A stretch of DNA of 64,000 nt from Leuconostoc mesenteroides subsp. mesenteroides ATCC 8293. GTDB lineage: Bacteria > Bacillota > Bacilli > Lactobacillales > Lactobacillaceae. Every line of letters starts with the position of its first letter. Position 1 is the first letter of the stretch. Location of the stretch: contig NC_008531.1 in the NCBI RefSeq assembly GCF_000014445.1, positions 1,147,001-1,211,000 of the forward strand. Reading direction: 5' to 3'. Positions 1 through 64,000 of the stretch are shown one piece after another. The position numbers were made by a program, and so were the translations under genes. The notes below the pieces were generated by a model. The model ran no database searches. It was not told where the DNA came from and saw only the letters and a list, made by a program, of their open reading frames with translations.

Positions 1-387
1 ATAGTAATTATCAGCATAAACTGACAAATGCGCCCAATTTTCTAAAAAATCCCCAAGTGATGAATGGTTTTCTGCTCCTGTTAAAATAGCTGTCCAACTT
101 AAGTAAGGGATCAAAACACCGAGGTATCTTTTTTTCCAAAACTTTAAAATTTGCATTGGCTTAAAGTAATTATTCATGAATAAGACTAAGCCTGTCACAA
201 ACATAAAACCCATTCTCGTGAAATGCAGTGAAATGTGAGTTGCCATCAGAATTTCATAGGGCATTGAATGAGTAGAGATCTTATGCGTGACTAAGGTAGT
301 CGTATGATTAGCAAGGACGCCCAAAATGAAAACTATCCTGAAAAAGTCAACTTCAAATAAGTAAATCCGTTTATTTGATTGTTGCAT
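1..387 (-). CDS. Membrane acyltransferase (acyltransferase 3 family), partial
   Basis: The first 129 codons are present and the gene runs off the left edge. The N-terminus has hydrophobic stretches (about residues 15-27 and 61-72) and an early basic/aromatic start typical of acyltransferase-3 (OafA/YrhL-like) proteins, which move acyl groups onto extracytoplasmic sugars or other acceptors. The start ATG at 385-387 lies inside the end of the upstream adenylate ligase gene, overlapping it by 17 bases, so the two are probably translationally coupled. The family call rests on the N-terminal part only and the substrate is unknown. A partner that activates acyl groups next to a membrane acyl transferase is suggestive but unproven. 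Confidence 0.55.
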   Translation of the reverse strand, partial: MQQSNKRIYLFEVDFFRIVFILGVLANHTTTLVTHKISTHSMPYEILMATHISLHFTRMGFMFVTGLVLFMNNYFKPMQILKFWKKRYLGVLIPYLSWTAILTGAENHSSLGDFLENWAHLSVYADNYY

Positions 388-1900
388 GCTGCATTTCACC
401 TTTCAGACGTTCAATTAATTGTGCCCTTAAAATTTTACCAGTTTGATTTCGAGGGAATGCCCCCGTAATTAAATACTCTGAAGGTTGTTCATACTTAGCT
501 AATTCTTTTGAAATTTTTCCCCTAATTTCATCAATCTCTTGATTATGATCACTCGAATTATTCAGATGTAGTGCTGCTACAACTCTCTCACCATATAATT
601 CATCAGGCAGCCCAATAACAGCGACTTCTGTTACGAACTGAAACTGAGAAATAATCCCCTCCACCTTAGCAGGAGCTACTTTTTCTCCACCATGGTTGAT
701 GATTTCTTTTATTCGACCAATCACGTACAGATAGCCCTCTTCGTCAAAATAACCAATATCTCCGGTTCGAAAATAACCGTCTACTAAAATATTGTCTTTA
801 GGATCCAGATATGCTTGTAGTACTCTAGGTCCTCTTATTACGATTTCTCCATGCTGATTGGGTTTGTAAGTGATACCATAGACTGATGAATGAATCGCTA
901 TGTCCGTATCTACCACTGGGCCAACTGAACCAACTTTTGGCTTATCTAACGGATTAATTGAAACAACTGTTGTCGACTCTGTCATACCATAACCTTCTTG
1001 AACCTTAACATTAAATCTGCGCTCAAAGTCTGTTAATAATTGCTCAGGGAGCGAAAAGGAGGCTGAACGCACATATTCAAGGTGTACTGCTTTTTTTACT
1101 TTTTCGTACTGTTGATTACTATTTTGATTTTTTAGTAAAATATTAATAATTGTTGGTACAACTGACAACCAAGTAACTTGGTACTTCGCGACAATAGTCC
1201 AAAATTGACTTGCAGAAAACTTTGGCGCTACAATGACTCGACAGCCATTAATTCGTGAAGTAACCGTTGATACAATCTGTGCATTGATATGAAACATTGG
1301 CATAACAATTAAAGCATGATCGCTTTCTTTAATATTTTGACTTTTTGTAACAGCTTGCGTAGCCAATAATATTTTTTTATTAGTGATACCGACTCTTTTG
1401 GGTTTTCCAGTTGTCCCAGAAGTATTTAAGATTAAAGCTAGTTGTTGTTCATCATCATCGGCTATTTTCCTTACAGAAGTGCCGTTGAATGAAAAAAGAT
1501 TTACCAGATGACTTAAAACTTCAAATGATCTTTCTGAAAGTATCTCTTGATTTGCTAATTCCATACGAAGGCGATCACTAACAATCGCTCCAGAATATCG
1601 GTAGGCGGTAAATTCACTAAGAATTTCTTTAATGCCTGTCGTTTCGGCAACAGGATGTGCTATAGCACCAATTTCCCATAAGGCTTGTTCGATAATAGTT
1701 ATCCAAATTGAATTCTCTAATCCAATCAGGACGACATCACCCCTCTGAATATTTTGATTAATAAATTGTTCTCGAAATAAATGGATGGCCTCTTTAGTTT
1801 CTTTTCCTGTTAACTTTATTTCACTCTTTACGTCTATTAATTGAATTTCATTTTCGTGTAATTCTAATTGTTTATTCAATCTATCGAGCAATACTGACAT
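371..1900 (-). CDS. AMP-dependent acyl-CoA synthetase / acyl-adenylate ligase
   Basis: This 509-residue ANL-superfamily enzyme activates a carboxylic acid as acyl-AMP, usually for transfer to CoA. Visible hallmarks are the P-loop-like motif TSGTTGKPK (about residue 158), YGMTES (about 303), the hinge/ATP motif YFRTGDIGYFDEEG and the C-terminal GRIKEIINHGGEKVAP core, with the catalytic lysine in NQTGKILR near the end. Length is normal for the family. It lies 19 bases downstream of ssuA and overlaps the acyltransferase that follows, so it looks like part of the same transcript as the ABC transporter. Substrate cannot be read from sequence: fatty acid, aryl acid and O-succinylbenzoate-like ligases all share these motifs. 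Confidence 0.85.
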   Translation of the reverse strand: MSVLLDRLNKQLELHENEIQLIDVKSEIKLTGKETKEAIHLFREQFINQNIQRGDVVLIGLENSIWITIIEQALWEIGAIAHPVAETTGIKEILSEFTAYRYSGAIVSDRLRMELANQEILSERSFEVLSHLVNLFSFNGTSVRKIADDDEQQLALILNTSGTTGKPKRVGITNKKILLATQAVTKSQNIKESDHALIVMPMFHINAQIVSTVTSRINGCRVIVAPKFSASQFWTIVAKYQVTWLSVVPTIINILLKNQNSNQQYEKVKKAVHLEYVRSASFSLPEQLLTDFERRFNVKVQEGYGMTESTTVVSINPLDKPKVGSVGPVVDTDIAIHSSVYGITYKPNQHGEIVIRGPRVLQAYLDPKDNILVDGYFRTGDIGYFDEEGYLYVIGRIKEIINHGGEKVAPAKVEGIISQFQFVTEVAVIGLPDELYGERVVAALHLNNSSDHNQEIDEIRGKISKELAKYEQPSEYLITGAFPRNQTGKILRAQLIERLKGEMQHATIK

Positions 1901-1919
1901 ATTTTATCTACCACCTTCT

Positions 1920-2888
1920 TTAGTTTGTCGTGTTCAGCACAGTATCTTTAATTGTGATTTTCTTGTTTATCAACCCTTCTTCGTAAAATAAATTAGCAAT
2001 ACTCTGTTGTTCTTTTAAAACAGCTGAAGTTATACCGGTCATTGTGAAGTCTCTACGTTTTACCATTTTTTCAATAACTGATTGTTTCATGCTTAAAGAT
2101 TTTGCCAATAGTTTTGAAACCTCGGACTTATTATTGTTAGCCCATTTCATATCTTGAGAAAGATATTTTACGAGATATGATGAAACTTTTTTATTTTTCT
2201 TAGCAATAGATTTGGTAGATAATAAAAAGTCACGGTTCTTACTCAACCTTTTTCCAGTCGTCAACACCTTAGCATTTTGAGATACTTCTGCCTGGGCAGT
2301 ATAAGGATCCCATGTAACCCAAGCATCAATTTTTCCTTGACTAAAGGCTATGCTGGCATCTGTCTGTTTCATGTTAACTAACGTAACGTCACTAGAACTA
2401 AGGCCGGCCTTCTTCAACGCGCTAAGAAGCAGATACTGAGAACTAGTTCCTTGAGTATAAGCAATTCGCTTACCCTTTAAATCTGATATTTTAGATAGAC
2501 TAGAACTTTGAGGTATCAAAATGGCGGATCCACTAGATTTACTTGCACCAACAGCAATATAGGTAATATCCGTTTTTGAGGCCTGTGCTGTGACGGGTGG
2601 TGTATCACCAGTGCGCGCGTAGTCAATACTACCACTTGCTAATGCTTGCATCTCAGCAGCACCATCAGCAAATTCGCGATAAACAATTTTGTAGCCTTGT
2701 TTTTTCATATTTTTTATAAGTTCACCATGTTGCTTAGCAATATCAATTGGATCACCTTTTTGGTAACCAATCGTAATAGTTTGCAACGTTGTTTTTTTCT
2801 CGATTGTTTGTGTATAACCATAAATGGCACAAACAGCCCATAAGAACAAAAAAATAACTAACATTGTTTTTCTAACTAATTGCGTCAT
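1920..2888 (-). CDS. ssuA: Sulfonate-type ABC transporter substrate-binding protein
   Basis: 322-residue NMT1/SsuA-like solute-binding protein. An N-terminal hydrophobic segment (about residues 8-25) follows basic residues and should export or anchor it. There is no clean lipobox, although a Cys lies in the segment. Family features include IGYQKGDP near the mature start, GSIDYARTGDTPP in the ligand-binding region and DAWVTWDPY, all characteristic of aliphatic-sulfonate binding proteins rather than ThiY. The start overlaps the end of ssuB by 4 bases (ATGA). With ssuB and ssuC it forms a complete importer, but no FMNH2-dependent monooxygenase (SsuD) is visible, so the ligand could be another sulfonate or a related compound. 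Confidence 0.85.
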   Translation of the reverse strand: MTQLVRKTMLVIFLFLWAVCAIYGYTQTIEKKTTLQTITIGYQKGDPIDIAKQHGELIKNMKKQGYKIVYREFADGAAEMQALASGSIDYARTGDTPPVTAQASKTDITYIAVGASKSSGSAILIPQSSSLSKISDLKGKRIAYTQGTSSQYLLLSALKKAGLSSSDVTLVNMKQTDASIAFSQGKIDAWVTWDPYTAQAEVSQNAKVLTTGKRLSKNRDFLLSTKSIAKKNKKVSSYLVKYLSQDMKWANNNKSEVSKLLAKSLSMKQSVIEKMVKRRDFTMTGITSAVLKEQQSIANLFYEEGLINKKITIKDTVLNTTN

Positions 2889-3607
2889 TTTATTTCCTCG
2901 CTAGCGGATAATATGAAACTTTGAACCGTTTCAGTTGCCTCGGTTGAATAGTTACGATCATTACTCTTGCGAATGCCATCTATAATCAATCCCAAATGCC
3001 CGTCTTTAACAGCTACTACCCGATCCCCTAGCTGTACAGCCTCTTGAACATCGTGCGTAATTAGAATAGTTGTTAAGTTGGATTCTTCAACAATCTTGGC
3101 AATTAGACGCTGCATCTTTAAACGTGTTAATGCATCTAAGGCCCCCAATGGTTCATCTAACAAGAGAATTTTAGGTCGTGACATAAGCGCCCGAGCGAGT
3201 GCGACACGCTGTTTTTGTCCACCAGATAGCTGTTGTGGATATGATGTGCTTTTATCGCCAAGTTCAACCTTTTCGAGAAGTGTTAACGCGTAAGCATTTA
3301 CATCCTTATTTTTGCTACCAAAAGTAACATTATCTATAATAGTCATCCATGGTAGCAAGCGTGAATCTTGGAACATCACACGAGCAATTTCATTTTTATC
3401 TGTTAATGACTTGTTATTAACGCTAATCTGACCAGAAGTTGGCTTTTCTAGGCCTGAAATTAACCTCAAGAGTGTTGTTTTACCACCACCACTTTCCCCT
3501 ACGAAAGAAACGAACTCACCCTCCTGAATATCAAAATTAATGTTTTTTAGAACTTGTTTTTCCCCATATGTTTTACAGATGTTATCTAATCTTATAACTG
3601 AGTTCAT
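2885..3607 (-). CDS. ssuB: Sulfonate-type ABC transporter ATP-binding protein
   Basis: 240-residue cytoplasmic ATPase of a nitrate/sulfonate/taurine-type importer. It has Walker A GESGGGKT (37-44), Q-loop MFQDSRLLPW, signature LSGGQKQR, Walker B ILLLDEPLGALD and the H-loop ILITHD, all intact. The Q-loop sequence is typical of SsuB/TauB. It sits 4 bases after ssuC and overlaps ssuA by 4, giving the transcription order ssuC-ssuB-ssuA. Confidence 0.9.
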   Translation of the reverse strand: MNSVIRLDNICKTYGEKQVLKNINFDIQEGEFVSFVGESGGGKTTLLRLISGLEKPTSGQISVNNKSLTDKNEIARVMFQDSRLLPWMTIIDNVTFGSKNKDVNAYALTLLEKVELGDKSTSYPQQLSGGQKQRVALARALMSRPKILLLDEPLGALDALTRLKMQRLIAKIVEESNLTTILITHDVQEAVQLGDRVVAVKDGHLGLIIDGIRKSNDRNYSTEATETVQSFILSASEEIK

Positions 3608-3611
3608 ATAT

Positions 3612-4388
3612 CTATCCTTTTTGCCAATTTAATAAGATGGTTTCAAAACTTAATGCAATCCAATCAGATACTTTACCAAGAAAAGCATAGATAAGGATAC
3701 TTAAAAAAATAGTCGGCATATCTAAGAATTGCTGCGCATTTATTTCCATATAACCAATTCCTGAACTAGACGAAATTGTTTCAGACACAATGAGTGTTGT
3801 CCACATAACTCCTAAAGCATAGCGAAAACCCATTAAAATTGAAGGCAATGCACCTGGTATAATAATTTTCATTAACATCTGTTTTTTACTTAGGCCATAG
3901 GAAGAACCCATTTCAATTAGGCTCTTATCAATAGAACGTATGCCATGAAAAGTATTGATATAGATAGGAAAAAATACGCCTACCGCGACTAACGAAATTT
4001 TTGCACTTTCTCCAATACCCAACCAAATAATAACTAATGGGATTAATGCTAAGTGGGGAATATTTCGAATCATTTGAATTGAGCTATTAAAAAAACGCTG
4101 CGCAAATAATGAAACGCCATTAACACTCCCAAATACAAAACCTAATGTGCCGCCAAGCAACAATCCTGAAGTAGCTCTGTACAACGAAATACTCATATTT
4201 CGCTGTAATTCACCACTTTGGATTAGTGTGATACATTTACTTATGACCGCTACAGGTGTTGGCAGTAATGACTCATCAATTAAATTAATACTAGTAGTTA
4301 CTTGCCATGTGACTAATATTGCAATAGGCAGTACGAATGGAATTAATATCTGATTTCCAGTCTTACTCCTGTACTTAATACTTGACAT
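3612..4388 (-). CDS. ssuC: Sulfonate-type ABC transporter permease
   Basis: 258-residue membrane permease with about six transmembrane helices and the EAA-type coupling loop (EMGSSYGLSKKQMLMKIIIPGALP) of binding-protein-dependent importers. The start chosen is the ATG at 4386-4388, because GGAG sits 7 bases upstream; an earlier in-frame TTG at 4415 would place that Shine-Dalgarno inside the gene. First gene of the ssuCBA-ligase-acyltransferase unit, with a promoter about 90 bases upstream. Confidence 0.88.
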   Translation of the reverse strand: MSSIKYRSKTGNQILIPFVLPIAILVTWQVTTSINLIDESLLPTPVAVISKCITLIQSGELQRNMSISLYRATSGLLLGGTLGFVFGSVNGVSLFAQRFFNSSIQMIRNIPHLALIPLVIIWLGIGESAKISLVAVGVFFPIYINTFHGIRSIDKSLIEMGSSYGLSKKQMLMKIIIPGALPSILMGFRYALGVMWTTLIVSETISSSSGIGYMEINAQQFLDMPTIFLSILIYAFLGKVSDWIALSFETILLNWQKG

Positions 4389-4475
4389 GATCGTTCTCCT
4401 AACCTTTTTTGACAAAATACTTACGTTCTACCTAGAATAGATCGTTACTTTTTGTAAGGTAATTCTATTCTTCGT

Positions 4476-4503
4476 ATATTAATTGAAAAACAAAACTGTT
4501 CAA
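4476..4503 (-). promoter_or_regulatory. Probable promoter of the ssuCBA unit
   Basis: On the minus strand TTGAAC (4498-4503) and TAATAT (4476-4481) are separated by 16 bases, a good sigma-A-type promoter. A weak inverted repeat (gaatag/ctattc, about 4435-4470) lies between it and ssuC. No known riboswitch was recognised in this leader. Confidence 0.55.
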
Positions 4504-4548
4504 AATAACATGCACTTGTAATTTGTGATTTTTACGTCCAGTGAATTA

Positions 4549-4582
4549 AAAAAGCAAGTAACATCAAAGTTACTTGCTTTTT
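4549..4582 (-). terminator. Terminator of the thi operon
   Basis: Perfect stem gcaagtaac (4554-4562) with gttacttgc (4569-4577) around a 6-base loop. On the minus strand it is followed by a T-run. It lies directly downstream of the M20 hydrolase gene. Confidence 0.85.
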
Positions 4583-4585
4583 CAT

Positions 4586-5785
4586 CTATATATACGCTAA
4601 TTGATACAATGCTTGTTGCAATACTAATTGGCCATTTACTAAATGCTCAGATTTTGTGTTTTCCGAAGGAGAATGACTATTGCCTTTAATACTAGGGACA
4701 AAAATCATTGTGGTAGGCACATATTTTGCAATAATTTGAGCATCGTGTCCAGCACCAGAAATAAGCGACTGGTATGCTGAATTATGATATTGCGCAGCCA
4801 AAGCACTGTTATTTGCCAATTGATCACTTAATTTAATGGCATTCACATCCGTCATAATCGTCAAAATACTATCATTCAATTCCGTCAGCTCTTTAACAGC
4901 TGTGAATGCATCATCTAACCTTTTTTGGCTTTTATGTCTTAAATCTAATGAAAAATCAACTTCACTAGGAATAACATTAGCAGCATTTGGTTGAACTCGT
5001 ATTTGTCCAATTGTGTATCTCAACGCTACAAATTCATCTAAAACCGCATAAAGCTGATGAATCAATGTGACTGCTTTTTTCATTGCATCACATCTCATAT
5101 TCATTGGCGTTGTCCCTGCGTGATTAGCAACACCGTAACATTTGATCAATAGCTTTTTCTGACCAACAATATCAGTCACTATCCCGATATCTTGTCTTTT
5201 TTTCTCTAATATTGGTCCTTGTTCAATATGCAACTCAATAAAAGCGTGGATCAGACCAGTCGCTTTTAATTCAGATGCTAGTTCCTTTAATTGAGTAACA
5301 GCATTTTGACGTGCATGATTAAAAGATAAACCTTCATGATCTCTCAGACCGTATACTGTGTCTTCTAACTTGTTCATGAGATACCGTGAACCTGTAAAAG
5401 CTGTATTAAAACGTGACCCCTCTTCTTCCGAAAATGAAACAGCAACCAATGGTATTTTGGGATGACCAAATTTTTTCATTAATGTGCCAATTGATATCAA
5501 ACTTGCTAAAGTCCCATAAACACCATCTAACGGCCCACCATTAATTACAGTGTCCATGTGTGATCCTGATAATATGAATACTTTTTGGCCTAGGTTTTTT
5601 TCTGTTGTTGCATAGACATTTCCAATGTCGTCAACAAAAGTGTAAAGACCGTAGTCACTAGCAATCTGCATATACTTTTTTTGCGCTGCCAACCAATTTT
5701 CATCATATACACAGCGCGTCACACCATCAAAACTAGTTAAACCAATTTTTTTGAATTCGTTTAGTAAAGATACTATATTTTTCAT
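4586..5785 (-). CDS. M20-family amidohydrolase (allantoate / N-carbamoyl-amino-acid hydrolase type)
   Basis: 399-residue di-metal amidohydrolase of the AllC/HyuC/beta-ureidopropionase group, which cleaves carbamoyl or formyl amide bonds. Metal ligands are visible: GSHMDTV (His, Asp), LDGVYG (Asp), SFSEEEGSRF (Glu pair), ELHIEQGP (His) and NSHSPSE near the C-terminus (His). It is the last gene of the TPP-riboswitch operon, 6 bases after the MFS gene, with a terminator right behind it. In Bacillus, YlmB, another M20-type hydrolase under TPP control, deformylates a degraded thiamine pyrimidine. That precedent makes thiamine-pyrimidine salvage a plausible role here, as an inference from context. 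AllC annotation by similarity alone may be misleading. Confidence 0.8.
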   Translation of the reverse strand: MKNIVSLLNEFKKIGLTSFDGVTRCVYDENWLAAQKKYMQIASDYGLYTFVDDIGNVYATTEKNLGQKVFILSGSHMDTVINGGPLDGVYGTLASLISIGTLMKKFGHPKIPLVAVSFSEEEGSRFNTAFTGSRYLMNKLEDTVYGLRDHEGLSFNHARQNAVTQLKELASELKATGLIHAFIELHIEQGPILEKKRQDIGIVTDIVGQKKLLIKCYGVANHAGTTPMNMRCDAMKKAVTLIHQLYAVLDEFVALRYTIGQIRVQPNAANVIPSEVDFSLDLRHKSQKRLDDAFTAVKELTELNDSILTIMTDVNAIKLSDQLANNSALAAQYHNSAYQSLISGAGHDAQIIAKYVPTTMIFVPSIKGNSHSPSENTKSEHLVNGQLVLQQALYQLAYI

Positions 5786-5791
5786 AAGCGT

Positions 5792-7018
5792 TCAGTCTCG
5801 TTCAGCTTCATATTTCACAAAATTAAAGCAAACTAACGACGCCATCAATAATAATGCGGCAACATAAAAACTAATGCTCATACCTTTCGTAACATCAATT
5901 AAGAAGCCAGTCATGATTGGTGCAATAATTGATGCAATCATCCCCAAAAAATTATAAATCCCAAATGTCATTGCCAGCTGCGAATTTTTAGCATTAATCT
6001 TAATGGTATACAATAGCAAAGGATCTAATGCCATTTTTCCTGTTACCCCATAGACTAGCAAAGACAGTAACAAGACCATATCATTATTAATCGTTACGCC
6101 GACAATCAGTGAAATTGCCGACAAAGGAACTAAAATACATATCAATGTCTTAGTATTTTTCAAATAATCATTTATTCTAGCAAACAATAATGCACTTGGA
6201 ATGGCGATAAACGGCACAATGGATGCTACCCACCCTACATTTGTTCCTGAAATATGCCGATAATCTATCAAGTATAACGGTAACCAAGTAATCATTACAA
6301 TCTGCCCATAAATTGAAGCAAAAAGCATCAAGTACGTACATGACAAATTACGTGTAAATAGCGCTTTGATGTCGATTGACTTAATTGCAGTCTTAGAATG
6401 ATTTGGTTTAGTTTATGCATTAAACGGCTTGTCTCGTATAACCAATATATACAGAAGTCCAACGATTACAGTCGGTACGCTGATAGTGATAAATGGGGTA
6501 GACCAATGAAAATGAAGCTGTAACACAAGAATACTGGATAATAATGTGCCAAGAATTTGCCCAAAAGCCTGTCCAGAATTAATTAAAGCTGTTCCAAAAG
6601 TTAACTTGTTTTTCGGTAATACTTGCGAGGATAATCCATACGATGCGCCATAGAAGCTTCCTTCACCAATACCCACCATTGCTCTAGTAATTAAGAATAG
6701 TCCAATAGTTGTGACTAATCCAGAAAATAAGGTCATCACACCAAAAAATATGAAACCAAGTCCAATAATCCATTTTTTACTAAAGTAGTCTGCTAAGGTA
6801 GAAAAAGGCATTTGCACGATGGTATACGTTAAGAAAAACAAGGACGAAATCAAACCCAGTTGGCTATGATTCAAGCCAAATTCTGACTGAATAGCTGGCA
6901 TAACAGGATTTAATATTGTCCGGTCTGCATATATGAATATCCAACCAAAAAAATTTAATAAAATAATAGTGACCCAACTATTATGCCGTTTATTTATTGG
7001 GTCTATCGTATTTTCCAT
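5792..7018 (-). pseudogene. MFS transporter interrupted by one in-frame stop codon
   Basis: A 409-codon reading frame encodes a 12-helix major facilitator protein, but codon 202 is TAA (6413-6415). The frame is unchanged across the stop: the N-terminal half (201 residues, six helices, motif A-like LADYFSKKW) and the C-terminal half (six helices) join into one normal-length protein if the stop is read as sense. The downstream half has only a TTG as possible start and no Shine-Dalgarno, so separate translation is unlikely. The gene lies between thiG and the M20 hydrolase in the TPP-controlled operon, so its intact form may have imported a thiamine precursor or breakdown product. The alternatives are a sequencing error or stop readthrough. 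Confidence 0.8.
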
Positions 7019-7041
7019 GTGAGTTCCTTTTTGAATTCATC

Positions 7042-7818
7042 CTAAGCAGGATTACTTACTCCTGTTAGCGTTGAAGACGGTGAGGCAGATCCATCTAATA
7101 CCCGGCCAGGTTTTGCTAAATAAGCTTTACGCCCAGCATTGATTGCTAATTTGAATGCTTCAGCCATCAAAGGAATATTTCCAGCAGTTGCCATTGCTGT
7201 GTTGGCCATAATGGCATCTGCCCCCATCTCCATAGCTTCAGCAGCTTGACTAGGTTTTCCGATACCCGCATCAATTATAATTGGCAAGTCAATCTCATTA
7301 ATAAGAATTTGAATCAAATCTTTATTGGACAGGCCCTTGTTGGTTCCAATTGGTGCTCCTAGTGGCATAATTGCTGCCGCTCCCGCATCGGTTAATTGTT
7401 GGGCTATGTTTAAGTCGGGCAACATATAAGGCATTACAATAAAGCCTTCTTTGGCCAGAACTTCTGTTGCTTTTAATGTTTCGTAATTATCAGGCATTAA
7501 GTATTTTTTATCAGGAATTACTTCTAATTTAATAAAGTCACTACCACTTAATTCACGGGCAATACGGGCAATTCGGATAGTTTCTTCAGCATTTGTGCAG
7601 CCTGAAGTATTAGGTAAAATAGTGACATTCTCAGGAATATAGTTTAAAATATTTTCCTTGGCGTCATTGGAACGTCTCAATGCCATTGTTATTATCTGAG
7701 CATCAGCATTTTTTACTGCTGAATCAATTAATTCATAGGAATATTTACCGGATCCTAAAATGAATCTTGAAGTGAATGTATGACCACCAATGGTCAAGGT
7801 ATCAGTATTTTCTTTCAT
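7042..7818 (-). CDS. thiG: Thiazole synthase ThiG
   Basis: 258 residues, TIM-barrel enzyme that makes the thiazole phosphate of thiamine from DXP, ThiS-thiocarboxylate and dehydroglycine. ThiG hallmarks are FILGSGKY near the start, the Schiff-base lysine region [22 protein letters not shown] and [18 protein letters not shown]. Length is normal. It follows thiF by 21 bases. No thiH or thiO, needed for dehydroglycine, is in this operon, so that partner must be encoded elsewhere if the pathway works. Confidence 0.95.
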
Positions 7819-7839
7819 TACTATCAGTTTCTCCTAAAT

Positions 7840-8487
7840 TTATAAAGCCACTTTACCGAGTATTAGCTGTAAAATGACATTTGCTTGATGACCAGCGCAC
7901 ACAAGCACTCTTGGTGCCATCAATCCTTCTACTCCAGCACTAATGTTATCCCCACAGATGTATACATTTTCGCTCTGTTGTCTCGTTTTAATATTATTTG
8001 GACTATGAATTCCAGCTAACCCGTTGCCCATAACAAGCGGTTTATTTGGAAAAATTTCACGAGAACTACCTAATAGGACTGCTTTACTATGCGGGTCATC
8101 AAATGCCTCACATATGATATCACTATCACCAAATAGAGCTTCAACATTTTGCGACGTGACTCTTTCTTGAATTGTTGAAATTGTAATAAATGGATTGAAC
8201 TCTAATATATTTTGTTTTAGCGCAATCACCTTTGGTACATTAATTTGACTCAATTTAAATTGCTGTCGATTCAGGTTACTCAACTCAACAGCATCAAAAT
8301 CAATCAAAGTCAAATGCCCTACTCCTGCACGCGCTAATGCGATGGCAATATTAGAGCCAAGTCCACCAGCGCCTGCAATAGTCACATGGGCCTGTGCAAG
8401 TTTTTCTGACGTTCCTGGCACATTGCGTTGTTTCATATCTTCATATACTTCTTGAACGCTGTAACCATCAATATTAATTTTGTGCAT
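7840..8487 (-). CDS. thiF: ThiS adenylyltransferase ThiF
   Basis: 215-residue E1-like enzyme that adenylates the C-terminal glycine of ThiS before sulfur transfer. The nucleotide-binding loop GAGGLGSNIA (about 38-47) and the following DFDAVELSNLNRQQF segment (Asp and Arg contacts) are clear. It is short compared with MoeB-type proteins and shows no obvious paired CxxC zinc motifs, like the compact ThiF forms of Firmicutes. It lies 10 bases after thiS, as expected of its protein substrate. Confidence 0.9.
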   Translation of the reverse strand: MHKINIDGYSVQEVYEDMKQRNVPGTSEKLAQAHVTIAGAGGLGSNIAIALARAGVGHLTLIDFDAVELSNLNRQQFKLSQINVPKVIALKQNILEFNPFITISTIQERVTSQNVEALFGDSDIICEAFDDPHSKAVLLGSSREIFPNKPLVMGNGLAGIHSPNNIKTRQQSENVYICGDNISAGVEGLMAPRVLVCAGHQANVILQLILGKVAL

Positions 8488-8497
8488 AAGACTTCCT

Positions 8498-8695
8498 TTA
8501 ACCTCCGCCTACAAATGAAATAATTTCAATTTGATCATCATTATGAATAAAAGTATCTACAAAACGTTCACGTTGTAAAATCTTACCGTTGTGTTCAACT
8601 ACAATGTTTTCTAAAGCAGCATTTTTGTCATTGAGCAGTTGTGCAATTGTCTTTCCAACGTACTGATTCTCTACAGAGCCATTTATCTTAAGCAT
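8498..8695 (-). CDS. thiS: Sulfur carrier protein ThiS
   Basis: 65-residue ubiquitin-fold protein ending in a Gly-Gly-type tail (FVGGG), the site adenylated by ThiF and thiocarboxylated to donate sulfur to ThiG. The N-terminal beta-grasp pattern (LKINGSVE, then a helix ending in the NIVVEHNG strand) matches the family. It sits between thiE and thiF with short gaps. Confidence 0.93.
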   Translation of the reverse strand: MLKINGSVENQYVGKTIAQLLNDKNAALENIVVEHNGKILQRERFVDTFIHNDDQIEIISFVGGG

Positions 8696-8721
8696 TGCCT
8701 AGGACCACCTTTCTCTAGTTT

Positions 8722-9360
8722 TTAAAGTACTTGGTCAAGTTCTTTAATCGTGTCGGATACTTTGTCCGCTATATTTTCGGCACACATAATTTCGCTAACC
8801 ATCGCCACACCATTGATTTCAGTATTTTTAAAGTTGTGAATTGTATGTTCCTTGATACCACCAATTGCAATGACTGGTATGGAGACAGTTCGTGTAATCT
8901 CCTTTAAAGTTTCGATTGACGTAGGTTTTGTGATTACCTTGGTCTTAGTTGGATAAATAGCGCCAACTCCTAAATAATCTGCCCCCTCTAGTTCGGCCTG
9001 TGTGGCTCTCATGGCACTTTTAGCAGACACACCCAAAATTTTTTCTGGACCAATTAAACGTCTTGCGACTGATATCGGTAAGTCATTATCGCCAATATGG
9101 ACACCAGCAGCATCAACTGCTTGACAGATATCTATTCTGTCATCAATAATCAATGGAATTCTGAATCTGTCAGTAATTTCTTTCACTTTCGTTGCCAGTT
9201 CAAAATACTTATGCGTGGTAACCTCCTTTTCTCTTAGCTGAGCGAGTGTGACACCGTTCTGACATGCTTTTTCAATTCGACCTAAAAACTCTTCATCAGA
9301 ATAATCGTATCGATTTGTGACTAAATATAGCTTTAGCACCTTAGTTATATTTACATCCAT
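8722..9360 (-). CDS. thiE: Thiamine phosphate synthase
   Basis: 212-residue TIM-barrel protein joining HMP-pyrophosphate and thiazole phosphate. The ThiE motifs [34 protein letters not shown] (pyrophosphate and metal Asp residues), [19 protein letters not shown] and VIAIGGI are present. The closely related tautomerase TenI is the main alternative; the intact pyrophosphate-binding TKTK region and Asp residues favour ThiE. First gene of the operon, about 83 bases downstream of the riboswitch terminator. Confidence 0.88.
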
Positions 9361-9442
9361 GGGCTCCTTTTCGTAAACCTCCTGATAATATATTTTTGAA
9401 ATTTTTCAATACACTGAACCTTTTTAAATTTTTCAAATAAAA

Positions 9443-9484
9443 AAGCTGTTTTTTTGCGCAAATGGGTACGCAAAAAAACAGCTT
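9443..9484 (-). terminator. Riboswitch-controlled intrinsic terminator
   Basis: A 16-bp perfect stem (aagctgtttttttgcg, 9443-9458, with its complement at 9469-9484), followed on the minus strand by a T-run. It lies between the TPP aptamer and thiE, so it is probably the expression platform for transcriptional control. Confidence 0.85.
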
Positions 9485-9501
9485 AATAAAAAATCTATTA
9501 A

Positions 9502-9578
9502 TCACATCTTCCTACGCAGATTTTAATCCGATCAGGTTCAATGGGTATTTCTCAGCCCTCGCGGGCACCCCAGACATA
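9502..9578 (-). promoter_or_regulatory. TPP riboswitch (THI element)
   Basis: On the minus strand the sequence carries the conserved TPP aptamer blocks: GGGGTGCCCG, GGGCTGAGA, ACCCATTGAACCTGATC and GCGTAGGAAG, closed by a pairing of about six bases at the ends. TPP binding should favour the downstream terminator and switch off thiE-thiS-thiF-thiG-MFS-M20. Confidence 0.96.
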
Positions 9579-9597
9579 CATATATAATTTCATAAAT

Positions 9598-9626
9598 ACT
9601 ATAACATTTATTTTTTGTAAACACAA
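9598..9626 (-). promoter_or_regulatory. Probable promoter of the thi operon
   Basis: Minus-strand TTGTGT (9621-9626), 17 bases, then TATAGT (9598-9603), placed just upstream of the TPP aptamer. Confidence 0.5.
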
Positions 9627-9656
9627 GAAATAATTGCCTAGTAAATCAAAGTAAAC

Positions 9657-9684
9657 AAAAAACGCTACCTCCTGAGAGATAGCG
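9657..9684 (-). terminator. Terminator of the aromatic operon
   Basis: Nine-pair stem (9663-9671 with 9676-9684, one G-U in RNA) closed by a 4-base loop and followed on the minus strand by six T. A second small hairpin (gggtag/ctaccc, 9685-9707) sits between it and aroD. Confidence 0.8.
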
Positions 9685-9731
9685 GGTAGGTAGATAGATA
9701 CTACCCAGTTGGTCTTAACTAATATAACACA

Positions 9732-10613
9732 TTATTGCCAAGCTTGCAATAATTCATTAATTGTCAGCTGCCCAGGAGCACTTCCTTGTGTACCATCAAG
9801 TACTGCAAAGGTCATTTCTGACCCATATTCATATCCCTCGATACGGCTACTTTTACCTATCTCTCCCATGCTCATCGTGATTAATGGTTGCGAAATATTG
9901 ACGTTCTTAGTTGTTTGCAATAGGTAATCAACGTCTTTTTCGGATTCAGGCATGACAGCCAATTTGATAATATCTGCTGAAGTATCAGCCATATCACTGA
10001 TTAAAGCTGGCAAATTTTTAGGGGTAGATTCAAAATCATGGTATGACAGTAATACTGGAATATTGGCTTTATTGGCTGCGTCCATAATACTTTGTCGTAG
10101 CGGCTCATCTAATGTATATTCAACATCAACAGCTGCAAACGGAAATCCCGAGTGTAAAGCAGTAATCATAAAAGTGGCATACTCGGTTGGACTCATTTCG
10201 CCACGACCACCCTGTGCAACCGTACGATATGTTAACAACACCGGAAAACCACCAATACTATTAAACACCGTACCAGTTAACTCTTTAATAATTTGAACAT
10301 TTATTTGTGGCCAATTAGCCATGAATTCTTGCTTGGCATTATCAATTTCTGACAACATTTTCGCTTCTGTCATGGCAGAAACGTCTTTTTGCGCCAATTC
10401 ACTTTGTGCCCCAGCCTTAACTTGTTGCCACATAACCGCCTGACTAAAGTCATCTGCGATGTAATCTGCCCGCCATTCAACAATGTCTGGATTTTGTTGT
10501 TGTAGTTTTTGAGCGAACGGACTAATTTTGTCCGTAGGTCCTAAAGTTAGGGGGACTGCTATAATCGGTTTATTCGTACTGCTAGGTATGTTTAATAGTT
10601 CTCTTAATGTCAT
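9732..10613 (-). CDS. aroD: 3-Dehydroquinate dehydratase, type I
   Basis: Class I dehydroquinase, which forms a Schiff base and dehydrates dehydroquinate to dehydroshikimate. Active-site features are EWRADY (about 46-51), LSYHDF (catalytic His), DIIKLAVM (Schiff-base Lys), ITMSMGEIGKSSR and GSAPGQ near the end. At 293 residues it is about 40 longer than usual. The extra sequence falls at about residues 60-110, between the EWRAD strand and the PVLLTYRT strand. Last gene of the operon, overlapping the PheA-like gene by 4 bases. Confidence 0.92.
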   Translation of the reverse strand: MTLRELLNIPSSTNKPIIAVPLTLGPTDKISPFAQKLQQQNPDIVEWRADYIADDFSQAVMWQQVKAGAQSELAQKDVSAMTEAKMLSEIDNAKQEFMANWPQINVQIIKELTGTVFNSIGGFPVLLTYRTVAQGGRGEMSPTEYATFMITALHSGFPFAAVDVEYTLDEPLRQSIMDAANKANIPVLLSYHDFESTPKNLPALISDMADTSADIIKLAVMPESEKDVDYLLQTTKNVNISQPLITMSMGEIGKSSRIEGYEYGSEMTFAVLDGTQGSAPGQLTINELLQAWQ

Positions 10614-11164
10614 AGGACTCTATAGACGATCCAAACCATCTGAGGCTTTAATTGTTGCCTAATTTGGTATTTTTCGTCACTACTTTCAGGTAATTTTTTG
10701 AATTGTTCTTCAGAAACAATTGTAAACCGATTTTGTTCTTTTATAAAGCTCTGTAATGCAACAATTTTACTTGGTGCAAACATCACTGACGGCCCCCAAG
10801 CATTATCTAAATTCACAGAGGTTAAATATCTTTTCATTAAGCCTTCTGTGGCCGCATGGACTATTGCTACATTTCGCTCAAATTGGGTATTTTCAATCAC
10901 ACTCATCGTCATTAAGGGTAGCGAAAATGTTTTTTCAATTGCAAGCTGTGACCAATTTAAATAATTAAAGTCGGCCCAATTCAAATCTGGTTCCTGATTA
11001 GACTTAAATGCAACTGGTAAAATTATTTTATCCCCTTTATAGTCACTTAGATGCAATAAAACTTCTTCAAGACTATTGTGCAAAATTAGGGTTTCGTCCG
11101 TTAAATAATATTGTGCTGCCTGTTCAGAATCTGTGCCACTTGGTCCTAATGTGTGAAGTTTCAT
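10610..11164 (-). CDS. Prephenate dehydratase-like protein, divergent, no ACT domain
   Basis: 184 residues. The N-terminus TLGPSGTDSEQAAQYY matches the first motif of prephenate dehydratases (LGPxGTxSxxAA), and gene order places it after chorismate mutase and prephenate dehydrogenase. The usual PIENS motif is replaced by LPVAFKS, the TRF/STAxA motifs are not recognisable, and there is no C-terminal ACT domain. It resembles the short PDT-like fold of BacA (prephenate decarboxylase) as much as PheA. Context argues for phenylpyruvate formation, but catalysis is uncertain. It lies 3 bases after aroK and overlaps aroD by 4. Confidence 0.6.
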   Translation of the reverse strand: MKLHTLGPSGTDSEQAAQYYLTDETLILHNSLEEVLLHLSDYKGDKIILPVAFKSNQEPDLNWADFNYLNWSQLAIEKTFSLPLMTMSVIENTQFERNVAIVHAATEGLMKRYLTSVNLDNAWGPSVMFAPSKIVALQSFIKEQNRFTIVSEEQFKKLPESSDEKYQIRQQLKPQMVWIVYRVL

Positions 11165-11167
11165 AAA

Positions 11168-11968
11168 TCACCTATTTAATTGCCTATTCTCTTTGTCAAT
11201 GGCAGCCTGCATCAAAATGGTCATAATACCATCAATCATGTCATCTGTGATATCTACAGAAGTACTAAAATCTGATTTCAATTCCTTACGTAACTTTAAC
11301 ATACGATCCTGTTGAATCGTTGGTATACCAAATTTTTCTTTATAACGAGCCACTGCTTCAACAATCTGAAAACGTTCCGAAATAATTTTAAAAATTTGAC
11401 GATCAAATGCATCTATCTGTGAACGCAATTGTAGTAGTGCTAGTTCATCCTCATTAGCGCTAAATAAGGCAATAATCTCAGCTGCAATACGCGCCGGTGT
11501 TTTACCAACTGTTTCTACGGTGAAATTGGCAACTTCTTCGTACTTTGGGTCACGTTCCTGCCATAATGCAAAGAATTCCGCCGTCGATTTTTCTTGAAGT
11601 AACGGGCGCTGTCCTTCAAGAATTAAGCGGCCAATAGTACTTTCTAAATTGCCATGTAAATAAATAATTGTCGCTGGAGAATGGCGCAGAATTTCTAAGT
11701 TTTCTGGTCGTTCCACTACACCCCCGCCCGTGGCAACAACACCATCAAATGTTTGCACATTATTTAAAACTTTGGTTTCTAACTCACGGAAGCCGGCTTC
11801 GCCACGTTCTTCAAAAATTTCTGCGATTGATTTACCGGCAGCACGTTCAATTTCAGAATCAATATCTACGAACTTTGAATGATGTTGCCGAGCAATTTCC
11901 TTACCCACAGTCGTTTTCCCAGCACCCATAAACCCAATAAGCATTAATGTATCTGGTTCTTTAATCAT
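11168..11968 (-). CDS. aroK: Shikimate kinase fused to chorismate mutase
   Basis: 266 residues with two domains. Residues 1 to about 172 are shikimate kinase: P-loop GFMGAGKTT (12-20), DIDSEIE, FRELE, TGGGVV and the lid EGQRPLL. Residues from about 178 form a type II (AroQ) chorismate mutase: LRSQIDAFDRQIFKIISERF, the ARYKEKFG lysine helix, QQDRMLKLRKEL and a closing helix. One protein would therefore phosphorylate shikimate and later rearrange chorismate to prephenate. The fused domain is the only chorismate mutase seen in the operon. The gene starts 7 bases after tyrA. Confidence 0.88.
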   Translation of the reverse strand: MIKEPDTLMLIGFMGAGKTTVGKEIARQHHSKFVDIDSEIERAAGKSIAEIFEERGEAGFRELETKVLNNVQTFDGVVATGGGVVERPENLEILRHSPATIIYLHGNLESTIGRLILEGQRPLLQEKSTAEFFALWQERDPKYEEVANFTVETVGKTPARIAAEIIALFSANEDELALLQLRSQIDAFDRQIFKIISERFQIVEAVARYKEKFGIPTIQQDRMLKLRKELKSDFSTSVDITDDMIDGIMTILMQAAIDKENRQLNR

Positions 11969-11975
11969 AATTTTC

Positions 11976-12833
11976 TCACTTTAACAATAAATTTTTTCTT
12001 GACTCCTGTGCTGACGAAATTAAAGTCATCAAAGTTGATGCATCATTATCTTCAATTGCTTGAGAAAATAATTGTAATTGCTCGATTATCAAGGACTGAC
12101 TAGTTAATATTGCTTCTTTGTTGCTTAACAATACATCAGTCCATAACTTTGGATCACTTTCCGCTATGCGTGTCATATCTTTGAAGCCACCAGCAACATA
12201 CTGTCCAAATGTCGTTGAATCGCCCAGCTGGTTAGTGGCAGTATTCATTAATGCAAAAGACATAATATGCGGTATATCACTAATTACAGCCATCAGCTCA
12301 TCGTGTTTCTTGACTGAAATTGGCATAAATTTAGCGGCAATCGGTTCAAGAATTTCCTGCAACCTACGAGCATTAGAAATTGAACTTGGAATTAAGAAAT
12401 AAGGCACATCTTGATACAGTTTTTCATTTGCCCACTCAACACCGCTCCGATGAGTACCGGCCATAGCATGCCCACCAACGAAATGAATATTTTTTGGTGT
12501 CAAAACTGCTTCAGCCACATCCATAATATCTCGTTTTGTCGATCCTGTATCCGTAACAATTACCTCTTTTTTTAGAGATAGTTGAGATAATGAACGAATC
12601 ATTTCTTCAATATAAGTTACTGGTGTGGCCAAGATAATAACATCAGCATGAGATGCAACATTTACTAAATTAGAAGCTGCCCCAAAAACAATACCATGAT
12701 CTTTTGCATAGCTGAGCGACTTTTCATTAATATCAACACCTATTACTTGGTTTTTTGGCTCTTTGTTTAAAATTTTGGCTAACGATGCCCCCATTTCGCC
12801 AAGACCCACAACAACGATATTTTTCATAACCAT
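11976..12833 (-). CDS. tyrA: Prephenate dehydrogenase
   Basis: 285-residue NAD(P)-dependent enzyme making 4-hydroxyphenylpyruvate for tyrosine. Rossmann motif VGLGEMGASLA (about 9-19), the NAD-specificity acid GVDINEKS, TDTGSTKRDI, GGHAMAGTHRSGVEW (catalytic His region) and DIPHIMSFAL are as in TyrA. There is no C-terminal ACT domain. Two in-frame ATGs (12833 and 12827) are close together. It overlaps aroA by 10 bases. Confidence 0.93.
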   Translation of the reverse strand: MVMKNIVVVGLGEMGASLAKILNKEPKNQVIGVDINEKSLSYAKDHGIVFGAASNLVNVASHADVIILATPVTYIEEMIRSLSQLSLKKEVIVTDTGSTKRDIMDVAEAVLTPKNIHFVGGHAMAGTHRSGVEWANEKLYQDVPYFLIPSSISNARRLQEILEPIAAKFMPISVKKHDELMAVISDIPHIMSFALMNTATNQLGDSTTFGQYVAGGFKDMTRIAESDPKLWTDVLLSNKEAILTSQSLIIEQLQLFSQAIEDNDASTLMTLISSAQESRKNLLLK

Positions 12834-14128
12834 TCTCTCTTAATTGAGGACACATCTTCTACAAATCCAGGATACGACACACTCATAGCTTCTTCACCGG
12901 TTAATACTACATCCCCTTCAGTAATGAGAGAAGCAATCACGTTCATCATACCAATGCGATGATCCCCATGTGAGTCAAGTAGTGTTGAGCCATTTGACGT
13001 GTGCAAGAGCGTTCCACCATGAATAACCATACCATCTGGCTTCTCATCAATATCAGCGCCCAATTTAGTTAGCTCACTAATGACTGTCGAAATTCTGTCA
13101 GTTTCTTTTACACGTAATTCCTCTGCACCACTTATAATCGTGTCTCCCACAGCTTGTGTAGCAGCTAGAGCAAGAATGGGCAGTTCATCAACTGCACCAG
13201 GAATATCCTCAGCAGTAATTGCAATACCGTGTAAAGTTTGTGCTTTGACCGTGATATCAGCCAACGGTTCTCCATCAGATGCAATCGGTTTCTGAGTAAT
13301 TTCTGCACCCATCCGTTCAAGCAATTTAATCACACCATCACGCGTTGGATTGACACCGACCTTTTTAATGGTAATTTCCGAGTTTGGTGTAATTAAACCA
13401 GCCACCATGAAAAATGCAGCACTTGAGATATCCGATGGTACTAAAACATGCTGACCGCTTAGTTTTGACTGCTTTTTAACAGTAATTACACCGTTATCTG
13501 TTTTAATTTGCCCACCAAACTGACGGAGCATGCGCTCTGTATGATCTCTTGATGGTAGATCTTCGATAATCGTTGTTTCACCCTCAGCTTGTATGCCCGC
13601 TAGCAAAATAGCACTTTTGACCTGCGCTGATGCTACCGGCATATGATAAGTAATACCATTTAGTTCAGTATTGGCCTTAATTACAGCTGGTAAGAACTCG
13701 TCATTAGATAATTCAAATTGCGCATTCATCATTGACAACGGGTCGGCAACACGACGCAATGGTCGCTTGCTCAGTGATGAATCACCAAAAATATTCAGAT
13801 CAAACGGTTGCTTACTTAGCAATCCCATGAGGAGACGAGTTGAAGTTCCTGAATTGCCCATATCTAATCCAGCAGATGGTGCCTTAAAATTTGTAAGGCC
13901 TTTACCAATAACTGTAGCTTGTGATTCTGTGTGGTCAATTTCCACACCAAGCGCACGAAAAACACCCATGGTATGCATCACATCATCTGACATCAAAAAA
14001 TTATCAATGACAGTTTTCCCCTCAGCTATCGCACCAAACATCAATGCTCGATGTGATATTGACTTGTCGCCAGGAACTGTTATTTCTCCATGAAGGCCAT
14101 TTTTTTCTGCTTTAGTGAGTTTAATCAT
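12824..14128 (-). CDS. aroA: EPSP synthase
   Basis: 434-residue 3-phosphoshikimate 1-carboxyvinyltransferase. PGDKSISHRA (about 19-28, shikimate-phosphate/PEP lysine), GNSGTSTRL (about 92-100), SAQVKSAILL, PSRDHTERML, DEPILA-like VDELPILALAA and the C-terminal DHRIGM are intact. The substitution pattern (GNSGTS rather than GNAGTA) is common in Firmicutes. A 46-base gap to aroC carries a UUCG hairpin. Confidence 0.97.
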   Translation of the reverse strand: MIKLTKAEKNGLHGEITVPGDKSISHRALMFGAIAEGKTVIDNFLMSDDVMHTMGVFRALGVEIDHTESQATVIGKGLTNFKAPSAGLDMGNSGTSTRLLMGLLSKQPFDLNIFGDSSLSKRPLRRVADPLSMMNAQFELSNDEFLPAVIKANTELNGITYHMPVASAQVKSAILLAGIQAEGETTIIEDLPSRDHTERMLRQFGGQIKTDNGVITVKKQSKLSGQHVLVPSDISSAAFFMVAGLITPNSEITIKKVGVNPTRDGVIKLLERMGAEITQKPIASDGEPLADITVKAQTLHGIAITAEDIPGAVDELPILALAATQAVGDTIISGAEELRVKETDRISTVISELTKLGADIDEKPDGMVIHGGTLLHTSNGSTLLDSHGDHRIGMMNVIASLITEGDVVLTGEEAMSVSYPGFVEDVSSIKREWL

Positions 14129-14139
14129 CTCTTTTTATC

Positions 14140-14172
14140 CTTTGTTCATAATATGTACTATAGCCGAAGCTA
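14140..14172 (-). other. Intercistronic UUCG-capped hairpin, aroC-aroA
   Basis: Minus-strand TATAGC-TTCG-GCTATA forms a 6-bp hairpin with a UUCG loop, followed by GTACATA. It occupies the only sizeable gap inside the aromatic operon. A very similar element lies between carB and pyrF. It lacks a T-run, so RNA processing or stability is more likely than termination. Confidence 0.6.
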
Positions 14173-14174
14173 TA

Positions 14175-15353
14175 TTAAAACTTTCTTATTTCTTCACGAT
14201 ACACTGCCACTTGTTCTTTCATCCGTTCAATGTTATCTGCATCAAATTTATCCAAAACAGCTTTAGCTAACTCAATTGCTACCATTGCCTCAGCAATTAC
14301 AGCAGCGGCAGTAACTGCAGTTGTATCTGAGCGTTCTATCGATGCACGGTGGTCTTCGTGTGTATCAATGTCAACTGACTGCATAGGACGATACAAAGTA
14401 GGAATAGGCTTAACAACACCACGAACAACAATTGCTTCTCCTGTCGTCATACCACCTTCAAAACCACCGAGATTATCAGAACCACGATAAAAGCCACGTT
14501 CTTCGTCCCAAAAAATTTCATCCATGACTTGATCGCCATACTTTTCTGCGTTATCAAAACCACCACCAAATTGAACACCTTTGAAGGCATTGATGCCAAC
14601 AATAGCGTTGGCAATTTTAGCGTCTAACTTTGTATCGGCAGATACATATGATCCCAATCCAACAGGCATACCTGTCGCAATAACTTGGACTTGGCCTCCT
14701 ACAGTATTTGCATCACGCTTTGTTTTATCAATTACTTCTTTAATAGCTTCATCAGCTTCAGCATTTAGAGCACGTGTGTCGAAACCTTCTGTCACAACAC
14801 GCAACTCTTGCAGGTTCTTATACTTAGTTAACTCATTTAGGTCGGACTTAGCAGGTCCAACATTCACAACGAAACCATGAACATCAACACCTATTTCGGA
14901 AAGTAATTTTTTGGCAACAGCACCAACTGCAACACGCATTGTCGTTTCACGAGCCGAAGATCTTTCCAAAACATTGCGTAAATCTTCACGGTGACGATAC
15001 TTCATCCCACCAACCAAATCAGCATGTCCTGGACGCGGGCGCAACACCTTACGGAGCGTATTTTCTGCTGTTGCTGGCTCATTAGGGGCCATAATTTTCG
15101 ACCAATTATTATGATCATCGTTGTGAACATTCAATGTAATTGGTGATCCAAGTGTTGTTTGGTGACGAACACCTGTCAAAAAGGTAACTGTATCAGTTTC
15201 GATTTTTTGACGTTCACCACGACCATAACCACGCTGACGTCGAGCTAATTGCTCATTAACATCTTCTTGACTGATGTGTAATCCGGCAGGAATACCTTCA
15301 ATAACAGCAATTTCTTCAGGGCCATGGCTTTCACCAGCAGTAACATATCTCAT
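14175..15353 (-). CDS. aroC: Chorismate synthase
   Basis: 392-residue FMN-dependent enzyme converting EPSP to chorismate. Motifs TAGESHGP, RRQRGYGRG, RPRPGHADL, the RSSARET signature and the GGMTTGEAI and DxHxD-like THEDHRAS regions are present. The start is the ATG at 15351-15353, 7 bases after GGAG; an upstream in-frame ATG at 15368 would put this Shine-Dalgarno inside the gene. It is nearly contiguous with aroB. Confidence 0.97.
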   Translation of the reverse strand: MRYVTAGESHGPEEIAVIEGIPAGLHISQEDVNEQLARRQRGYGRGERQKIETDTVTFLTGVRHQTTLGSPITLNVHNDDHNNWSKIMAPNEPATAENTLRKVLRPRPGHADLVGGMKYRHREDLRNVLERSSARETTMRVAVGAVAKKLLSEIGVDVHGFVVNVGPAKSDLNELTKYKNLQELRVVTEGFDTRALNAEADEAIKEVIDKTKRDANTVGGQVQVIATGMPVGLGSYVSADTKLDAKIANAIVGINAFKGVQFGGGFDNAEKYGDQVMDEIFWDEERGFYRGSDNLGGFEGGMTTGEAIVVRGVVKPIPTLYRPMQSVDIDTHEDHRASIERSDTTAVTAAAVIAEAMVAIELAKAVLDKFDADNIERMKEQVAVYREEIRKF

Positions 15354-15354
15354 A

Positions 15355-16419
15355 TTAATTCTCCACAAATGCCGGCATGTCGGCGATTTTTTTCTTTACA
15401 ATAATTGGCTGACCTACTTTTTCAAGAGCCACTAAATTCAAAATACCATCATGATTTTTTTTATCATTGATCAAGTGGTTAAAGAAGTCAGTTGTCCCGA
15501 TAAAATGCGAATGTGTTGGTAAACCAACAGCTTCCAATCGACTTAATAATTCAGTAGTTAGCCCTCTAGGCATTATACCATGTTGTTCAAATCGACTGCT
15601 AATAGCAATCATACCAATCGCCACAGCTTCACCATGACGTAATTCACCATGAGCTAATAGTTCAATCGCGTGACCAAAAGTATGCCCAAAATTCAGAAAC
15701 TGGCGGTCTCCAGCTTCTTTTTCATCAGCCATCACTACACTAGCCTTATAAGCAATCGCACGTTTTGACAATTCTTGCGCATGATGACGTATATCTGCTA
15801 CCGATTTGATTTGACCAGTAAAATCAAAAAAGTCTTGATTAGCCAATGCTGATGTTTTAACAACTTCCGCATATCCTTCAACTAAATCACGGTCCGTCAG
15901 TGTATTCAAATAAGTAACATCAACTAAATCTAAATCCGGCTGATAAAAAGAGCCAGCAATATTTTTTGTATTACCAAGATTCACGGCTGTCTTACCACCA
16001 ACCGACGAATCAACTTGAGCTGTTAATGACGTCGCAATTTGAATAAAAGCAATTCCGCGCATGTACAAAGAGGCGACTACTCCACCTAAATCACCAATAA
16101 CGCCACCACCTAATGCAATAACACCATCGCCACGTGTAAATCCAGCAGCTGCCATTTTAGCAATCAATTCACCGGCCACTGACAAAGATTTTGATGACTC
16201 TCCAGCGGGAACTTCTAACTCGAGTATATCAAATCCTACTTCACGTAATTGCTTTGCTGTATCCTTTAAATACAATGGCCCAACGTTGCTATCTGTTAAT
16301 AGTGAAATCTTTCGCGCAGACCACACAGCCGATATTTCTTGGCCAAGACGTGTGTGTAAAGTGTTATCAATTTTCACATCATACTTTTTTGTCGCTAAAT
16401 CAACTGTAATTGTGCTCAT
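15355..16419 (-). CDS. aroB: 3-Dehydroquinate synthase
   Basis: 354-residue NAD- and metal-dependent cyclase making dehydroquinate from DAHP. PAGESSKS, the nucleotide loop ALGGGVIGDLGG, QIATSLTAQVDSSVGGKTAVN and the metal-ligand segment NFGHTFGHAIE are all visible. The start overlaps the end of aroF by 4 bases (ATGA). Confidence 0.97.
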   Translation of the reverse strand: MSTITVDLATKKYDVKIDNTLHTRLGQEISAVWSARKISLLTDSNVGPLYLKDTAKQLREVGFDILELEVPAGESSKSLSVAGELIAKMAAAGFTRGDGVIALGGGVIGDLGGVVASLYMRGIAFIQIATSLTAQVDSSVGGKTAVNLGNTKNIAGSFYQPDLDLVDVTYLNTLTDRDLVEGYAEVVKTSALANQDFFDFTGQIKSVADIRHHAQELSKRAIAYKASVVMADEKEAGDRQFLNFGHTFGHAIELLAHGELRHGEAVAIGMIAISSRFEQHGIMPRGLTTELLSRLEAVGLPTHSHFIGTTDFFNHLINDKKNHDGILNLVALEKVGQPIIVKKKIADMPAFVEN

Positions 16420-17408
16420 TTAATGGCCTCGCGCACCTTGTTTGCCTTCTCTGTCAATTGTTTGAATTGTGCTGGTGTCAATGCTTGGGCACCATCAACA
16501 AATGCATGTGACGGATCATCATGTATTTCGGTCATCAAACCTTGTGCACCAGCAGCAATTGCAGCTAAAGCAAGCGGTTCAACAAACTTTGAAACACCAG
16601 CCGCATGTGAAGCATCCGCAACAACAGGATAGTGAGTTAGCGATTGTAAAACAGGAATGGCTGATACATCAAGCGTATTACGCGTGTACTTATTATCATA
16701 AGTACGAATACCACGTTCCATCAAAATAATCTGATCATTCCCACCAGCAGCAATGTATTCAGCAGCATTAAGCAAATCATCGATGGTTGCTGACATACCA
16801 CGTTTCAAAACTACGGGCTTGTTCTTCTTTCCCAGGGCCTTAAGCAAAGCAAAGTTTTGCATATTACGCGTACCGACTTGGAAAATATCTGTGTAAGAAT
16901 CAACTAAATCCACATCTCGTGTATCTAAGATTTCGGTTACCATATCCATTCCCAACGCATCTGCTGCTGCGCGATGGGCTTTTAAACCTTCTTCGCCATT
17001 ACCTTGAAATGAATATGGAGATGTACGTGGCTTGAAAGCCCCGCCGCGCAAGATAGTTGCGCCCGCCTGCTTAACATCTTCACCCATTTCTTTAACATGT
17101 TCGGGAGATTCGATTGAATCAGGGCCAGCCATGAAGACGAAGTTACCACCACCGATGACACTATGTTTAGTTGTAATAATTGTATCCTCTGGGTGGAAGT
17201 CACGTGATGACTTGATGGCTGAATGATGGTTTGTGATTATTTCAACAACGTCTTGTGATATATTTTTCAATATATCTTCGGGTAACTTTTTCACGCCGGC
17301 TAACGCAACTCTATTACTGTGAACAAACACTGGTTTAATAGGGTCTTTGGTATCTAATTGCGCTGCAATTTTTTCTGCATCTTGACTTGTCTTTGCGATA
17401 ATAATCAT
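16416..17408 (-). CDS. aroF: DAHP synthase, type I-beta with N-terminal ferredoxin-like domain
   Basis: 330 residues. Residues 1 to about 66 form a ferredoxin-like regulatory domain as in the Thermotoga-type enzyme; the barrel follows. It condenses PEP and erythrose-4-phosphate, the first committed step. Seen: LRGGAFKPRTSPYSFQG, QVGTRNMQNF, KRGMSAT, DASHAAG (metal His) and MTEIHDDPSHAFVDGAQ (metal Glu and Asp). The first metal ligand is unusual: the canonical AGPCSVES is AGPDSIES, an Asp at residue 97 (17118-17120) where Cys normally sits. Start ATG 17408 has GAGG 9 bases upstream. It follows aroE by 4 bases. Confidence 0.93.
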   Translation of the reverse strand: MIIIAKTSQDAEKIAAQLDTKDPIKPVFVHSNRVALAGVKKLPEDILKNISQDVVEIITNHHSAIKSSRDFHPEDTIITTKHSVIGGGNFVFMAGPDSIESPEHVKEMGEDVKQAGATILRGGAFKPRTSPYSFQGNGEEGLKAHRAAADALGMDMVTEILDTRDVDLVDSYTDIFQVGTRNMQNFALLKALGKKNKPVVLKRGMSATIDDLLNAAEYIAAGGNDQIILMERGIRTYDNKYTRNTLDVSAIPVLQSLTHYPVVADASHAAGVSKFVEPLALAAIAAGAQGLMTEIHDDPSHAFVDGAQALTPAQFKQLTEKANKVREAIK

Positions 17409-17412
17409 TGTT

Positions 17413-18237
17413 TTATTCCTCAATTGCTTTCTTCATAAGATTTCTGTCAGCTGGCCTGTCGAACCAATATTCAAAGCTTAGCGCTCCTTGATTGACTAAC
17501 ATCGGCAAACCATTTAATGTTGCTAATCCACGTTGGTTAGCAGATTTCAATAATGTAGTTTGTTGATTACGATAAATCATGTCCACCACCAAGGCGTGCT
17601 GTGGTAGTAATGCTATTTGCAAATCCGTTAATAGCGTCCGCAAATCATTCATCCCAACGGTGGTGGCATTGATAAGCATATCAGCACGCTTTAATGCTTT
17701 GGTGAGCATCTGATTATCTGCTAAATCCTCTAGATGCCCATTCCCCTCACTAAGATAGCTAATCTCTGCTTTTCGCTCATGCCAATCTTCATGAACTCTA
17801 TTAAACACAATTAATTCCCTCACGCCATACAGTTTCGCAGTGGCAATCACTGATCTAGCTGCTCCGCCAGTACCCAGTACAATAACCATTTCTTTGGGTT
17901 GGCGAGAATTAATACTTTGCCAGAACCCGTCTCCATCTGTGTTAGTGCCAATCAGATGCCCTTTAACACTTTTAACCGTATTCACCGCATGAAGCCGCTG
18001 AGATATTGGCGATAGCTCATCCAAATATTGAATAATTTCATTTTTAAACGGTGTTGAAACATTGAATCCGCCTACGTGTAGGGCTTTTAATCCAACGATG
18101 GCCTCTTCAAGTTTTTCTGGTAAAATGTTGAAAGCGTGATAGTGTGCATCAATACCATATTCAGCTATCATCATGTTTTGCATTTGCGGCGAACGTGAAT
18201 GTCCGGCCGGATGCGCGATTAATCCATATAAAGTCAT
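17413..18237 (-). CDS. aroE: Shikimate dehydrogenase
   Basis: 274-residue NADP-dependent reductase of dehydroshikimate. Motifs are HSRSPQMQN (substrate serines), NVSTPFKNEI (catalytic Lys; STPFK where many enzymes have TIPHK), NTDGDGF (Asp), VLGTGGAARSV (Rossmann loop), NATTVGM and NQGALSFEYW. Length is normal. Overlaps tkt by 4 bases. Confidence 0.95.
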   Translation of the reverse strand: MTLYGLIAHPAGHSRSPQMQNMMIAEYGIDAHYHAFNILPEKLEEAIVGLKALHVGGFNVSTPFKNEIIQYLDELSPISQRLHAVNTVKSVKGHLIGTNTDGDGFWQSINSRQPKEMVIVLGTGGAARSVIATAKLYGVRELIVFNRVHEDWHERKAEISYLSEGNGHLEDLADNQMLTKALKRADMLINATTVGMNDLRTLLTDLQIALLPQHALVVDMIYRNQQTTLLKSANQRGLATLNGLPMLVNQGALSFEYWFDRPADRNLMKKAIEE

Positions 18238-20156
18238 TGTAACTCCTGTGTGATTTTATCGACGATATCTTCAGCATTAAATCCAAATTCGTCAAGAGCT
18301 ATTTGTGCTGCCGCACTCATACCAAATTCATCAATACCAAATATTACGCCATCATTGCCAGCAATTCCTTGCCAACCCAATGTTGTTCCTGCCTCTATTA
18401 TCACATTTTTTGTGCCCGTTTCGGGAATAATTTGTTGCTTTTTATCATCATCTAGCGCTAAGAATCGCGACAGATTTGGCATGGAAACAACGTTTGAAGG
18501 TAGTGACAGTAATTCACTCACCTTCTGTGCTATTTGGACTTCGGATCCAGTAGCAATCAAGTTAATTTTAGCCTCATCATGATGTCTTATTTGTACCGCG
18601 CCATTTTCAAATGATTGTTTTGCTTGATCTGTGCTTCCTTGAGCACCAATTTCGCCACGACTTAAAATTAAGATTGTTGGTCGATCAGTTGACGTCAACG
18701 CCCGCTGCCAAGCGCTGGCTATCTCTTCGGCTGTCCCTGGACGCAATACATCAACACCCGGAATCAGACGAAGCCCCATCAGTTGTTCAACCGGTTGATG
18801 TGTTGGTCCATCTTCGCCAACCGTAATACTGTCATGCGTAAAAACATAAATACTCGGCACATGCTGCAAGGCACTCAAACGAATAGCTGCCTTCATATAA
18901 TCCGAAAAAGCCAAGAATGTCGCGCCAAATACTTTTGTACCACCGTGTAAAGCTATCCCATTCATTACCGCGCCCATGCCAAACTCACGCACACCAAACG
19001 CAATATTTCTACCCGATCGATCATCGGCGTTGAACAATGGTGAAGCCACCACTTCAGCATTAGTAGATGCTACCAAGTCAGCTGATCCACCCCATAATTG
19101 TGGTAATTGTGTCGCAAAGTTTTGCAACACATATTTAGATATTTTTCGGCCTGCTTGTACTTTCAAATCAGTCGGTAACTCGGGGATGGTCACCGTGTTT
19201 TTAGTTGAGAATTGCAGATAATCGGTTAATTCGTCATTCAAAGGTTGTTTTTGATGCAAAAGTCTATTCGAAATTTTAGCACGCAAGTCTTCAAGCAAAT
19301 TACTTGGTAATTCAAAATTTTGTATATCAACATCAAGCGCTGATGAAAGATCTTGCAATTGTTGACTATCTAGTGGTGTGCCGTGAGCCTTGTTAGTGCC
19401 AGCGAACGGTCCAAAATCACCAATAATTGTTTTCACAGCAATCAACGTGGGCTCAGGAGACATTTTAGCATTTTCAATTGCATCGTGAATGGCTTCTAAA
19501 TCATTACCATCTGCCACCTCACGTATATCCCAACCATAACTGGCAAAGCGCGCTAGATTATTTGATATATCTGACCTTTTCTTCAAACCATCAAGACTGA
19601 CAGCATTATCATCATAAAGAACAACCAACTTACCGAGCTTTTGTTGACCAGCGAGTGACGCTACTTCATGGCTCACCCCCTCCATTAAATCCCCATCACC
19701 AACTAGCGCAAATGTAAAATGGTCAATCACTGAGGGAAATTGGTTATTGAGCTTTGCTTCAGCCATTGCCATACCAACAGCCATACCCAATCCTTGCCCA
19801 AGTGGTCCAGTTGTTGCTTCAACACCAGGCGTCACACCAACTTCTGGATGTCCAGGCGTTTTTGAATGTGGTTGTCGAAATTCTGATAAATCTTGGGCTG
19901 ACAGGTCAAAGCCAGCTGCATGTAAAGTCGCATACAGTAATGCGGCACCGTGACCAGCAGACAAAACGAAACGATCGCGATTAATCATATTAGGATTCTC
20001 GGGATCAACATTAAGTTGATTTGCATACAACTCATACAAAATTGGTGCAGCACCCAAAGCAATGCCAGGGTGCCCAGAACCAGCTTTGCTAATCATTTGG
20101 TTAGACAGCAACCTCAACGACTGAATTGTTTCTGTTGACAATGATGATGTTTTCAT
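18234..20156 (-). CDS. tkt: Transketolase
   Basis: 640-residue TPP enzyme of the pentose phosphate pathway, a source of erythrose-4-phosphate. GSGHPGIALG, GHG-AALLY, the TPP/metal motif GDGDLMEG, catalytic-His regions (AHGTPL) and the pyrimidine-domain VREFGMGAVMNG and THDSITVGEDGPTHQP are intact. The start is ATG 20154-20156 with AAGGAG 6 bases upstream; a longer frame to 20198 would translate the attenuator terminator and is rejected. As first gene of the aro operon it probably feeds DAHP synthase and comes directly under the leader attenuator. Confidence 0.95.
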   Translation of the reverse strand: MKTSSLSTETIQSLRLLSNQMISKAGSGHPGIALGAAPILYELYANQLNVDPENPNMINRDRFVLSAGHGAALLYATLHAAGFDLSAQDLSEFRQPHSKTPGHPEVGVTPGVEATTGPLGQGLGMAVGMAMAEAKLNNQFPSVIDHFTFALVGDGDLMEGVSHEVASLAGQQKLGKLVVLYDDNAVSLDGLKKRSDISNNLARFASYGWDIREVADGNDLEAIHDAIENAKMSPEPTLIAVKTIIGDFGPFAGTNKAHGTPLDSQQLQDLSSALDVDIQNFELPSNLLEDLRAKISNRLLHQKQPLNDELTDYLQFSTKNTVTIPELPTDLKVQAGRKISKYVLQNFATQLPQLWGGSADLVASTNAEVVASPLFNADDRSGRNIAFGVREFGMGAVMNGIALHGGTKVFGATFLAFSDYMKAAIRLSALQHVPSIYVFTHDSITVGEDGPTHQPVEQLMGLRLIPGVDVLRPGTAEEIASAWQRALTSTDRPTILILSRGEIGAQGSTDQAKQSFENGAVQIRHHDEAKINLIATGSEVQIAQKVSELLSLPSNVVSMPNLSRFLALDDDKKQQIIPETGTKNVIIEAGTTLGWQGIAGNDGVIFGIDEFGMSAAAQIALDEFGFNAEDIVDKITQELQ

Positions 20157-20171
20157 GAGATTCTCCTTAAA

Positions 20172-20210
20172 TAAAAATCGTACTAAGTGAGTAAACACCT
20201 AGTACGATTT
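20172..20210 (-). terminator. Attenuator terminator of the aro operon
   Basis: A 15-bp stem (20175-20189 with 20196-20210, one G-U in RNA) followed on the minus strand by TTTTTATTT, ending a few bases before the tkt Shine-Dalgarno. Its 5' arm contains CTAGGTGTTT (complement of 20193-20202), which can instead pair with an upstream segment (20246-20255), so the terminator is switchable. Confidence 0.88.
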
Positions 20211-20243
20211 AACAGAAAATTACACTCCTGAAAACATAAAAGC

Positions 20244-20378
20244 CACTAGGTGTTTAATATCAACACTTAGTGACTCAACCTTGAAAAACTTCTGGTCGCT
20301 AAGTGCGTCGTAACCGACGCACTTATAATGCGACGGCTCTACATAAACCAGAAGTAGTAATAACTATTATTTTTCAAG
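20244..20378 (-). promoter_or_regulatory. Competing-hairpin leader of the aro operon (attenuator)
   Basis: Minus-strand RNA folds: P1 (20370-20378 with 20280-20288, 9 bp), P2 (20347-20354 with 20289-20296, 8 bp), P3 (20315-20324 with 20301-20310, 10 bp), then B:C (20262-20272 with 20244-20254, one mismatch). Alternative pairs are A:B (20295-20306 with 20263-20274, 11 of 12) and C:D (20246-20255 with 20193-20202, 10 bp perfect), where D is the terminator 5' arm. The 5' strand of P2 is made of the Tyr-Phe-Trp-Phe codons of the leader peptide, linking translation to folding. Confidence 0.85.
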
Positions 20379-20392
20379 ACTTTGCTGTTCAT
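20339..20392 (-). CDS. Aromatic leader peptide (attenuation), MNSKVLKNNSYYYFWFM
   Basis: A 17-codon reading frame from ATG (20390-20392) to TAG (20339-20341). Codons 11-16 are Tyr-Tyr-Tyr-Phe-Trp-Phe, a run of aromatic residues covering all three end products of the operon. It begins about 25-30 bases after the predicted transcription start; the Shine-Dalgarno (GAG 8 bases upstream) is weak. The control codons form one arm of hairpin P2. This is the classic design of ribosome-mediated transcription attenuation: stalling at aromatic codons would open P2 and favour the antiterminator. No gene name is assigned because I know of no described homologue. Confidence 0.88.
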   Translation of the reverse strand: MNSKVLKNNSYYYFWFM

Positions 20393-20422
20393 AATTTTTC
20401 TCATTCTTATTTGATGTAATTA

Positions 20423-20451
20423 ACTATACATTCATTTATTATAAATGTCAA
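20423..20451 (-). promoter_or_regulatory. Promoter of the aro operon
   Basis: Minus-strand TTGACA (20446-20451), 17 bases, TATAGT (20423-20428): near-consensus sigma-A promoter. Immediately upstream lies a perfect 8-bp inverted repeat, agtttatt/aataaact (20453-20470), which could be an operator or a weak terminator for trpG. Confidence 0.88.
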
Positions 20452-20537
20452 CAGTTTATTAAAATAAACTTCATTACATCATTAATTCCTCATGAAAAAA
20501 GCTTTTATTCTTGCACTAGATTTCATTATTATAGTTT

Positions 20538-21110
20538 TTATTTTACGTTTGCAGTTAGCGCTATAAATTTTTCAATCATTTTTGATCCTGTCGGCGTTCC
20601 AATAGATTCAGGATGAAATTGAAAGCCGAACACTGGTAAAGTTTTATGTTGCATAGCCATTATTTCATCGTCATCTTGTGCGATGCCAACCACTTTGAAA
20701 TCTTTTGGAAAATTTTTTTTATCAAGAATGAGAGAATGATAGCGCATAATTTTGACTAATCCTGTGCTTAGTAACGGCGATGTGTCTGCTACCAGCATAT
20801 CAGAAACCTTACCATGACGAATAACAGCTGCCCGTTTAACACGCCCACCAAAAACTTCACCAATGGCTTGGTGCCCTAAACAGATGCCCAACATCGGCTT
20901 GCTGTTGGCATAGTGTCGAATCATGTTTTCCATTTCTCCTGCTTGCTCAGGTTTTCCTGGGCCAGGCGAAAAAATAATCCCGTCAGCTTTATCAGCAGTC
21001 GCATAGAGTTTCTGATCATCGTTTCTTAAAACCACTAAATCAGTCTTTGTACCTACAATTTGTGCTAGATTATAAGTAAAAGAATCATAATTATCCACGA
21101 TTAAAATCAT
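20538..21110 (-). CDS. trpG: Anthranilate synthase glutaminase component
   Basis: 190-residue class I glutamine amidotransferase. DNYDSFTYNL at the start, the oxyanion region SPGPGKPEQAG, the nucleophile motif MLGICLGHQ (Cys near 80) and the His-Glu pair in FHPESIGT complete the triad. It supplies ammonia to TrpE and could also serve PabB. It overlaps trpE by 4 bases and is the last gene of the trp operon; no clear terminator was found in the gap before the aro promoter. Confidence 0.93.
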   Translation of the reverse strand: MILIVDNYDSFTYNLAQIVGTKTDLVVLRNDDQKLYATADKADGIIFSPGPGKPEQAGEMENMIRHYANSKPMLGICLGHQAIGEVFGGRVKRAAVIRHGKVSDMLVADTSPLLSTGLVKIMRYHSLILDKKNFPKDFKVVGIAQDDDEIMAMQHKTLPVFGFQFHPESIGTPTGSKMIEKFIALTANVK

Positions 21111-22471
21111 ACATCCCCTCCAACTCGCAACAACGCTTTAGCCTTGTTAAGTGTTTCTTGGTATTCATTTTCTGCTATAGAATCATAGACAATACCAGCA
21201 CCCGCTTGCACATATCCTTTGTTACTTTTAACAACCATCGTTCGAATCGCAATGGCAAAATCCATCTGATTATCGCGAGATAAATAACCAATTGCACCGG
21301 CATAAACACCTCTTTTAACTGGTTCCATTTCGTAAATACGTTGCAGAGCACGAACCTTGGGTGCCCCAGAAACAGTTCCAGCTGGTAATGTAGCTTTCAA
21401 AGCTTCAATAGCAGGTGTGTGTGCCCTTAATTTTCCACTGACTTCAGAAACCAAATGCATAATATAACGGTATTTTTGAATTTCCAGCAAAGTTGTTACC
21501 TTGACACTGCCATATTCAGAAACTTTACCAAGATCATTCCGTCCAAGATCGACTAACATACGGTGTTCTGCTAGTTCTTTTTCATTTGTTTTCAACTCTT
21601 TAGCAATGGCAACGTCTTCTGTTAATGTTTGCCCCCGTTTACGCGTTCCCGCAATTGGATTAGTAGTTACTGTTTCTCCTCTTACTGTCACCAAGCTTTC
21701 CGGGGATGAACCAATAATTTGATAATCACCGTAGTCCATATAGTACATATACGGCGAAGGATTTGTACGACGAAGTTGCCGATAAAAATCAAACGGTTTA
21801 TCCTCAAATTCAAAACTAAAACGTTGCGACGGAACCATTTGAAACATATCGCCTTCTTGAATTAATTCCTTCGTATGATTAACGATTTTTTTAAATTGCT
21901 CAGGCGTCACATTTGATTTTGGATTTAATTCATGTAGTTTTACCGGAACAAGTTCATCAGCCACAGGTAATTTCAACTTATTTTCGATTGCAAGAACAAC
22001 GTGTTCTAAGTTCTGACGTCCCGAATAAACATTATCCACGACAATTTTTATTTTTTCTTGACGATGGTCGAAAATAACAAAAGTTTCATACAAAAATAAA
22101 TGGCTGTCGGGCATATCCAACTCATCTTTAGGTTGGTTTTCTAGTTTTTCATAGCAAGCAACCGTATCAAACCCTACATATCCAATGGCACCTCCTTGAA
22201 AAGGCAACTCCTCCACGGGCTGTTCTTGCACAACTACTAAATTTTGCAATGCCAGCAGGGGATCTTTGCTTTCACTAGTTTGGCCATCAACCGTCACCAA
22301 CATACCGTTGGTCTTAAACTCATGGACAGGATCAAGTGCGATAATTGAATAACGTGACTTTTCACTATCTGTAGGTACTGATTCTAATAAAAAACTATGT
22401 TCTCCGCGCAACCGAAAATAAGCACTGATTACTGTTAAGGTATCCGCGTCAATTGTCTTAATTTGTCGCAT
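21107..22471 (-). CDS. trpE: Anthranilate synthase component I
   Basis: 454-residue chorismate-binding enzyme. The N-terminal LLES motif in HSFLLESVPTDSEKSRYS is part of the tryptophan feedback site and distinguishes it from PabB. The C-terminal catalytic domain shows SPESLVTVRG, NPIAGTRKRG, ELAEHRMLVDLGRNDLG, PAGTVSGAPK and AGAGIVYDSIAENEY. It overlaps trpA by 14 bases. Its place after trpA rather than first in the operon is unusual. Confidence 0.95.
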   Translation of the reverse strand: MRQIKTIDADTLTVISAYFRLRGEHSFLLESVPTDSEKSRYSIIALDPVHEFKTNGMLVTVDGQTSESKDPLLALQNLVVVQEQPVEELPFQGGAIGYVGFDTVACYEKLENQPKDELDMPDSHLFLYETFVIFDHRQEKIKIVVDNVYSGRQNLEHVVLAIENKLKLPVADELVPVKLHELNPKSNVTPEQFKKIVNHTKELIQEGDMFQMVPSQRFSFEFEDKPFDFYRQLRRTNPSPYMYYMDYGDYQIIGSSPESLVTVRGETVTTNPIAGTRKRGQTLTEDVAIAKELKTNEKELAEHRMLVDLGRNDLGKVSEYGSVKVTTLLEIQKYRYIMHLVSEVSGKLRAHTPAIEALKATLPAGTVSGAPKVRALQRIYEMEPVKRGVYAGAIGYLSRDNQMDFAIAIRTMVVKSNKGYVQAGAGIVYDSIAENEYQETLNKAKALLRVGGDV

Positions 22472-23234
22472 GACGCGCTCCTTTCATGTTTTTAATAAAA
22501 TCTGTCAAATAAGATGTAGCATCCTCTGGGTGGTCTTCGATAATTTTGACAAGTGCTGAGCCAACAATAATCGCATCAGCAGATTCAAATTGTTTTGCTT
22601 GATCATATGTCGTGATGCCAAAACCAACTGCAACTGGCAAATCTGTTAACCGCTTAATCTTAGTAACGATTTCATCAGCTTCGTTTGACAATTTACTTCT
22701 AGAGCCTGTTATTCCTAAGGAACTTACTACATATATAAATCCAGAAGCACGTTCTACAATTTTCGGCAAACGATTTCCGGATTGTAATGTTACGAGTTGA
22801 ATAAAGTCGCGACCATACTGGTGGACAAGTTCCAAAAATTCATCTTGTTCTTCCATAGGCATGTCGGGCATAATAACACCCTGAATATCCAACGACTGCA
22901 TTTTGCTGAGAAATTTTTCGTACCCATATTTAAATACTGGATTTGTATACGTTAGAAAAACTAAAGGCACATCCGTGTGTTTGCGAACTTCAGCAACTAA
23001 ATTAAATACATCAGCTGTTGTTGAACCGTTTTCGAGAACCTCTTGATCAGCATTCATGATAGTGGGACCGTCAGCACTTGGATCACTAAAAGCAATGCCA
23101 ATCTCAATAAGATCTGCACCAGCCTCAGCCATATCAACAATATATTTTGCACTCTTTTCAAAATCCGGATATCCAGCTACCGCGAAACCAATAAAAGCAT
23201 TTTTATTTTCTAATGCCTGTGAAATTCTAGTCAT
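22458..23234 (-). CDS. trpA: Tryptophan synthase alpha chain
   Basis: 258-residue TIM barrel that releases indole from indole-glycerol phosphate. Catalytic Glu in LIEIGIAFSDPSADGP (about 41-56), the Asp loop in PVFKYGYEKF/GVIMPDMPMEE and the phosphate-binding VGFGITT near the C-terminus are present. Overlaps trpF by 4 bases at its start. Slightly shorter than the common 268 residues. Confidence 0.95.
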   Translation of the reverse strand: MTRISQALENKNAFIGFAVAGYPDFEKSAKYIVDMAEAGADLIEIGIAFSDPSADGPTIMNADQEVLENGSTTADVFNLVAEVRKHTDVPLVFLTYTNPVFKYGYEKFLSKMQSLDIQGVIMPDMPMEEQDEFLELVHQYGRDFIQLVTLQSGNRLPKIVERASGFIYVVSSLGITGSRSKLSNEADEIVTKIKRLTDLPVAVGFGITTYDQAKQFESADAIIVGSALVKIIEDHPEDATSYLTDFIKNMKGARHATN

Positions 23235-23806
23235 TTATTACTCCTTGCTATGCGAACCACTTCGCGCATCTTTTCTAAGTTTTTTATACCATTACATTCT
23301 GTTCCTGAACTAATATCAACAACCTTTGGTTTCAATAAAGAGATTGCCTGTTGTAAATTATCGGGGGTCAGCCCTCCTGCCAAGAAATCCAATGACTCTA
23401 GTGGCTGAAAATTTTCCCAATCAAAAGTTTTTCCGGTTCCTGCTCCTGCGTCAATCATCCGGCACATAGCTTGCGTTTTATACTGATGGTCAGGCTTCAT
23501 CACCTTAATAACTGGTAATCCCGCTTGTTGAATTTTACTAATTTCCCGTTCAGACTCATTGCCATGCAATTGAACTATTTGAATAATCTCTCTATACTTC
23601 AAAATTTCATCAGCATCTTGATTTAAGAAAACACCAACTAATGGAATCTTTGCGTCCAATTGCGAACGTATCTTTTGAGCAAGGGCAAGAGACACCAAGC
23701 GTCGCTTGTGAGGAACCAAAATAATACCAGCTAAATCAGGTCGAACTTCATTCAAGTAATCTATATCTTGTAAACGAAAATTTCCACATAATTTAATTAG
23801 CGTCAT
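23231..23806 (-). CDS. trpF: Phosphoribosylanthranilate isomerase
   Basis: 191 residues. The opening LIKLCGNF (catalytic Cys; KLCG), VGVFLNQD, VQLHGNES and the C-terminal phosphate-binding SSGTECNGIKN segment define TrpF. In place of the usual Asp-rich loop it has IDAGAGTGKTFDW, as in the family (GxGxxFDW). It overlaps trpC by 4 bases. Confidence 0.94.
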   Translation of the reverse strand: MTLIKLCGNFRLQDIDYLNEVRPDLAGIILVPHKRRLVSLALAQKIRSQLDAKIPLVGVFLNQDADEILKYREIIQIVQLHGNESEREISKIQQAGLPVIKVMKPDHQYKTQAMCRMIDAGAGTGKTFDWENFQPLESLDFLAGGLTPDNLQQAISLLKPKVVDISSGTECNGIKNLEKMREVVRIARSNK

Positions 23807-24591
23807 TTTTCGCCCCTTAACTGTTGTATGGCCGCTAATTTATCTGCAGCCTTCATGAACGTCTCACCAACTAAAATACCGTCCACGCCAATCTGTTCAA
23901 GGGTAACAACATCTGAGCGATCTTTTATACCAGATTCTGAAATAAATAAAATTTCTGGTGGAACTAATTGTCGTAAACGTTTAGTGTTGTCAAAGTCGAC
24001 CGTGAAGTCTTTTAAATTACGATTGTTCACACCAATAATTCGTGCATTTGCCTTCACTGCTCGGAGAATCTCTTCTTCATTGTGCGCTTCCACAATCACT
24101 GACAATCCTAATTCGTTTGCTAAAGATAGGTATTCTTTTAATTGTTCGTCCGTTAAAATAGCAACGATTAATAAAATGATTTGTGATCCAGCTACTTTAG
24201 CCTCATAAATCATGTATGGATCAATTGTAAAATCTTTGCGTAATACAGGAGTAGCAGAATCTGCTGCAACTGTTTTTAAAATATCAAGAGATCCCTTGAA
24301 ATAATTCTCTTCTGTCAAAACGCTTATCGCATCGACACCTGCCACCTCATAGTCTTTCGCGATCCCTTGATAATCAAACTCTGATGAAGGTACAATTTGC
24401 CCTTTCGATGGGGATGCTTGTTTAATTTCGGCAACAACTGATATTTTCTGTTGAGCTAGACTTTTTTCGAAAGGAAATTCTCTTGAAACTGTGATGTGTG
24501 CTGCTTCTTTTTGTAAGTCATGCAGCGATTTTTGAGCTTGACGCGCCAACATATTTTGACATGTTGCTGCTACTAAATCATCTAATATCAT
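23803..24591 (-). CDS. trpC: Indole-3-glycerol phosphate synthase
   Basis: 262 residues. [13 protein letters not shown] (Glu and Lys of the active site), [51 protein letters not shown] and [11 protein letters not shown] follow the IGPS pattern in order. Independent of TrpF, unlike the fused enterobacterial form. Overlaps trpD by 4 bases. Confidence 0.96.
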
Positions 24592-25613
24592 GCCGTCACC
24601 GCCCTAGAAGATGATCGCAACGCCCCTAGTTGACCTAATGCCGTTCCATTAATCAAGGTTTCTCTAGCTAGCTGAATGGCAGCATCAATGGACTGCGCTT
24701 TTTTTGCAATAAACAATGCTAGCGCAGCATTTAAAATTGCAGTATCTGCCATAGGACCAGTGATTTTCCCTGCTAAAATATGCTCTGTTATTTTAGCATT
24801 TTCAATTGGTGTACCCCCTTGTAAGGATTCAATAGAAACATAGTCAAATCCATAATCTTGTGGGTCGAAAGTGGCCTCTCTAATATGACCATTCGATAAT
24901 ATGGCCAAATCAGTTTTAGTTGTTAATGTCACCTCATCTAAACCATCTTGTCCATGAACCAATATAGCTTCTTGAACACCTAATTCTGACAATACATTTG
25001 CTAGTGGTACTAGTAACTCTTTTGTGTAAACCCCCACCAACATTGTACGTGGACGTGTTGGATTCGTTAATGGCCCAAGGATATTAAAAATAGTACGAAA
25101 TCCCAGGCTTTTACGAATTGATCCAACATACTTCATTGCCGGATGAAACGAGCGTGCAAATAAAAACGTTTGCCCAGCATTCGCTAAAACATCAGTCGCT
25201 TGTTCTGGTGTTAAATCAATGGTAACCCCAAGTGCTTCCAATGCATCTGCCGTACCTGATTTAGAACTAGCAGCACGATTTCCATGCTTGACGACAGGCA
25301 CCCCCGCTCCAGCTACAATGAAACTAGCCGTTGTCGAAATGTTGAATGTACCGGACAAATCACCACCAGTTCCGACAATGTCCATTGCCTCAAATTCTGA
25401 TGGAATTGTCTTTGCATGATCAATCATGGCCCGAGCCGAGCCAACTATTTCCGAAACAGCTTCTTTTTTTGCGGCTAATCCCATTAAGTAAGCTGCAATT
25501 TCAGGGTCAGACACTTTGCCGTCCATAATATCGTTCATTACTTTCTGAGCCATATCATCTGTCAAATTTTTTTGCACGAGCAAGGTTTTAAGTGCTTCTT
25601 GAATATTACTCAT
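24588..25613 (-). CDS. trpD: Anthranilate phosphoribosyltransferase
   Basis: 341-residue class III phosphoribosyltransferase. [17 protein letters not shown] (PRPP loop, about 79-95), [39 protein letters not shown] and NILGPLTNP are diagnostic. Start ATG 25611-25613 is chosen because AAAGGAG lies 9 bases upstream within the end of trpB; a TTG at 25622 would also be in frame. It overlaps trpB by 8 bases. Confidence 0.95.
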
Positions 25614-26793
25614 GAATATCAACTCCTTTATAACGGGCTATCGCAGCAACGTCTTTGTCACCTCGACCACTCAGATTAACCATTATTTGTTGATCTTTTC
25701 TCATTTTTGGTGCTAATTTCATTGCATAGGCTACTGCGTGTGCGCTTTCAATTGCAGCAATTACACCCTCTGTTTTTGCAATGTATTCAAATGCATCAAC
25801 TGCTTCATCATCTGTAATCGGTACATAAGTTGCTCGGTGAATATCCTTTAGATAAACATGCTCCGGTCCGATGCCAGGATAGTCCAATCCTGCAGAAATA
25901 CTGTAAACAGGATCAATTTGCCCATCGGCTGATTGTAAAAATTGGGATTTCATACCATGAAAAACACCTTTTGAACCTAGTGCCATGGTTGCAGCTGTTT
26001 GATCAGTTTTTACGCCTTTTCCAGCGGCTTCAACGCCAATCAATTCCACTTCTGCGTCATCAATGAACTTAGCGAAAGCACCAATTGCATTCGATCCACC
26101 ACCAACGGCAGCAATTACAGCGTCTGGCAGTTTTCCAGTCATTTCTAAGAATTGCCTTCTGGCTTCCTCACTTATAACCGATTGGAAATATTTAACCATT
26201 TCTGGGAAGGGATATGGACCAACCGCTGAACCAAGTACATAGAAAGTATCATCAATTCTTTTTGTCCAGTCTTGAAATGTTGCGTTCACTGCATCTTTTA
26301 AGACTTGTGTTCCTGTTGTCACCGCATGAACTTTGGCCCCTAGTAGCTCCATGCGATAAACATTCAACGCCTGTCGTTCTGTATCCTCCTTGCCCATAAA
26401 AATTTCTGCTTCCATACCAAACAATGCCGCAGCCGTAGCTGTTGCCACGCCATGTTGTCCGGCACCTGTTTCAGCAATTAAACGTGTTTTACCCATTTTT
26501 TTGGCAATTAATGCTTGCCCTAAAACATTGTTAATTTTATGAGCACCAGTGTGATTTAAATCTTCTCTCTTTAGATAAATTTGCGCACCACCTAAGTCTT
26601 CAGACATATTTTTTGCATAATATAACATAGATGGTCGGTTCGCGTAATTGTCGAATAAATCTTTCAATTCACTTTTAAAAGCTGGATCCTCTTTATATTT
26701 ATTGAATGCCTCTGTGACTTCATTAATTGCTGGCATTAGCAATTCTGGAACAAATTGTCCCCCATATTCTCCGTAATAACCTTTTCTTGTCAT
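25606..26793 (-). CDS. trpB: Tryptophan synthase beta chain
   Basis: 395-residue PLP enzyme that joins indole and serine. YFGEYGGQ-like [13 protein letters not shown] start, PLP lysine in HTGAHKINN (about 83-91), ETGAGQHG, the phosphate loop GGGSNAIG and the C-terminal SGRGDKD are all intact. First gene after the T-box leader, with GAGGAATAAG before the ATG. A beta chain leading the operon is unusual. Confidence 0.96.
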
Positions 26794-26822
26794 CTTATTC
26801 CTCTTTCTTTAAGCAAACAAAA

Positions 26823-27115
26823 ACCGTCCTGAAAAATTTGCTTTTGCAAAAATTTCAGGACGGTTTTCCCGCGGTGCCACCTGATTTCGTTTAAATCAAA
26901 TGGTACCCAAAAAGCCCACTCGAGTTAAAACGCGTCTCAACAGTTATCTAACAATAACCTGATCACTTACGTGGATCTTACGTTTGGCAGTACTTGAGAT
27001 TGCTCTCGTTCAACCAACCCTCAACGGTCCATTTGCCATGTTGCGTTCGGCCCTACTTCCAGTAACAAGGGCTCCCTTTACGTGCACACATGGTTTGATC
27101 TCCGTCTCATCAGTT
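26823..27115 (-). promoter_or_regulatory. Trp-specific T-box leader
   Basis: The conserved T-box core AGGTGGCACCGCG lies at 26870-26882 (minus), followed by a long terminator hairpin (26823-26864) with a T-run. Stem I begins near 27110 with the GA-rich GATGAGACGGAGAT kink-turn region. The likely specifier is TGG (27029-27031), tryptophan, in AAATGGACC. The leader is of normal length with room for stems I-III. Uncharged tRNA-Trp should promote read-through into trpB-D-C-F-A-E-G. Confidence 0.93.
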
Positions 27116-27138
27116 TATGACGTTTTTAAATTACTATC

Positions 27139-27167
27139 AGTTTAAGACATTATGATAGATAATGCAA
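27139..27167 (-). promoter_or_regulatory. Possible promoter of the trp operon
   Basis: Minus-strand TTGCAT (27162-27167), 17 bases, TAAACT (27139-27144), just upstream of the T-box. Confidence 0.45.
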
Positions 27168-27188
27168 CCTTTTAACCTAAATTCTAAT

Positions 27189-27227
27189 AAAAAAAGCATC
27201 GACACTAATGTATCAATGCTTTTTTTA
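27189..27227 (-). terminator. Terminator after the aldose epimerase gene
   Basis: AAAAAGCAT...ATGCTTTTT hairpin with a short AT-rich loop and T-runs on both strands, directly after the epimerase stop codon. Confidence 0.8.
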
Positions 27228-28106
27228 TTAGAAAAACTGTAGACTATAGGTGCCATTAAACGTGTCGCCGGCAGCTAAAACATTTGAACCAAATTTCTCT
27301 TTAAAGTTACCTGTTGCATCTACCGTGTCAGCCAACCCCCACCATGGTTCAAGCGCAATAAATGGTGCTTGTTTACCAGCAGGTGTCCAAACGCCGATAA
27401 ATTGCGCATTGTCTAACGTCATACGCAATCCATGTTGATTAGCCAAACGAGCCAACAAAAATGACGTCTTTTGTCGATTGAGTTTCAAAATAATAGCATC
27501 ATCATGATAGTCTTCTTGACGCAGACGTAGTGGAATACTAGCATTAAAAGGCGTGGGATGGTTTGGATTGGAATATGGTCCAACTAAACGTACACGATCA
27601 TATATTTTTTCAGGCTCAATTGACAGATAGTAGTCCGAAAACTTTCCTCCATCAAGTGGCAAATTAAAGGCCGGATGTCCACCCACACTAAAGAATAGGG
27701 TTTCTTCTTTATCGGGATTATGTACGATATAAGCAATATGTAGTGTGTCATCCTCTGTTAATTCATAACTGATATCTAATTGAAACTTAAAAGGATATAC
27801 ACGATGCGTCGACTCAGAGTCAACAATACGAAAAACAGCCTTATTTTCACTTTGTTCAACAACATCAAATAACATATTACGTGCAAAACCATGTTGGTTC
27901 ATGTAATACGTCTCACCCGCAACTCTAAATTGATCGCCACGTAATCGGCCCACAATAGGGAACAGATTTGAAGCATGTCGTCCCCAATATTTAGGGTCTG
28001 CAGTCCATATATATTCTAATTCAGCATTTTTATGCCAGACACTTGTTAATTCGGCGCCTTCTGGATTAATTTTCACAATGAGGTGTTTATTTTCTAGCGT
28101 TATCAT
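27228..28106 (-). CDS. Aldose 1-epimerase family protein (LacX-like)
   Basis: 292 residues with the galactose-mutarotase fold. Seen: an N-terminal beta region AELTSVWHK, RHASNLFPIVGRLRGD, NQHGFARN (catalytic His region), SVGGHPAFNLPL (second His) and a late ALEPWWGLAD Glu region. It resembles the LacX group more than classical GalM. It probably interconverts anomers of a hexose or hexose phosphate. It stands alone with its own promoter and terminator; palindromes that fit catabolite-response elements lie at the promoter. Confidence 0.85.
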   Translation of the reverse strand: MITLENKHLIVKINPEGAELTSVWHKNAELEYIWTADPKYWGRHASNLFPIVGRLRGDQFRVAGETYYMNQHGFARNMLFDVVEQSENKAVFRIVDSESTHRVYPFKFQLDISYELTEDDTLHIAYIVHNPDKEETLFFSVGGHPAFNLPLDGGKFSDYYLSIEPEKIYDRVRLVGPYSNPNHPTPFNASIPLRLRQEDYHDDAIILKLNRQKTSFLLARLANQHGLRMTLDNAQFIGVWTPAGKQAPFIALEPWWGLADTVDATGNFKEKFGSNVLAAGDTFNGTYSLQFF

Positions 28107-28113
28107 AACTTTT

Positions 28114-28175
28114 ATTTTACTATCTTTTCTTAGATTTGTGAAGCGCTTGATAAACTATTTTTGTAACCGGTTACT
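28114..28175 (-). promoter_or_regulatory. Promoter with cre-like palindromes upstream of the epimerase gene
   Basis: Minus-strand TTCACA (28137-28142), 17 bases, TAAAAT (28114-28119). An AAGCGCTT palindrome abuts the -35 (28141-28148), and a second site at 28161-28175 fits the degenerate CcpA cre consensus WTGNAANCGNWNNCW, with a perfect 12-base palindrome gtaaccggttac. Binding by CcpA is an inference. Confidence 0.5.
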
Positions 28176-29073
28176 TATTGGCTCGCGGAAAGAAATTTTG
28201 ATAATTTTTTTGTAAACTTTCTCGCGTCACATGGGTATACATTTGTGTCGTTGACAAATTAACATGACCCAACAGTTCCTGAACCGTTCTCATATCTGCA
28301 CCTCGATTAATCAAATGGGTCGCAAAAGTATGACGCAACATATGTGGATGAATTTTACCAGTCAATGCAGAACGTTGCATTAACTGGTTTAAAATGTAAG
28401 TAATGCCAGCTGGTGTAATTGGCTCGCCACGATGATTTACAAATACATATTCATGTTCTTGATTTACTGTTAAGGATGCACGCAAATCTGTAATGTATTC
28501 TTTCATAATATTTTCTGCAAAATGCCCAAAAGGAACATAACGATCTTTATTTCCCTTACCATGAATGAGCACCAGGCGCTGCGAAAAATCCAACTGAGAT
28601 AACGTCAATCCAGCAATTTCAGCCACTCTTATTCCAGTAGCATATAAAAATTCAAGTAAAGCTGCATTACGTTCCCACAAATAATCTTCATGATTGTAGG
28701 CCACATCAAAAAGTTCATGCAGTTCATCTTCGTAAAAAAAATCTGGTAATTGGTTCTGATGTTTTTTTAATGAAATACTATCAAATGGATTATCAATGGC
28801 AAATTGATTAGTAATTAAAAATTGATAAAACATTCGCAAACTGCTAATCTTTCTAGAGATAGTTGTACGAGCCAACTTTTTTTCATATAAATCATTCAAA
28901 TAGACACGTACATCTAAAGTTTGAACTTCTCCAAATTTTGTAAATCCGCCACTTTCATGCAAATAATTCTTAAATTCAGCAATATCTGTTAAATAAGCTT
29001 TTAAGGTTTGCGGTGAATATTGACGTTCTGATTCTAAATAATCATGATAAAGTTGTTCTTCACGTGTTGTCAT
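28171..29073 (-). CDS. Xer-type tyrosine recombinase
   Basis: 300-residue site-specific recombinase. The N-terminal SAM-like core-binding domain (YLESERQYSPQTLKAYLTD) is followed by the catalytic domain with Arg in ATGIRVAEIAGL, Lys in HGKGNKDRYVP, HMLRHTFATHL (His-x-x-Arg), ELLGHVNLSTTQMYTHV (His and nucleophile Tyr). Length and lack of mobile-element neighbours fit a housekeeping XerC/XerD for chromosome dimer resolution. Sequence alone does not tell XerC from XerD. Confidence 0.88.
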   Translation of the reverse strand: MTTREEQLYHDYLESERQYSPQTLKAYLTDIAEFKNYLHESGGFTKFGEVQTLDVRVYLNDLYEKKLARTTISRKISSLRMFYQFLITNQFAIDNPFDSISLKKHQNQLPDFFYEDELHELFDVAYNHEDYLWERNAALLEFLYATGIRVAEIAGLTLSQLDFSQRLVLIHGKGNKDRYVPFGHFAENIMKEYITDLRASLTVNQEHEYVFVNHRGEPITPAGITYILNQLMQRSALTGKIHPHMLRHTFATHLINRGADMRTVQELLGHVNLSTTQMYTHVTRESLQKNYQNFFPRANK

Positions 29074-29214
29074 ATTTTCATTATACTATCTATTGAAAAG
29101 ATTAAGAACAATTAAATTTGTTTGCAATCATATAAACTCACCCAAATTTGCCTTAAGATGTCGTATAGTAAAGTTAGGATCTAACAATTAACGTTAAAGA
29201 TATGGAGATTAAAT

Positions 29215-29655
29215 ATGAAAGTACCAGTATATAGCCCCATAGAGCAATTGCGTGAGCGCGTAATGAAGTTACAAAACAAGGCATTGGTTAATATTGCTAA
29301 TTTCCGAAAAAATGTCTTAAAAAATCGAGATGACCGACGCAAACGAATAGCTAAGTTATCAAAAACACGTGAAATTTCTATTGTTCCTTATGAATCAACA
29401 GCCAGAGCTGTTGACACTAATAGTTTTGCCTATGCCTTGGAAGCCTCAATTACAGAAAGTGCTGCACCGCAAAAAAAACATTTTGCCATTTCAAATTATA
29501 TTAAAAACTTTTTCTATCACCCACTTCGTGTTTTATCTACCGTCGTTATTCTGATTCTATTAGTTTATATTGCGGTTATGTTTTCTAAAGCAGTTTCCAC
29601 AAACCAAAATCCAATTACCGAAACACGAACACAACAATCGAAAAATACAAAATAA
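29215..29655 (+). CDS. Hypothetical protein with one membrane helix
   Basis: 146 residues, not recognised. The first 90 residues are basic and hydrophilic (KNRDDRRKRIAKLSK), followed by one strong transmembrane helix at about 104-124 (VVILILLVYIAVMFS) and a short Thr/Gln/Asn-rich tail. That is consistent with a bitopic protein with a basic cytoplasmic domain. GGAGATTAAAT precedes the ATG. One of only four genes on the plus strand, facing the DUF711 gene across a shared terminator. Confidence 0.75.
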   Translation: MKVPVYSPIEQLRERVMKLQNKALVNIANFRKNVLKNRDDRRKRIAKLSKTREISIVPYESTARAVDTNSFAYALEASITESAAPQKKHFAISNYIKNFFYHPLRVLSTVVILILLVYIAVMFSKAVSTNQNPITETRTQQSKNTK

Positions 29656-29691
29656 AAAAGTTGCGATGATTTTTATCGCAACTTTTTATTA
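29656..29691. terminator. Bidirectional terminator
   Basis: AAAAGTTGCGAT / ATCGCAACTTTT stem with A- and T-runs on both sides, between two convergent genes. Confidence 0.85.
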
Positions 29692-31032
29692 GTTTTTAAA
29701 TGAATGAATCGGTGCTGGAATGTGTCCGCCACGATTGATAAAGTCTGCACTTGACTTTTCTACAACTGGCATAACTGGAGCAGTACCTAACAACCCACCA
29801 TAATCAACCATATCACCAACCTTTGTACCCAAAGTTGGCAAAATACGGACAGCCGTAGTTTTATTATTTTGTACACCAATAGCGGCTTCATCAGCGATCA
29901 TTGCACTAATTGTCGTTGCACTAGTATCTCCTGGAATAGCAATCATATCTAATCCAACCGAACAAACAGCAGTCATTGCTTCAAGCTTTGATAACGTCAA
30001 TGTACCTTCTTTTGCTGCATCAATCATACCAGCATCCTCTGAAACTGGAATAAATGCACCGGATAGGCCGCCAACACGTTGCGAAGCCATAACACCACCC
30101 TTTTTAACAGCGTCATTCAATAGCATTAATGCAGCTGTAGTTCCGTGCGTTCCTACTTGTTCAAGACCAATTTCTTCAAGAACTTCAGCTACAGAATCAC
30201 CTCGTGCAGGTGTAGGGGCCAAACTCAAATCGACAATTCCAAATTCAACTCCAAGTCGTTCAGCAGCTAGTGCACCCACCATCTGTCCAACACGTGTAAT
30301 TTTGAAAGCTGTCTTTTTGACAGTTTCGGCAACTACTTGAATAGATTCGCCTTTTACCTTTTCCAGTGCACGTTTTACAACGCCAGGCCCAGAAACACCA
30401 ACGTTAATCACAACATCGGCTTCACTGACACCATGAAAAGCACCAGCCATGAAAGGATTATCTTCGACAGCATTTGCAAAAATAACTAGCTTGGCATTAG
30501 CTGTATCGGATTTTTCAGAAATTCCTTTTACAGTTTCGCCCATCAATTTAATTGCATCAAGGTTTATACCTGCTTTAGTTGAACCAATATTAACACTCGA
30601 CATCACTAAATCGGTTTCTGTTAGCGCACGAGGTAACGATTTAATTAATGCCAAATCCCCATTGGCAAAACCTTTTTGGACCAATGCTGAATAACCACCA
30701 ATGAAATCAACACCCACTGCTTTAGCCGCATCATCCAAAGCGTGTGCGTAATAAAGCATATCATCGGGTGTTGCATGACCTGCAATCAACGCAATTGGCG
30801 TTACACTGATGCGTTTGTTTGTAATTGGAATACCATATTCACGTTCAATTTGCTCAGCAACTTTTATCAAGTCCTTCGCATATGTTGTAACTTTCTTATA
30901 TATATTTTTTGCAGTTTGTTGTGGATCACCTGCGATTGTGTCGAGCAACGAAATACCCATTGTAACTGTGCGGATATCAAGATGTTCTTCCTCGACCATG
31001 TTGATTGTTTCTTGTATTTGCTTTGTTTCCAT
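29689..31032 (-). CDS. DUF711 / UPF0210 (PFL-like) family protein
   Basis: 447 residues, homogeneous with the DUF711 family, a conserved bacterial and archaeal group of uncertain biochemical role that is distantly related to glycyl-radical enzymes in fold. Conserved-looking blocks are [36 protein letters not shown] and [17 protein letters not shown]. The start ATG has GGAGAAGTC upstream. It follows the ACT protein by 53 bases; this two-gene association recurs across Firmicutes, suggesting that the ACT protein regulates it. Confidence 0.85.
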
Positions 31033-31085
31033 GACTTCTCCAGATGATTCAATTCGTAAGTTCTTTAGTAGGTTAGCTACAAATA

Positions 31086-31364
31086 TTAAACTCTACTCAT
31101 CGCATCAAATATTTCTTCACGTTGCGTATGAATAGTAACGCCTAAATCAGCCCCTAACTTATTCAAATCATCTTGCAACACGTTGAATTGCCCTTCTAAT
31201 TCTTCTAAATTAATTAGCATACTCATCGTGAAAATATCACTCATAATCGTTTGAGAAACATCTAAAATGTTGATGTTGTGATCCGCTAACGTGTTAGCCA
31301 CCCCAGCAATAATTCCCGGCTTATCTTTACCAACAACTGTTACAACTGCTTTACTCATAGTCAT
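31086..31364 (-). CDS. ACT domain protein, UPF0237 family
   Basis: 92-residue stand-alone ACT domain ([32 protein letters not shown] opening, beta-alpha-beta-beta-alpha-beta pattern), of the type that binds amino acids or other small ligands. GGAG lies 7 bases before the ATG and an extended -10 (TGGTATAAT) lies upstream. Pairs with the DUF711 gene. Confidence 0.88.
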
Positions 31365-31426
31365 ACAAATTCTCCATTAAAATTTACTTACAATATTATA
31401 CCAGATTATACAGCAAACTATCTCGC

Positions 31427-31470
31427 AAAAACGAATAATTAATAGTACAAACTATTTTTTATTCGTTTTA
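31427..31470 (-). terminator. Long AT-rich hairpin, probable terminator of the deoxyribosyltransferase gene
   Basis: Arms 31428-31438 and 31459-31469 pair over 11 bases, and inside them aatagt/actatt pairs 6 more around an acaa loop, separated by a TT/TT mismatch. On the minus strand the stem ends in five T. It lies about 120 bases downstream of the 31590 gene, so an additional role is possible. Confidence 0.6.
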
Positions 31471-31589
31471 TCATCTATTCATTATACAATTACATCACCA
31501 TTTAAAACGATTAACAAAAAATATACGTTCAAATGATTACCTGTTTTTTATTTTGTTCGGGAGACACATATCAAGTTCACTCTTAAAAA

Positions 31590-32033
31590 TTAAAAGATTT
31601 CACCACTAAATTCAATCTTTGGCGTTGCATCAAAGTCGTAAGTTTCCAAATCTGAGATATCCGTGATATAAGCCGTTAATGGCATTCCCATCATTAGATT
31701 GACTGCACCAGCTTTTTCTTTAACAACAATAACCGGAATGTTTTTGGCTACTGCGTAGCCAAACTCCCAAGCAGTTCCTGGATCTACTTCCTGCCCTACA
31801 TAATCAATAACCGCTACCATGACGTCAGCTTGGTTAATTGCCTCAATATCGCCGTTGTAGGTTGCGACACGCCACTCCGGGCCAAACATTTCAAATTCTT
31901 CGTGTTGGTGTTCGCGTGGTGAAAAAACAGAACTTAATGTTTGATTGGCTGCTAAAGCTTTTTCAACACGTTCAACACGCTCAATTTGCTCTTTATCGAA
32001 GAATGGACTCGCAAGATAAACATTTTTTGACAT
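31590..32033 (-). CDS. Nucleoside 2-deoxyribosyltransferase
   Basis: 147 residues. It swaps bases between 2'-deoxyribonucleosides, a salvage activity typical of lactic acid bacteria. The opening VYLASPFFDKEQ, VIDYVGQEVDPGTAWEFGYA (catalytic Glu in WEFG) and VVVKEKAGAVNLMM segments fit the NDT family. Start ATG 32031-32033 is preceded by GGAG at 6 bases; a TTG 12 bases earlier is in frame but would bury that site. Transcribed divergently from the structured RNA and membrane-protein gene. Confidence 0.9.
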   Translation of the reverse strand: MSKNVYLASPFFDKEQIERVERVEKALAANQTLSSVFSPREHQHEEFEMFGPEWRVATYNGDIEAINQADVMVAVIDYVGQEVDPGTAWEFGYAVAKNIPVIVVKEKAGAVNLMMGMPLTAYITDISDLETYDFDATPKIEFSGEIF

Positions 32034-32174
32034 TTTTAACTCCAATATTATTTAATGCTATTAGTATAACACACCTTCTGGTGAGATTAATCGACCTGAA
32101 GACATAAAGACTTCTAAATGAATAACGTTTCGCAAAACAAATATACAAATGACTTCTTAGTAGTTCTTTTATAC

Positions 32175-32203
32175 TTGAAACAGACAATAATTTTAGATAT
32201 AAT
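32175..32203 (+). promoter_or_regulatory. Strong promoter for the structured RNA and the 32300 gene
   Basis: TTGAAA (32175-32180), 17 bases, TATAAT (32198-32203). Predicted start is at about 32210, one or two bases before the RNA stem begins. Confidence 0.85.
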
Positions 32204-32210
32204 AATGTTG

Positions 32211-32278
32211 CAAGCGCTTAACTATAATGGTGATGCCGTGCCGGGACACGCTTCATCGGTTAAGTGCTTTTTCTTTTT
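32211..32278 (+). ncRNA. Unassigned structured leader / small RNA ending in a terminator
   Basis: An 11-bp closing stem (32212-32222 with 32259-32269, one G-U) encloses a conserved-looking 36-base interior with GATG...CATC and GTG...CAC pairs around a purine-rich CCGGGA loop, then a TTTTTCTTTTT tract. It starts right at a strong promoter. A free-standing sRNA of about 70 nt, or a riboswitch whose aptamer is also the terminator for the downstream membrane protein, both fit. I could not match it to a known class. Confidence 0.6.
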
Positions 32279-32299
32279 CAAAATAAGGGGGATAAGAGA

Positions 32300-32935
32300 A
32301 TGATATTTTTGTTTATCATTTTATTTTTATTAAGCATATTACTTGTAAGTTTTACGATACAAAATAAGCAGAGATATGGGACATTTCTAGTACCACTTAT
32401 ATTCTCCATATTATGTATTGGTGGTACAATCTTTTTTGGTTTTCAATTGCCGTCAGCAATACAAAAGATACAAAAAAATAACGACGCACAGGTAAATTCA
32501 AACAAACTAACCAAGTCGCAACAAGCCCATTCACAATCAAATTTGGAAAATGGCAGTACGACTGTAATATCCGATGCTACAACGAAACAACAGCAAGAAC
32601 AACTCAAATTAAAAGAACAAGAGCTTACTCAGAAACTTGACACAGCATATAGCAAAATTGGTGACGTCACTTTTAATACCGATGCCAAAACTTTCCAGCT
32701 CAAACTTTACACTGATTCAGATTTATCAAAGTCGGTTGCTCAAATAGAGACCGACCCAAGTTTAGCAGAAGAAGCGCACTGGTCGAATTTCACTGATTCA
32801 CTTTTAAAAACTTCGAAGAATATCAAAAAATCTTTTAAAACTGGATACACTTTTGAACTAATGGGTGTCAATGACAGTAACAAAGTGTTGTTTGCGGCAA
32901 AAGATGGTGCTGAAATCAGCTCTATCACAAAATGA
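32300..32935 (+). CDS. Hypothetical membrane protein with coiled, charged exterior domain
   Basis: 211 residues, not recognised. Two membrane helices lie at about 2-20 and 29-50, then a Gln/Ser/Lys-rich linker with a likely coiled coil (about 90-115, rich in Gln, Glu, Lys and Leu), then a small folded C-terminal domain containing repeated aromatic/hydrophobic strands. The start is ATG 32300, after AGGGGGATAAGAGA; an in-frame ATG at 32264 lies within the terminator-like RNA stem and is rejected. It is expressed behind the structured RNA and ends in a shared terminator with mvaS. Confidence 0.75.
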   Translation: MIFLFIILFLLSILLVSFTIQNKQRYGTFLVPLIFSILCIGGTIFFGFQLPSAIQKIQKNNDAQVNSNKLTKSQQAHSQSNLENGSTTVISDATTKQQQEQLKLKEQELTQKLDTAYSKIGDVTFNTDAKTFQLKLYTDSDLSKSVAQIETDPSLAEEAHWSNFTDSLLKTSKNIKKSFKTGYTFELMGVNDSNKVLFAAKDGAEISSITK

Positions 32936-32962
32936 AGAGATGCATACGCATCTCTTCATTTT
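32929..32962. terminator. Bidirectional terminator between the 32300 gene and mvaS
   Basis: AAATGAAGAGATGC/GCATCTCTTCATTTT stem overlapping the stop codon of the plus-strand gene, flanked by A- and T-runs. Confidence 0.85.
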
Positions 32963-34120
32963 TTATTTATATTGTCTTTCACCATTCTGCCAACCTAAAA
33001 ACTGAAAATGATCTGCGTCAGGATGATCAGATGAAACGTTCTCATGTGAATCAAGAAGCTGTGAATTAAATATTTGTTCATACTGATCTACAGATACTTT
33101 TTTTCGATCAGCTAATTCATTTTTTGTTTCATTTGCTGGTACATACTTAAAGAAGTTTTCTTGCAATGTTATAGAGTACAGCTCGGCTTCAGCACCTGAA
33201 CCATAACTAAATATGGCCAACTGCTCTCCTGCAACCAAATCTTGTGCGTAACTCAATAATGATAACAAGCTTAAATACACAGAGCCAGTGTACAAATTCC
33301 CTACTTCTCGACTAAACTTTTGACTTGCCTTTAGATTTTTTAATAACCGTCCTTGCGTTCTCTCATCAGCCTCATCTATAATTTGATCAAAAGCTTTTTT
33401 ACCCATTTTTGTATACGGTAGATGAAAAGTAAAACCTGCAAAATCAGCGATTGTCCGCCCGGACTGGTCCTTATATCGTTGCCATAGTGTCAAAAACATT
33501 TCTTTATAAATATCTGTTGATAAATGTCCGTCTACTATGGCTTCCGTTCTATCGATAGGACGCCAAAAATCTGCGACATCTCGGCTCATATAAACCGAAT
33601 CAGAATTAATTGTTGCAATGTGTGGGCTTTCTGAAACAATCATGGCAACAGCTCCACCACCTTGGGTCACTTCACCAGGTGTATTTAATCCGTATCTTGC
33701 AATATCCGATGCGATAACTAAAACCCTCTTACCAGAATGGCTTGCAACGTAATCTCGAGCCTGCATCAATCCGAATGTTCCCGCATAGCATGCTTGTTTA
33801 ATCTCAATTGTTCGCGAAAATTCAGACAAATTAAGTAATTTTTGAACATATAATGCGCTTGATTTTGAATTATCGATACCAGATTCAGTGGCAAAAATAA
33901 TCAAATCAATCTGCTGACGATCATCATTATCAATAATTTTTGCAGCCGCGTTAGCACCCATTGTTACGACATCTTCATAATTCGGTATCACCGATTGTTT
34001 ATCTTGACCAATACCAATAGTATATTTATTCGGATCCACCCCACGTCGCTGAGCTAATTCTACCAAATCTAATACATATTCAGATGTGTAAAATGATAAT
34101 TTATCAATTCCAATTGCCAT
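32963..34120 (-). CDS. mvaS: Hydroxymethylglutaryl-CoA synthase
   Basis: 385-residue thiolase-fold enzyme of the mevalonate isoprenoid route, condensing acetyl-CoA with acetoacetyl-CoA. The catalytic triad is visible: Glu in FATESGID, Cys in EIKQACYAGTFGL (about 110) and His in FTFHLPYTKMGKKA. SYGSGAEAE near the C-terminus is also typical. AGGAGG precedes the start. Its presence indicates the mevalonate pathway, as in Lactobacillales. Monocistronic. Confidence 0.95.
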   Translation of the reverse strand: MAIGIDKLSFYTSEYVLDLVELAQRRGVDPNKYTIGIGQDKQSVIPNYEDVVTMGANAAAKIIDNDDRQQIDLIIFATESGIDNSKSSALYVQKLLNLSEFSRTIEIKQACYAGTFGLMQARDYVASHSGKRVLVIASDIARYGLNTPGEVTQGGGAVAMIVSESPHIATINSDSVYMSRDVADFWRPIDRTEAIVDGHLSTDIYKEMFLTLWQRYKDQSGRTIADFAGFTFHLPYTKMGKKAFDQIIDEADERTQGRLLKNLKASQKFSREVGNLYTGSVYLSLLSLLSYAQDLVAGEQLAIFSYGSGAEAELYSITLQENFFKYVPANETKNELADRKKVSVDQYEQIFNSQLLDSHENVSSDHPDADHFQFLGWQNGERQYK

Positions 34121-34155
34121 TCTTTTTACCTCCTGTTTTATTGTGGTTAAATAGC

Positions 34156-34233
34156 AAAAAAAGAATTAATAAGTCGACGCTCAAAATTCACAATATGTTA
34201 CAAATTATGGTTTTTGTGCCAGCTCATTAATTC
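34156..34233 (-). terminator. Large-loop hairpin with T-run before mvaS
   Basis: On the minus strand GAATTAATGAG pairs with CTTATTAATTC across a loop of about 50 bases that contains a further CACAA/TTGTG pair, and is followed by seven T. It may terminate the ABC-F gene or attenuate mvaS, which lies just downstream. Confidence 0.4.
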
Positions 34234-34255
34234 AATTTACTATATTACTTATCTA

Positions 34256-35878
34256 CTAGTAAAGTTCATTTACTTTGTCCTGAATACTATCATTATTAAT
34301 GAATTCATCATACGTCGTATCAACGCGATCAACAACACCCTTTGGTGACACTTCAATAATATGATTTGCCGTAGTTGCTAAGAATTCATGGTCATGCGAA
34401 GTCATAATAATTGAACCCTTGAATGCGATTACCGCATCGTTAAGGGACTGAATTGACTCCAAATCCAAATGATTTGTTGGGTCGTCCATCAATAGCACAT
34501 TAGCTTTGAGCAACATCATCTTCGCCAAAACAATGCGGACTTTTTCGCCACCGGATAACACATTAATTTGTTTTAAGGAATCATCACCACGGAACAGCAT
34601 TTGCCCGAGCATACCACGTAAACTGGTGTTATCTTTTTGGTCTTCTTCCGCAAAATCACGTAACCAATCCAAAATAGTTACATCTTGATTATCGAAGTTA
34701 TCATTTAAATCTTTAGCAATATAGGATTGTGACGTTGTAACACCCCAAGAAACGGTCCCCTCATCTGGTGCCATCGTACCTGCTATAATTTGCATCAACG
34801 TAGTGGTTGCTAAATCGGAACGTGATAAAATAGCAATTTTATCGTTTGGTCGACCAATAAAGGAAATATTGTCTAATACTTTTTCGCCGTCAATTGTTTT
34901 TGAAACGTTTTCAACGCGAACCATATCATTCCCGAGCTCACGATTAATGGGGAAATTAATGAATGGGTATTTTCTTGATGAAGGTTTAATATCATCTAAA
35001 GTAATTTTATCTAATTGCTTTTTTCGGGCTGTAGCCTGCTTTGATTTTGAAGCATTAGCTGAAAACCGAGCTACGAAATCTTGCAACTGTTTAATTTGTT
35101 CTTCCTTCTTAGCATTTTGTTGAGAAGCTAAGCGTTGGGCCAATTCAGACGATTCACGCCAAAAATCATAGTTTCCAACAAAGGGTGTAATTTTTCCAAA
35201 ATCAACATCCAAAATATTGGTTGAAACAGCGTTCAAAAAATGTCGATCGTGGGAAACAACAATAACTAAGTTCGGAAAATCAGCCAGAAAATCTTCTAGC
35301 CAATTAATCGTCTGTACATCCAATCCGTTGGTTGGCTCGTCTAAAATCAAAATATCTGGATTACCAAACAAGGCTTGCGCAAGCAGAACTTTCACTTTAT
35401 CATTTTCAGTTAGCTCACCCATCAAGGTATCGTAAACACTATCGCTAATACCCAGCTTGCTCAACAATTGACCAGCTTCAACTTCAGCATTCCAACCATC
35501 TAGCTCTTCAAATTCCGCACCCAAATCAGCAACACGCACACCATCTTCATCGTTAAAATCCGGCTTAGCATAGATAGCGTCCATCTCAGTTTTAACTTCG
35601 TACAATCGCTTATGACCTTGGATCACCGTATCTAAAACCGTAAATTTATCAAATGCAAAGTGATCCTGCTGCAAAGATGACATTCTCTCGCTATCACCGA
35701 TTGAAATGGTTCCTTCAGTTGGTTGTAGTTCTCCTTGCAATAACTTCAAAAAGGTAGACTTACCAGCGCCATTAGCACCAATAATGCCATAAGTATTACC
35801 GGGTGTTAATTTCAAGTTAACATCTTGATAAATTTTAGGCCCTGAAAAACTAAAACTCATATCTGAAACTGTAATCAA
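34256..35878 (-). CDS. ABC-F family ATPase (YkpA/YbiT-like)
   Basis: 540 residues with two ABC ATPase domains and no membrane helices: Walker A GANGAGKS (about 34-41), signature LTENDKVKV (degenerate) and Walker B ILILDEPTNGLD in the first; signature LSGGEKVRI and LLMDDPTNHLD in the second, with the charged ABC-F linker between them (about 230-300). These proteins act on ribosomes. The start is TTG 35876-35878 with GGAGG 8 bases upstream; translation from the TTG at 35893 would include the Shine-Dalgarno. Confidence 0.9.
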   Translation of the reverse strand: MITVSDMSFSFSGPKIYQDVNLKLTPGNTYGIIGANGAGKSTFLKLLQGELQPTEGTISIGDSERMSSLQQDHFAFDKFTVLDTVIQGHKRLYEVKTEMDAIYAKPDFNDEDGVRVADLGAEFEELDGWNAEVEAGQLLSKLGISDSVYDTLMGELTENDKVKVLLAQALFGNPDILILDEPTNGLDVQTINWLEDFLADFPNLVIVVSHDRHFLNAVSTNILDVDFGKITPFVGNYDFWRESSELAQRLASQQNAKKEEQIKQLQDFVARFSANASKSKQATARKKQLDKITLDDIKPSSRKYPFINFPINRELGNDMVRVENVSKTIDGEKVLDNISFIGRPNDKIAILSRSDLATTTLMQIIAGTMAPDEGTVSWGVTTSQSYIAKDLNDNFDNQDVTILDWLRDFAEEDQKDNTSLRGMLGQMLFRGDDSLKQINVLSGGEKVRIVLAKMMLLKANVLLMDDPTNHLDLESIQSLNDAVIAFKGSIIMTSHDHEFLATTANHIIEVSPKGVVDRVDTTYDEFINNDSIQDKVNELY

Positions 35879-35995
35879 TGTAAAATCCTCCAATTAAGTT
35901 ATGTAAAATAGTATCTCCAGAGTTCATTATTATCTGTATGCTTTGAGCAATAACTATTAAACACAAAGGTAAAATATCCTATACCAGTGTAACAG

Positions 35996-36024
35996 AAAAA
36001 GTGCGAAATATCGCACTTTTTCTA
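35996..36024 (-). terminator. Terminator of the 36042 gene
   Basis: AAAAAGTGCGA/TCGCACTTTTT hairpin, flanked by A- and T-runs, directly after the stop of the four-helix membrane protein gene. Confidence 0.8.
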
Positions 36025-36041
36025 GTTATTCATAACACTAA

Positions 36042-36479
36042 TTATACTTTCAAGTTTCCATCAACTGAAACTTGTCCATCATTCTTTGTCTCACTTTTTA
36101 AATCACGGAATCCGTTTTCAACTGGAATTTGATTTTCATCCGGGTCATCACGTGTATCTCCGAAAAAGGTGAATAAACTTAGTACAATGTACATTAGTCC
36201 AAAATAAAATCCATACTGATGAGATACCAAATGAAGTAATAATGTTGAAATTCCAGAGAATACTGCAGGCAAGGCAAATAAAATGAGAGGTGATAGCCCA
36301 CGCTTACGCACACTATACCCAAGATATAAAGTATAAAGACCATTAATGATTAGATAAAACCAGATAACTTTATGTAAACCACTCACACTGAGTAACTTAC
36401 CAATAAATGGTAGTACCAAACCAAGCATAAACGCTGCAAGCCACTGATACCCGTAGTATTTTTTGAATATCTTCAGCAT
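36042..36479 (-). CDS. Hypothetical membrane protein
   Basis: 145 residues, not recognised. About four hydrophobic helices (roughly 12-30, 38-56, 64-84 and 88-106) are followed by a charged cytoplasmic tail rich in Asp, Glu and Asn. It lies 48 bases after rsmE and may be read as the last gene of the lepA-rsmE chain, with a terminator following. Confidence 0.75.
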   Translation of the reverse strand: MLKIFKKYYGYQWLAAFMLGLVLPFIGKLLSVSGLHKVIWFYLIINGLYTLYLGYSVRKRGLSPLILFALPAVFSGISTLLLHLVSHQYGFYFGLMYIVLSLFTFFGDTRDDPDENQIPVENGFRDLKSETKNDGQVSVDGNLKV

Positions 36480-36527
36480 TATTTCACCACCTATAGTTAT
36501 CTCATTTATTTATTATATTATAACGAA

Positions 36528-37265
36528 TTAATTTAGTTCACGCAACACGCTAATCGCTGACATTGCATAGAGTGGCGCTGTTTCAGCTCTCAATATTCGA
36601 GGACCCAATCCAGCTAATTCAAAATTCTGCAATCGTAATTCCTCAATCTCATTTTCTGTTAGACCACCTTCAGGACCAAATACACAGATTAGTTTTTCTC
36701 CAGATGGAACAGCCGAAACAGCCGCTATTAGTGCAGCACTTTCTCCATCACGAGCTGATTCTTCCCAAGCAACAAGTCCAGTATTTTTAGGCATTTGGAT
36801 AGTATTTTGCCACGTGGTAAAAATAATTTCTGGAACAACCAAGCGATGTGCTTGCTCTGCTGCAGCTTGCGCTATTTTATTAAATCTTTTGACTTTCTTT
36901 TCTTGTTGCTTTCGCCAATCGGCAACTGTTCGTTTCATTGAGGTGAAAACGATTGTTTTGACACCAAGCTCTGTTGCTTTTTGGATAAACCAGTCAGAAC
37001 GATCATTCTTTAGGGGAGACACGACGAGTGTTACATCAATTGGTAACTCAACATTTGAATAATATCGATCGATCACTTTGATATTCATAACCTCGTAATC
37101 AATTAAAGTAACTTCTCCAAGGCAGATTTCCAAATTATTACTAACAAATTCAGCTTTTGACCCCACTCGAGCTCTCAAAACTTTGCCAAAATGCTTAAAA
37201 ATATCATTGTCAGCTGTCAAGCGAATCGTATCATTAATTGGTTCGTTTAGAAAATAGCGTTGCAT
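36528..37265 (-). CDS. rsmE: 16S rRNA m3U1498 methyltransferase
   Basis: 245-residue SPOUT-class enzyme with a deep trefoil knot. N-terminal PUA-like domain (HFGKVLRARVGSKAEFV), then KNDRSDWFIQKATELGV, AAAEQAHRLVVPEI and the SAM-binding knot FGPEGGLTENEIE and LGPRILRAETAP. Its start codon shares a base with the stop of prmA (TAATG), a common pairing. Confidence 0.95.
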   Translation of the reverse strand: MQRYFLNEPINDTIRLTADNDIFKHFGKVLRARVGSKAEFVSNNLEICLGEVTLIDYEVMNIKVIDRYYSNVELPIDVTLVVSPLKNDRSDWFIQKATELGVKTIVFTSMKRTVADWRKQQEKKVKRFNKIAQAAAEQAHRLVVPEIIFTTWQNTIQMPKNTGLVAWEESARDGESAALIAAVSAVPSGEKLICVFGPEGGLTENEIEELRLQNFELAGLGPRILRAETAPLYAMSAISVLRELN

Positions 37266-38155
37266 TATTTAGAATCCTTTTTTGCAATGAATGCATGCCA
37301 GTCACTCATTGTTGTGTGTTGAAAAATTTTATATCCCGCTTGTTGTAGCTGTTGTTCAATCGACACTGAAATAGCATCATAGATTCCAGAAACCAAGAAA
37401 TAGCCACCTGGCTTCAGGCGTGACCACGTCTGTGGAATAAGGCGTTCAATAACGTCAGCTAGAATATTAGCAACAATCAAGTCTACAGGCTTATCGATAG
37501 CAATTGACTCCAGTAAATCACTAGTTACCACTGTAACATCATTGGCCACTGGGTTTAACGCTAAATTTTCTTTAGCAACATTCACAGCCATCTCGTCAAT
37601 ATCTGTTGCTAAAATACCTGCTACACCGAGTTGTTTTGCAGCGACGGATAGTACTCCTGAACCCGTACCCACGTCTATCATGCTTTCTCCGCCACGAACG
37701 ACAGTTTCTAGCGCTTGGATCATTAATCGTGTTGTTTCATGAACTCCTGTTCCAAAAGCTAACTTAGGATCCATAATAATTGGATATTCATCTTTTTGAG
37801 CTGCTACAAAGTTTTCCCATGAAGGTACAACAGTAATGTGTCTTGTTATGCGGGTGGCATGATAATATTGTTTCCAGTTGTTTTCCCAATCTGATTGTGC
37901 CACGTCATTTAATGTAATAGTTGCAGGTGATGCATCAACCCCAAGCGTCACTAAGTTATCCAACTGTTCTTTTATCCGACTAACAGTGTTAGGTAAAGAT
38001 GCATCGTCTTCAAAATAAGCTGTCACTGTTACTGGTGAAATATCATCAACAATCTGCACACCCTCAGCGCCGGTTGACATCAATATATCAGCAATTGGTT
38101 CAATGCCATCATTGTTCGTCGCAACGGTGAGTGCTTGCCATTTATTGTTCGTCAT
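37265..38155 (-). CDS. prmA: Ribosomal protein L11 methyltransferase
   Basis: 296 residues. The N-terminal substrate-recognition domain is followed by a class I SAM domain: DPKLAFGTGVHETTRL, DVGTGSGVLSVAAKQLG (SAM loop) and DLIVANILADVI. It overlaps the MDR oxidoreductase gene by 14 bases and rsmE by 1. Confidence 0.95.
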   Translation of the reverse strand: MTNNKWQALTVATNNDGIEPIADILMSTGAEGVQIVDDISPVTVTAYFEDDASLPNTVSRIKEQLDNLVTLGVDASPATITLNDVAQSDWENNWKQYYHATRITRHITVVPSWENFVAAQKDEYPIIMDPKLAFGTGVHETTRLMIQALETVVRGGESMIDVGTGSGVLSVAAKQLGVAGILATDIDEMAVNVAKENLALNPVANDVTVVTSDLLESIAIDKPVDLIVANILADVIERLIPQTWSRLKPGGYFLVSGIYDAISVSIEQQLQQAGYKIFQHTTMSDWHAFIAKKDSK

Positions 38156-39212
38156 ACTTCACCACTACTTTTCCAATCATGCGACCAGCTTCAACTTCTT
38201 TCGTAGCAGCACGAATATTTTCTACAGACAGCCCGTGATAAGTCTTCGACAGTGTCGTCTTGATTTTATTCTCATCAAGTAAACGCGCTACCTGATTAAG
38301 TGCATTCCCTTGAGACTGCATATTAACGCCATAGTTCCCCTTCGCAAACATGAACACCCAGCTAAACTGTGCGCCAATGTTCTTCAAAGGCCCCATATCA
38401 ATTGGCTCCGTCGTTTCAACAATTGATGCAATTCGTCCAAATGGCTTAATAACGGCTGTTGCAAGTGGCCAATAATAATCCGTATTTTGTAAAATCGCAA
38501 TATTATCAACTTTATCGTGCTGAATCTTTCTCATCTGCTCGTTCAAATCTTGATGGTAGTCTAAGATATAATCAGCGCCAAGTGACTTAACCCAAGTAAC
38601 AGACTCGGTGCGAGATGCTGTAGTGATAACTGTCATCCCGATATACTTTGCTAATTGAATTAATACAGATCCAACACCACCAGCACCATTCACAATCAAA
38701 ATTGTGTGCCCCAAGGCACTGTTTTCCTCAAGATCATAACACAACGCTTCATGTAAGATTTCGTAGGCTGTAATTGATGTTAACGGCATAGCCGCAATTT
38801 CTTCATCACTCAATGAAGTAGGGGCATGGCCGACCAGTGCTTCATGAACAACTTGAAGGTCAGCGTTAGAACCGGGTTTCAATTGCGCTCCAGCATAGTA
38901 AACTTTATCACCAACGCTGAAATGTTGAACATTTTGACCAACTTCTACAACCACGCCGACTGCGTCAAAACCCAAAATACGAAAAACGCCATCATGAGTA
39001 TAATTGGCTCTCATTTTTGTATCCACCGGATTGACAGAGCTGGCCAAAACTTTAACTAGTAATTCATCTTTATCCGGTTGTGGTCGGGGAATAACTTTTT
39101 CCACAAAAGCATCCGGTTGATCAATTAATAGAGGCCGTTCAAATCCAATGGCACGCATTTTATGACTTTGACCAAATGGCCAAATGTTTTTTATTTTGTC
39201 TAATAAATTCAT
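38142..39212 (-). CDS. Zinc-type alcohol dehydrogenase-like / quinone oxidoreductase (MDR family)
   Basis: 356 residues. Medium-chain dehydrogenase/reductase with GroES-like N-terminal domain (SSVNPVDTKMRANY, LGFDAVGVVVEVG) and an NADPH Rossmann domain (NGAGGVGSVLIQLAKYIG). The catalytic-zinc Cys/His set of true alcohol dehydrogenases is missing, so a quinone or enone reductase role is likelier. A short extra N-terminus of about 18 residues precedes MRAIGFERP. It overlaps the previous gene by 4 and prmA by 14 bases. Confidence 0.85.
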   Translation of the reverse strand: MNLLDKIKNIWPFGQSHKMRAIGFERPLLIDQPDAFVEKVIPRPQPDKDELLVKVLASSVNPVDTKMRANYTHDGVFRILGFDAVGVVVEVGQNVQHFSVGDKVYYAGAQLKPGSNADLQVVHEALVGHAPTSLSDEEIAAMPLTSITAYEILHEALCYDLEENSALGHTILIVNGAGGVGSVLIQLAKYIGMTVITTASRTESVTWVKSLGADYILDYHQDLNEQMRKIQHDKVDNIAILQNTDYYWPLATAVIKPFGRIASIVETTEPIDMGPLKNIGAQFSWVFMFAKGNYGVNMQSQGNALNQVARLLDENKIKTTLSKTYHGLSVENIRAATKEVEAGRMIGKVVVKYDEQ

Positions 39213-40000
39213 TCTGATAACCCACTATTTAAAATATTATTCAGCGTTTGTTTCGATACTTGATAAATTGGTTTAAAGTTTTCATGAGTATACAACATTG
39301 TTATTGTCATATTTCTCGTCGCTGAGGTTGGCATGTCATCCTTCAAAACACTTTGCCAGTTTTCAGCGATCATAGCATACTCAACTAAGCGCAACTGTTC
39401 AGCAGATAATTTGCTTGCCTCACTAGATTTCTTTTGTAATTGTTTTTCAACATATCTTTGAACTTTTTTCTGACCAGCAGGCAAATCAATAGGTGTTACT
39501 TGATATTGAACCTTTGCGTTATGGTATCGATCATACCTTATTTTTGTGATTTTATAGTTACGATCACGTTGTAAGGTCTTTATATATCGTTGCGATAAAT
39601 CGCTTATGACTTGTTTCTTTTGATACTTATGGCCATCAAAAGTAACTGAATCTGCCACTTTAGCGCTGCTCTTCCACGCTTTGCCAACACTAGTAGCAAT
39701 TTCTGTTTGCCACGCTGTATTGGTTAAATGTACAACCTGTTTGGTGCGTTTGTCATCAGAATGGCCTGTCAAGCCAAATTGTAACGCGATCGCTGCATCT
39801 TTTTGAAGAGTTTTCACACGGGTCTCTTGCGAGATGCCATCAAAATTAAAAACAACTCTGGCAACTGTCAGACTAACCACTAACAGCATAACCAGTACTG
39901 AACAAACTGTTAGGATTTTAACTTTACGATTTGTTGGTTTTGACTGCTCGGATAAATTGCGTGCTAATCTAGAACGCTTTGTGTTAGTTTCCTCGGGCAT
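39209..40000 (-). CDS. Hypothetical single-pass membrane protein
   Basis: 263 residues, not recognised. A basic N-terminus ([10 protein letters not shown]) is followed by one transmembrane helix at about 29-49 and an external domain rich in Lys, Gln and Ser. The start is inside the end of lepA: two ATGs (40009 and 40000) lie 3 and 12 bases after GGAGG (40013-40017), so the choice is uncertain. The overlap with lepA implies coupled translation. Confidence 0.75.
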
Positions 40001-41846
40001 ATTGGGCATCGTCCTCCGTTTTAAGCACAGCCATGAAAGCTTCTTGCGGTACCTCGACTGAACCAACAGACTTCATACGTGCCTTACCCCTTTTCTGCTT
40101 GTCGAGCAACTTCGCACGACGATCAGGATCACCCGTATGAATTTTAGCCGTGACATCCTTACGATAAGCTTTAATGTTTGTACGAGCTAATATTTTAGCG
40201 CCAATAGCTGCTTGCACTGGAATTTCAAAGTTTTGACGTGGAATGATCTCTTTTAGTTTAGAAGTAATAATCCGTCCTCGTTCTACAGCAAAGTCACGAT
40301 GAACAATGAAACTCAGGGCATCGACCTTCTCACTATTTAACAGAATATCTATTTTGACCAAGTCGGATTGTCTGTAGGATGATAACTCATAATCAAGTGA
40401 AGCGTAACCACGTGTGCTCGATTTTAGTTTATCAAAGAAATTGAAAATAATTTCGGACAAAGGCATGTAATACTTGACATTGACACGCGTGTCATCCAAA
40501 TATTCCATTGTGTCAAATTCACCACGTTTGCGTTGCGCAAGTTCCATAACAGCACCAACGTAATCATTAGGCACCATAATTTGGGCATGCACATAGGGCT
40601 CTTCAATGTATTTCACTTTGGGCGTGTCTGGCATTTCGGATGGGTTTTCAATCTCAATAGTTTCTTCATCATTAGTTACCACTCGATAAGTAACAGACGG
40701 AGCAGTTGTCACCAAGTCCAAATCAAACTCGCGCTCTAGTCGCTCTTGAATGACATCCATGTGTAGCAAACCCAAAAAGCCAACTCGATACCCAAATCCT
40801 AGTGCTTGTGAAGTTTCTGGTTCAAATGTTAACGCAGCGTCATTGAGCTGTAGTTTTTCCAAAGCTTCCCGTAAATCCGTGTACTTAGCGTTGTCTGAAG
40901 GATATAGACCAGAATAAACCATAGGTGTCATCGGTTGATATCCGGATAATGGTTCACTGGCTGGATTATTCACTAGGGTAATTGTATCACCAGAATGTGT
41001 CGTATGAATGTCCTTAATAGCTGCTGTTAAGTAACCAACATCCCCCGCCATCAAGTAATCACGTTTCTGAGCATTTGGAGACATCACACCAACTTCCGTG
41101 ACCTCATATTCCGCACCAGTGTTCATCATACGAACCTTGTCACCAGGCTTTACAATGCCTTCTCGTACACGCATGTTAACAACCACACCACGATAAGCAT
41201 CGTAGGCTGAATCAAAAATCAAAGCACGTAGTGGTGCATCGATATCACCTTGCGGTGCAGGTAAATCGGTAACAATTTTTTCCAGCAGTTCTGGAATACC
41301 AATGCCTTGTTTAGCTGACGCTAACACTGCCTCTGAAGCATCAATGCCAATAACATCCTCAATTTCCGTACGAACCTTTTCGGCATCCGCCGCCGGTAAA
41401 TCAATTTTGTTAATTACAGGTAGAATTTCCAAGTCATTATCTAGGGCCAAATAAACGTTAGCTAACGTTTGTGCTTCAACGCCTTGAGAAGCATCAACAA
41501 CAAGTATAGCCCCTTCAGCAGCTGCCAATGCCCGCGAAACCTCATAAGAGAAATCAACGTGTCCTGGTGTGTCAATCAGATGGAAAATGTAGGTTTCACC
41601 GTCTTTAGCGTCGTAATGAACTTCGACCGCATTTAGTTTAATCGTAATTCCACGTTCACGTTCTAAATCCATCGTATCCAGTAATTGATTCTGCATGTCA
41701 CGTTCAGCAACAGTATGTGTCTGTTCCAAGATACGATCAGCTATGGTTGATTTTCCATGGTCAATGTGTGCAACAATTGAAAAATTACGTATGTGTTTTT
41801 GTCGTTCTTTAAGTTCATTCAAATTTAATTCTGTCATAATTGGCAT
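39984..41846 (-). CDS. lepA: Elongation factor 4
   Basis: 620 residues, translational GTPase that back-translocates or remodels stalled ribosomes. G1 [10 protein letters not shown]3 DTPGHVDF, G4 NKIDLP and G5 region [12 protein letters not shown] are present, and the C-terminal domain with [16 protein letters not shown] and [11 protein letters not shown] is LepA-specific, setting it apart from EF-G and TypA. Two close start ATGs are possible (41846, 41837). First gene of a chain lepA-membrane protein-MDR-prmA-rsmE. Confidence 0.96.
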
Positions 41847-41931
41847 TTTTTTCTTTCAGTTTTCTATCTATTTAATTTTACCATAAAGCCTCACGTTACT
41901 TTTCGAAAATGACACCGCTATTTTAGCAAAA

Positions 41932-41962
41932 TAAAAAAGCTAGGCTATTGCCAAGCTTTTAA
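41932..41962 (-). terminator. Terminator of the oxidoreductase gene
   Basis: AAAAGCT-GGC/GCC-AGCTTTT stem with one mismatch, followed on the minus strand by a T-run, downstream of the 41966 gene. Confidence 0.75.
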
Positions 41963-41965
41963 CTT

Positions 41966-43018
41966 TCATGAAAATTTAACGACGTGCGGTCCTTTTTCTT
42001 TCAACCCTGCAGACAGTATCTTCATTACAGTAATCATGTTTTCATCGGAAACAAGTTTTGGCATACCTTTGACCAGTGTGTTATAAACAGAATCATAGAC
42101 TCTGCCATAATCACCCTGAATACTAGGTATGTATTTATCAATGCGATCACCACTCTGATTGTAGTATACCAAGTGTCCATAGTTTTGTGGTGTGTCAACG
42201 CCAAAACGCGCGTCTCCAGGCATAACACCAGTTTTAAGGTCATTTTCCTGCTCATCAACCTCATACTTAATAAATGTACCTTGTGTTCCACGCAGTTGCC
42301 ATTTTGGATATTGGATTGTTGCTAATTCTGTGGTTTGAATTGTTGCTTTAAAAGCTTGTGGATAAAAAAGGTTAACCTCAATTTGGTCGTCTACAGGACT
42401 ATTCAGTAAGCGAGTAGAACGTATATCGTAGGCTGCTGAATTTGGTGCACCAAAGAGACTCACAATTTGATCTACCAAGTGAACACCATGCCCGAATAGC
42501 GATCCGTCGATTTCATTACCATTCGATTGTCCGTCATTAGGTCGATAATGGTCCATATGAACCTCAAGATCAACTAAACGACCGAGGTACCCATTTTGAA
42601 TAACCCGTTGAACTGTCAAAAAGTCACTATCAAATCGCCTACTTTGAAATGACATCAAAAATAACTTTTTATCATAAGCAATATTGACCAAATCACGAGC
42701 CTCGATATCACTAGCAGCCATTGGCTTGTCAACCATAACATTTTTTCCAGCCAACAGTAGTTGTTTTGTCACCTGATAATGGCTGGCTGAAGGCGTTACA
42801 ACAACCACTAGATCGATGGTTTCATCTTCAATAATGTCATCAATATCTGTTGAAAATACAGTACCAGTAACTTCTAACTCAGATTGCTCTGTTGGCCTTT
42901 TCCCAAGTGTAGGTGTTACTACACGGCTCACGTGAAACTTATCTTGCCGTAACTTTAAATAAGGTAAATGATAACGATTTGTGCTTTTTCCAAAACCAAC
43001 GTAAGCAATATTCAACAT
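41966..43018 (-). CDS. Gfo/Idh/MocA family oxidoreductase
   Basis: 350 residues. The N-terminal Rossmann loop YVGFGKSTNRYHLPYL, the conserved DKPMAAS (equivalent of EKP, catalytic Lys) and GHGVHLVDQI (His) mark the family, with a C-terminal alpha/beta dimerisation domain. The members oxidise or reduce sugar-like substrates with NAD(P); the substrate is not deducible. It lies 43 bases after glyS and has a terminator behind it. Confidence 0.88.
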   Translation of the reverse strand: MLNIAYVGFGKSTNRYHLPYLKLRQDKFHVSRVVTPTLGKRPTEQSELEVTGTVFSTDIDDIIEDETIDLVVVVTPSASHYQVTKQLLLAGKNVMVDKPMAASDIEARDLVNIAYDKKLFLMSFQSRRFDSDFLTVQRVIQNGYLGRLVDLEVHMDHYRPNDGQSNGNEIDGSLFGHGVHLVDQIVSLFGAPNSAAYDIRSTRLLNSPVDDQIEVNLFYPQAFKATIQTTELATIQYPKWQLRGTQGTFIKYEVDEQENDLKTGVMPGDARFGVDTPQNYGHLVYYNQSGDRIDKYIPSIQGDYGRVYDSVYNTLVKGMPKLVSDENMITVMKILSAGLKEKGPHVVKFS

Positions 43019-43061
43019 AATGACCTCCTACTTTCTAGTGACGACCTATTATTTAATAATT

Positions 43062-45119
43062 TTACTTAATGACAATTTGTTCTAAATCACCCAATTCACT
43101 AATTAAGCGATGAATTACATTCAGTTGTGCATAGCGATTGTTTTTAACAGCTGCATTCTCGGTGTTAACCATTGTAGCTTCAAAATAAGTTGAAATAGGA
43201 GATTGTAACCCAGCCAATGTTGTATATACCTCGTCAGCACCTTCTTTTACTAAGTGGCTTAAGTTCAGTGCATACGTTGCCTGATACAATTCTTTTTCAG
43301 CATCATTTTCAAATAGAGATGGATCCACGCTATCATTGGTTAACTGCTTCACTGCTAAGCGATCGACACGTGTCAGTGATTCAATCACATCACGGAAATC
43401 ATTATCTTTACTATGAGCAGCGAGTACATTAATACGATCTATGAGGTAAACAACGTCAGTATTTCCTGAGCGACTAACTCCTGCAGATACCAAATCTTGG
43501 CGAACACCATCATCCAATGTTAACTTACGCACGCGATCTAAGATAAACTCCAGTACAGCTGTGATATCAGCCGCAGCAACTTCTCCCTGTGATTGGGCAA
43601 ACTGAGTTAATACCGGTTTCAAAGCAATATGCCAGTTTTTTTCCTGTAACGTTCTTACGATACCTGTTGCTGCGCGACGTAGTCCATAAGGATCATTTGA
43701 ACCGCTTGGTGTTAAGTCAGCTGCAAAGAAAGTTACAATAGCGTCTAGCTTATCGGCAACTGCTAGTACAGCACCAATATCTGACTCAGCAATTTTTCCT
43801 GTTGCTGAAGTCGGCATATAGTGCTCTTTAATTGCTGCAGCCACAGCGGGATTCTCACCAAATAATTTAGCATAGTGTTCACCCATAATACCTTGCAATT
43901 CGTCAAACTCACCAACCATACCGGTCATTAAGTCGAATTTATAGATTTCTGCTGCACGGCTCACGTTAGACAATTGTTGTTCATCAAAATTCAGTGATTG
44001 CGCTAGTGCCTGAGCCAAAACGCCAGTTCGTTGCATATGTTCATAAACAGTACCAATTTTTTCATGGAAAACCAATTTTTTGACCTTTTCCATGTAGTCA
44101 GCAATTGTTTTAGTTTGGTCTTCTTTGTAAAAGAATTCTGCATCCTCAAGACGAGCAACCAAAACTTTTTCATTACCAGCAATAACATTATCCAAATGCT
44201 CTTTGTTCCCATTACGTACTGATAAGAAATGTGGCAACAATTTCCCGTCATGATTAGTAACAAAGAAGAAACGTTGGTGTTCGCGCATTGATGTGATTAA
44301 TACTTCATCAGGAATTTCCAAATATTTTTTATCAAAAGTACCAGCAAATGCCGTTGGCCATTCGACAATATTATTAACTTCTTCCAGCAAATTCTGTGCT
44401 GCATCAGTGTCTAATTCTAATGACCAATTGTTTTGTTTAGCAATTGCCGTCAGTTGAGAACGGATTGCATTTTTTCGTACCTCAGCGTTAACTACAACAC
44501 TTGCTGATTCGAGTTTACTTACATAATCGTCAGCAGAAGAAATTTCAACATGTTCATTTGACAAAAAGCGGTGTCCTCTTGTAACACGACCAGTTTGAAC
44601 ATCTAATACATGAAAATCAACGACTTCCTTATCAAACAAGGCGACAAGCCAGCGAATTGGTCGCACGTACAAGAAAGCATTATTCGCCCACTTCATGTAC
44701 GTTGAGAACTTCATCTCTGAAACCACCTCGGCACCAATTTTGACCAAGATATCCTTGGCAGGAACACCTTCAGTATGCTTTGTTAACCACACATAGCCGT
44801 CTCTTGTTTCAAAGTCATCTGGTGTTGCACCTTGACCGCGTGCAAATCCCATTGCTGCCTTAGTCCACTCACCATTGGCATCTTTTGCTCTTTCAATTGA
44901 CGGACCACGCTTTTCTTCACTCAAACTTTCTGATTTTTCCGCTACATCGGTTAATTCAACCGCCAACCGACGTGGAGTTGAATAAGGATTAATGGCACCA
45001 ACAGTCAAGCGATGCTCAGCTAAAAAGTTTCTTGTTCTTTCAATTAATTGATTTTCTGAGCTTGTGACCAGATGTGCTGGCACTTCTTCAAGACCAATTT
45101 CTAATAAAAATGTTGACAT
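43062..45119 (-). CDS. glyS: Glycyl-tRNA synthetase beta subunit
   Basis: 685 residues, with the LLEIGLEEVPAHLV start, RRLAVELTDVAE, KFSTYMKWANNAFLYVRPIRWLVALF, the HD-like domain and the C-terminal DALR-type anticodon-binding domain. Forms the alpha2beta2 enzyme with GlyQ. It follows glyQ by 37 bases. Confidence 0.96.
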   Translation of the reverse strand: MSTFLLEIGLEEVPAHLVTSSENQLIERTRNFLAEHRLTVGAINPYSTPRRLAVELTDVAEKSESLSEEKRGPSIERAKDANGEWTKAAMGFARGQGATPDDFETRDGYVWLTKHTEGVPAKDILVKIGAEVVSEMKFSTYMKWANNAFLYVRPIRWLVALFDKEVVDFHVLDVQTGRVTRGHRFLSNEHVEISSADDYVSKLESASVVVNAEVRKNAIRSQLTAIAKQNNWSLELDTDAAQNLLEEVNNIVEWPTAFAGTFDKKYLEIPDEVLITSMREHQRFFFVTNHDGKLLPHFLSVRNGNKEHLDNVIAGNEKVLVARLEDAEFFYKEDQTKTIADYMEKVKKLVFHEKIGTVYEHMQRTGVLAQALAQSLNFDEQQLSNVSRAAEIYKFDLMTGMVGEFDELQGIMGEHYAKLFGENPAVAAAIKEHYMPTSATGKIAESDIGAVLAVADKLDAIVTFFAADLTPSGSNDPYGLRRAATGIVRTLQEKNWHIALKPVLTQFAQSQGEVAAADITAVLEFILDRVRKLTLDDGVRQDLVSAGVSRSGNTDVVYLIDRINVLAAHSKDNDFRDVIESLTRVDRLAVKQLTNDSVDPSLFENDAEKELYQATYALNLSHLVKEGADEVYTTLAGLQSPISTYFEATMVNTENAAVKNNRYAQLNVIHRLISELGDLEQIVIK

Positions 45120-45156
45120 GAGTTATTCTCCAATATTGATTTTATCTCTGTTACTA

Positions 45157-46098
45157 TCAGGCATTTTCTTTGGTGTATTTACCGTTTTTACCAAGATACT
45201 TATCCCGTAATGTCTGATCTTTTAGCAAAGGAAAACCAAGCTTAGCTCGTTCTTCAATAAATACTTTCGATACTTTGCGAGCCATTGTACGAATACGATG
45301 TAAATAACCAGCTCGTTCTGTGACCGAAACCGTACCACGTGCATCTAATAGATTAAATGTATGTGATGATTTCAAAATATAGTCATAAGCCGGATGTACC
45401 AAGCCCAAATCTAACAAACGAGTTGCTTCTGCTTCAAATTCTTCAAAGTGGCGCAACAACATATCTTGGTTAGATTCTTCAAAAGCGTATTTCGAATGCT
45501 CGAATTCTGGTTCTTTGAAAATATCACCGTATAACACACCATTACCCCATTCAAGATCATAAACCGTTGGTACATTTTGAATGTATGATGCTAATCGTTC
45601 TAGACCATAAGTCACTTCTGCTGTCACAGAATCTACTTCAATCCCACCAACTTGCTGGAAATAAGTAAACTGTGTCACTTCCATACCATCCAGCCAAACT
45701 TCCCAACCAATTCCTGCAGCACCCATGGAAGGGTTTTCCCAGTTATCTTCAACGAAACGTATATCATGTTCTAATGCTTTAATACCCAAAGCTTCTAAAG
45801 AACCTAGGTAAAGCTCTTGAATGTTTTCAGGGGAAGGCTTCATCACTACTTGAAACTGATGATGTTGAAACAAACGGTTTGGATTATCGCCATAGCGGCC
45901 ATCAGCTGGACGACGAGAAGGTTGAACATAAGCAGCGTTCCAAGGCTCAGGGCCATTAGCACGTAAAAATGTATATGGCGACTGTGTTCCGGCCCCAACT
46001 TCATTGTCATATGCTTGCATTAAGTTTGCGCCTTGTTTAGCCCAATATTGTTGTAGGGTCAAGATAATATCTTGTAATGATAGTTTTTCGTTTGTCAT
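45157..46098 (-). CDS. glyQ: Glycyl-tRNA synthetase alpha subunit
   Basis: 313-residue class II catalytic subunit: [67 protein letters not shown] and [11 protein letters not shown] are signature motifs. AAGGA lies before the start. It is expressed behind a compact glycine T-box. Confidence 0.97.
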
Positions 46099-46167
46099 AA
46101 TCGTTCTTCCTTAAAAATTTACCGACAATTTAGCACAGATTGTATCGATATTTTGTTATATTTACCA

Positions 46168-46325
46168 GCATCAAAAAACCGCGTGTAAGTTCATCCAATG
46201 CCAAAATAATTGACATCAGGACGCTTACGCGCGGTTCCACCTGACTTCCGAGTTATAAAACCCGACACTCGACTGTTTGTCCGTTCCACCAACGCCACTT
46301 GGCTTCATCACGTACAAAACTCAAT
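46168..46325 (-). promoter_or_regulatory. Glycine T-box leader with very short stem I
   Basis: The T-box core AGGTGGAACCGCG is at 46230-46242 (minus). The antiterminator (TCAGG...CCTGA) and a terminator (46177-46189 with 46224-46236) followed by six T are clear. Only about 83 bases separate the predicted start from the T-box core, too few for a full stem I. The likely specifier is GGC (46294-46296), in a small hairpin (CCAA/TTGG) whose loop contains it. Confidence 0.85.
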
Positions 46326-46331
46326 AATGAT

Positions 46332-46360
46332 ATTATGCACTCTCTACGACAAATCGTCAA
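46332..46360 (-). promoter_or_regulatory. Promoter of glyQS
   Basis: Minus-strand TTGACG (46355-46360), 17 bases, CATAAT (46332-46337). Confidence 0.75.
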
Positions 46361-46375
46361 GTAAAAATTTCTACA

Positions 46376-47503
46376 TTAAGTTGCTCGAAAACTTTCTGAC
46401 AATGTTTTAACAATTAAATTAAGCAATGATCTTGATGGCGCAATTAAGTACACAACTCGGATATGACCATCTGGCATATGCCACTCTAAATAAGTCATAG
46501 CCTTAATACTGTCAGAGGTAGTATCTTGGTAGGTACCATCAATTCGAGAGGCTTGTACATTGTCGACTTGATCTAATGAAACATCACTTTGTCCCGTAAT
46601 TTTTTTAAAACTAAAACTAGCAAAATCAACACCAAATCCCTGACCTTGAGTGCTGGTTAAAATCATTACGTTTTGTTGTGACTGCAACCACTGCAAAGAA
46701 GCTGTATCTTGTTCCCAAGTCCCATGGACCTTAAAGAAACCAAATGTTGCATCTCCTATTGTATCTTCTGTTAATCCTCTGTATGCTGTCGTCTCAGAAT
46801 CGTCTGGAAGTTCAGTAACTTCTTTTTCAGGTATCGAAGATGCTGAGCTGGCTTCTGGTGTGTTATCATCTGTCTCTTGGGTTGACGAGCTCATAGAACC
46901 ATTTTTAGTAGAATAACTTGATGACGCGGACTTACCTCGATTTTCATTAACCTGCCGCTGTTCCTGAATATACTTTTGCGCAGCAGCTCTAAATTCATGT
47001 GTGATATGCTTTAAAGCAGCAATCTGAAAACAAGCAGTTAAAATCATTACAGCGCTAATTAAAGCTGCATAAAATGATTTTTGCTTTTTACTTAAAGTCG
47101 GTGTCCAATAAGCTGAACGCCTTGAAACCAAGTAAATGAGCCAACCGAAATATATTAAAAATGCAATTGGCGCCAAAATAACTAAACGAAAACTGGCTAA
47201 AATGCCAAAACTCACTCCTAAAAGTGACGGGCTCATCAGTACAAACATAATTGTCTGTACTGGAAATCCGGTATCTCGTAATCGCCTAATAAATAAGGAT
47301 AAGTTTGGAATAGTTATTAAGATACTGAATGTTCCAGATAACTTGGTTGCTAACGACCAAGAATTTAAAAAAATAATTGATACAAATAAAATAGATGCAA
47401 AAATAAATGTATTCACGATATGAACCCACCAAAAATCCAATCGATACGCACCACTATGAAAATCAAATGCTTCCCGCCAATATCTCAAATATCTCCTCAG
47501 CAC
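46376..47503 (-). CDS. DUF805 membrane protein with external C-terminal domain
   Basis: 375 residues. The N-terminal half matches the DUF805 pattern (RLDFWWVHIVNTFIF, then IPNLSLFIRRLRDTGF) with about four membrane helices. A fifth helix (about 145-162) leads to a Ser/Thr/Glu-rich linker and a C-terminal domain of about 150 residues that I do not recognise. The start is GTG 47501-47503, 6 bases after AGGAG. The gene lies right after the frr terminator. Confidence 0.75.
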   Translation of the reverse strand: MLRRYLRYWREAFDFHSGAYRLDFWWVHIVNTFIFASILFVSIIFLNSWSLATKLSGTFSILITIPNLSLFIRRLRDTGFPVQTIMFVLMSPSLLGVSFGILASFRLVILAPIAFLIYFGWLIYLVSRRSAYWTPTLSKKQKSFYAALISAVMILTACFQIAALKHITHEFRAAAQKYIQEQRQVNENRGKSASSSYSTKNGSMSSSTQETDDNTPEASSASSIPEKEVTELPDDSETTAYRGLTEDTIGDATFGFFKVHGTWEQDTASLQWLQSQQNVMILTSTQGQGFGVDFASFSFKKITGQSDVSLDQVDNVQASRIDGTYQDTTSDSIKAMTYLEWHMPDGHIRVVYLIAPSRSLLNLIVKTLSESFRAT

Positions 47504-47516
47504 ATCCCTCTCCTAA

Positions 47517-47545
47517 ATAAAAAGACTTGGATTTATCCAAGTCAA
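47517..47545 (-). terminator. Terminator of pyrH-frr
   Basis: GACTTGGA/TCCAAGTC stem with a 4-base loop, followed on the minus strand by TTTTTATTT. Confidence 0.85.
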
Positions 47546-47570
47546 GCATGATCGCAATATCTTACGAAAA

Positions 47571-48116
47571 TCAAATTGTTAACAATTCTTTTTCTTTTTC
47601 AGCTGCTATTTCATCAATTGCTTTAATGTTTTCATCAGTCAACTTTTGTGTCTGATCTTCGGCCTTGCGGGCATCATCTTCAGGCATGTCTTTGTCTTTT
47701 TTAATATCATCCATAATATCACGACGAACATTACGAACTGAAACTTTAGCTTTTTCAGCTTCAGCCTTCACTTCTTTAGCAAGTTCTTTACGACGTTCTT
47801 CTGTCATTTGTGGAATCGCCAAGCGCACAATATTTCCGTCAGAAGCAGGATTCAAACCAAGATCGGACACGTTAATTGCATGTACAATTGCTTCCAAGGC
47901 ACTTTTATCAAACGGCGTAATTAGCAATATTCGTGCTTCCGGTACTGAAATTGAAGCCACTTGGTTCAATGGTGTCATTGCCCCATAATATTCAACTTCG
48001 ACGCGATTCAAAATATTGGGATTCGCACGACCTGTACGGATGTTGGCTAATTCACGTTGAAGTGCCTCTTGTGCCCCCTTCATACGCTCTTTAGCATTAG
48101 TTAAATCAAAAGTCAT
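47571..48116 (-). CDS. frr: Ribosome recycling factor
   Basis: 181 residues, close to the usual 185. The three-helix bundle motifs ELANIRTGRANPNILNRVEVEYYG, PFDKSALEAIVHAI, IPQMTEERRKELAKEVK and RNVRRDIMDDIKK are all present. It disassembles post-termination ribosomes with EF-G. It begins directly at the end of pyrH. Confidence 0.97.
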   Translation of the reverse strand: MTFDLTNAKERMKGAQEALQRELANIRTGRANPNILNRVEVEYYGAMTPLNQVASISVPEARILLITPFDKSALEAIVHAINVSDLGLNPASDGNIVRLAIPQMTEERRKELAKEVKAEAEKAKVSVRNVRRDIMDDIKKDKDMPEDDARKAEDQTQKLTDENIKAIDEIAAEKEKELLTI

Positions 48117-48841
48117 TATTTTTCTCCTGTTACTGTTGTTCCGATGGCTTCACCAAGCACAACTCGTTTCAAGTTACCTGGTGTGTTAAGGTTAAACACC
48201 ACCAATGGCATATTATTATCCATAGATAGTGAGCTTGCTGTCGAATCCATTACTTTCAAACCTTTTTGCAAAATGTCAAGGTGAGTTAATTCCGTAAACT
48301 TCACCGCATTAGCATTTTTATTTGGATCTGAGTCATAAATACCATCAACGCCATTTTTACCCATTAAGATGGCATCAGCATTAATTTCGTTTGCACGCAA
48401 GGCTGCCGTCGTATCTGTAGAGAAATACGGAGAACCTGTACCTGCTGCAAAAATGACAATTCGTCCCTTTTCTAGATGACGAATCGCACGACCACGTATG
48501 TAAGGTTCAGCAATCTGCTGCATTGTAATAGCAGTTTGCACACGTGTTTGGACACCAGCGCGTTCCAATGAATCTTGCAAAACTAGAGCATTCATTGTTG
48601 TACCAAGCATGCCAGTATAATCAGCACGAGACCGTTCCATACCAATTTTTGATGCTGGCTCTCCACGCCACAAGTTTCCACCGCCAACAACAATGGCAAT
48701 TTGAGTACCTAGGTCATGGACATCTTTTAGCTCTTCAGCAATTGCAGAAACAGTCTCAAGATCGATGCCTTGACCTTTGTCCCCTGCCAATGCTTCACCA
48801 GAGAGCTTCATCAAAACGCGTTTGTACTTAATATCAGTCAT
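48116..48841 (-). CDS. pyrH: UMP kinase
   Basis: 241 residues, amino-acid-kinase fold: [13 protein letters not shown] (phosphate-binding Lys), IAVVVGGGN-like [46 protein letters not shown] and [14 protein letters not shown]. It lies between tsf and frr in the widespread rpsB-tsf-pyrH-frr arrangement. Confidence 0.97.
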
Positions 48842-48897
48842 GTTTAACCTCTTTTATTTGCTTATACAAGTATATCAAAAATTCCGAAAAATTTCCG

Positions 48898-48934
48898 AAA
48901 AAAAAGTGCGCTATTTATAATAGTACACTTTTTA
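48898..48934 (-). terminator. Terminator after tsf
   Basis: AAAAAGTG...CACTTTTT stem with an inner CTATT/ATAG pairing, one internal mismatch pair, and eight T on the minus strand. Confidence 0.7.
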
Positions 48935-48987
48935 ACTAATTAGCTGCATTGATAAAACAATCAATGGCAATTAGTAGTTTTTAAATA

Positions 48988-49863
48988 TTAACCAAGTTGC
49001 TTAGCAACTTCTTCAGCTAAATCAGTGACTTGCTTTTCAATGCCATCACCAACTTGGTAACGAACAAATGACTTAACTGATCCATTTTGTGAAGAAATGA
49101 ATTGTGCAACTGTTTGGTCGCCATTTTTAACAAATGGTTGATCCAACAAAGAAATTTCAGCCAAGAACTTCTTGATACGTCCTTCGACCATGCGTTCCTT
49201 AATGTTATCAGGCTTACCATTCAAATCTTCAGAAGCTAATTGCACTTCCTTTTCCTTAGCAATAACATCAGCAGGTACTTGATCATCAGATACAAATTGT
49301 GGTGCAATAGCAGCAACATGCATTGCGATATCCTTGGCAGCTTCTTCTGAAGCACCATCAACAACAACCAAAGCTGAAATTGAGCCTGCCAAGTGAGAAT
49401 ATGAACCAAAGTTTTCTGAATCTGACTTTTCTACTACTGAGAAACGACGCAAAGTAATCTTTTCACCAGTAATTTGAGTTGTTCCGATAATTTTGTCGTT
49501 CAAAGTTTGACCTTCTTGAACTTCAAGTGCCAAAGCAGCTTCAACGTCAGCAGGCGCAAATTCGACGATTGTGTTGGCAACTGCGTTTAGCAATTCGTTA
49601 AATTCAGCGTTACCAGCCACGAAGTCAGTTTCTGAGTTTAATTCAATGATTGCAGCGCGGTTACCCTTAACGGCAACAGCTGTCATGCCTTCGGCAGCGA
49701 CACGATCACCCTTTTTAGCGGCCTTTGCCATACCCTTTTCACGCAATAAATCAATTGCCTTGTCTAGATCGCCATCAGCTTCAACCAATGCTTTTTTAGC
49801 ATCCATCATTCCAACAGATGTCTTATCACGTAATTCCTTTACTTGTGCAGCAGTAATTGCCAT
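48988..49863 (-). CDS. tsf: Elongation factor Ts
   Basis: 291 residues: N-terminal UBA-like [25 protein letters not shown], the EF-Tu-contact TDFV motif as [22 protein letters not shown] and a C-terminal helical module. It is the nucleotide exchange factor for EF-Tu. GAGGAGC precedes the ATG; an extended -10 (TGTTATAAT, about 49899-49907) could provide a promoter of its own. Confidence 0.97.
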
Positions 49864-49912
49864 TATAGTGCTCCTCTAAAATAGTTTAATGTATTTTTAT
49901 TATAACATATTA

Positions 49913-49957
49913 AAATACCATTCCGCGTCCCGAACAGGTCCGCTAGGAACGGTATTT
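49913..49957 (-). terminator. Intercistronic hairpin between rpsB and tsf
   Basis: A 12-pair stem (49913-49924 with 49946-49957, one G-U) around a GC-rich loop, followed on the minus strand by TTTTAATAT. It could be a partial terminator setting the S2 to EF-Ts ratio. Confidence 0.55.
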
Positions 49958-49972
49958 ATAGAATAAAATTAA

Positions 49973-50749
49973 TTAGTTATTGCCTTCTTCAACGATGTTA
50001 GCAATTTCTTCGATTGATTCTGTGTTTTCGTCACCTTCAACGAATGCATCTTCAGGTGCTGAATCTTGGCCTTGACGACCTTCAATAACAGCATCGGCAA
50101 TCTTTGATGTGATCAAACGTACGGCACGAATAGCATCATCGTTAGCAGGAATCTTAACATCGACTACATCTGGGTTAGCATTTGTATCGATCATAGCTAC
50201 AACTGGGATATTCAACATGTTTGCTTCCTTGACGGCAATTTCTTCCTTCTTTGGATCAACAACAAACAATACATCTGGCAAGCCAGGCATGTCTTGAATA
50301 CCACCTAAGAACTTTTCCAACTTTTCACGTTGCTTGTTCAACAAAACAACTTCTTTTTTAGGCAATTGCTCAAATGTACCGTCTTCGGCCATTGTTTGCA
50401 AATCCTTCAAACGTTGGATACGTGTCTTGATAGTGTTCCAGTTTGTCAATGTACCACCCAACCAACGATGGTTGATATAGTATTGGCCAGCACGTGTTGC
50501 TTCTTCAGCAATCGCATCAGAAGCTTGTTTCTTTGTACCAACGAATAATACGTTAGCGCCATCAGTAGAAGCGTTACGAATAAAGTTATAAGCTTCGTCA
50601 ACTAACTTAACTGTCTTTTGTAAATCGATGATGTGAATACCATTACGTTCTGTAAAGATATATTCGTCCATCTTTGGGTCCCAACGACGTGTTTGGTGAC
50701 CGAAGTGTACTCCTGCTTCGAGGAGTTCTTTCATTGAAATAACTGCCAT
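49973..50749 (-). CDS. rpsB: 30S ribosomal protein S2
   Basis: 258 residues: [45 protein letters not shown] and [10 protein letters not shown] blocks are diagnostic. The start is ATG 50747-50749, 7 bases after GGAGG; a longer frame to 50809 runs through the leader and is rejected. The Glu/Asp-rich C-terminus is usual. Confidence 0.97.
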
Positions 50750-50860
50750 GATATGGCCTCCTAGGTTTTTCCGCCGACAAATTCGTTGTTCACGCTGACA
50801 TTTCTGCACCTACGTGTTCTCATTTATCGTGTGTATTTGCTGCTTTTCACAACATATTAC

Positions 50861-50889
50861 ATTTTACATTATTTTTGGTTCCTTGACAA
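50861..50889 (-). promoter_or_regulatory. Promoter of rpsB
   Basis: Minus-strand TTGTCA (50884-50889), 17 bases, TAAAAT (50861-50866). The leader of about 100 bases before rpsB was not matched to a known S2-binding RNA. Confidence 0.7.
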
Positions 50890-50894
50890 GCATA

Positions 50895-51167
50895 TTACCA
50901 AATTTTGATTACGTGGTGTACTAATAAATACTTTTCCTTGTTAATTCGTGTTAATTTCTTAAAATTTGCCTCTGCTTTTAACGCTTCGCTCTTTGTCTGG
51001 AACTCTTCATAGTGAATCAATTTTAATGGATGCCGCGACTTTACGCGGGTAAACTTAGCCCCTTTACCAGACTCATGTGTCGCTAGACGACGTTGTACGT
51101 TATCCGTGAATCCACCATAAAAATAACCATCCGCTGTATATAAAACATAAAAATAATAATACTTCAT
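50895..51167 (-). CDS. GIY-YIG nuclease-fold protein (UPF0213, YazA-like)
   Basis: 90-residue single-domain protein: YFYVLYTADGYFYGGFTDNVQRR (GIY-YIG variant) and KAEANFKKLTRINKE (Glu). It overlaps trmN6 by 4 bases; the same pairing (yabB-yazA) is known in Bacillus. The biological substrate of this family is unclear. Confidence 0.88.
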   Translation of the reverse strand: MKYYYFYVLYTADGYFYGGFTDNVQRRLATHESGKGAKFTRVKSRHPLKLIHYEEFQTKSEALKAEANFKKLTRINKEKYLLVHHVIKIW

Positions 51168-51928
51168 TCATGCCACGCTTTACCATAAAGGATGTCGTGA
51201 ACCTCTGATGTATAGTCATTGTCATCAGTATAGGCGATAAGGGGTGGCATAATGCGCACGCCACCTGGTCGGCCAGATTTAATGGCTTCTATTAAAACCA
51301 TATTGGCTTCGCGGTTTGCCTTTCCATAAACAAATTGAACTCTTTTAATCATAAGCTTTCGTGCAGCAAACGCTGCAAATATATCTGCTAGCCTTTCCGG
51401 CCGGTGTACCATATAGACCTTACCATTATTTTTCAGCAGTTTATTGGCAATTTGGGCCAGTTCAGGTAAGTTAATCATCAACTCGTGGCGCGCAATTTCA
51501 TAATGTTTATCTATATTAGTCTTGGTAGTCTCAGTTAAGGGAAAATAAGGTGGATTAGTCAGAATAGTTTCAACAGAGCCAGGTTTAATTTCATTAAATA
51601 TATCTTTCATGTCAGCCTGAACGACTGAAACACGTTCATGTAAATTGTTCAGTTCAATGCTACGTTGTGCCATTTCAGCTAATTCTGGTTGTATCTCGAC
51701 TAACTTTATTTCCCCAGTCACTTTTGGAGCGTAAAAAAGCCCAACCGCGCCAGTACCTGATCCCAAATCAACAGATAACCCTTTACCTTTTCCTTTTACA
51801 TCAGCAAAATGTGCTAATAAAATCGCGTCTAAGGAATATGAAAACATGTCTGGATTCTGGATGATATTAATATTTTGTGATGGAAGTCCATCAATACGTT
51901 CATTTGCTTTAAGAAATGGTTGTGTCAT
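51164..51928 (-). CDS. tRNA1(Val) A37 N6-methyltransferase-like
   Basis: 254-residue SAM-dependent methyltransferase of the YfiC/TrmN6 (Bacillus YabB) group. SVDLGSGTGAVGLFYAP is the SAM loop and LTNPPYFPL the NPPY motif of amino-methyltransferases. It modifies adenine in RNA, by analogy to the E. coli member. Closely followed by the GIY-YIG gene. Confidence 0.85.
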   Translation of the reverse strand: MTQPFLKANERIDGLPSQNINIIQNPDMFSYSLDAILLAHFADVKGKGKGLSVDLGSGTGAVGLFYAPKVTGEIKLVEIQPELAEMAQRSIELNNLHERVSVVQADMKDIFNEIKPGSVETILTNPPYFPLTETTKTNIDKHYEIARHELMINLPELAQIANKLLKNNGKVYMVHRPERLADIFAAFAARKLMIKRVQFVYGKANREANMVLIEAIKSGRPGGVRIMPPLIAYTDDNDYTSEVHDILYGKAWHE

Positions 51929-51987
51929 TTGCGTTTCTTTCTGTTTATCTGTAAAATTGAAATGATTAATTTATGAGGTAAATAAAT

Positions 51988-52626
51988 ATGAAATTCTATG
52001 ATTTTTTACGCGGCATTGCTGTTGCTTTAATATGGGCAGTTACTGGCCGCATTAAATACATGAATCGCGACAGAATACCCCAAAACGATAACTATGTGCT
52101 AGTTGGTCCACACCGCACTTGGTGGGATCCAGTATGGTATGCTGTGGCAGCCTACCCAAAACACTTTATTTTCATGGCAAAAATTGAATTATTTAAATTC
52201 AAGCCACTTGCATGGTTAATCAAATCAGCCGGCGCATTCCCAGTTGATCGTGAAAATGTTGGCCCAAGCGTCATCAAAATACCTGTACGCGAATTAAAAG
52301 ATGGCAAGCGCTCTTTAATAATGTTTCCTTCTGGTTCTAGACACAGTGATGATTTAAAATCAGGTTCCATTCTAATTGCACGAATGGCTGGAAAGGCAAT
52401 CGTACCAGCTGTATATCAAGGCCCTGTAAAGTTCAGTCAACTTTTCAAACGTAATAATACCACAGTTAATTTTGGTGAGCCAATTATTATTGATCGTAAA
52501 GACCGATTGAACAAGGAAAATATTGCTAAATATACTGAGCAGATGCAAGCAGCTTTCCAAGAATTAGATGCTGAGATTGACCCAACTTGGAAATATGTAG
52601 ATCCAAAACGTTCAGAAAAAAAATAA
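51988..52626 (+). CDS. plsC: 1-acyl-sn-glycerol-3-phosphate acyltransferase
   Basis: 212 residues. The HX4D motif (GPHRTWWDPVW, about 36-46) and the substrate-binding FPSGSRHSDDLKSG block mark PlsC-type acyltransferases that make phosphatidic acid. There is a short hydrophobic N-terminal segment. The sequence AAATAAATATG shows AGG 8 bases before the start. Confidence 0.9.
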   Translation: MKFYDFLRGIAVALIWAVTGRIKYMNRDRIPQNDNYVLVGPHRTWWDPVWYAVAAYPKHFIFMAKIELFKFKPLAWLIKSAGAFPVDRENVGPSVIKIPVRELKDGKRSLIMFPSGSRHSDDLKSGSILIARMAGKAIVPAVYQGPVKFSQLFKRNNTTVNFGEPIIIDRKDRLNKENIAKYTEQMQAAFQELDAEIDPTWKYVDPKRSEKK

Positions 52627-52650
52627 GCCGATTGGCTTATTTTTTTTGCG
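52618..52650. terminator. Bidirectional terminator plsC/yneF
   Basis: AAATAAGCC/GGCTTATTT hairpin with A- and T-runs on both sides, overlapping the plsC stop and the yneF end. Confidence 0.85.
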
Positions 52651-52873
52651 AATTGGCACTTTGTTGCTTCATCTGAGCCATCATTTGGTTCAATTTCTTT
52701 TGAGATGGTTTTTGTCCCATTGACATCATCATTGATTTCATCATTTCTTCTGAAATAGGTGGGTTTTTTGCAAGATAACTCTTCATTGAGTTACGTGCCA
52801 AGAAAAAGCCACCGACCAAACCAATAATTAAAGTTAACACTGCAATCAAAATTGCTAGCCATGTGCTAATCAT
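52637..52873 (-). CDS. yneF: YneF family protein
   Basis: 78-residue UPF0154 protein: one N-terminal transmembrane helix (about 4-26, ending [12 protein letters not shown]) and a Met/Gln/Lys-rich tail with [24 protein letters not shown]. Function unknown; the gene is often found near lexA in Firmicutes. GGAG precedes the start. Confidence 0.88.
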
Positions 52874-52903
52874 GCATATTCTCCTTACTAAAATGTCTGA
52901 TAA

Positions 52904-52940
52904 TTATTATAGCACAGCCAGCAAAGGCGTGCTATAATAA
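52904..52940. promoter_or_regulatory. Perfect 12-bp palindrome carrying extended -10 boxes on both strands
   Basis: ttattatagcac (52904-52915) and gtgctataataa (52929-52940) are exact inverted repeats separated by 13 bases. Each arm contains TGCTATAAT, an extended -10, so the site could start transcription toward both yneF and lexA, or form an RNA hairpin. Confidence 0.5.
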
Positions 52941-53048
52941 CTTGCAGAGTTAACGTTTTCAATATGAACCATTTTGTTCGTTATAAAAATAAATAACACG
53001 AATTTTTTATTATTTATTTAATATTAGGTTGAATTTTTAAAAAAATAA

Positions 53049-53072
53049 CGAACAAACGTTTGATTTGTTCGT
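53049..53072 (+). promoter_or_regulatory. LexA operator (SOS box) overlapping the lexA -35
   Basis: CGAACAAACGTTTG (53049-53062) matches 13 of 14 positions of the Gram-positive SOS consensus CGAACRNRYGTTYC. A larger inverted repeat, ACGAACAAA...TTTGTTCGT (53048-53072), overlaps it. It covers the -35 TTGATT (53060-53065) of a promoter with -10 TATACT (53083-53088). Confidence 0.8.
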
Positions 53073-53122
53073 GTTTTTCCGTTATACTGATGATAGTAAA
53101 TTTAACAAGTAGGAAACCCATC

Positions 53123-53761
53123 ATGGCAATTACACAAGAAAGCAAACAAATTCAAGTGCTTCGATTTATTCATGAAGCACAATCAGAAAATGGTTACCCA
53201 CCAACCGTCCGAGAAATTGGTGAAGCTGTTGGATTATCATCTTCTTCAACTATTCACGGTCACATCGAACGTCTGGTAAAAAAAGGTTATCTTTTAAAAG
53301 ATGCTTCTAAACCAAGAGCTCGTGCGATTGAAGTAACCGATATTGGTTTAGAGATGCTTGGGATTTCAACCACACCCGGAAAAATTCCGGTACTTGGAAT
53401 GGTTACAGCGGGTACACCAATTTTGGCAGTAGAAGAAGAAGCAACTGAATTTTTCCCTATCCCAGATAATTTAATGCAATTTGATGGTGACCTATTCATG
53501 CTTAATGTTCATGGTGATTCAATGGTTAACATTGGCATTCTAGATGGAGACAAAGTTATCGTACGTAAGCAAGAGAATGCTGATAATGGTGATGTTGTTG
53601 TCGCAATGAATGATAACAATGAAGCGACAGTTAAGCGTTTTTTCCGTGAAGCCGATCATTATCGCTTACAACCTGAAAATAACAGCATGGCGCCAATTAT
53701 TTTGCAAAAAGTCTCTATTTTAGGAAAAGTAATCGGACTGTATCGCGACGCTATTTATTAA
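53123..53761 (+). CDS. lexA: LexA repressor
   Basis: 212 residues. N-terminal winged-helix DNA-binding domain ([29 protein letters not shown]), self-cleavage site with Ala-Gly in [10 protein letters not shown], and the Ser-Lys dyad in [14 protein letters not shown] and NNEATVKRF. The start is ATG 53123; a longer frame from 53060 would begin inside the operator. Autoregulated through the upstream SOS box. Confidence 0.96.
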
Positions 53762-53767
53762 AAACCA

Positions 53768-53802
53768 AATAAAAAGGCTCATCTCTGATGAGCCTTTTTA
53801 TT
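53768..53802. terminator. Bidirectional terminator lexA/pyrE
   Basis: AAAAAGGCTCATC/GATGAGCCTTTTT stem around a TCT loop, between convergent genes. Confidence 0.9.
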
Positions 53803-54433
53803 ATGCTTGCCAAGCATTTGGATTTTCCTTCCAGTTTTGTAAGGTTTCAACTTGTGATTTATCGAGATCCCCACGCTTAACGGCTGTTTCAATTAGTTGT
53901 GAATATGTTGTCAGTGAGTTAAATGTTAGTCCTGCTTCAGCAAAATTTTTTTTACCAGCTGGTAATTCATAAGAAAATATGGAAACAACACCAAGGACAC
54001 TTGCTCCCTCCTTACGCACCGCATTTACTGCGGCCAACACAGACCCACCTGTTGATATCAAATCATCAATCAGAACGACTTTACGATTTTTTACCAATGC
54101 ACCTTCCGTTTGACGACCTGCCCCGTGATCTTTGGGTTTTGAACGTACATAGACCATTGGTTTATTTAATTCTTCAGCTACCCAAGCTGAATGTGGAATA
54201 CCTGCAGTAGCCACTCCACCAATAATCTCAACGTCACTATATTCTTTTTTTATTAGTTCAGACAGCCCTTTGTATATATTTTGACGTACCGAAGGGAAAC
54301 CAATGGTCATCCGATTATCTGTATATATTGGACTCTTAATACCCGAGGCCCACGTGAAAGGTTCTTCTGGCGAAAATTTTACGGCACCAATTTCAAGTAA
54401 ATCATTAGCTACTTGTTGTTTATAGTCTGTCAT
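53801..54433 (-). CDS. pyrE: Orotate phosphoribosyltransferase
   Basis: 210 residues. The PRPP-binding motif VVLIDDLISTGGS (about 118-130) and the flexible-loop RSKPKDHGAGR define the enzyme, which makes OMP from orotate. Last gene of the pyr operon, starting at the base after the pyrF stop. Confidence 0.96.
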   Translation of the reverse strand: MTDYKQQVANDLLEIGAVKFSPEEPFTWASGIKSPIYTDNRMTIGFPSVRQNIYKGLSELIKKEYSDVEIIGGVATAGIPHSAWVAEELNKPMVYVRSKPKDHGAGRQTEGALVKNRKVVLIDDLISTGGSVLAAVNAVRKEGASVLGVVSIFSYELPAGKKNFAEAGLTFNSLTTYSQLIETAVKRGDLDKSQVETLQNWKENPNAWQA

Positions 54434-55129
54434 TTATTTTCTCCATTCATTGACAACACATTGATATGCAGCCACTGGGTTGGTCGATTGTGTAATTGAT
54501 CGACCAACAACTAATCCAGTTGAATTCAATTTCTTGGCTTCCGCTGGCGTAGTTACACGCACTTGATCTCCAGCTTCATCACCAGCTAAACGAATACCAG
54601 GTGTGATACGTAAAAATCGATCATTCGTGTGTGACTTAATTAAACCAGCCTCTAAGGGTGAACTAATTGTCCCGTCTATGCCCACCGAGTAAGCAAGCTC
54701 AGCCAAATGTGCAACACTTTCTTCAATAGTTGCTGTGGTTAATTGTATCTCTTGTATCTCAGCTTCAGAAAAAGAAGTTAGCTGCGTCACTGCAAGTAAT
54801 TTTAACGCTTCACTTTTATTGGCAACAGCTGCTTCTAGCATTTTTTTCCCTCCAGCTGCATGCAGAGTTAAATATTGTACATCTAGTTTTGATATATTAG
54901 CGACTGCACGACCAACAGTGTTTGGAATATCGTAAAGTTTTAAATCTAAGAAAATCGTATAGCCCAATGCACGTAGTTCTGTGATGAACTCTGGTCCCGT
55001 ACGATAAAAAAGTTCCATACCAACTTTCAATGCTGGCTTTTCTACTAAATCTGAAAAAGGCTTCAAAAATTTGTAAGTAGTAGTTGCATCAGGAAAGTCC
55101 AAAGCAATAAAAACTGGCTGTTCTGTCAT
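54434..55129 (-). CDS. pyrF: Orotidine 5'-phosphate decarboxylase
   Basis: 231-residue TIM barrel: catalytic FLDLKLYDIPNTV (Lys-Asp tetrad), VTQLTSFSE, TPGIRLAGDEAGDQ and LVVGRSITQ (phosphate site) are present. It yields UMP. A 44-base gap to carB holds a UUCG hairpin; pyrK and pyrD, often found here, are absent. Confidence 0.96.
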   Translation of the reverse strand: MTEQPVFIALDFPDATTTYKFLKPFSDLVEKPALKVGMELFYRTGPEFITELRALGYTIFLDLKLYDIPNTVGRAVANISKLDVQYLTLHAAGGKKMLEAAVANKSEALKLLAVTQLTSFSEAEIQEIQLTTATIEESVAHLAELAYSVGIDGTISSPLEAGLIKSHTNDRFLRITPGIRLAGDEAGDQVRVTTPAEAKKLNSTGLVVGRSITQSTNPVAAYQCVVNEWRK

Positions 55130-55135
55130 TATGAT

Positions 55136-55168
55136 CCTCCTATGTACATAAGCCGAAGCTTATTTGAA
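55136..55168 (-). other. Intercistronic UUCG-capped hairpin, carB-pyrF
   Basis: Minus-strand AATAAGC-TTCG-GCTTATG followed by GTACATAGGAGG. It closely resembles the aroC-aroA element (same loop, similar arms, same trailing GTACATA) and the trailing bases run into the pyrF Shine-Dalgarno. Confidence 0.6.
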
Positions 55169-55173
55169 AAAGT

Positions 55174-58100
55174 TTAGTGCATTTCTTTCACTGTAAAACT
55201 GCGCGACTCTAATACTTCTAAGAAGGCACTAACTGTGTCTAAGGCAGTAAACAAAGGCACGGCATTTTCAATCGCAGCATTTCTAATCAAGCGGCCATCG
55301 CTTTCAGCACGGTCATCTGCTTGAGTTGTGTTAATAACAACCTGCACTTTTTGTTGACGCAGTGCTGCAACCGCATTATTATCTGATTCCGAAATTTTAT
55401 CGAGTACTTCCACAGGCAAGTCATTGTCTGACAAGTAAGCACCCGTACCGGCAGTTGCAAACAAAGCAAATCCCAAATCATTGAATCTCTTTGCTAATTC
55501 GAGCGCCTCTTCTTTGTCATCATCAGCAACTGTGAATAAGACATTGCCGTAACGTGGTACTTTAATGTTAGAAGCAATAAAGGCCTTATACAACGCCTTG
55601 GACAGGTTAATATCTGACCCCATGACTTCACCAGTAGACTTCATTTCTGGGCCGAGCAAAGAATCAACATCGGGCAACTTTGTGAACGAGAATATTGGTG
55701 CTTTAACGTGCACCATATCATCGTTAGGAACAAGTCCCGTCTCAAATCCCATTTCTGACAATTTTTCACCTAACATAACTCTTGTTGCTAATTGAGCGAG
55801 CGGAAGATGCGTGACTTTCGATATGAACGGTACTGTACGTGATGCACGTGGATTTACTTCGATAACATATGCCGTATTTTCATGGATAACAAACTGCACG
55901 TTCATCAACCCTATTGTGTTCATAGCTTTAGCCAAATTAATAGAGGCTTGCACCATTTCATCTTGAACCTTTTGTGACAAGTATTGTGGTGGGTAAACTG
56001 ACATAGAATCCCCTGAATGGACCCCCGCCCGTTCAATATGTTCCATAATACCGGGGATTACAGCTGTTTCACCATCTGACAAAACATCTACTTCTGCTTC
56101 TTGTCCCACTAAGTACGAATCAATCAATACCGGATGATCATTTGAAACCTTGACCGCACGCTGCATGTAGTCCTGGAGTTCATCGTCAGAAGAAACAATT
56201 TCCATTGCTCGACCACCCAAAACGTATGAAGGACGAATCAATACAGGATATCCAATGGATTGTGCAGCTGCTAATGCACAGTCTACTGTGGTTGCTGTTT
56301 TACCAACAGGTTGTGGTAAAGCAAGTTCTTTTATGACCTGATCAAATGCTTCACGATCTTCGGCACGATTTAGATCCTCTACAGAGGTTCCTAAAATGTT
56401 TACGCCATTGTCTAACAAAGGTTGAGCTAAATTAATTGCAGTTTGTCCGCCGAATTGCACCACCACACCGACTGGATTCTCTAAATCAATCACATTGAGA
56501 ACATCTTCCAAGGTAAGTGGTTCAAAATACAATTTATCTGAGATAGAGAAATCCGTTGAAACGGTTTCTGGATTAGAATTCATAATAATCGCTTCATATC
56601 CAGCCCGTTGAATAGCCTTAACAGCATGAACAGTTGCATAATCAAATTCAACACCCTGCCCGATGCGAATCGGTCCAGAACCTAGTACAAGTACCGATTT
56701 TTTTGTACTAATAATCGATTCATTTTCCTGTTCATAGGTTGCATAATAATACGGTGTTGCCGATTCAAATTCTGCCGCAACAGTATCAACCATTTTATAA
56801 ACTGGCTTAATTTTTTTATCTTTGCGTAGTGTTCTAATATCAGCAGCTGTCTTGCCCCAGATTTTAGCAATTGTTTCGTCAGCAAACCCATTCTTTTTAG
56901 CATATTGCAACTGATCAATATCTCCAACATGGCTGGCAAGGTCTTGCTCAATTTCGATAACATGCAATACTTTATCCAAGAAGAATTCATTGATTAGTGT
57001 TTTATCATGAATAGTTTCAATTGAAACACCTCGGCGCAATAAATCAGCAATCATAAACAAACGATCATCTCGAGCAGGCATTAATGCTGCTAGCAGTTCA
57101 TCATCTGAAAGATCCTTATAGGTTATATCATCTAAACCAATAGCCCCAATCTCTAGTGAGCGAACAGCCTTTAACATGGCTTCTTCCATATTGCGACCGA
57201 TAGCCATCACTTCACCAGTTGCCTTCATTTGCGTGCCTAGGCGACGATCTGCTGTTGAAAATTTGTCAAATGGCCAGCGTGGAATTTTAAACACAACATA
57301 ATCTAATGCTGGTTCAAACTCTGCCTTTGTCGTGCCAGTTACTGGATTGATGATCTCATCAAGTGTTAAGCCAACGGCAATTTTTGCAGCCATTTTGGCA
57401 ATCGGATATCCAGTCGCCTTTGAAGCTAACGCTGAAGAACGACTGACACGTGGATTGACTTCAATAATATAATATTTGTATGAATCAGGATCAAGTGCCA
57501 TTTGAATATTGACACCACCCTCGATTTTCAATGCACGAATAATTTTTAACGCTGCATCACGCATCATTTGAACTTCGCGATCAGATAATGTTTGAACTGG
57601 TGCAGTCACAATCGAGTCTCCAGTATGAATACCAACTGGATCAAAGTTTTCCATTGAAGCAACAACCAATGCGTTGTCATTAGCGTCACGCATCACTTCA
57701 AATTCAATCTCTTTGTAACCTGCAATCGAACGTTCAATCAACACTTGTGTTACAGGAGAAAGTTCTAATCCATTGGCCGTAATTTCCGAAAGCTCTTCAT
57801 GGGTTTGAGCAATACCTCCGCCGGTACCGCCTAACGTGTAGGCTGGACGAACAATTACTGGATAACCATGTGTGTCAGCAAAATTAAGTGATTCTTCTAA
57901 AGTAGTTGCAATGATGGACTCTGGAATGGGCTCATTCAAACGTTCCATCAAGGCTTTAAATTCTTCACGATCTTCGGCCTCTTCGATTGCTGATAGCTTA
58001 GTTCCAAGTAACTCGATATTGAGTTCATCCAAAATTCCCGCTTCGGAAAGGTCTTTAGCCATATTTAATCCAGTTTGACCACCTAGCGTCGGCAAAATAG

Positions 58101-58353
58101 CATCTGGACGCTCCTTACGTAAAATACGTTCAATAAAGTCAATTGACAAAGGCTCAATGTATACCTTGTCAGCAATTTCAGCGTCAGTCATAATCGTTGC
58201 CGGATTAGAATTTACTAAAATAACATGATACCCTTCTTCCTTTAAAGAGAGCGCGGCTTGTGTGCCAGAATAATCAAATTCGGCTGCTTGACCAATAACA
58301 ATTGGCCCAGAACCAATCACTAATATTTTACTAATGTCTTGACGTTTAGGCAT
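55174..58353 (-). CDS. carB: Carbamoyl-phosphate synthase large subunit
   Basis: 1059 residues, the usual length. Two homologous ATP-grasp halves each start with a loop of the GSGPI(V/R)IGQ type (about 14 and 560), with matching [11 protein letters not shown] and [11 protein letters not shown] segments and NPRxSRSS/NPRASRT sites; a C-terminal MGS-like allosteric domain ([11 protein letters not shown]) follows. It overlaps carA by 8 bases. Placed in the pyr operon, it serves pyrimidine synthesis and presumably responds to UMP. Confidence 0.97.
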
Positions 58354-59431
58354 TTGTAGTCTCCTTCTTTGAATCAGCTATCATATCCAAAAATTCATCA
58401 AATAAATATTCAGCATCGTGTGGACCAGGTGCTGCATCTGGGTGGAATTGAACAGAGAAAGCATTGTAGCCTTTTAGACGAACACCTTCAACAGTCTGAT
58501 CATTAATTTCCTCGTGTGTCACAACTAGATCTGTTTTCTCTAAGCTTGCTCGTTCTACTGCGTAGCCGTGATTTTGTGACGTAAAGTCTAATCTCGCTTT
58601 GGAAATCGTACGCACGGCATGATTAAAACCACGATGACCGAATTTCATTTTGTAAGTTTCTGCACCATTGGCGATTGCGAACAGCTGATGTCCCAAGCAA
58701 ATGCCCATTAACGGTAAATGCTTTTGTAGCTTCTGAATTGTTGGAATGGCATATTTTACATCTTTGGGATCACCAGGTCCATTCGACAATAAGATACCGT
58801 CAGGGTTCGCTGCCAATACTGTTTCTGCGTCCACATTAGCAGGAAATACCATCACGTTAACACCGCGCTTGGCAAGCGAGCGAAGAATTGAATTTTTCAG
58901 TCCAAAATCAATGAGCGCGATTGATACACCATCAGTTGGGTTTTGATACTGTGTCTTTGTTGTTGCATCTGCAACCATTGTTTTCGATGTTTCGAACGCT
59001 TTTAGTCTCGCAACGACTTCGTCAGTTATTTCATCAACAAGCGCTGCTTTCATGGAACCCTGATTACGTAACTCTTTTGTTAAAGCGCGCGTATCAATGC
59101 CCGTTATACCGGGCATTCCAGTTTTTTCTGCCCATTCAGGCAAACTCATTGTTTTGCGCCAATTGCTTGGTCGTCGAGCGATTTCGTGCACCACAATCGC
59201 AGATGCAGCTGGTCGCAAACTTTCAAAGTCATCACGATTAACCCCGTAATTACCGATTAGTGGGTAAGTAAATACAATAATTTCACCTCGGTATGATAAA
59301 TCTGTAATTGATTCTTGATATCCGGACATACCAGTATTAAAAACTAACTCGGCCATGATATCAACATCAGCACCAAAAGCTTCCCCTTCATATACTGATC
59401 CATTTTCTAATAATAAGTAGCGTTTTTTCAT
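58346..59431 (-). CDS. carA: Carbamoyl-phosphate synthase small subunit
   Basis: 361 residues: N-terminal CPSase domain ([33 protein letters not shown]) and C-terminal class I amidotransferase with LMGICLGHQ (Cys nucleophile) and [13 protein letters not shown] (His; the Glu that often follows is an Asp here in HPDA, as in some CarA). It overlaps pyrC by 4 bases. Confidence 0.96.
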
Positions 59432-60705
59432 TTTACGTTATCCTTATATACAATTTCACCGTCAACCCATGTGGCCAGTGTTTTTCCATACACTTTCCAT
59501 CCAATAAATGGTGAGTTTTTTCCCATCGATTCAAAGCTTTCAGTATCGATTTCATAGTTATTATCTAGATCAAACAGAGCGAGGTCTGCTCGCGCACCTT
59601 CTTCGATACTAGTGGGCGCTTGCAAGTGGAATGCACTGACTGGAGCAGTGACCATTCGCTCAAGCAAAGTTTCTAGAGTCATCACACCATTTTTAACCAA
59701 ATAAGTATAAAGCAGTTGGAAACTCGTTTCGATTCCGGTAATGCCAAATGGTGCCTCTCGGAAAGACTTCTGTTTCTCTTCTTTTCCATGTGGCGCATGA
59801 TCAGTAGCAACCATATCGATGGTTCCATCCAACAATCCAGCAATGACTGCTTCACGATCTCTCTGAGTTCGTAGTGGTGGATTCATTTTAAACATTGCAT
59901 TATCAGAATTGATATCTTCTTCTGATAATAATAAGTGATGCGGAGAAACCTCTGCAGTAACATGAACACCTTCATGTTTAGCAATTCGCACCAATTCAAC
60001 CGATTCCTTAGTTGAAATATGCGCAACATGGTAATGAACGCCAGCAGCTTTAGCTAGTACCAAATCTCGAGCAAGTTGTGAACTTTCCGCCAATCCTGTA
60101 ATTCCTGGTAATTCTAATTTTGTTGATGCTTTCCCCTCGTTCATGACACCATCATGAACCAGCGTATCGTCTTCCAAATGCGCGGCTAAAGGTTTGTTAA
60201 CCGATGCAGCGGCGACCATTGCTTGGAGCATAGTATTTGCTGTCTGTACCCCTTTACCATCATTTGTGAATGCTTTGGCCCCAGCTGCTGACATTCCTTT
60301 AATATTGGTTACTTGAGTTGACGTCAAATTATTTGAGATTGCCCCGTACTGTTCAATATGAATCACACCATTTTGTTTATTTCGTGCGATTTGATTCGTT
60401 ATCTTCTCTTCGTTATCAGGAACTGGATTTAAATTAGGCATAGCAATCACAGTCGTAAACCCACCGCGTGCAGCCGCCTTAGATCCACTATTAATCGTTT
60501 CCTTATACTCAAAACCAGGTTCACGAAAATGTACGTGCACATCTACTAATCCCGTTGAAAGGAAGGCCCCTTTGGCATCAAAAACGGTAGCTGCTTTACT
60601 TTCAAGATGATTACTAATCTTTTGAATGATTCCTTGGTCAATTAAAATATCTCGAAGAACGAGTTGATTGTTCCATAAAATTTTAGCATTTTTTATTAGT
60701 TGCAT
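59428..60705 (-). CDS. pyrC: Dihydroorotase
   Basis: 425-residue amidohydrolase of the class I type: DVHVHFREPGFEYKET (HxH metal site), the AAHLEDD and YHVAHISTKESV metal residues, and ATDHAPHGKEEK. It cyclises carbamoyl-aspartate. 4 bases after pyrB. Confidence 0.96.
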   Translation of the reverse strand: MQLIKNAKILWNNQLVLRDILIDQGIIQKISNHLESKAATVFDAKGAFLSTGLVDVHVHFREPGFEYKETINSGSKAAARGGFTTVIAMPNLNPVPDNEEKITNQIARNKQNGVIHIEQYGAISNNLTSTQVTNIKGMSAAGAKAFTNDGKGVQTANTMLQAMVAAASVNKPLAAHLEDDTLVHDGVMNEGKASTKLELPGITGLAESSQLARDLVLAKAAGVHYHVAHISTKESVELVRIAKHEGVHVTAEVSPHHLLLSEEDINSDNAMFKMNPPLRTQRDREAVIAGLLDGTIDMVATDHAPHGKEEKQKSFREAPFGITGIETSFQLLYTYLVKNGVMTLETLLERMVTAPVSAFHLQAPTSIEEGARADLALFDLDNNYEIDTESFESMGKNSPFIGWKVYGKTLATWVDGEIVYKDNVK

Positions 60706-60709
60706 TTAC

Positions 60710-61603
60710 TTACTCCGTAACGTATTCTAAAATGGCCATTCGTGCATAAACGCCATTGGTCATCTGGTCAAATATGCGTGATTTTGGTGCTTCAACTAAA
60801 TCATCGGCAATTTCAACGTCTCGATTAACTGGGGCCGGGTGCATAATAATACTATTTTCTTTCAAATTTTCATAACGTGATTCAGTCAAACCATACACTT
60901 CATGATACTTTTTTGCCGAAAAATTTTGATTTTCAGTATGTGTAATTCGTTCATGCTGTACTCTAAGAAACATCACAACATCTTGTTCCGACCAACCAAC
61001 ATCAAGGTCCACATGTTCGCCAAATGAATCAAAATCAACTGGTTGCCAGTCTTTTGGTCCACTGAATGTCACTGTTGCGCCAAGCTTGTTGAGTATCTCT
61101 GCATTTGAACGCGCTACTCGTGAATGTGCTAGGTCACCAATAATTCGAACCTTCAAACCTTCAAAATGTCCAAACTCTTGGTAAATTGTCACTAAATCTA
61201 ACAAACTTTGTGAAGGGTGTTGGCCGCTACCGTCCCCCGCATTTACAAGTTGTGGAATTGCATGCCCTTCACTCCGTAAGACGTTTTCATACCATGAATT
61301 TTGAGAGTGACGAATTACTGCAACATCCACACCAATCGCTTTAAGGGTTTTTAATGTATCAACCAAACTCTCTCCTTTTGTCATTGAACTAGTTTGAGGG
61401 TCGATTTGTATCTGTTTCCAATTAAGTTGATTCTCTGCCATTTGGAAACTACTATGCGTTCTCGTTGAATTTTCAAAAAATAAATTTACAGCCGTTATCG
61501 ATTTTGTTTTAGGTTGCTCACCTGATTTTAACGCCAACGCACGTTGTATTAAGTGTAGCACGTCATTTTTATTAATTGCATTTATATTCAAATAATTTCG
61601 CAT
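60710..61603 (-). CDS. pyrB: Aspartate carbamoyltransferase catalytic chain
   Basis: 297 residues: FFENSTRTHSSF (carbamoyl-phosphate site), GDGSGQHPSQSLLDL, IGDLAHSRVARSN and MHPAPVNRDVEI are the expected motifs. The start is ATG 61601-61603 with AAGGG close upstream; an extension to 61630 overlaps the attenuator terminator and is rejected. First gene of the pyr operon; no pyrI-like regulatory chain is present. Confidence 0.96.
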   Translation of the reverse strand: MRNYLNINAINKNDVLHLIQRALALKSGEQPKTKSITAVNLFFENSTRTHSSFQMAENQLNWKQIQIDPQTSSMTKGESLVDTLKTLKAIGVDVAVIRHSQNSWYENVLRSEGHAIPQLVNAGDGSGQHPSQSLLDLVTIYQEFGHFEGLKVRIIGDLAHSRVARSNAEILNKLGATVTFSGPKDWQPVDFDSFGEHVDLDVGWSEQDVVMFLRVQHERITHTENQNFSAKKYHEVYGLTESRYENLKENSIIMHPAPVNRDVEIADDLVEAPKSRIFDQMTNGVYARMAILEYVTE

Positions 61604-61618
61604 ATTACCCTTCTTTAT

Positions 61619-61723
61619 ACAAAAAACCAAGCGATCTGAGCGACCGCTTGGTTCTAGAAAATGAGGGTAAAAGTGTACACTTCACCAAAAGTATCTAAAG
61701 CCTTGCAGGTCTCTCTGGACCTG
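61619..61723 (-). promoter_or_regulatory. PyrR-type attenuator leader of the pyr operon
   Basis: The minus-strand GTCCAGAGAGACCTG hairpin (61706-61723) matches the PyrR-binding anti-antiterminator (UCCAGAGAG core). It is followed by a terminator AACCAAGCG/CGCTTGGTT (61624-61632 with 61644-61652) and a T-run, just before pyrB. UMP-bound PyrR should favour termination. The pyrR gene itself is not in the window. Confidence 0.88.
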
Positions 61724-61750
61724 ATTAAAGGTTTTATTTTATTGATAGTA

Positions 61751-61779
61751 ATCATAGCATTTTTTAAAAGTTAATGCAA
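61751..61779 (-). promoter_or_regulatory. Promoter of the pyr operon
   Basis: Minus-strand TTGCAT (61774-61779), 17 bases, TATGAT (61751-61756), with TGC before the -10. It abuts the lepB stop codon at 61781. Confidence 0.75.
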
Positions 61780-61780
61780 C

Positions 61781-62404
61781 TTACTTACTAAAGAAATTTT
61801 TATTCCCTTGATTGACATTTGCTTTAGCTGTTTTGTTACTATTCCAAAATGGAACAATGACTTTACCAACAACGTGCTTTTTATCTACAAATCCAAAATA
61901 CCGACCATCATTTGAAACTGACCGATGATCGCCCATGACAAAATACTTACCTTTTGGAACTGTAGAATTATTGCGATCCTTTTTCTGCCATAGCGTACCG
62001 GAGGAAAGTGTCTTAAGAGACCATGTGCTACCAAAAGACATTTCCGTTCCCTGTGTACGTTCATTCAAACTAATGAAGCTTTGATTAACTTTCTTGCCAT
62101 TGACGTACAGATTAGACGCTTTGTATTCAACTGTATCACCTGGGATCGCAATAATACGCTTCACGTACTTATCGTCCCCAGACTGGTACCTAGGATCTTC
62201 ATCTTTAGCGTTAAATACAATAACATCTCCACGCTTATAACTTGCCACTTTGTTTAGAAACACATTCTCGTTATCTTGCAAATTTGGTTCCATTGATGGC
62301 CCACTAACTTTTACGCGTGTGAATAAAAATGAGCGAATAAGCACAACAATAAGAATTGCAATGGCAATTGGAAAAACCCACTCCTTCAAAAATTTCATAA
62401 ACAT
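61781..62404 (-). CDS. lepB: Signal peptidase I
   Basis: 207 residues. One N-terminal membrane anchor (about 11-28), catalytic Ser in SGPSMEPNL, catalytic Lys in DDKYVKRIIAIPGDTV and the box E motif VMGDHRSVSNDGRYFG. Removes signal peptides outside the membrane. No terminator separates it from the pyr promoter and leader. Confidence 0.95.
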   Translation of the reverse strand: MFMKFLKEWVFPIAIAILIVVLIRSFLFTRVKVSGPSMEPNLQDNENVFLNKVASYKRGDVIVFNAKDEDPRYQSGDDKYVKRIIAIPGDTVEYKASNLYVNGKKVNQSFISLNERTQGTEMSFGSTWSLKTLSSGTLWQKKDRNNSTVPKGKYFVMGDHRSVSNDGRYFGFVDKKHVVGKVIVPFWNSNKTAKANVNQGNKNFFSK

Positions 62405-62424
62405 AAATAACTTCCTTTACATAA

Positions 62425-62452
62425 AATCACCAACAGCATAACTGTCGGTGAT
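62425..62452 (-). terminator. Hairpin after the YlbF-family gene
   Basis: ATCACC-ACAG/CTGT-GGTGAT stem with one mismatch, then TTTTATG on the minus strand. The T-run is weak, so partial read-through into lepB is likely. Confidence 0.6.
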
Positions 62453-62464
62453 AGTGAGCTTAAT

Positions 62465-62818
62465 TTACTTCTGCAACTTAGAATATGCTTCGGCAACGGG
62501 TTTTGTAACGATGTCATTTAATTCCGTTAGCAAAGTGTTCAAAGCCTGTTCTGCTTCCATCAGCGCATTAATTTTTTCGTCTTTTTGTACTTTTGCAGCA
62601 ACAGCATCCCATTCCTTTTCTTGTTCAGGTTTTGGTTGTTGCTGACTTTGCATCATTTGTTGTACTGCCATTTGAATTTCTTGGAATTCACCAAACAACG
62701 CCTTAGAATCAGTGTCATTTTGTATTGCGTTAAATGCATTTTGCCATGCAATATATTGTTGTGTTTCTGTCAAAATATTTGCCATTTCATTGGCGTTATC
62801 GTAAATATTTACTGTCAT
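62465..62818 (-). CDS. YlbF/YheA family protein
   Basis: 117-residue all-helical protein: IYDNANEMANILTETQQYIAWQNAFNAIQND, a Gln/Met-rich middle (QQMMQSQQQ) and a late LMEAEQALNTLLTELNDIV helix, matching UPF0342/YheA of the YlbF group. Relatives take part in RNA-processing and regulatory complexes in Bacillus; the role of this member is unknown. Own promoter upstream. Confidence 0.85.
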   Translation of the reverse strand: MTVNIYDNANEMANILTETQQYIAWQNAFNAIQNDTDSKALFGEFQEIQMAVQQMMQSQQQPKPEQEKEWDAVAAKVQKDEKINALMEAEQALNTLLTELNDIVTKPVAEAYSKLQK

Positions 62819-62857
62819 GTTATTTTCCTTTTTTTAACGTTATTCGATGTCACTAAA

Positions 62858-62886
62858 ATCATATCACAACCCATAACTAATGTGAA
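62858..62886 (-). promoter_or_regulatory. Promoter of the YlbF-family gene
   Basis: Minus-strand TTCACA (62881-62886), 17 bases, TATGAT (62858-62863). Confidence 0.6.
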
Positions 62887-62906
62887 ACACTAATCAATCT
62901 AAACGA

Positions 62907-64000
62907 TTAATTACCAAATAATCCTTTGACATTATTCCACAATTGACCCGCTCCTTCAACAGCTTTGTCAACGCCACTATTGAAATCATCTTGAATCGTT
63001 CCCCATAAGTCACTACTTTGACTTGTACTACTTGATGTAGTGTTAGGATTTGTTACTGTAAAGGCGGTTTGATCCGTATTTGGCAAAATTTGTTCCAAAG
63101 ACGTTTTAACCAGTGGTCCCATTGTAGACGTTAATCCTAACGGCAAAGAACCAGTATTGTTCCCTTCCAGTCCCATCCAAGTTGCTTGAACAATGTCTTT
63201 CGTATACGCCATTGCCCATGAATCCTTTGACGAACTAGCATTATTGGTACTATTAGGATTTTCAGTAGTACCAGTTTTACCAGCAATAGTGTAACCGGAT
63301 GGTGCAGATCCAACACCTGTACCATCCGTATAGGTACCTAGCATCATACGTGTCATATTATTTGCAACCTTACTACTGATGACCTGTGTTTGTTTTGCCT
63401 TTGGTGAGCTAACAATTACTTTGCCACTCGCATCAACTATTTTAGTAATATAATGTGCCTGACTCATCACACCACCATTGGCAAAAGCTGTGTATGCTTG
63501 TGCCATTTGTTGTGGGGATACACCTTTGGTCAATCCGCCTAGTGCTAGTGATAGGTTCTTATCCTTTTTGGTTAATGGTAAGCCAAACTTAGTACCACTC
63601 TTATAACCAACCTCTACACCCATTTTATTAAGTAAATAAACTGCCGGAATATTATACGAATGTTCCAAAGCTGAATACATAGGAACATCAGCCGTTTCAA
63701 CGTTCATGGCATTGTTTGGTGTATAATTGTTCGTCCCAAAACTCATCGATTGGTTAGGCAATTTTGTACTAATACTATAACCTCGTTGTAGAGCTGGTGC
63801 ATAAACGACCATTGGTTTGATTGCTGAACCAGGTTGTAATTGTGATTGATTAGCACGATTAAAGCCACGGAAAGTATGAGATGTTTCACGACCACCAACT
63901 ACAGCCAATACCCCACCAGTTTTAGCATTCAAAACAATAGATGCTGCTTGTGCGTCATCAACATAGTTAAATAATGCTGAATTATCGAAATCATTTTGTA
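62907..64000 (-). CDS. Class A penicillin-binding protein (PBP1A type), C-terminal part
   Basis: The frame is open to the right edge, so about 364 C-terminal residues are seen and the start lies outside. Transpeptidase motifs are intact: active Ser in QPGSAIKPM (SxxK), HSYNIPAV (SxN) and AGKTGTTENP (KTG). The substrate-contact LALGGLTKGVSPQQMAQAY block is also typical of PBP1A. The Ser/Thr-rich tail after the domain ends in a Trp/Gly segment. The glycosyltransferase domain must be upstream. Function: cross-linking of peptidoglycan at the cell surface. Confidence 0.92.
   Translation of the reverse strand, partial: QNDFDNSALFNYVDDAQAASIVLNAKTGGVLAVVGGRETSHTFRGFNRANQSQLQPGSAIKPMVVYAPALQRGYSISTKLPNQSMSFGTNNYTPNNAMNVETADVPMYSALEHSYNIPAVYLLNKMGVEVGYKSGTKFGLPLTKKDKNLSLALGGLTKGVSPQQMAQAYTAFANGGVMSQAHYITKIVDASGKVIVSSPKAKQTQVISSKVANNMTRMMLGTYTDGTGVGSAPSGYTIAGKTGTTENPNSTNNASSSKDSWAMAYTKDIVQATWMGLEGNNTGSLPLGLTSTMGPLVKTSLEQILPNTDQTAFTVTNPNTTSSSTSQSSDLWGTIQDDFNSGVDKAVEGAGQLWNNVKGLFGN

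Follow-up and report, generated by a model that had tools for sequence, protein, structure and literature searches.

A predicted leader-peptide attenuator with Tyr, Phe and Trp codons ahead of the aromatic operon of Leuconostoc mesenteroides, and related leaders in Lactobacillaceae

The leaders trpL and pheL serve one amino acid each, with four RNA strands and one terminator. The Leuconostoc leader described here resembles them in having regulatory codons within a short ORF, mutually exclusive hairpins and a U-tract terminator, the RNA elements being predicted in our case. Unlike them, it carries codons for three aromatic amino acids, about six strands and two terminators.

Both E. coli leaders are named as attenuators in the accessible text of PMC11802643. 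The same text describes aroR before aroF of C. glutamicum, a Phe-Tyr-Phe leader with ribosome-stalling attenuation that reportedly responds to limitation of Phe, not of Tyr. Like the Leuconostoc leader, aroR has consecutive aromatic codons in a leader peptide, and it precedes a DAHP synthase gene; as described there, however, it contains no Trp, and C. glutamicum belongs to another phylum. In the available part of PMC8632094, uORFC-13-1 is found before aroF in Acholeplasma and environmental sequences. It likewise combines a uORF holding Phe codon(s) with a terminator and precedes DAHP synthase, but it is characterized there by at least one Phe residue only, and its RNA differs. Table 7 of PMC1173090 lists predicted attenuators ahead of tyrA supraoperons, including those of E. 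faecalis and S. pneumoniae. These resemble the Leuconostoc case in preceding aromatic supraoperons, in two Lactobacillales, but they come from a terminator/antiterminator database, and the accessible portion of the source mentions neither leader peptides nor Leuconostoc. Leader-peptide attenuators of his genes are reported in the Bacillus cereus group, Peptostreptococcaceae and Erysipelotrichales (PMC9413887, accessible text); they too lie within Firmicutes and were found by comparison, but they concern histidine, and for the his genes of Lactobacillales that text reports T-boxes, not leaders. The S. aureus ilv operon, according to the accessible part of PMC5794164, has a Leu-rich attenuator responding to Leu, with CodY as a separate layer. 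It is again a leader-peptide attenuator in a Firmicute, although ilv concerns branched-chain amino acids.

We analysed a 64,000-nucleotide stretch of L. mesenteroides subsp. mesenteroides ATCC 8293 (the window). An initial annotation had placed a 17-codon frame between a near-consensus promoter and tkt, and the frame was indeed present. Between trpG and tkt, at the coordinates first given but on the minus strand (20392-20339), is the leader ORF, MNSKVLKNNSYYYFWFM followed by a stop; its ATG is at 20392-20390, its TAG at 20341-20339, and it has 17 codons in all. Codons 11-16 (20362-20345, minus strand) read UAU UAC UAC UUC UGG UUU, or Tyr-Tyr-Tyr-Phe-Trp-Phe, giving three Tyr, two Phe and one Trp. 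The promoter, TTGACA-17-TATAGT, was found at 20451-20423 (minus strand) before the frame, with tkt after it, and matches the consensus at 11 of 12 positions. Shuffles of the promoter stretch yielded a mean of 2.2 promoter-like sites, so that the match alone proves little; a similar -10 box is present in several relatives. The ribosome-binding site of the leader was judged by eye to be weak. The window holds 6,759 short frames (stop-to-stop, fewer than 60 codons), of which the leader ORF alone has a run of at least six aromatic codons. The expectation from 40 Markov-1 resamples was 0.15 such frames per window, or 0.05 with all three aromatics, in agreement with the earlier view that such a run is unlikely by chance.

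Downstream of the leader are ten shikimate-type genes on the minus strand. The first is tkt (transketolase, 18234-20156, by its Pfam domains), which would supply erythrose 4-phosphate. It is followed by aroE, DAHP synthase, aroB, aroC, aroA, tyrA, an aroK-chorismate mutase fusion, a gene without a family and aroD (9732-18237, Pfam). The operon thus covers chorismate synthesis and prephenate dehydrogenase, and the leader run codes for the aromatic end products. Its description as a ten-gene aromatic operon holds for nine of the ten genes, in which the expected Pfam domains were found, but the ninth gene (10610-11164) has none. The 184-aa protein of that gene matched no Pfam, NCBIfam or PDB sequence. 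It starts with LHTLGPSGTDSEQAA, which we take to resemble a motif of the prephenate dehydratase family, and it occupies the place where a prephenate dehydratase might be expected. L. carnosum is reported, in the accessible text of PMC7829361, to be without chorismate mutase and prephenate dehydratase. Together with the fused mutase (11168-11968), the 184-aa gene may account for the enzymes missing in L. carnosum. Elsewhere in the window, a T-box precedes trpB (26853-27119, minus strand; RF00230, 70.6 bits, E 2.5e-15). The default Rfam scan misses it because 70.6 bits is below the gathering score of 93.

We compared the leader DNA with 60 genomes. It was matched in 20 of them: 18 of the 19 Leuconostoc genomes, our own included, and 2 of 41 others, one each in two further genera. 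The nineteenth Leuconostoc genome (G014) was uninformative because its contig starts inside tkt; aroB, at least in part, is present in all 19. The gene after the leader is tkt in 18 of 20 loci and aroE, identified by eye, in the other two. The gene upstream, also named by eye, differs among the 21 loci: it is trpG in 4, a membrane protein of one kind in 9 and others in the rest. Since the upstream neighbour varies, the element belongs with the downstream genes.

The aligned leaders (alignment A1) form 21 rows, 20 of them distinct: 18 from Leuconostoc, our own included, one from the L. fallax genus and two of Convivina type. In all 21 the frame is open over 17-20 codons and includes a run of six aromatic codons. 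The initial annotation had proposed to look for such conservation, and in no row were the hairpins kept and the frame or its aromatic codons lost. The consensus of the run is Y, Y or F, Y, F, W, F, and variation inside it is limited to UAU/UAC or Tyr/Phe exchanges. At the second Tyr codon, 13 rows have UAU, four have UAC and four have Phe UUU. Four rows carry an in-frame 6-base insertion, and in the Convivina leaders the N-terminal codons differ with the aromatic run retained. Codons 13-16 are almost invariant at the base level too, and part of the leader conservation could reflect RNA pairing instead of peptide. The change in the second Tyr codon argues for coding, because this codon lies outside the OFF helices counted below and outside the 10-base stretch used in the partner comparison.

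The RNA after the start codon can be divided into strands, all on the minus strand, with two competing sets of partners. Two lie inside the ORF: strand 1a (UCUUGAAAAA, 20379-20370) can pair with region 2, and strand 1b (ACUUCUGGU, 20355-20347) can do so as well, its partner covarying with the codons across genera. Region 2 itself is ACCAGAAGUUUUUCAAGG (20279-20296). Directly 3' of the stop codon is s1a (GCCGUCGC, 20330-20337), which would be under a ribosome at the stop codon if the assumed footprint applies. Next come s1b (UAAGUGCGUCGGU, 20313-20325), with s1a as its partner in the ON register and s2 in the OFF register, and s2 (CGACGCACUUAGCGAC, 20295-20310), which pairs with s1b and s1a (OFF) or with s3 (ON). 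Terminator 1 (20232-20274, conserved helix 3) consists of s3 (20274-20264) and s4 (20252-20242), then UUUUAUGUUU. Terminator 2 (20169-20210) is the s5:s6 hairpin (20210-20175) with a U tract, and adjoins the tkt ribosome-binding site. Thus two terminator-like hairpins, both conserved, are predicted between leader and tkt. A simple terminator scan found terminator 2 (1 found vs 0.1 expected) and did not list terminator 1.

The OFF register contains the lower stem, s1b:s2, s3:s4 and s5:s6 (35 pairs). Across A1, 98.4% of its cells are paired, as against 20-41% for slid versions. Covariation was seen at 12 pairs with 26 double-change cells, a result matched by none of 500 shuffles. Terminator 2 (helix 4) contributed 20 of these cells, with double changes in 7 of its 8 pairs; s1b:s2 contributed three and terminator 1 three, the latter helix having 98.6% of its cells paired. 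The ON register contains s1a:s1b, s2:s3 and s4:s5 (25 pairs) and is paired in 97.0% of cells vs 26-44% when slid. It showed three double-change cells; its covariation score was reached by 123 of 500 shuffles and its pair types by 491 of 500. The ON register therefore rests on complementarity, not covariation, since its strands are mostly invariant, as expected if each strand serves two helices. By eye, s1a:s1b opens with ACCG:CGGU in most rows; the L. fallax row has GCCG:CGGC there, and L013 has CCCG:CGGG. The L013 pairs are misplaced in the alignment and absent from the ON covariation count.

Taken with its codons, we consider this leader very probably a ribosome-mediated transcription attenuator that senses Tyr, Phe and Trp through tRNA charging. 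The initial annotation had called the run a hallmark of such attenuation, and the kept frame and run, the terminator-like hairpins and the alternative pairings all support this. At the level of sequence, the comparison demonstrates a conserved ORF with its run, two predicted hairpins, a complementary alternative register and a partner of the codons that changes with them. We give about even chances to the following relay as the working antiterminator arrangement. When aromatics are plentiful, the ribosome would reach the stop codon and cover s1a; s1b would then pair with s2, s3 with s4 (terminator 1) and s5 with s6 (terminator 2), and transcription would stop. When charged Tyr-, Phe- or Trp-tRNA is short, the ribosome would stall in the run and leave s1a free to capture s1b; s2 would then capture s3 and s4 would capture s5, so that neither terminator would form. 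If there is no translation, the leader codons may pair with region 2 and hold the operon off. A single-switch model with only s1b:s2 (H3) was rejected. It has the wrong sign, as a ribosome at the stop codon would turn the operon on; the sign was corrected by adding s1a:s1b to the model.

The relay was examined by folding with an assumed footprint of about 16 bases from the P site, with which a ribosome on UAG would cover s1a. For s1a:s1b, the first hairpin to form, the probability was 1.0 in 21 of 21 nascent transcripts that end beyond s1b, with the ribosome at Tyr12, Tyr13, Phe14 or Trp15. It was 0.99-1.0 without a ribosome, 0-0.9 at Phe16 and, by construction, 0 at the stop codon. Under equilibrium folding with ribosome masks, both terminators formed at every ribosome position. 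With the ribosome at Trp15 and s3 out, ON was still less stable than OFF in 20 of the 21 sequences. The s2:s3 helix reached 0.3 in 3 of 13 sequences folded up to s3: L004 (0.33 at Tyr11, 0.64 at Trp15), L013 (0.44 at Trp15) and L020 (0.35 at the stop codon).

A crude, barrier-limited co-transcriptional simulation of the 21 sequences was run with a barrier of 5 or 8 kcal. At 5 kcal, terminator 1 formed in 33% with the ribosome at Tyr12, 52% at Trp15, 57% at the stop codon and 52% without ribosome. At 8 kcal the corresponding values were 71%, 95%, 95% and 71%. Terminator 2 showed no clear dependence on the ribosome (48-57% at 5 kcal, 76-81% at 8 kcal), s2:s3 formed in no more than 24% of the sequences and s4:s5 in no more than 5%, and the state without ribosome was not more off than the other states. 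Thus neither the crude simulation nor equilibrium folding yields a clean switch in these models, and we count this against the relay. Classical attenuators rely on kinetics too. On one reading, the early Tyr codons would be the most important, because a ribosome there would also cover strand 1a, whose pairing with region 2 would obstruct s2:s3.

We compared the codons with their downstream partner in 31 leaders. Ten consecutive bases of the run (the final two of one codon, the next codon, UGG and UU) were set against the 70 bases from the stop codon on; L084 (the twin of L094), L095, L096, L098, L102 and the leaders of other phyla were left out. A partner pairing at 9 or more of the 10 bases was found in 29 of the 31, compared with 260 of 1,550 (17%) in the shuffled control. 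In all 23 pathway-operon leaders compared, the partner starts 41-50 bases downstream of the first stop-codon base. Among the 29 leaders, the base that decides between Phe and Tyr pairs as U-A in 14, A-U in 14 and U-G in one, and the synonymous third base as C-G in 15, U-A in 11 and U-G in three. These counts are not independent events, because the rows are related (six from Leuconostoc, six from genus g3). From one genus to another, the predicted downstream partner changes together with the run codons. In L095 and L098, the best partner is near +102, off the usual place. The aminotransferase leaders L082 and L085 had no partner, and L103 and L104 had nominal partners only, which were unconvincing.

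So structured an RNA might also be an attenuator of another kind, either a ligand riboswitch or an element that binds a protein, with the ORF there only incidentally. The folding of the leader RNA is strong (z -7.3 vs shuffles), and much of it is invariant among the A1 rows. However, the frame survives insertions, synonymous changes and Tyr/Phe changes, and the aromatic run is kept in other genera where most of the surrounding RNA differs. Rfam 15 gave no gathering-level match at the leader, the sub-threshold matches there being at chance level (E 0.3-8), and no match at the leader in any of 20 related loci. The sole gathering-level match in those loci was a T-box in L079, about 450 bases off on the other strand. 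We regard this alternative as very improbable. A tRNA-sensing T-box in place of the ribosome sensor has next to no probability: the neighbouring trp operon does carry one, but cmscan, which detects that T-box at E 2.5e-15, returned none in 20100-20530 at E up to 10. Attenuation through the leader codons remains our preferred reading of the locus.

Related leaders were sought across the family. The pattern YxYFWF matched 47 of 397 family genomes and the reversed-pattern control 26; the genomic context was therefore checked at 30 returned loci. A covariance model of A1 gave strong full-length matches in 18 genomes of g1 (Leuconostoc), two of g7, one of g8 and one of g18. At E up to 1 it matched 131 of 397 genomes, many surely by chance. 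When weaker loci were examined, an aromatic leader was found in 8 of 8 (L078-L085) and in 16 of 20 further picks, which were chosen from the match list and include the weak match of G014. Altogether 13 genera have related leaders (g1, g3, g7, g8, g12, g13, g14, g18, g37, g39, g47, g49 and g55). These leaders precede tkt, aroE, DAHP synthase, aroC, a PLP-dependent aminotransferase, a TrpX-like ABC binding protein or a PTS_EIIC_2 protein; family models were run on 11 of the downstream genes, and the others were named by eye. The leader does precede this aro operon, as first noted, but it is not special to it: the class is spread through Lactobacillaceae.

Of 31 leaders outside A1, 26 have a terminator-like hairpin with a U tract no more than 330 bases downstream, a count made with no shuffled control; none was found within that distance after L027, L083, L087, L089 and L090. 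Inspection by eye of nine loci showed relays of consistent sign in other genera. By the same inspection, L093 has two terminators and alternating helices as in the window, and L029 has an alternation that involves the leader end, s2, s3 and the terminator strands.

Several of these leaders precede other kinds of genes. A second leader type, ..[YL]YFWFF.. followed by a stop, stands before a PLP-dependent aminotransferase in four genera (L026-L029, L082, L085, L087, L103 and L104). At L096, the leader NNYYYGYYG precedes a TrpX-like ABC binding protein whose score is below the curated cut-off; because this leader has Tyr codons and no Trp codons, it hints that the transporter has another substrate. 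At L102, NNYYYFYFFRKGL (YYYFYFF) precedes a PTS_EIIC_2 membrane protein (PF13303), suggesting a role of that protein in aromatic amino acid handling.

A wider pattern search returned 66 loci. Nineteen are Lactobacillaceae leaders, including L155, assigned by its peptide as the next gene is beyond the locus, and four are assigned as leaders before DAHP synthase (three in Ktedonobacter, one in Lyngbya); the remaining 43 were treated as chance. The leader NSYFYYWFSP was seen before DAHP synthase in Ktedonobacter (L125, L135 and L163, the next gene of L135 lying beyond the locus end) and in cyanobacteria (L157), and NYFYFWFTP before DAHP synthase in the cyanobacterial L176. Terminator-like hairpins are present in L125, L157 and L176. 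By eye, L157 has a simple three-strand form, and no clear antiterminator was seen in L125. In the order of Lyngbya, 5 of 120 genomes match the pattern and two, the query included, have leaders before DAHP synthase; in a sample of Chloroflexota, 1 of 101 matches, the query itself. Leaders outside Lactobacillaceae are sporadic in their two phyla.

The motif N-x-[YF]-[YF]-Y-[YF]-W-F recurs, with its residues in similar order, among Lactobacillaceae leaders and in those that precede DAHP synthase in Ktedonobacter and cyanobacteria; this bears on whether the ribosome is held by codon starvation or by the peptide itself. TnaC is a precedent for an arrest peptide. Under nascent-chain arrest, with free aromatic amino acids as the ligand, a conserved order would have a reason, as plain attenuation needs none. 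The distant cases, however, came from patterns that require that order, and among Lactobacillaceae many leaders may owe it to RNA pairing of their codons. The motif is also broken in some leaders (YYYGFYYF, YYYGYYG and YLYFWFF), and a stop-codon arrest driven by excess aromatics would be the wrong logic for a biosynthetic operon. We therefore think arrest in place of codon starvation quite improbable. It is rather unlikely, too, that the Lactobacillaceae leaders form a class in which one ribosome drives two serial terminators by the relay and the motif is kept because the nascent chain aids stalling.

The initial annotation knew of no such leader in a lactic acid bacterium. In the open-access literature, which misses most subscription journals, we found no aromatic leader peptide described for lactic acid bacteria; the claim of novelty is narrowed, however, by the two-aromatic aroR and by the listed Lactobacillales attenuators, which precede it. 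The mechanism class is a textbook one with a two-aromatic precedent, and what stands out is the coverage of three aromatics, the family-wide spread and the tandem terminators. The relay through two terminators is a variant of the textbook mechanism that can be tested. The aromatic leader operon adjoins a trp operon with its own T-box. Because the leaders occur in 13 genera and none had an Rfam match in the 20 loci compared, leader codons could serve to compile a regulon of genes for aromatic synthesis, transamination and transport. If the proposed attenuator is true, lactic acid bacteria would read all three aromatic end products in one transcript of the common pathway.
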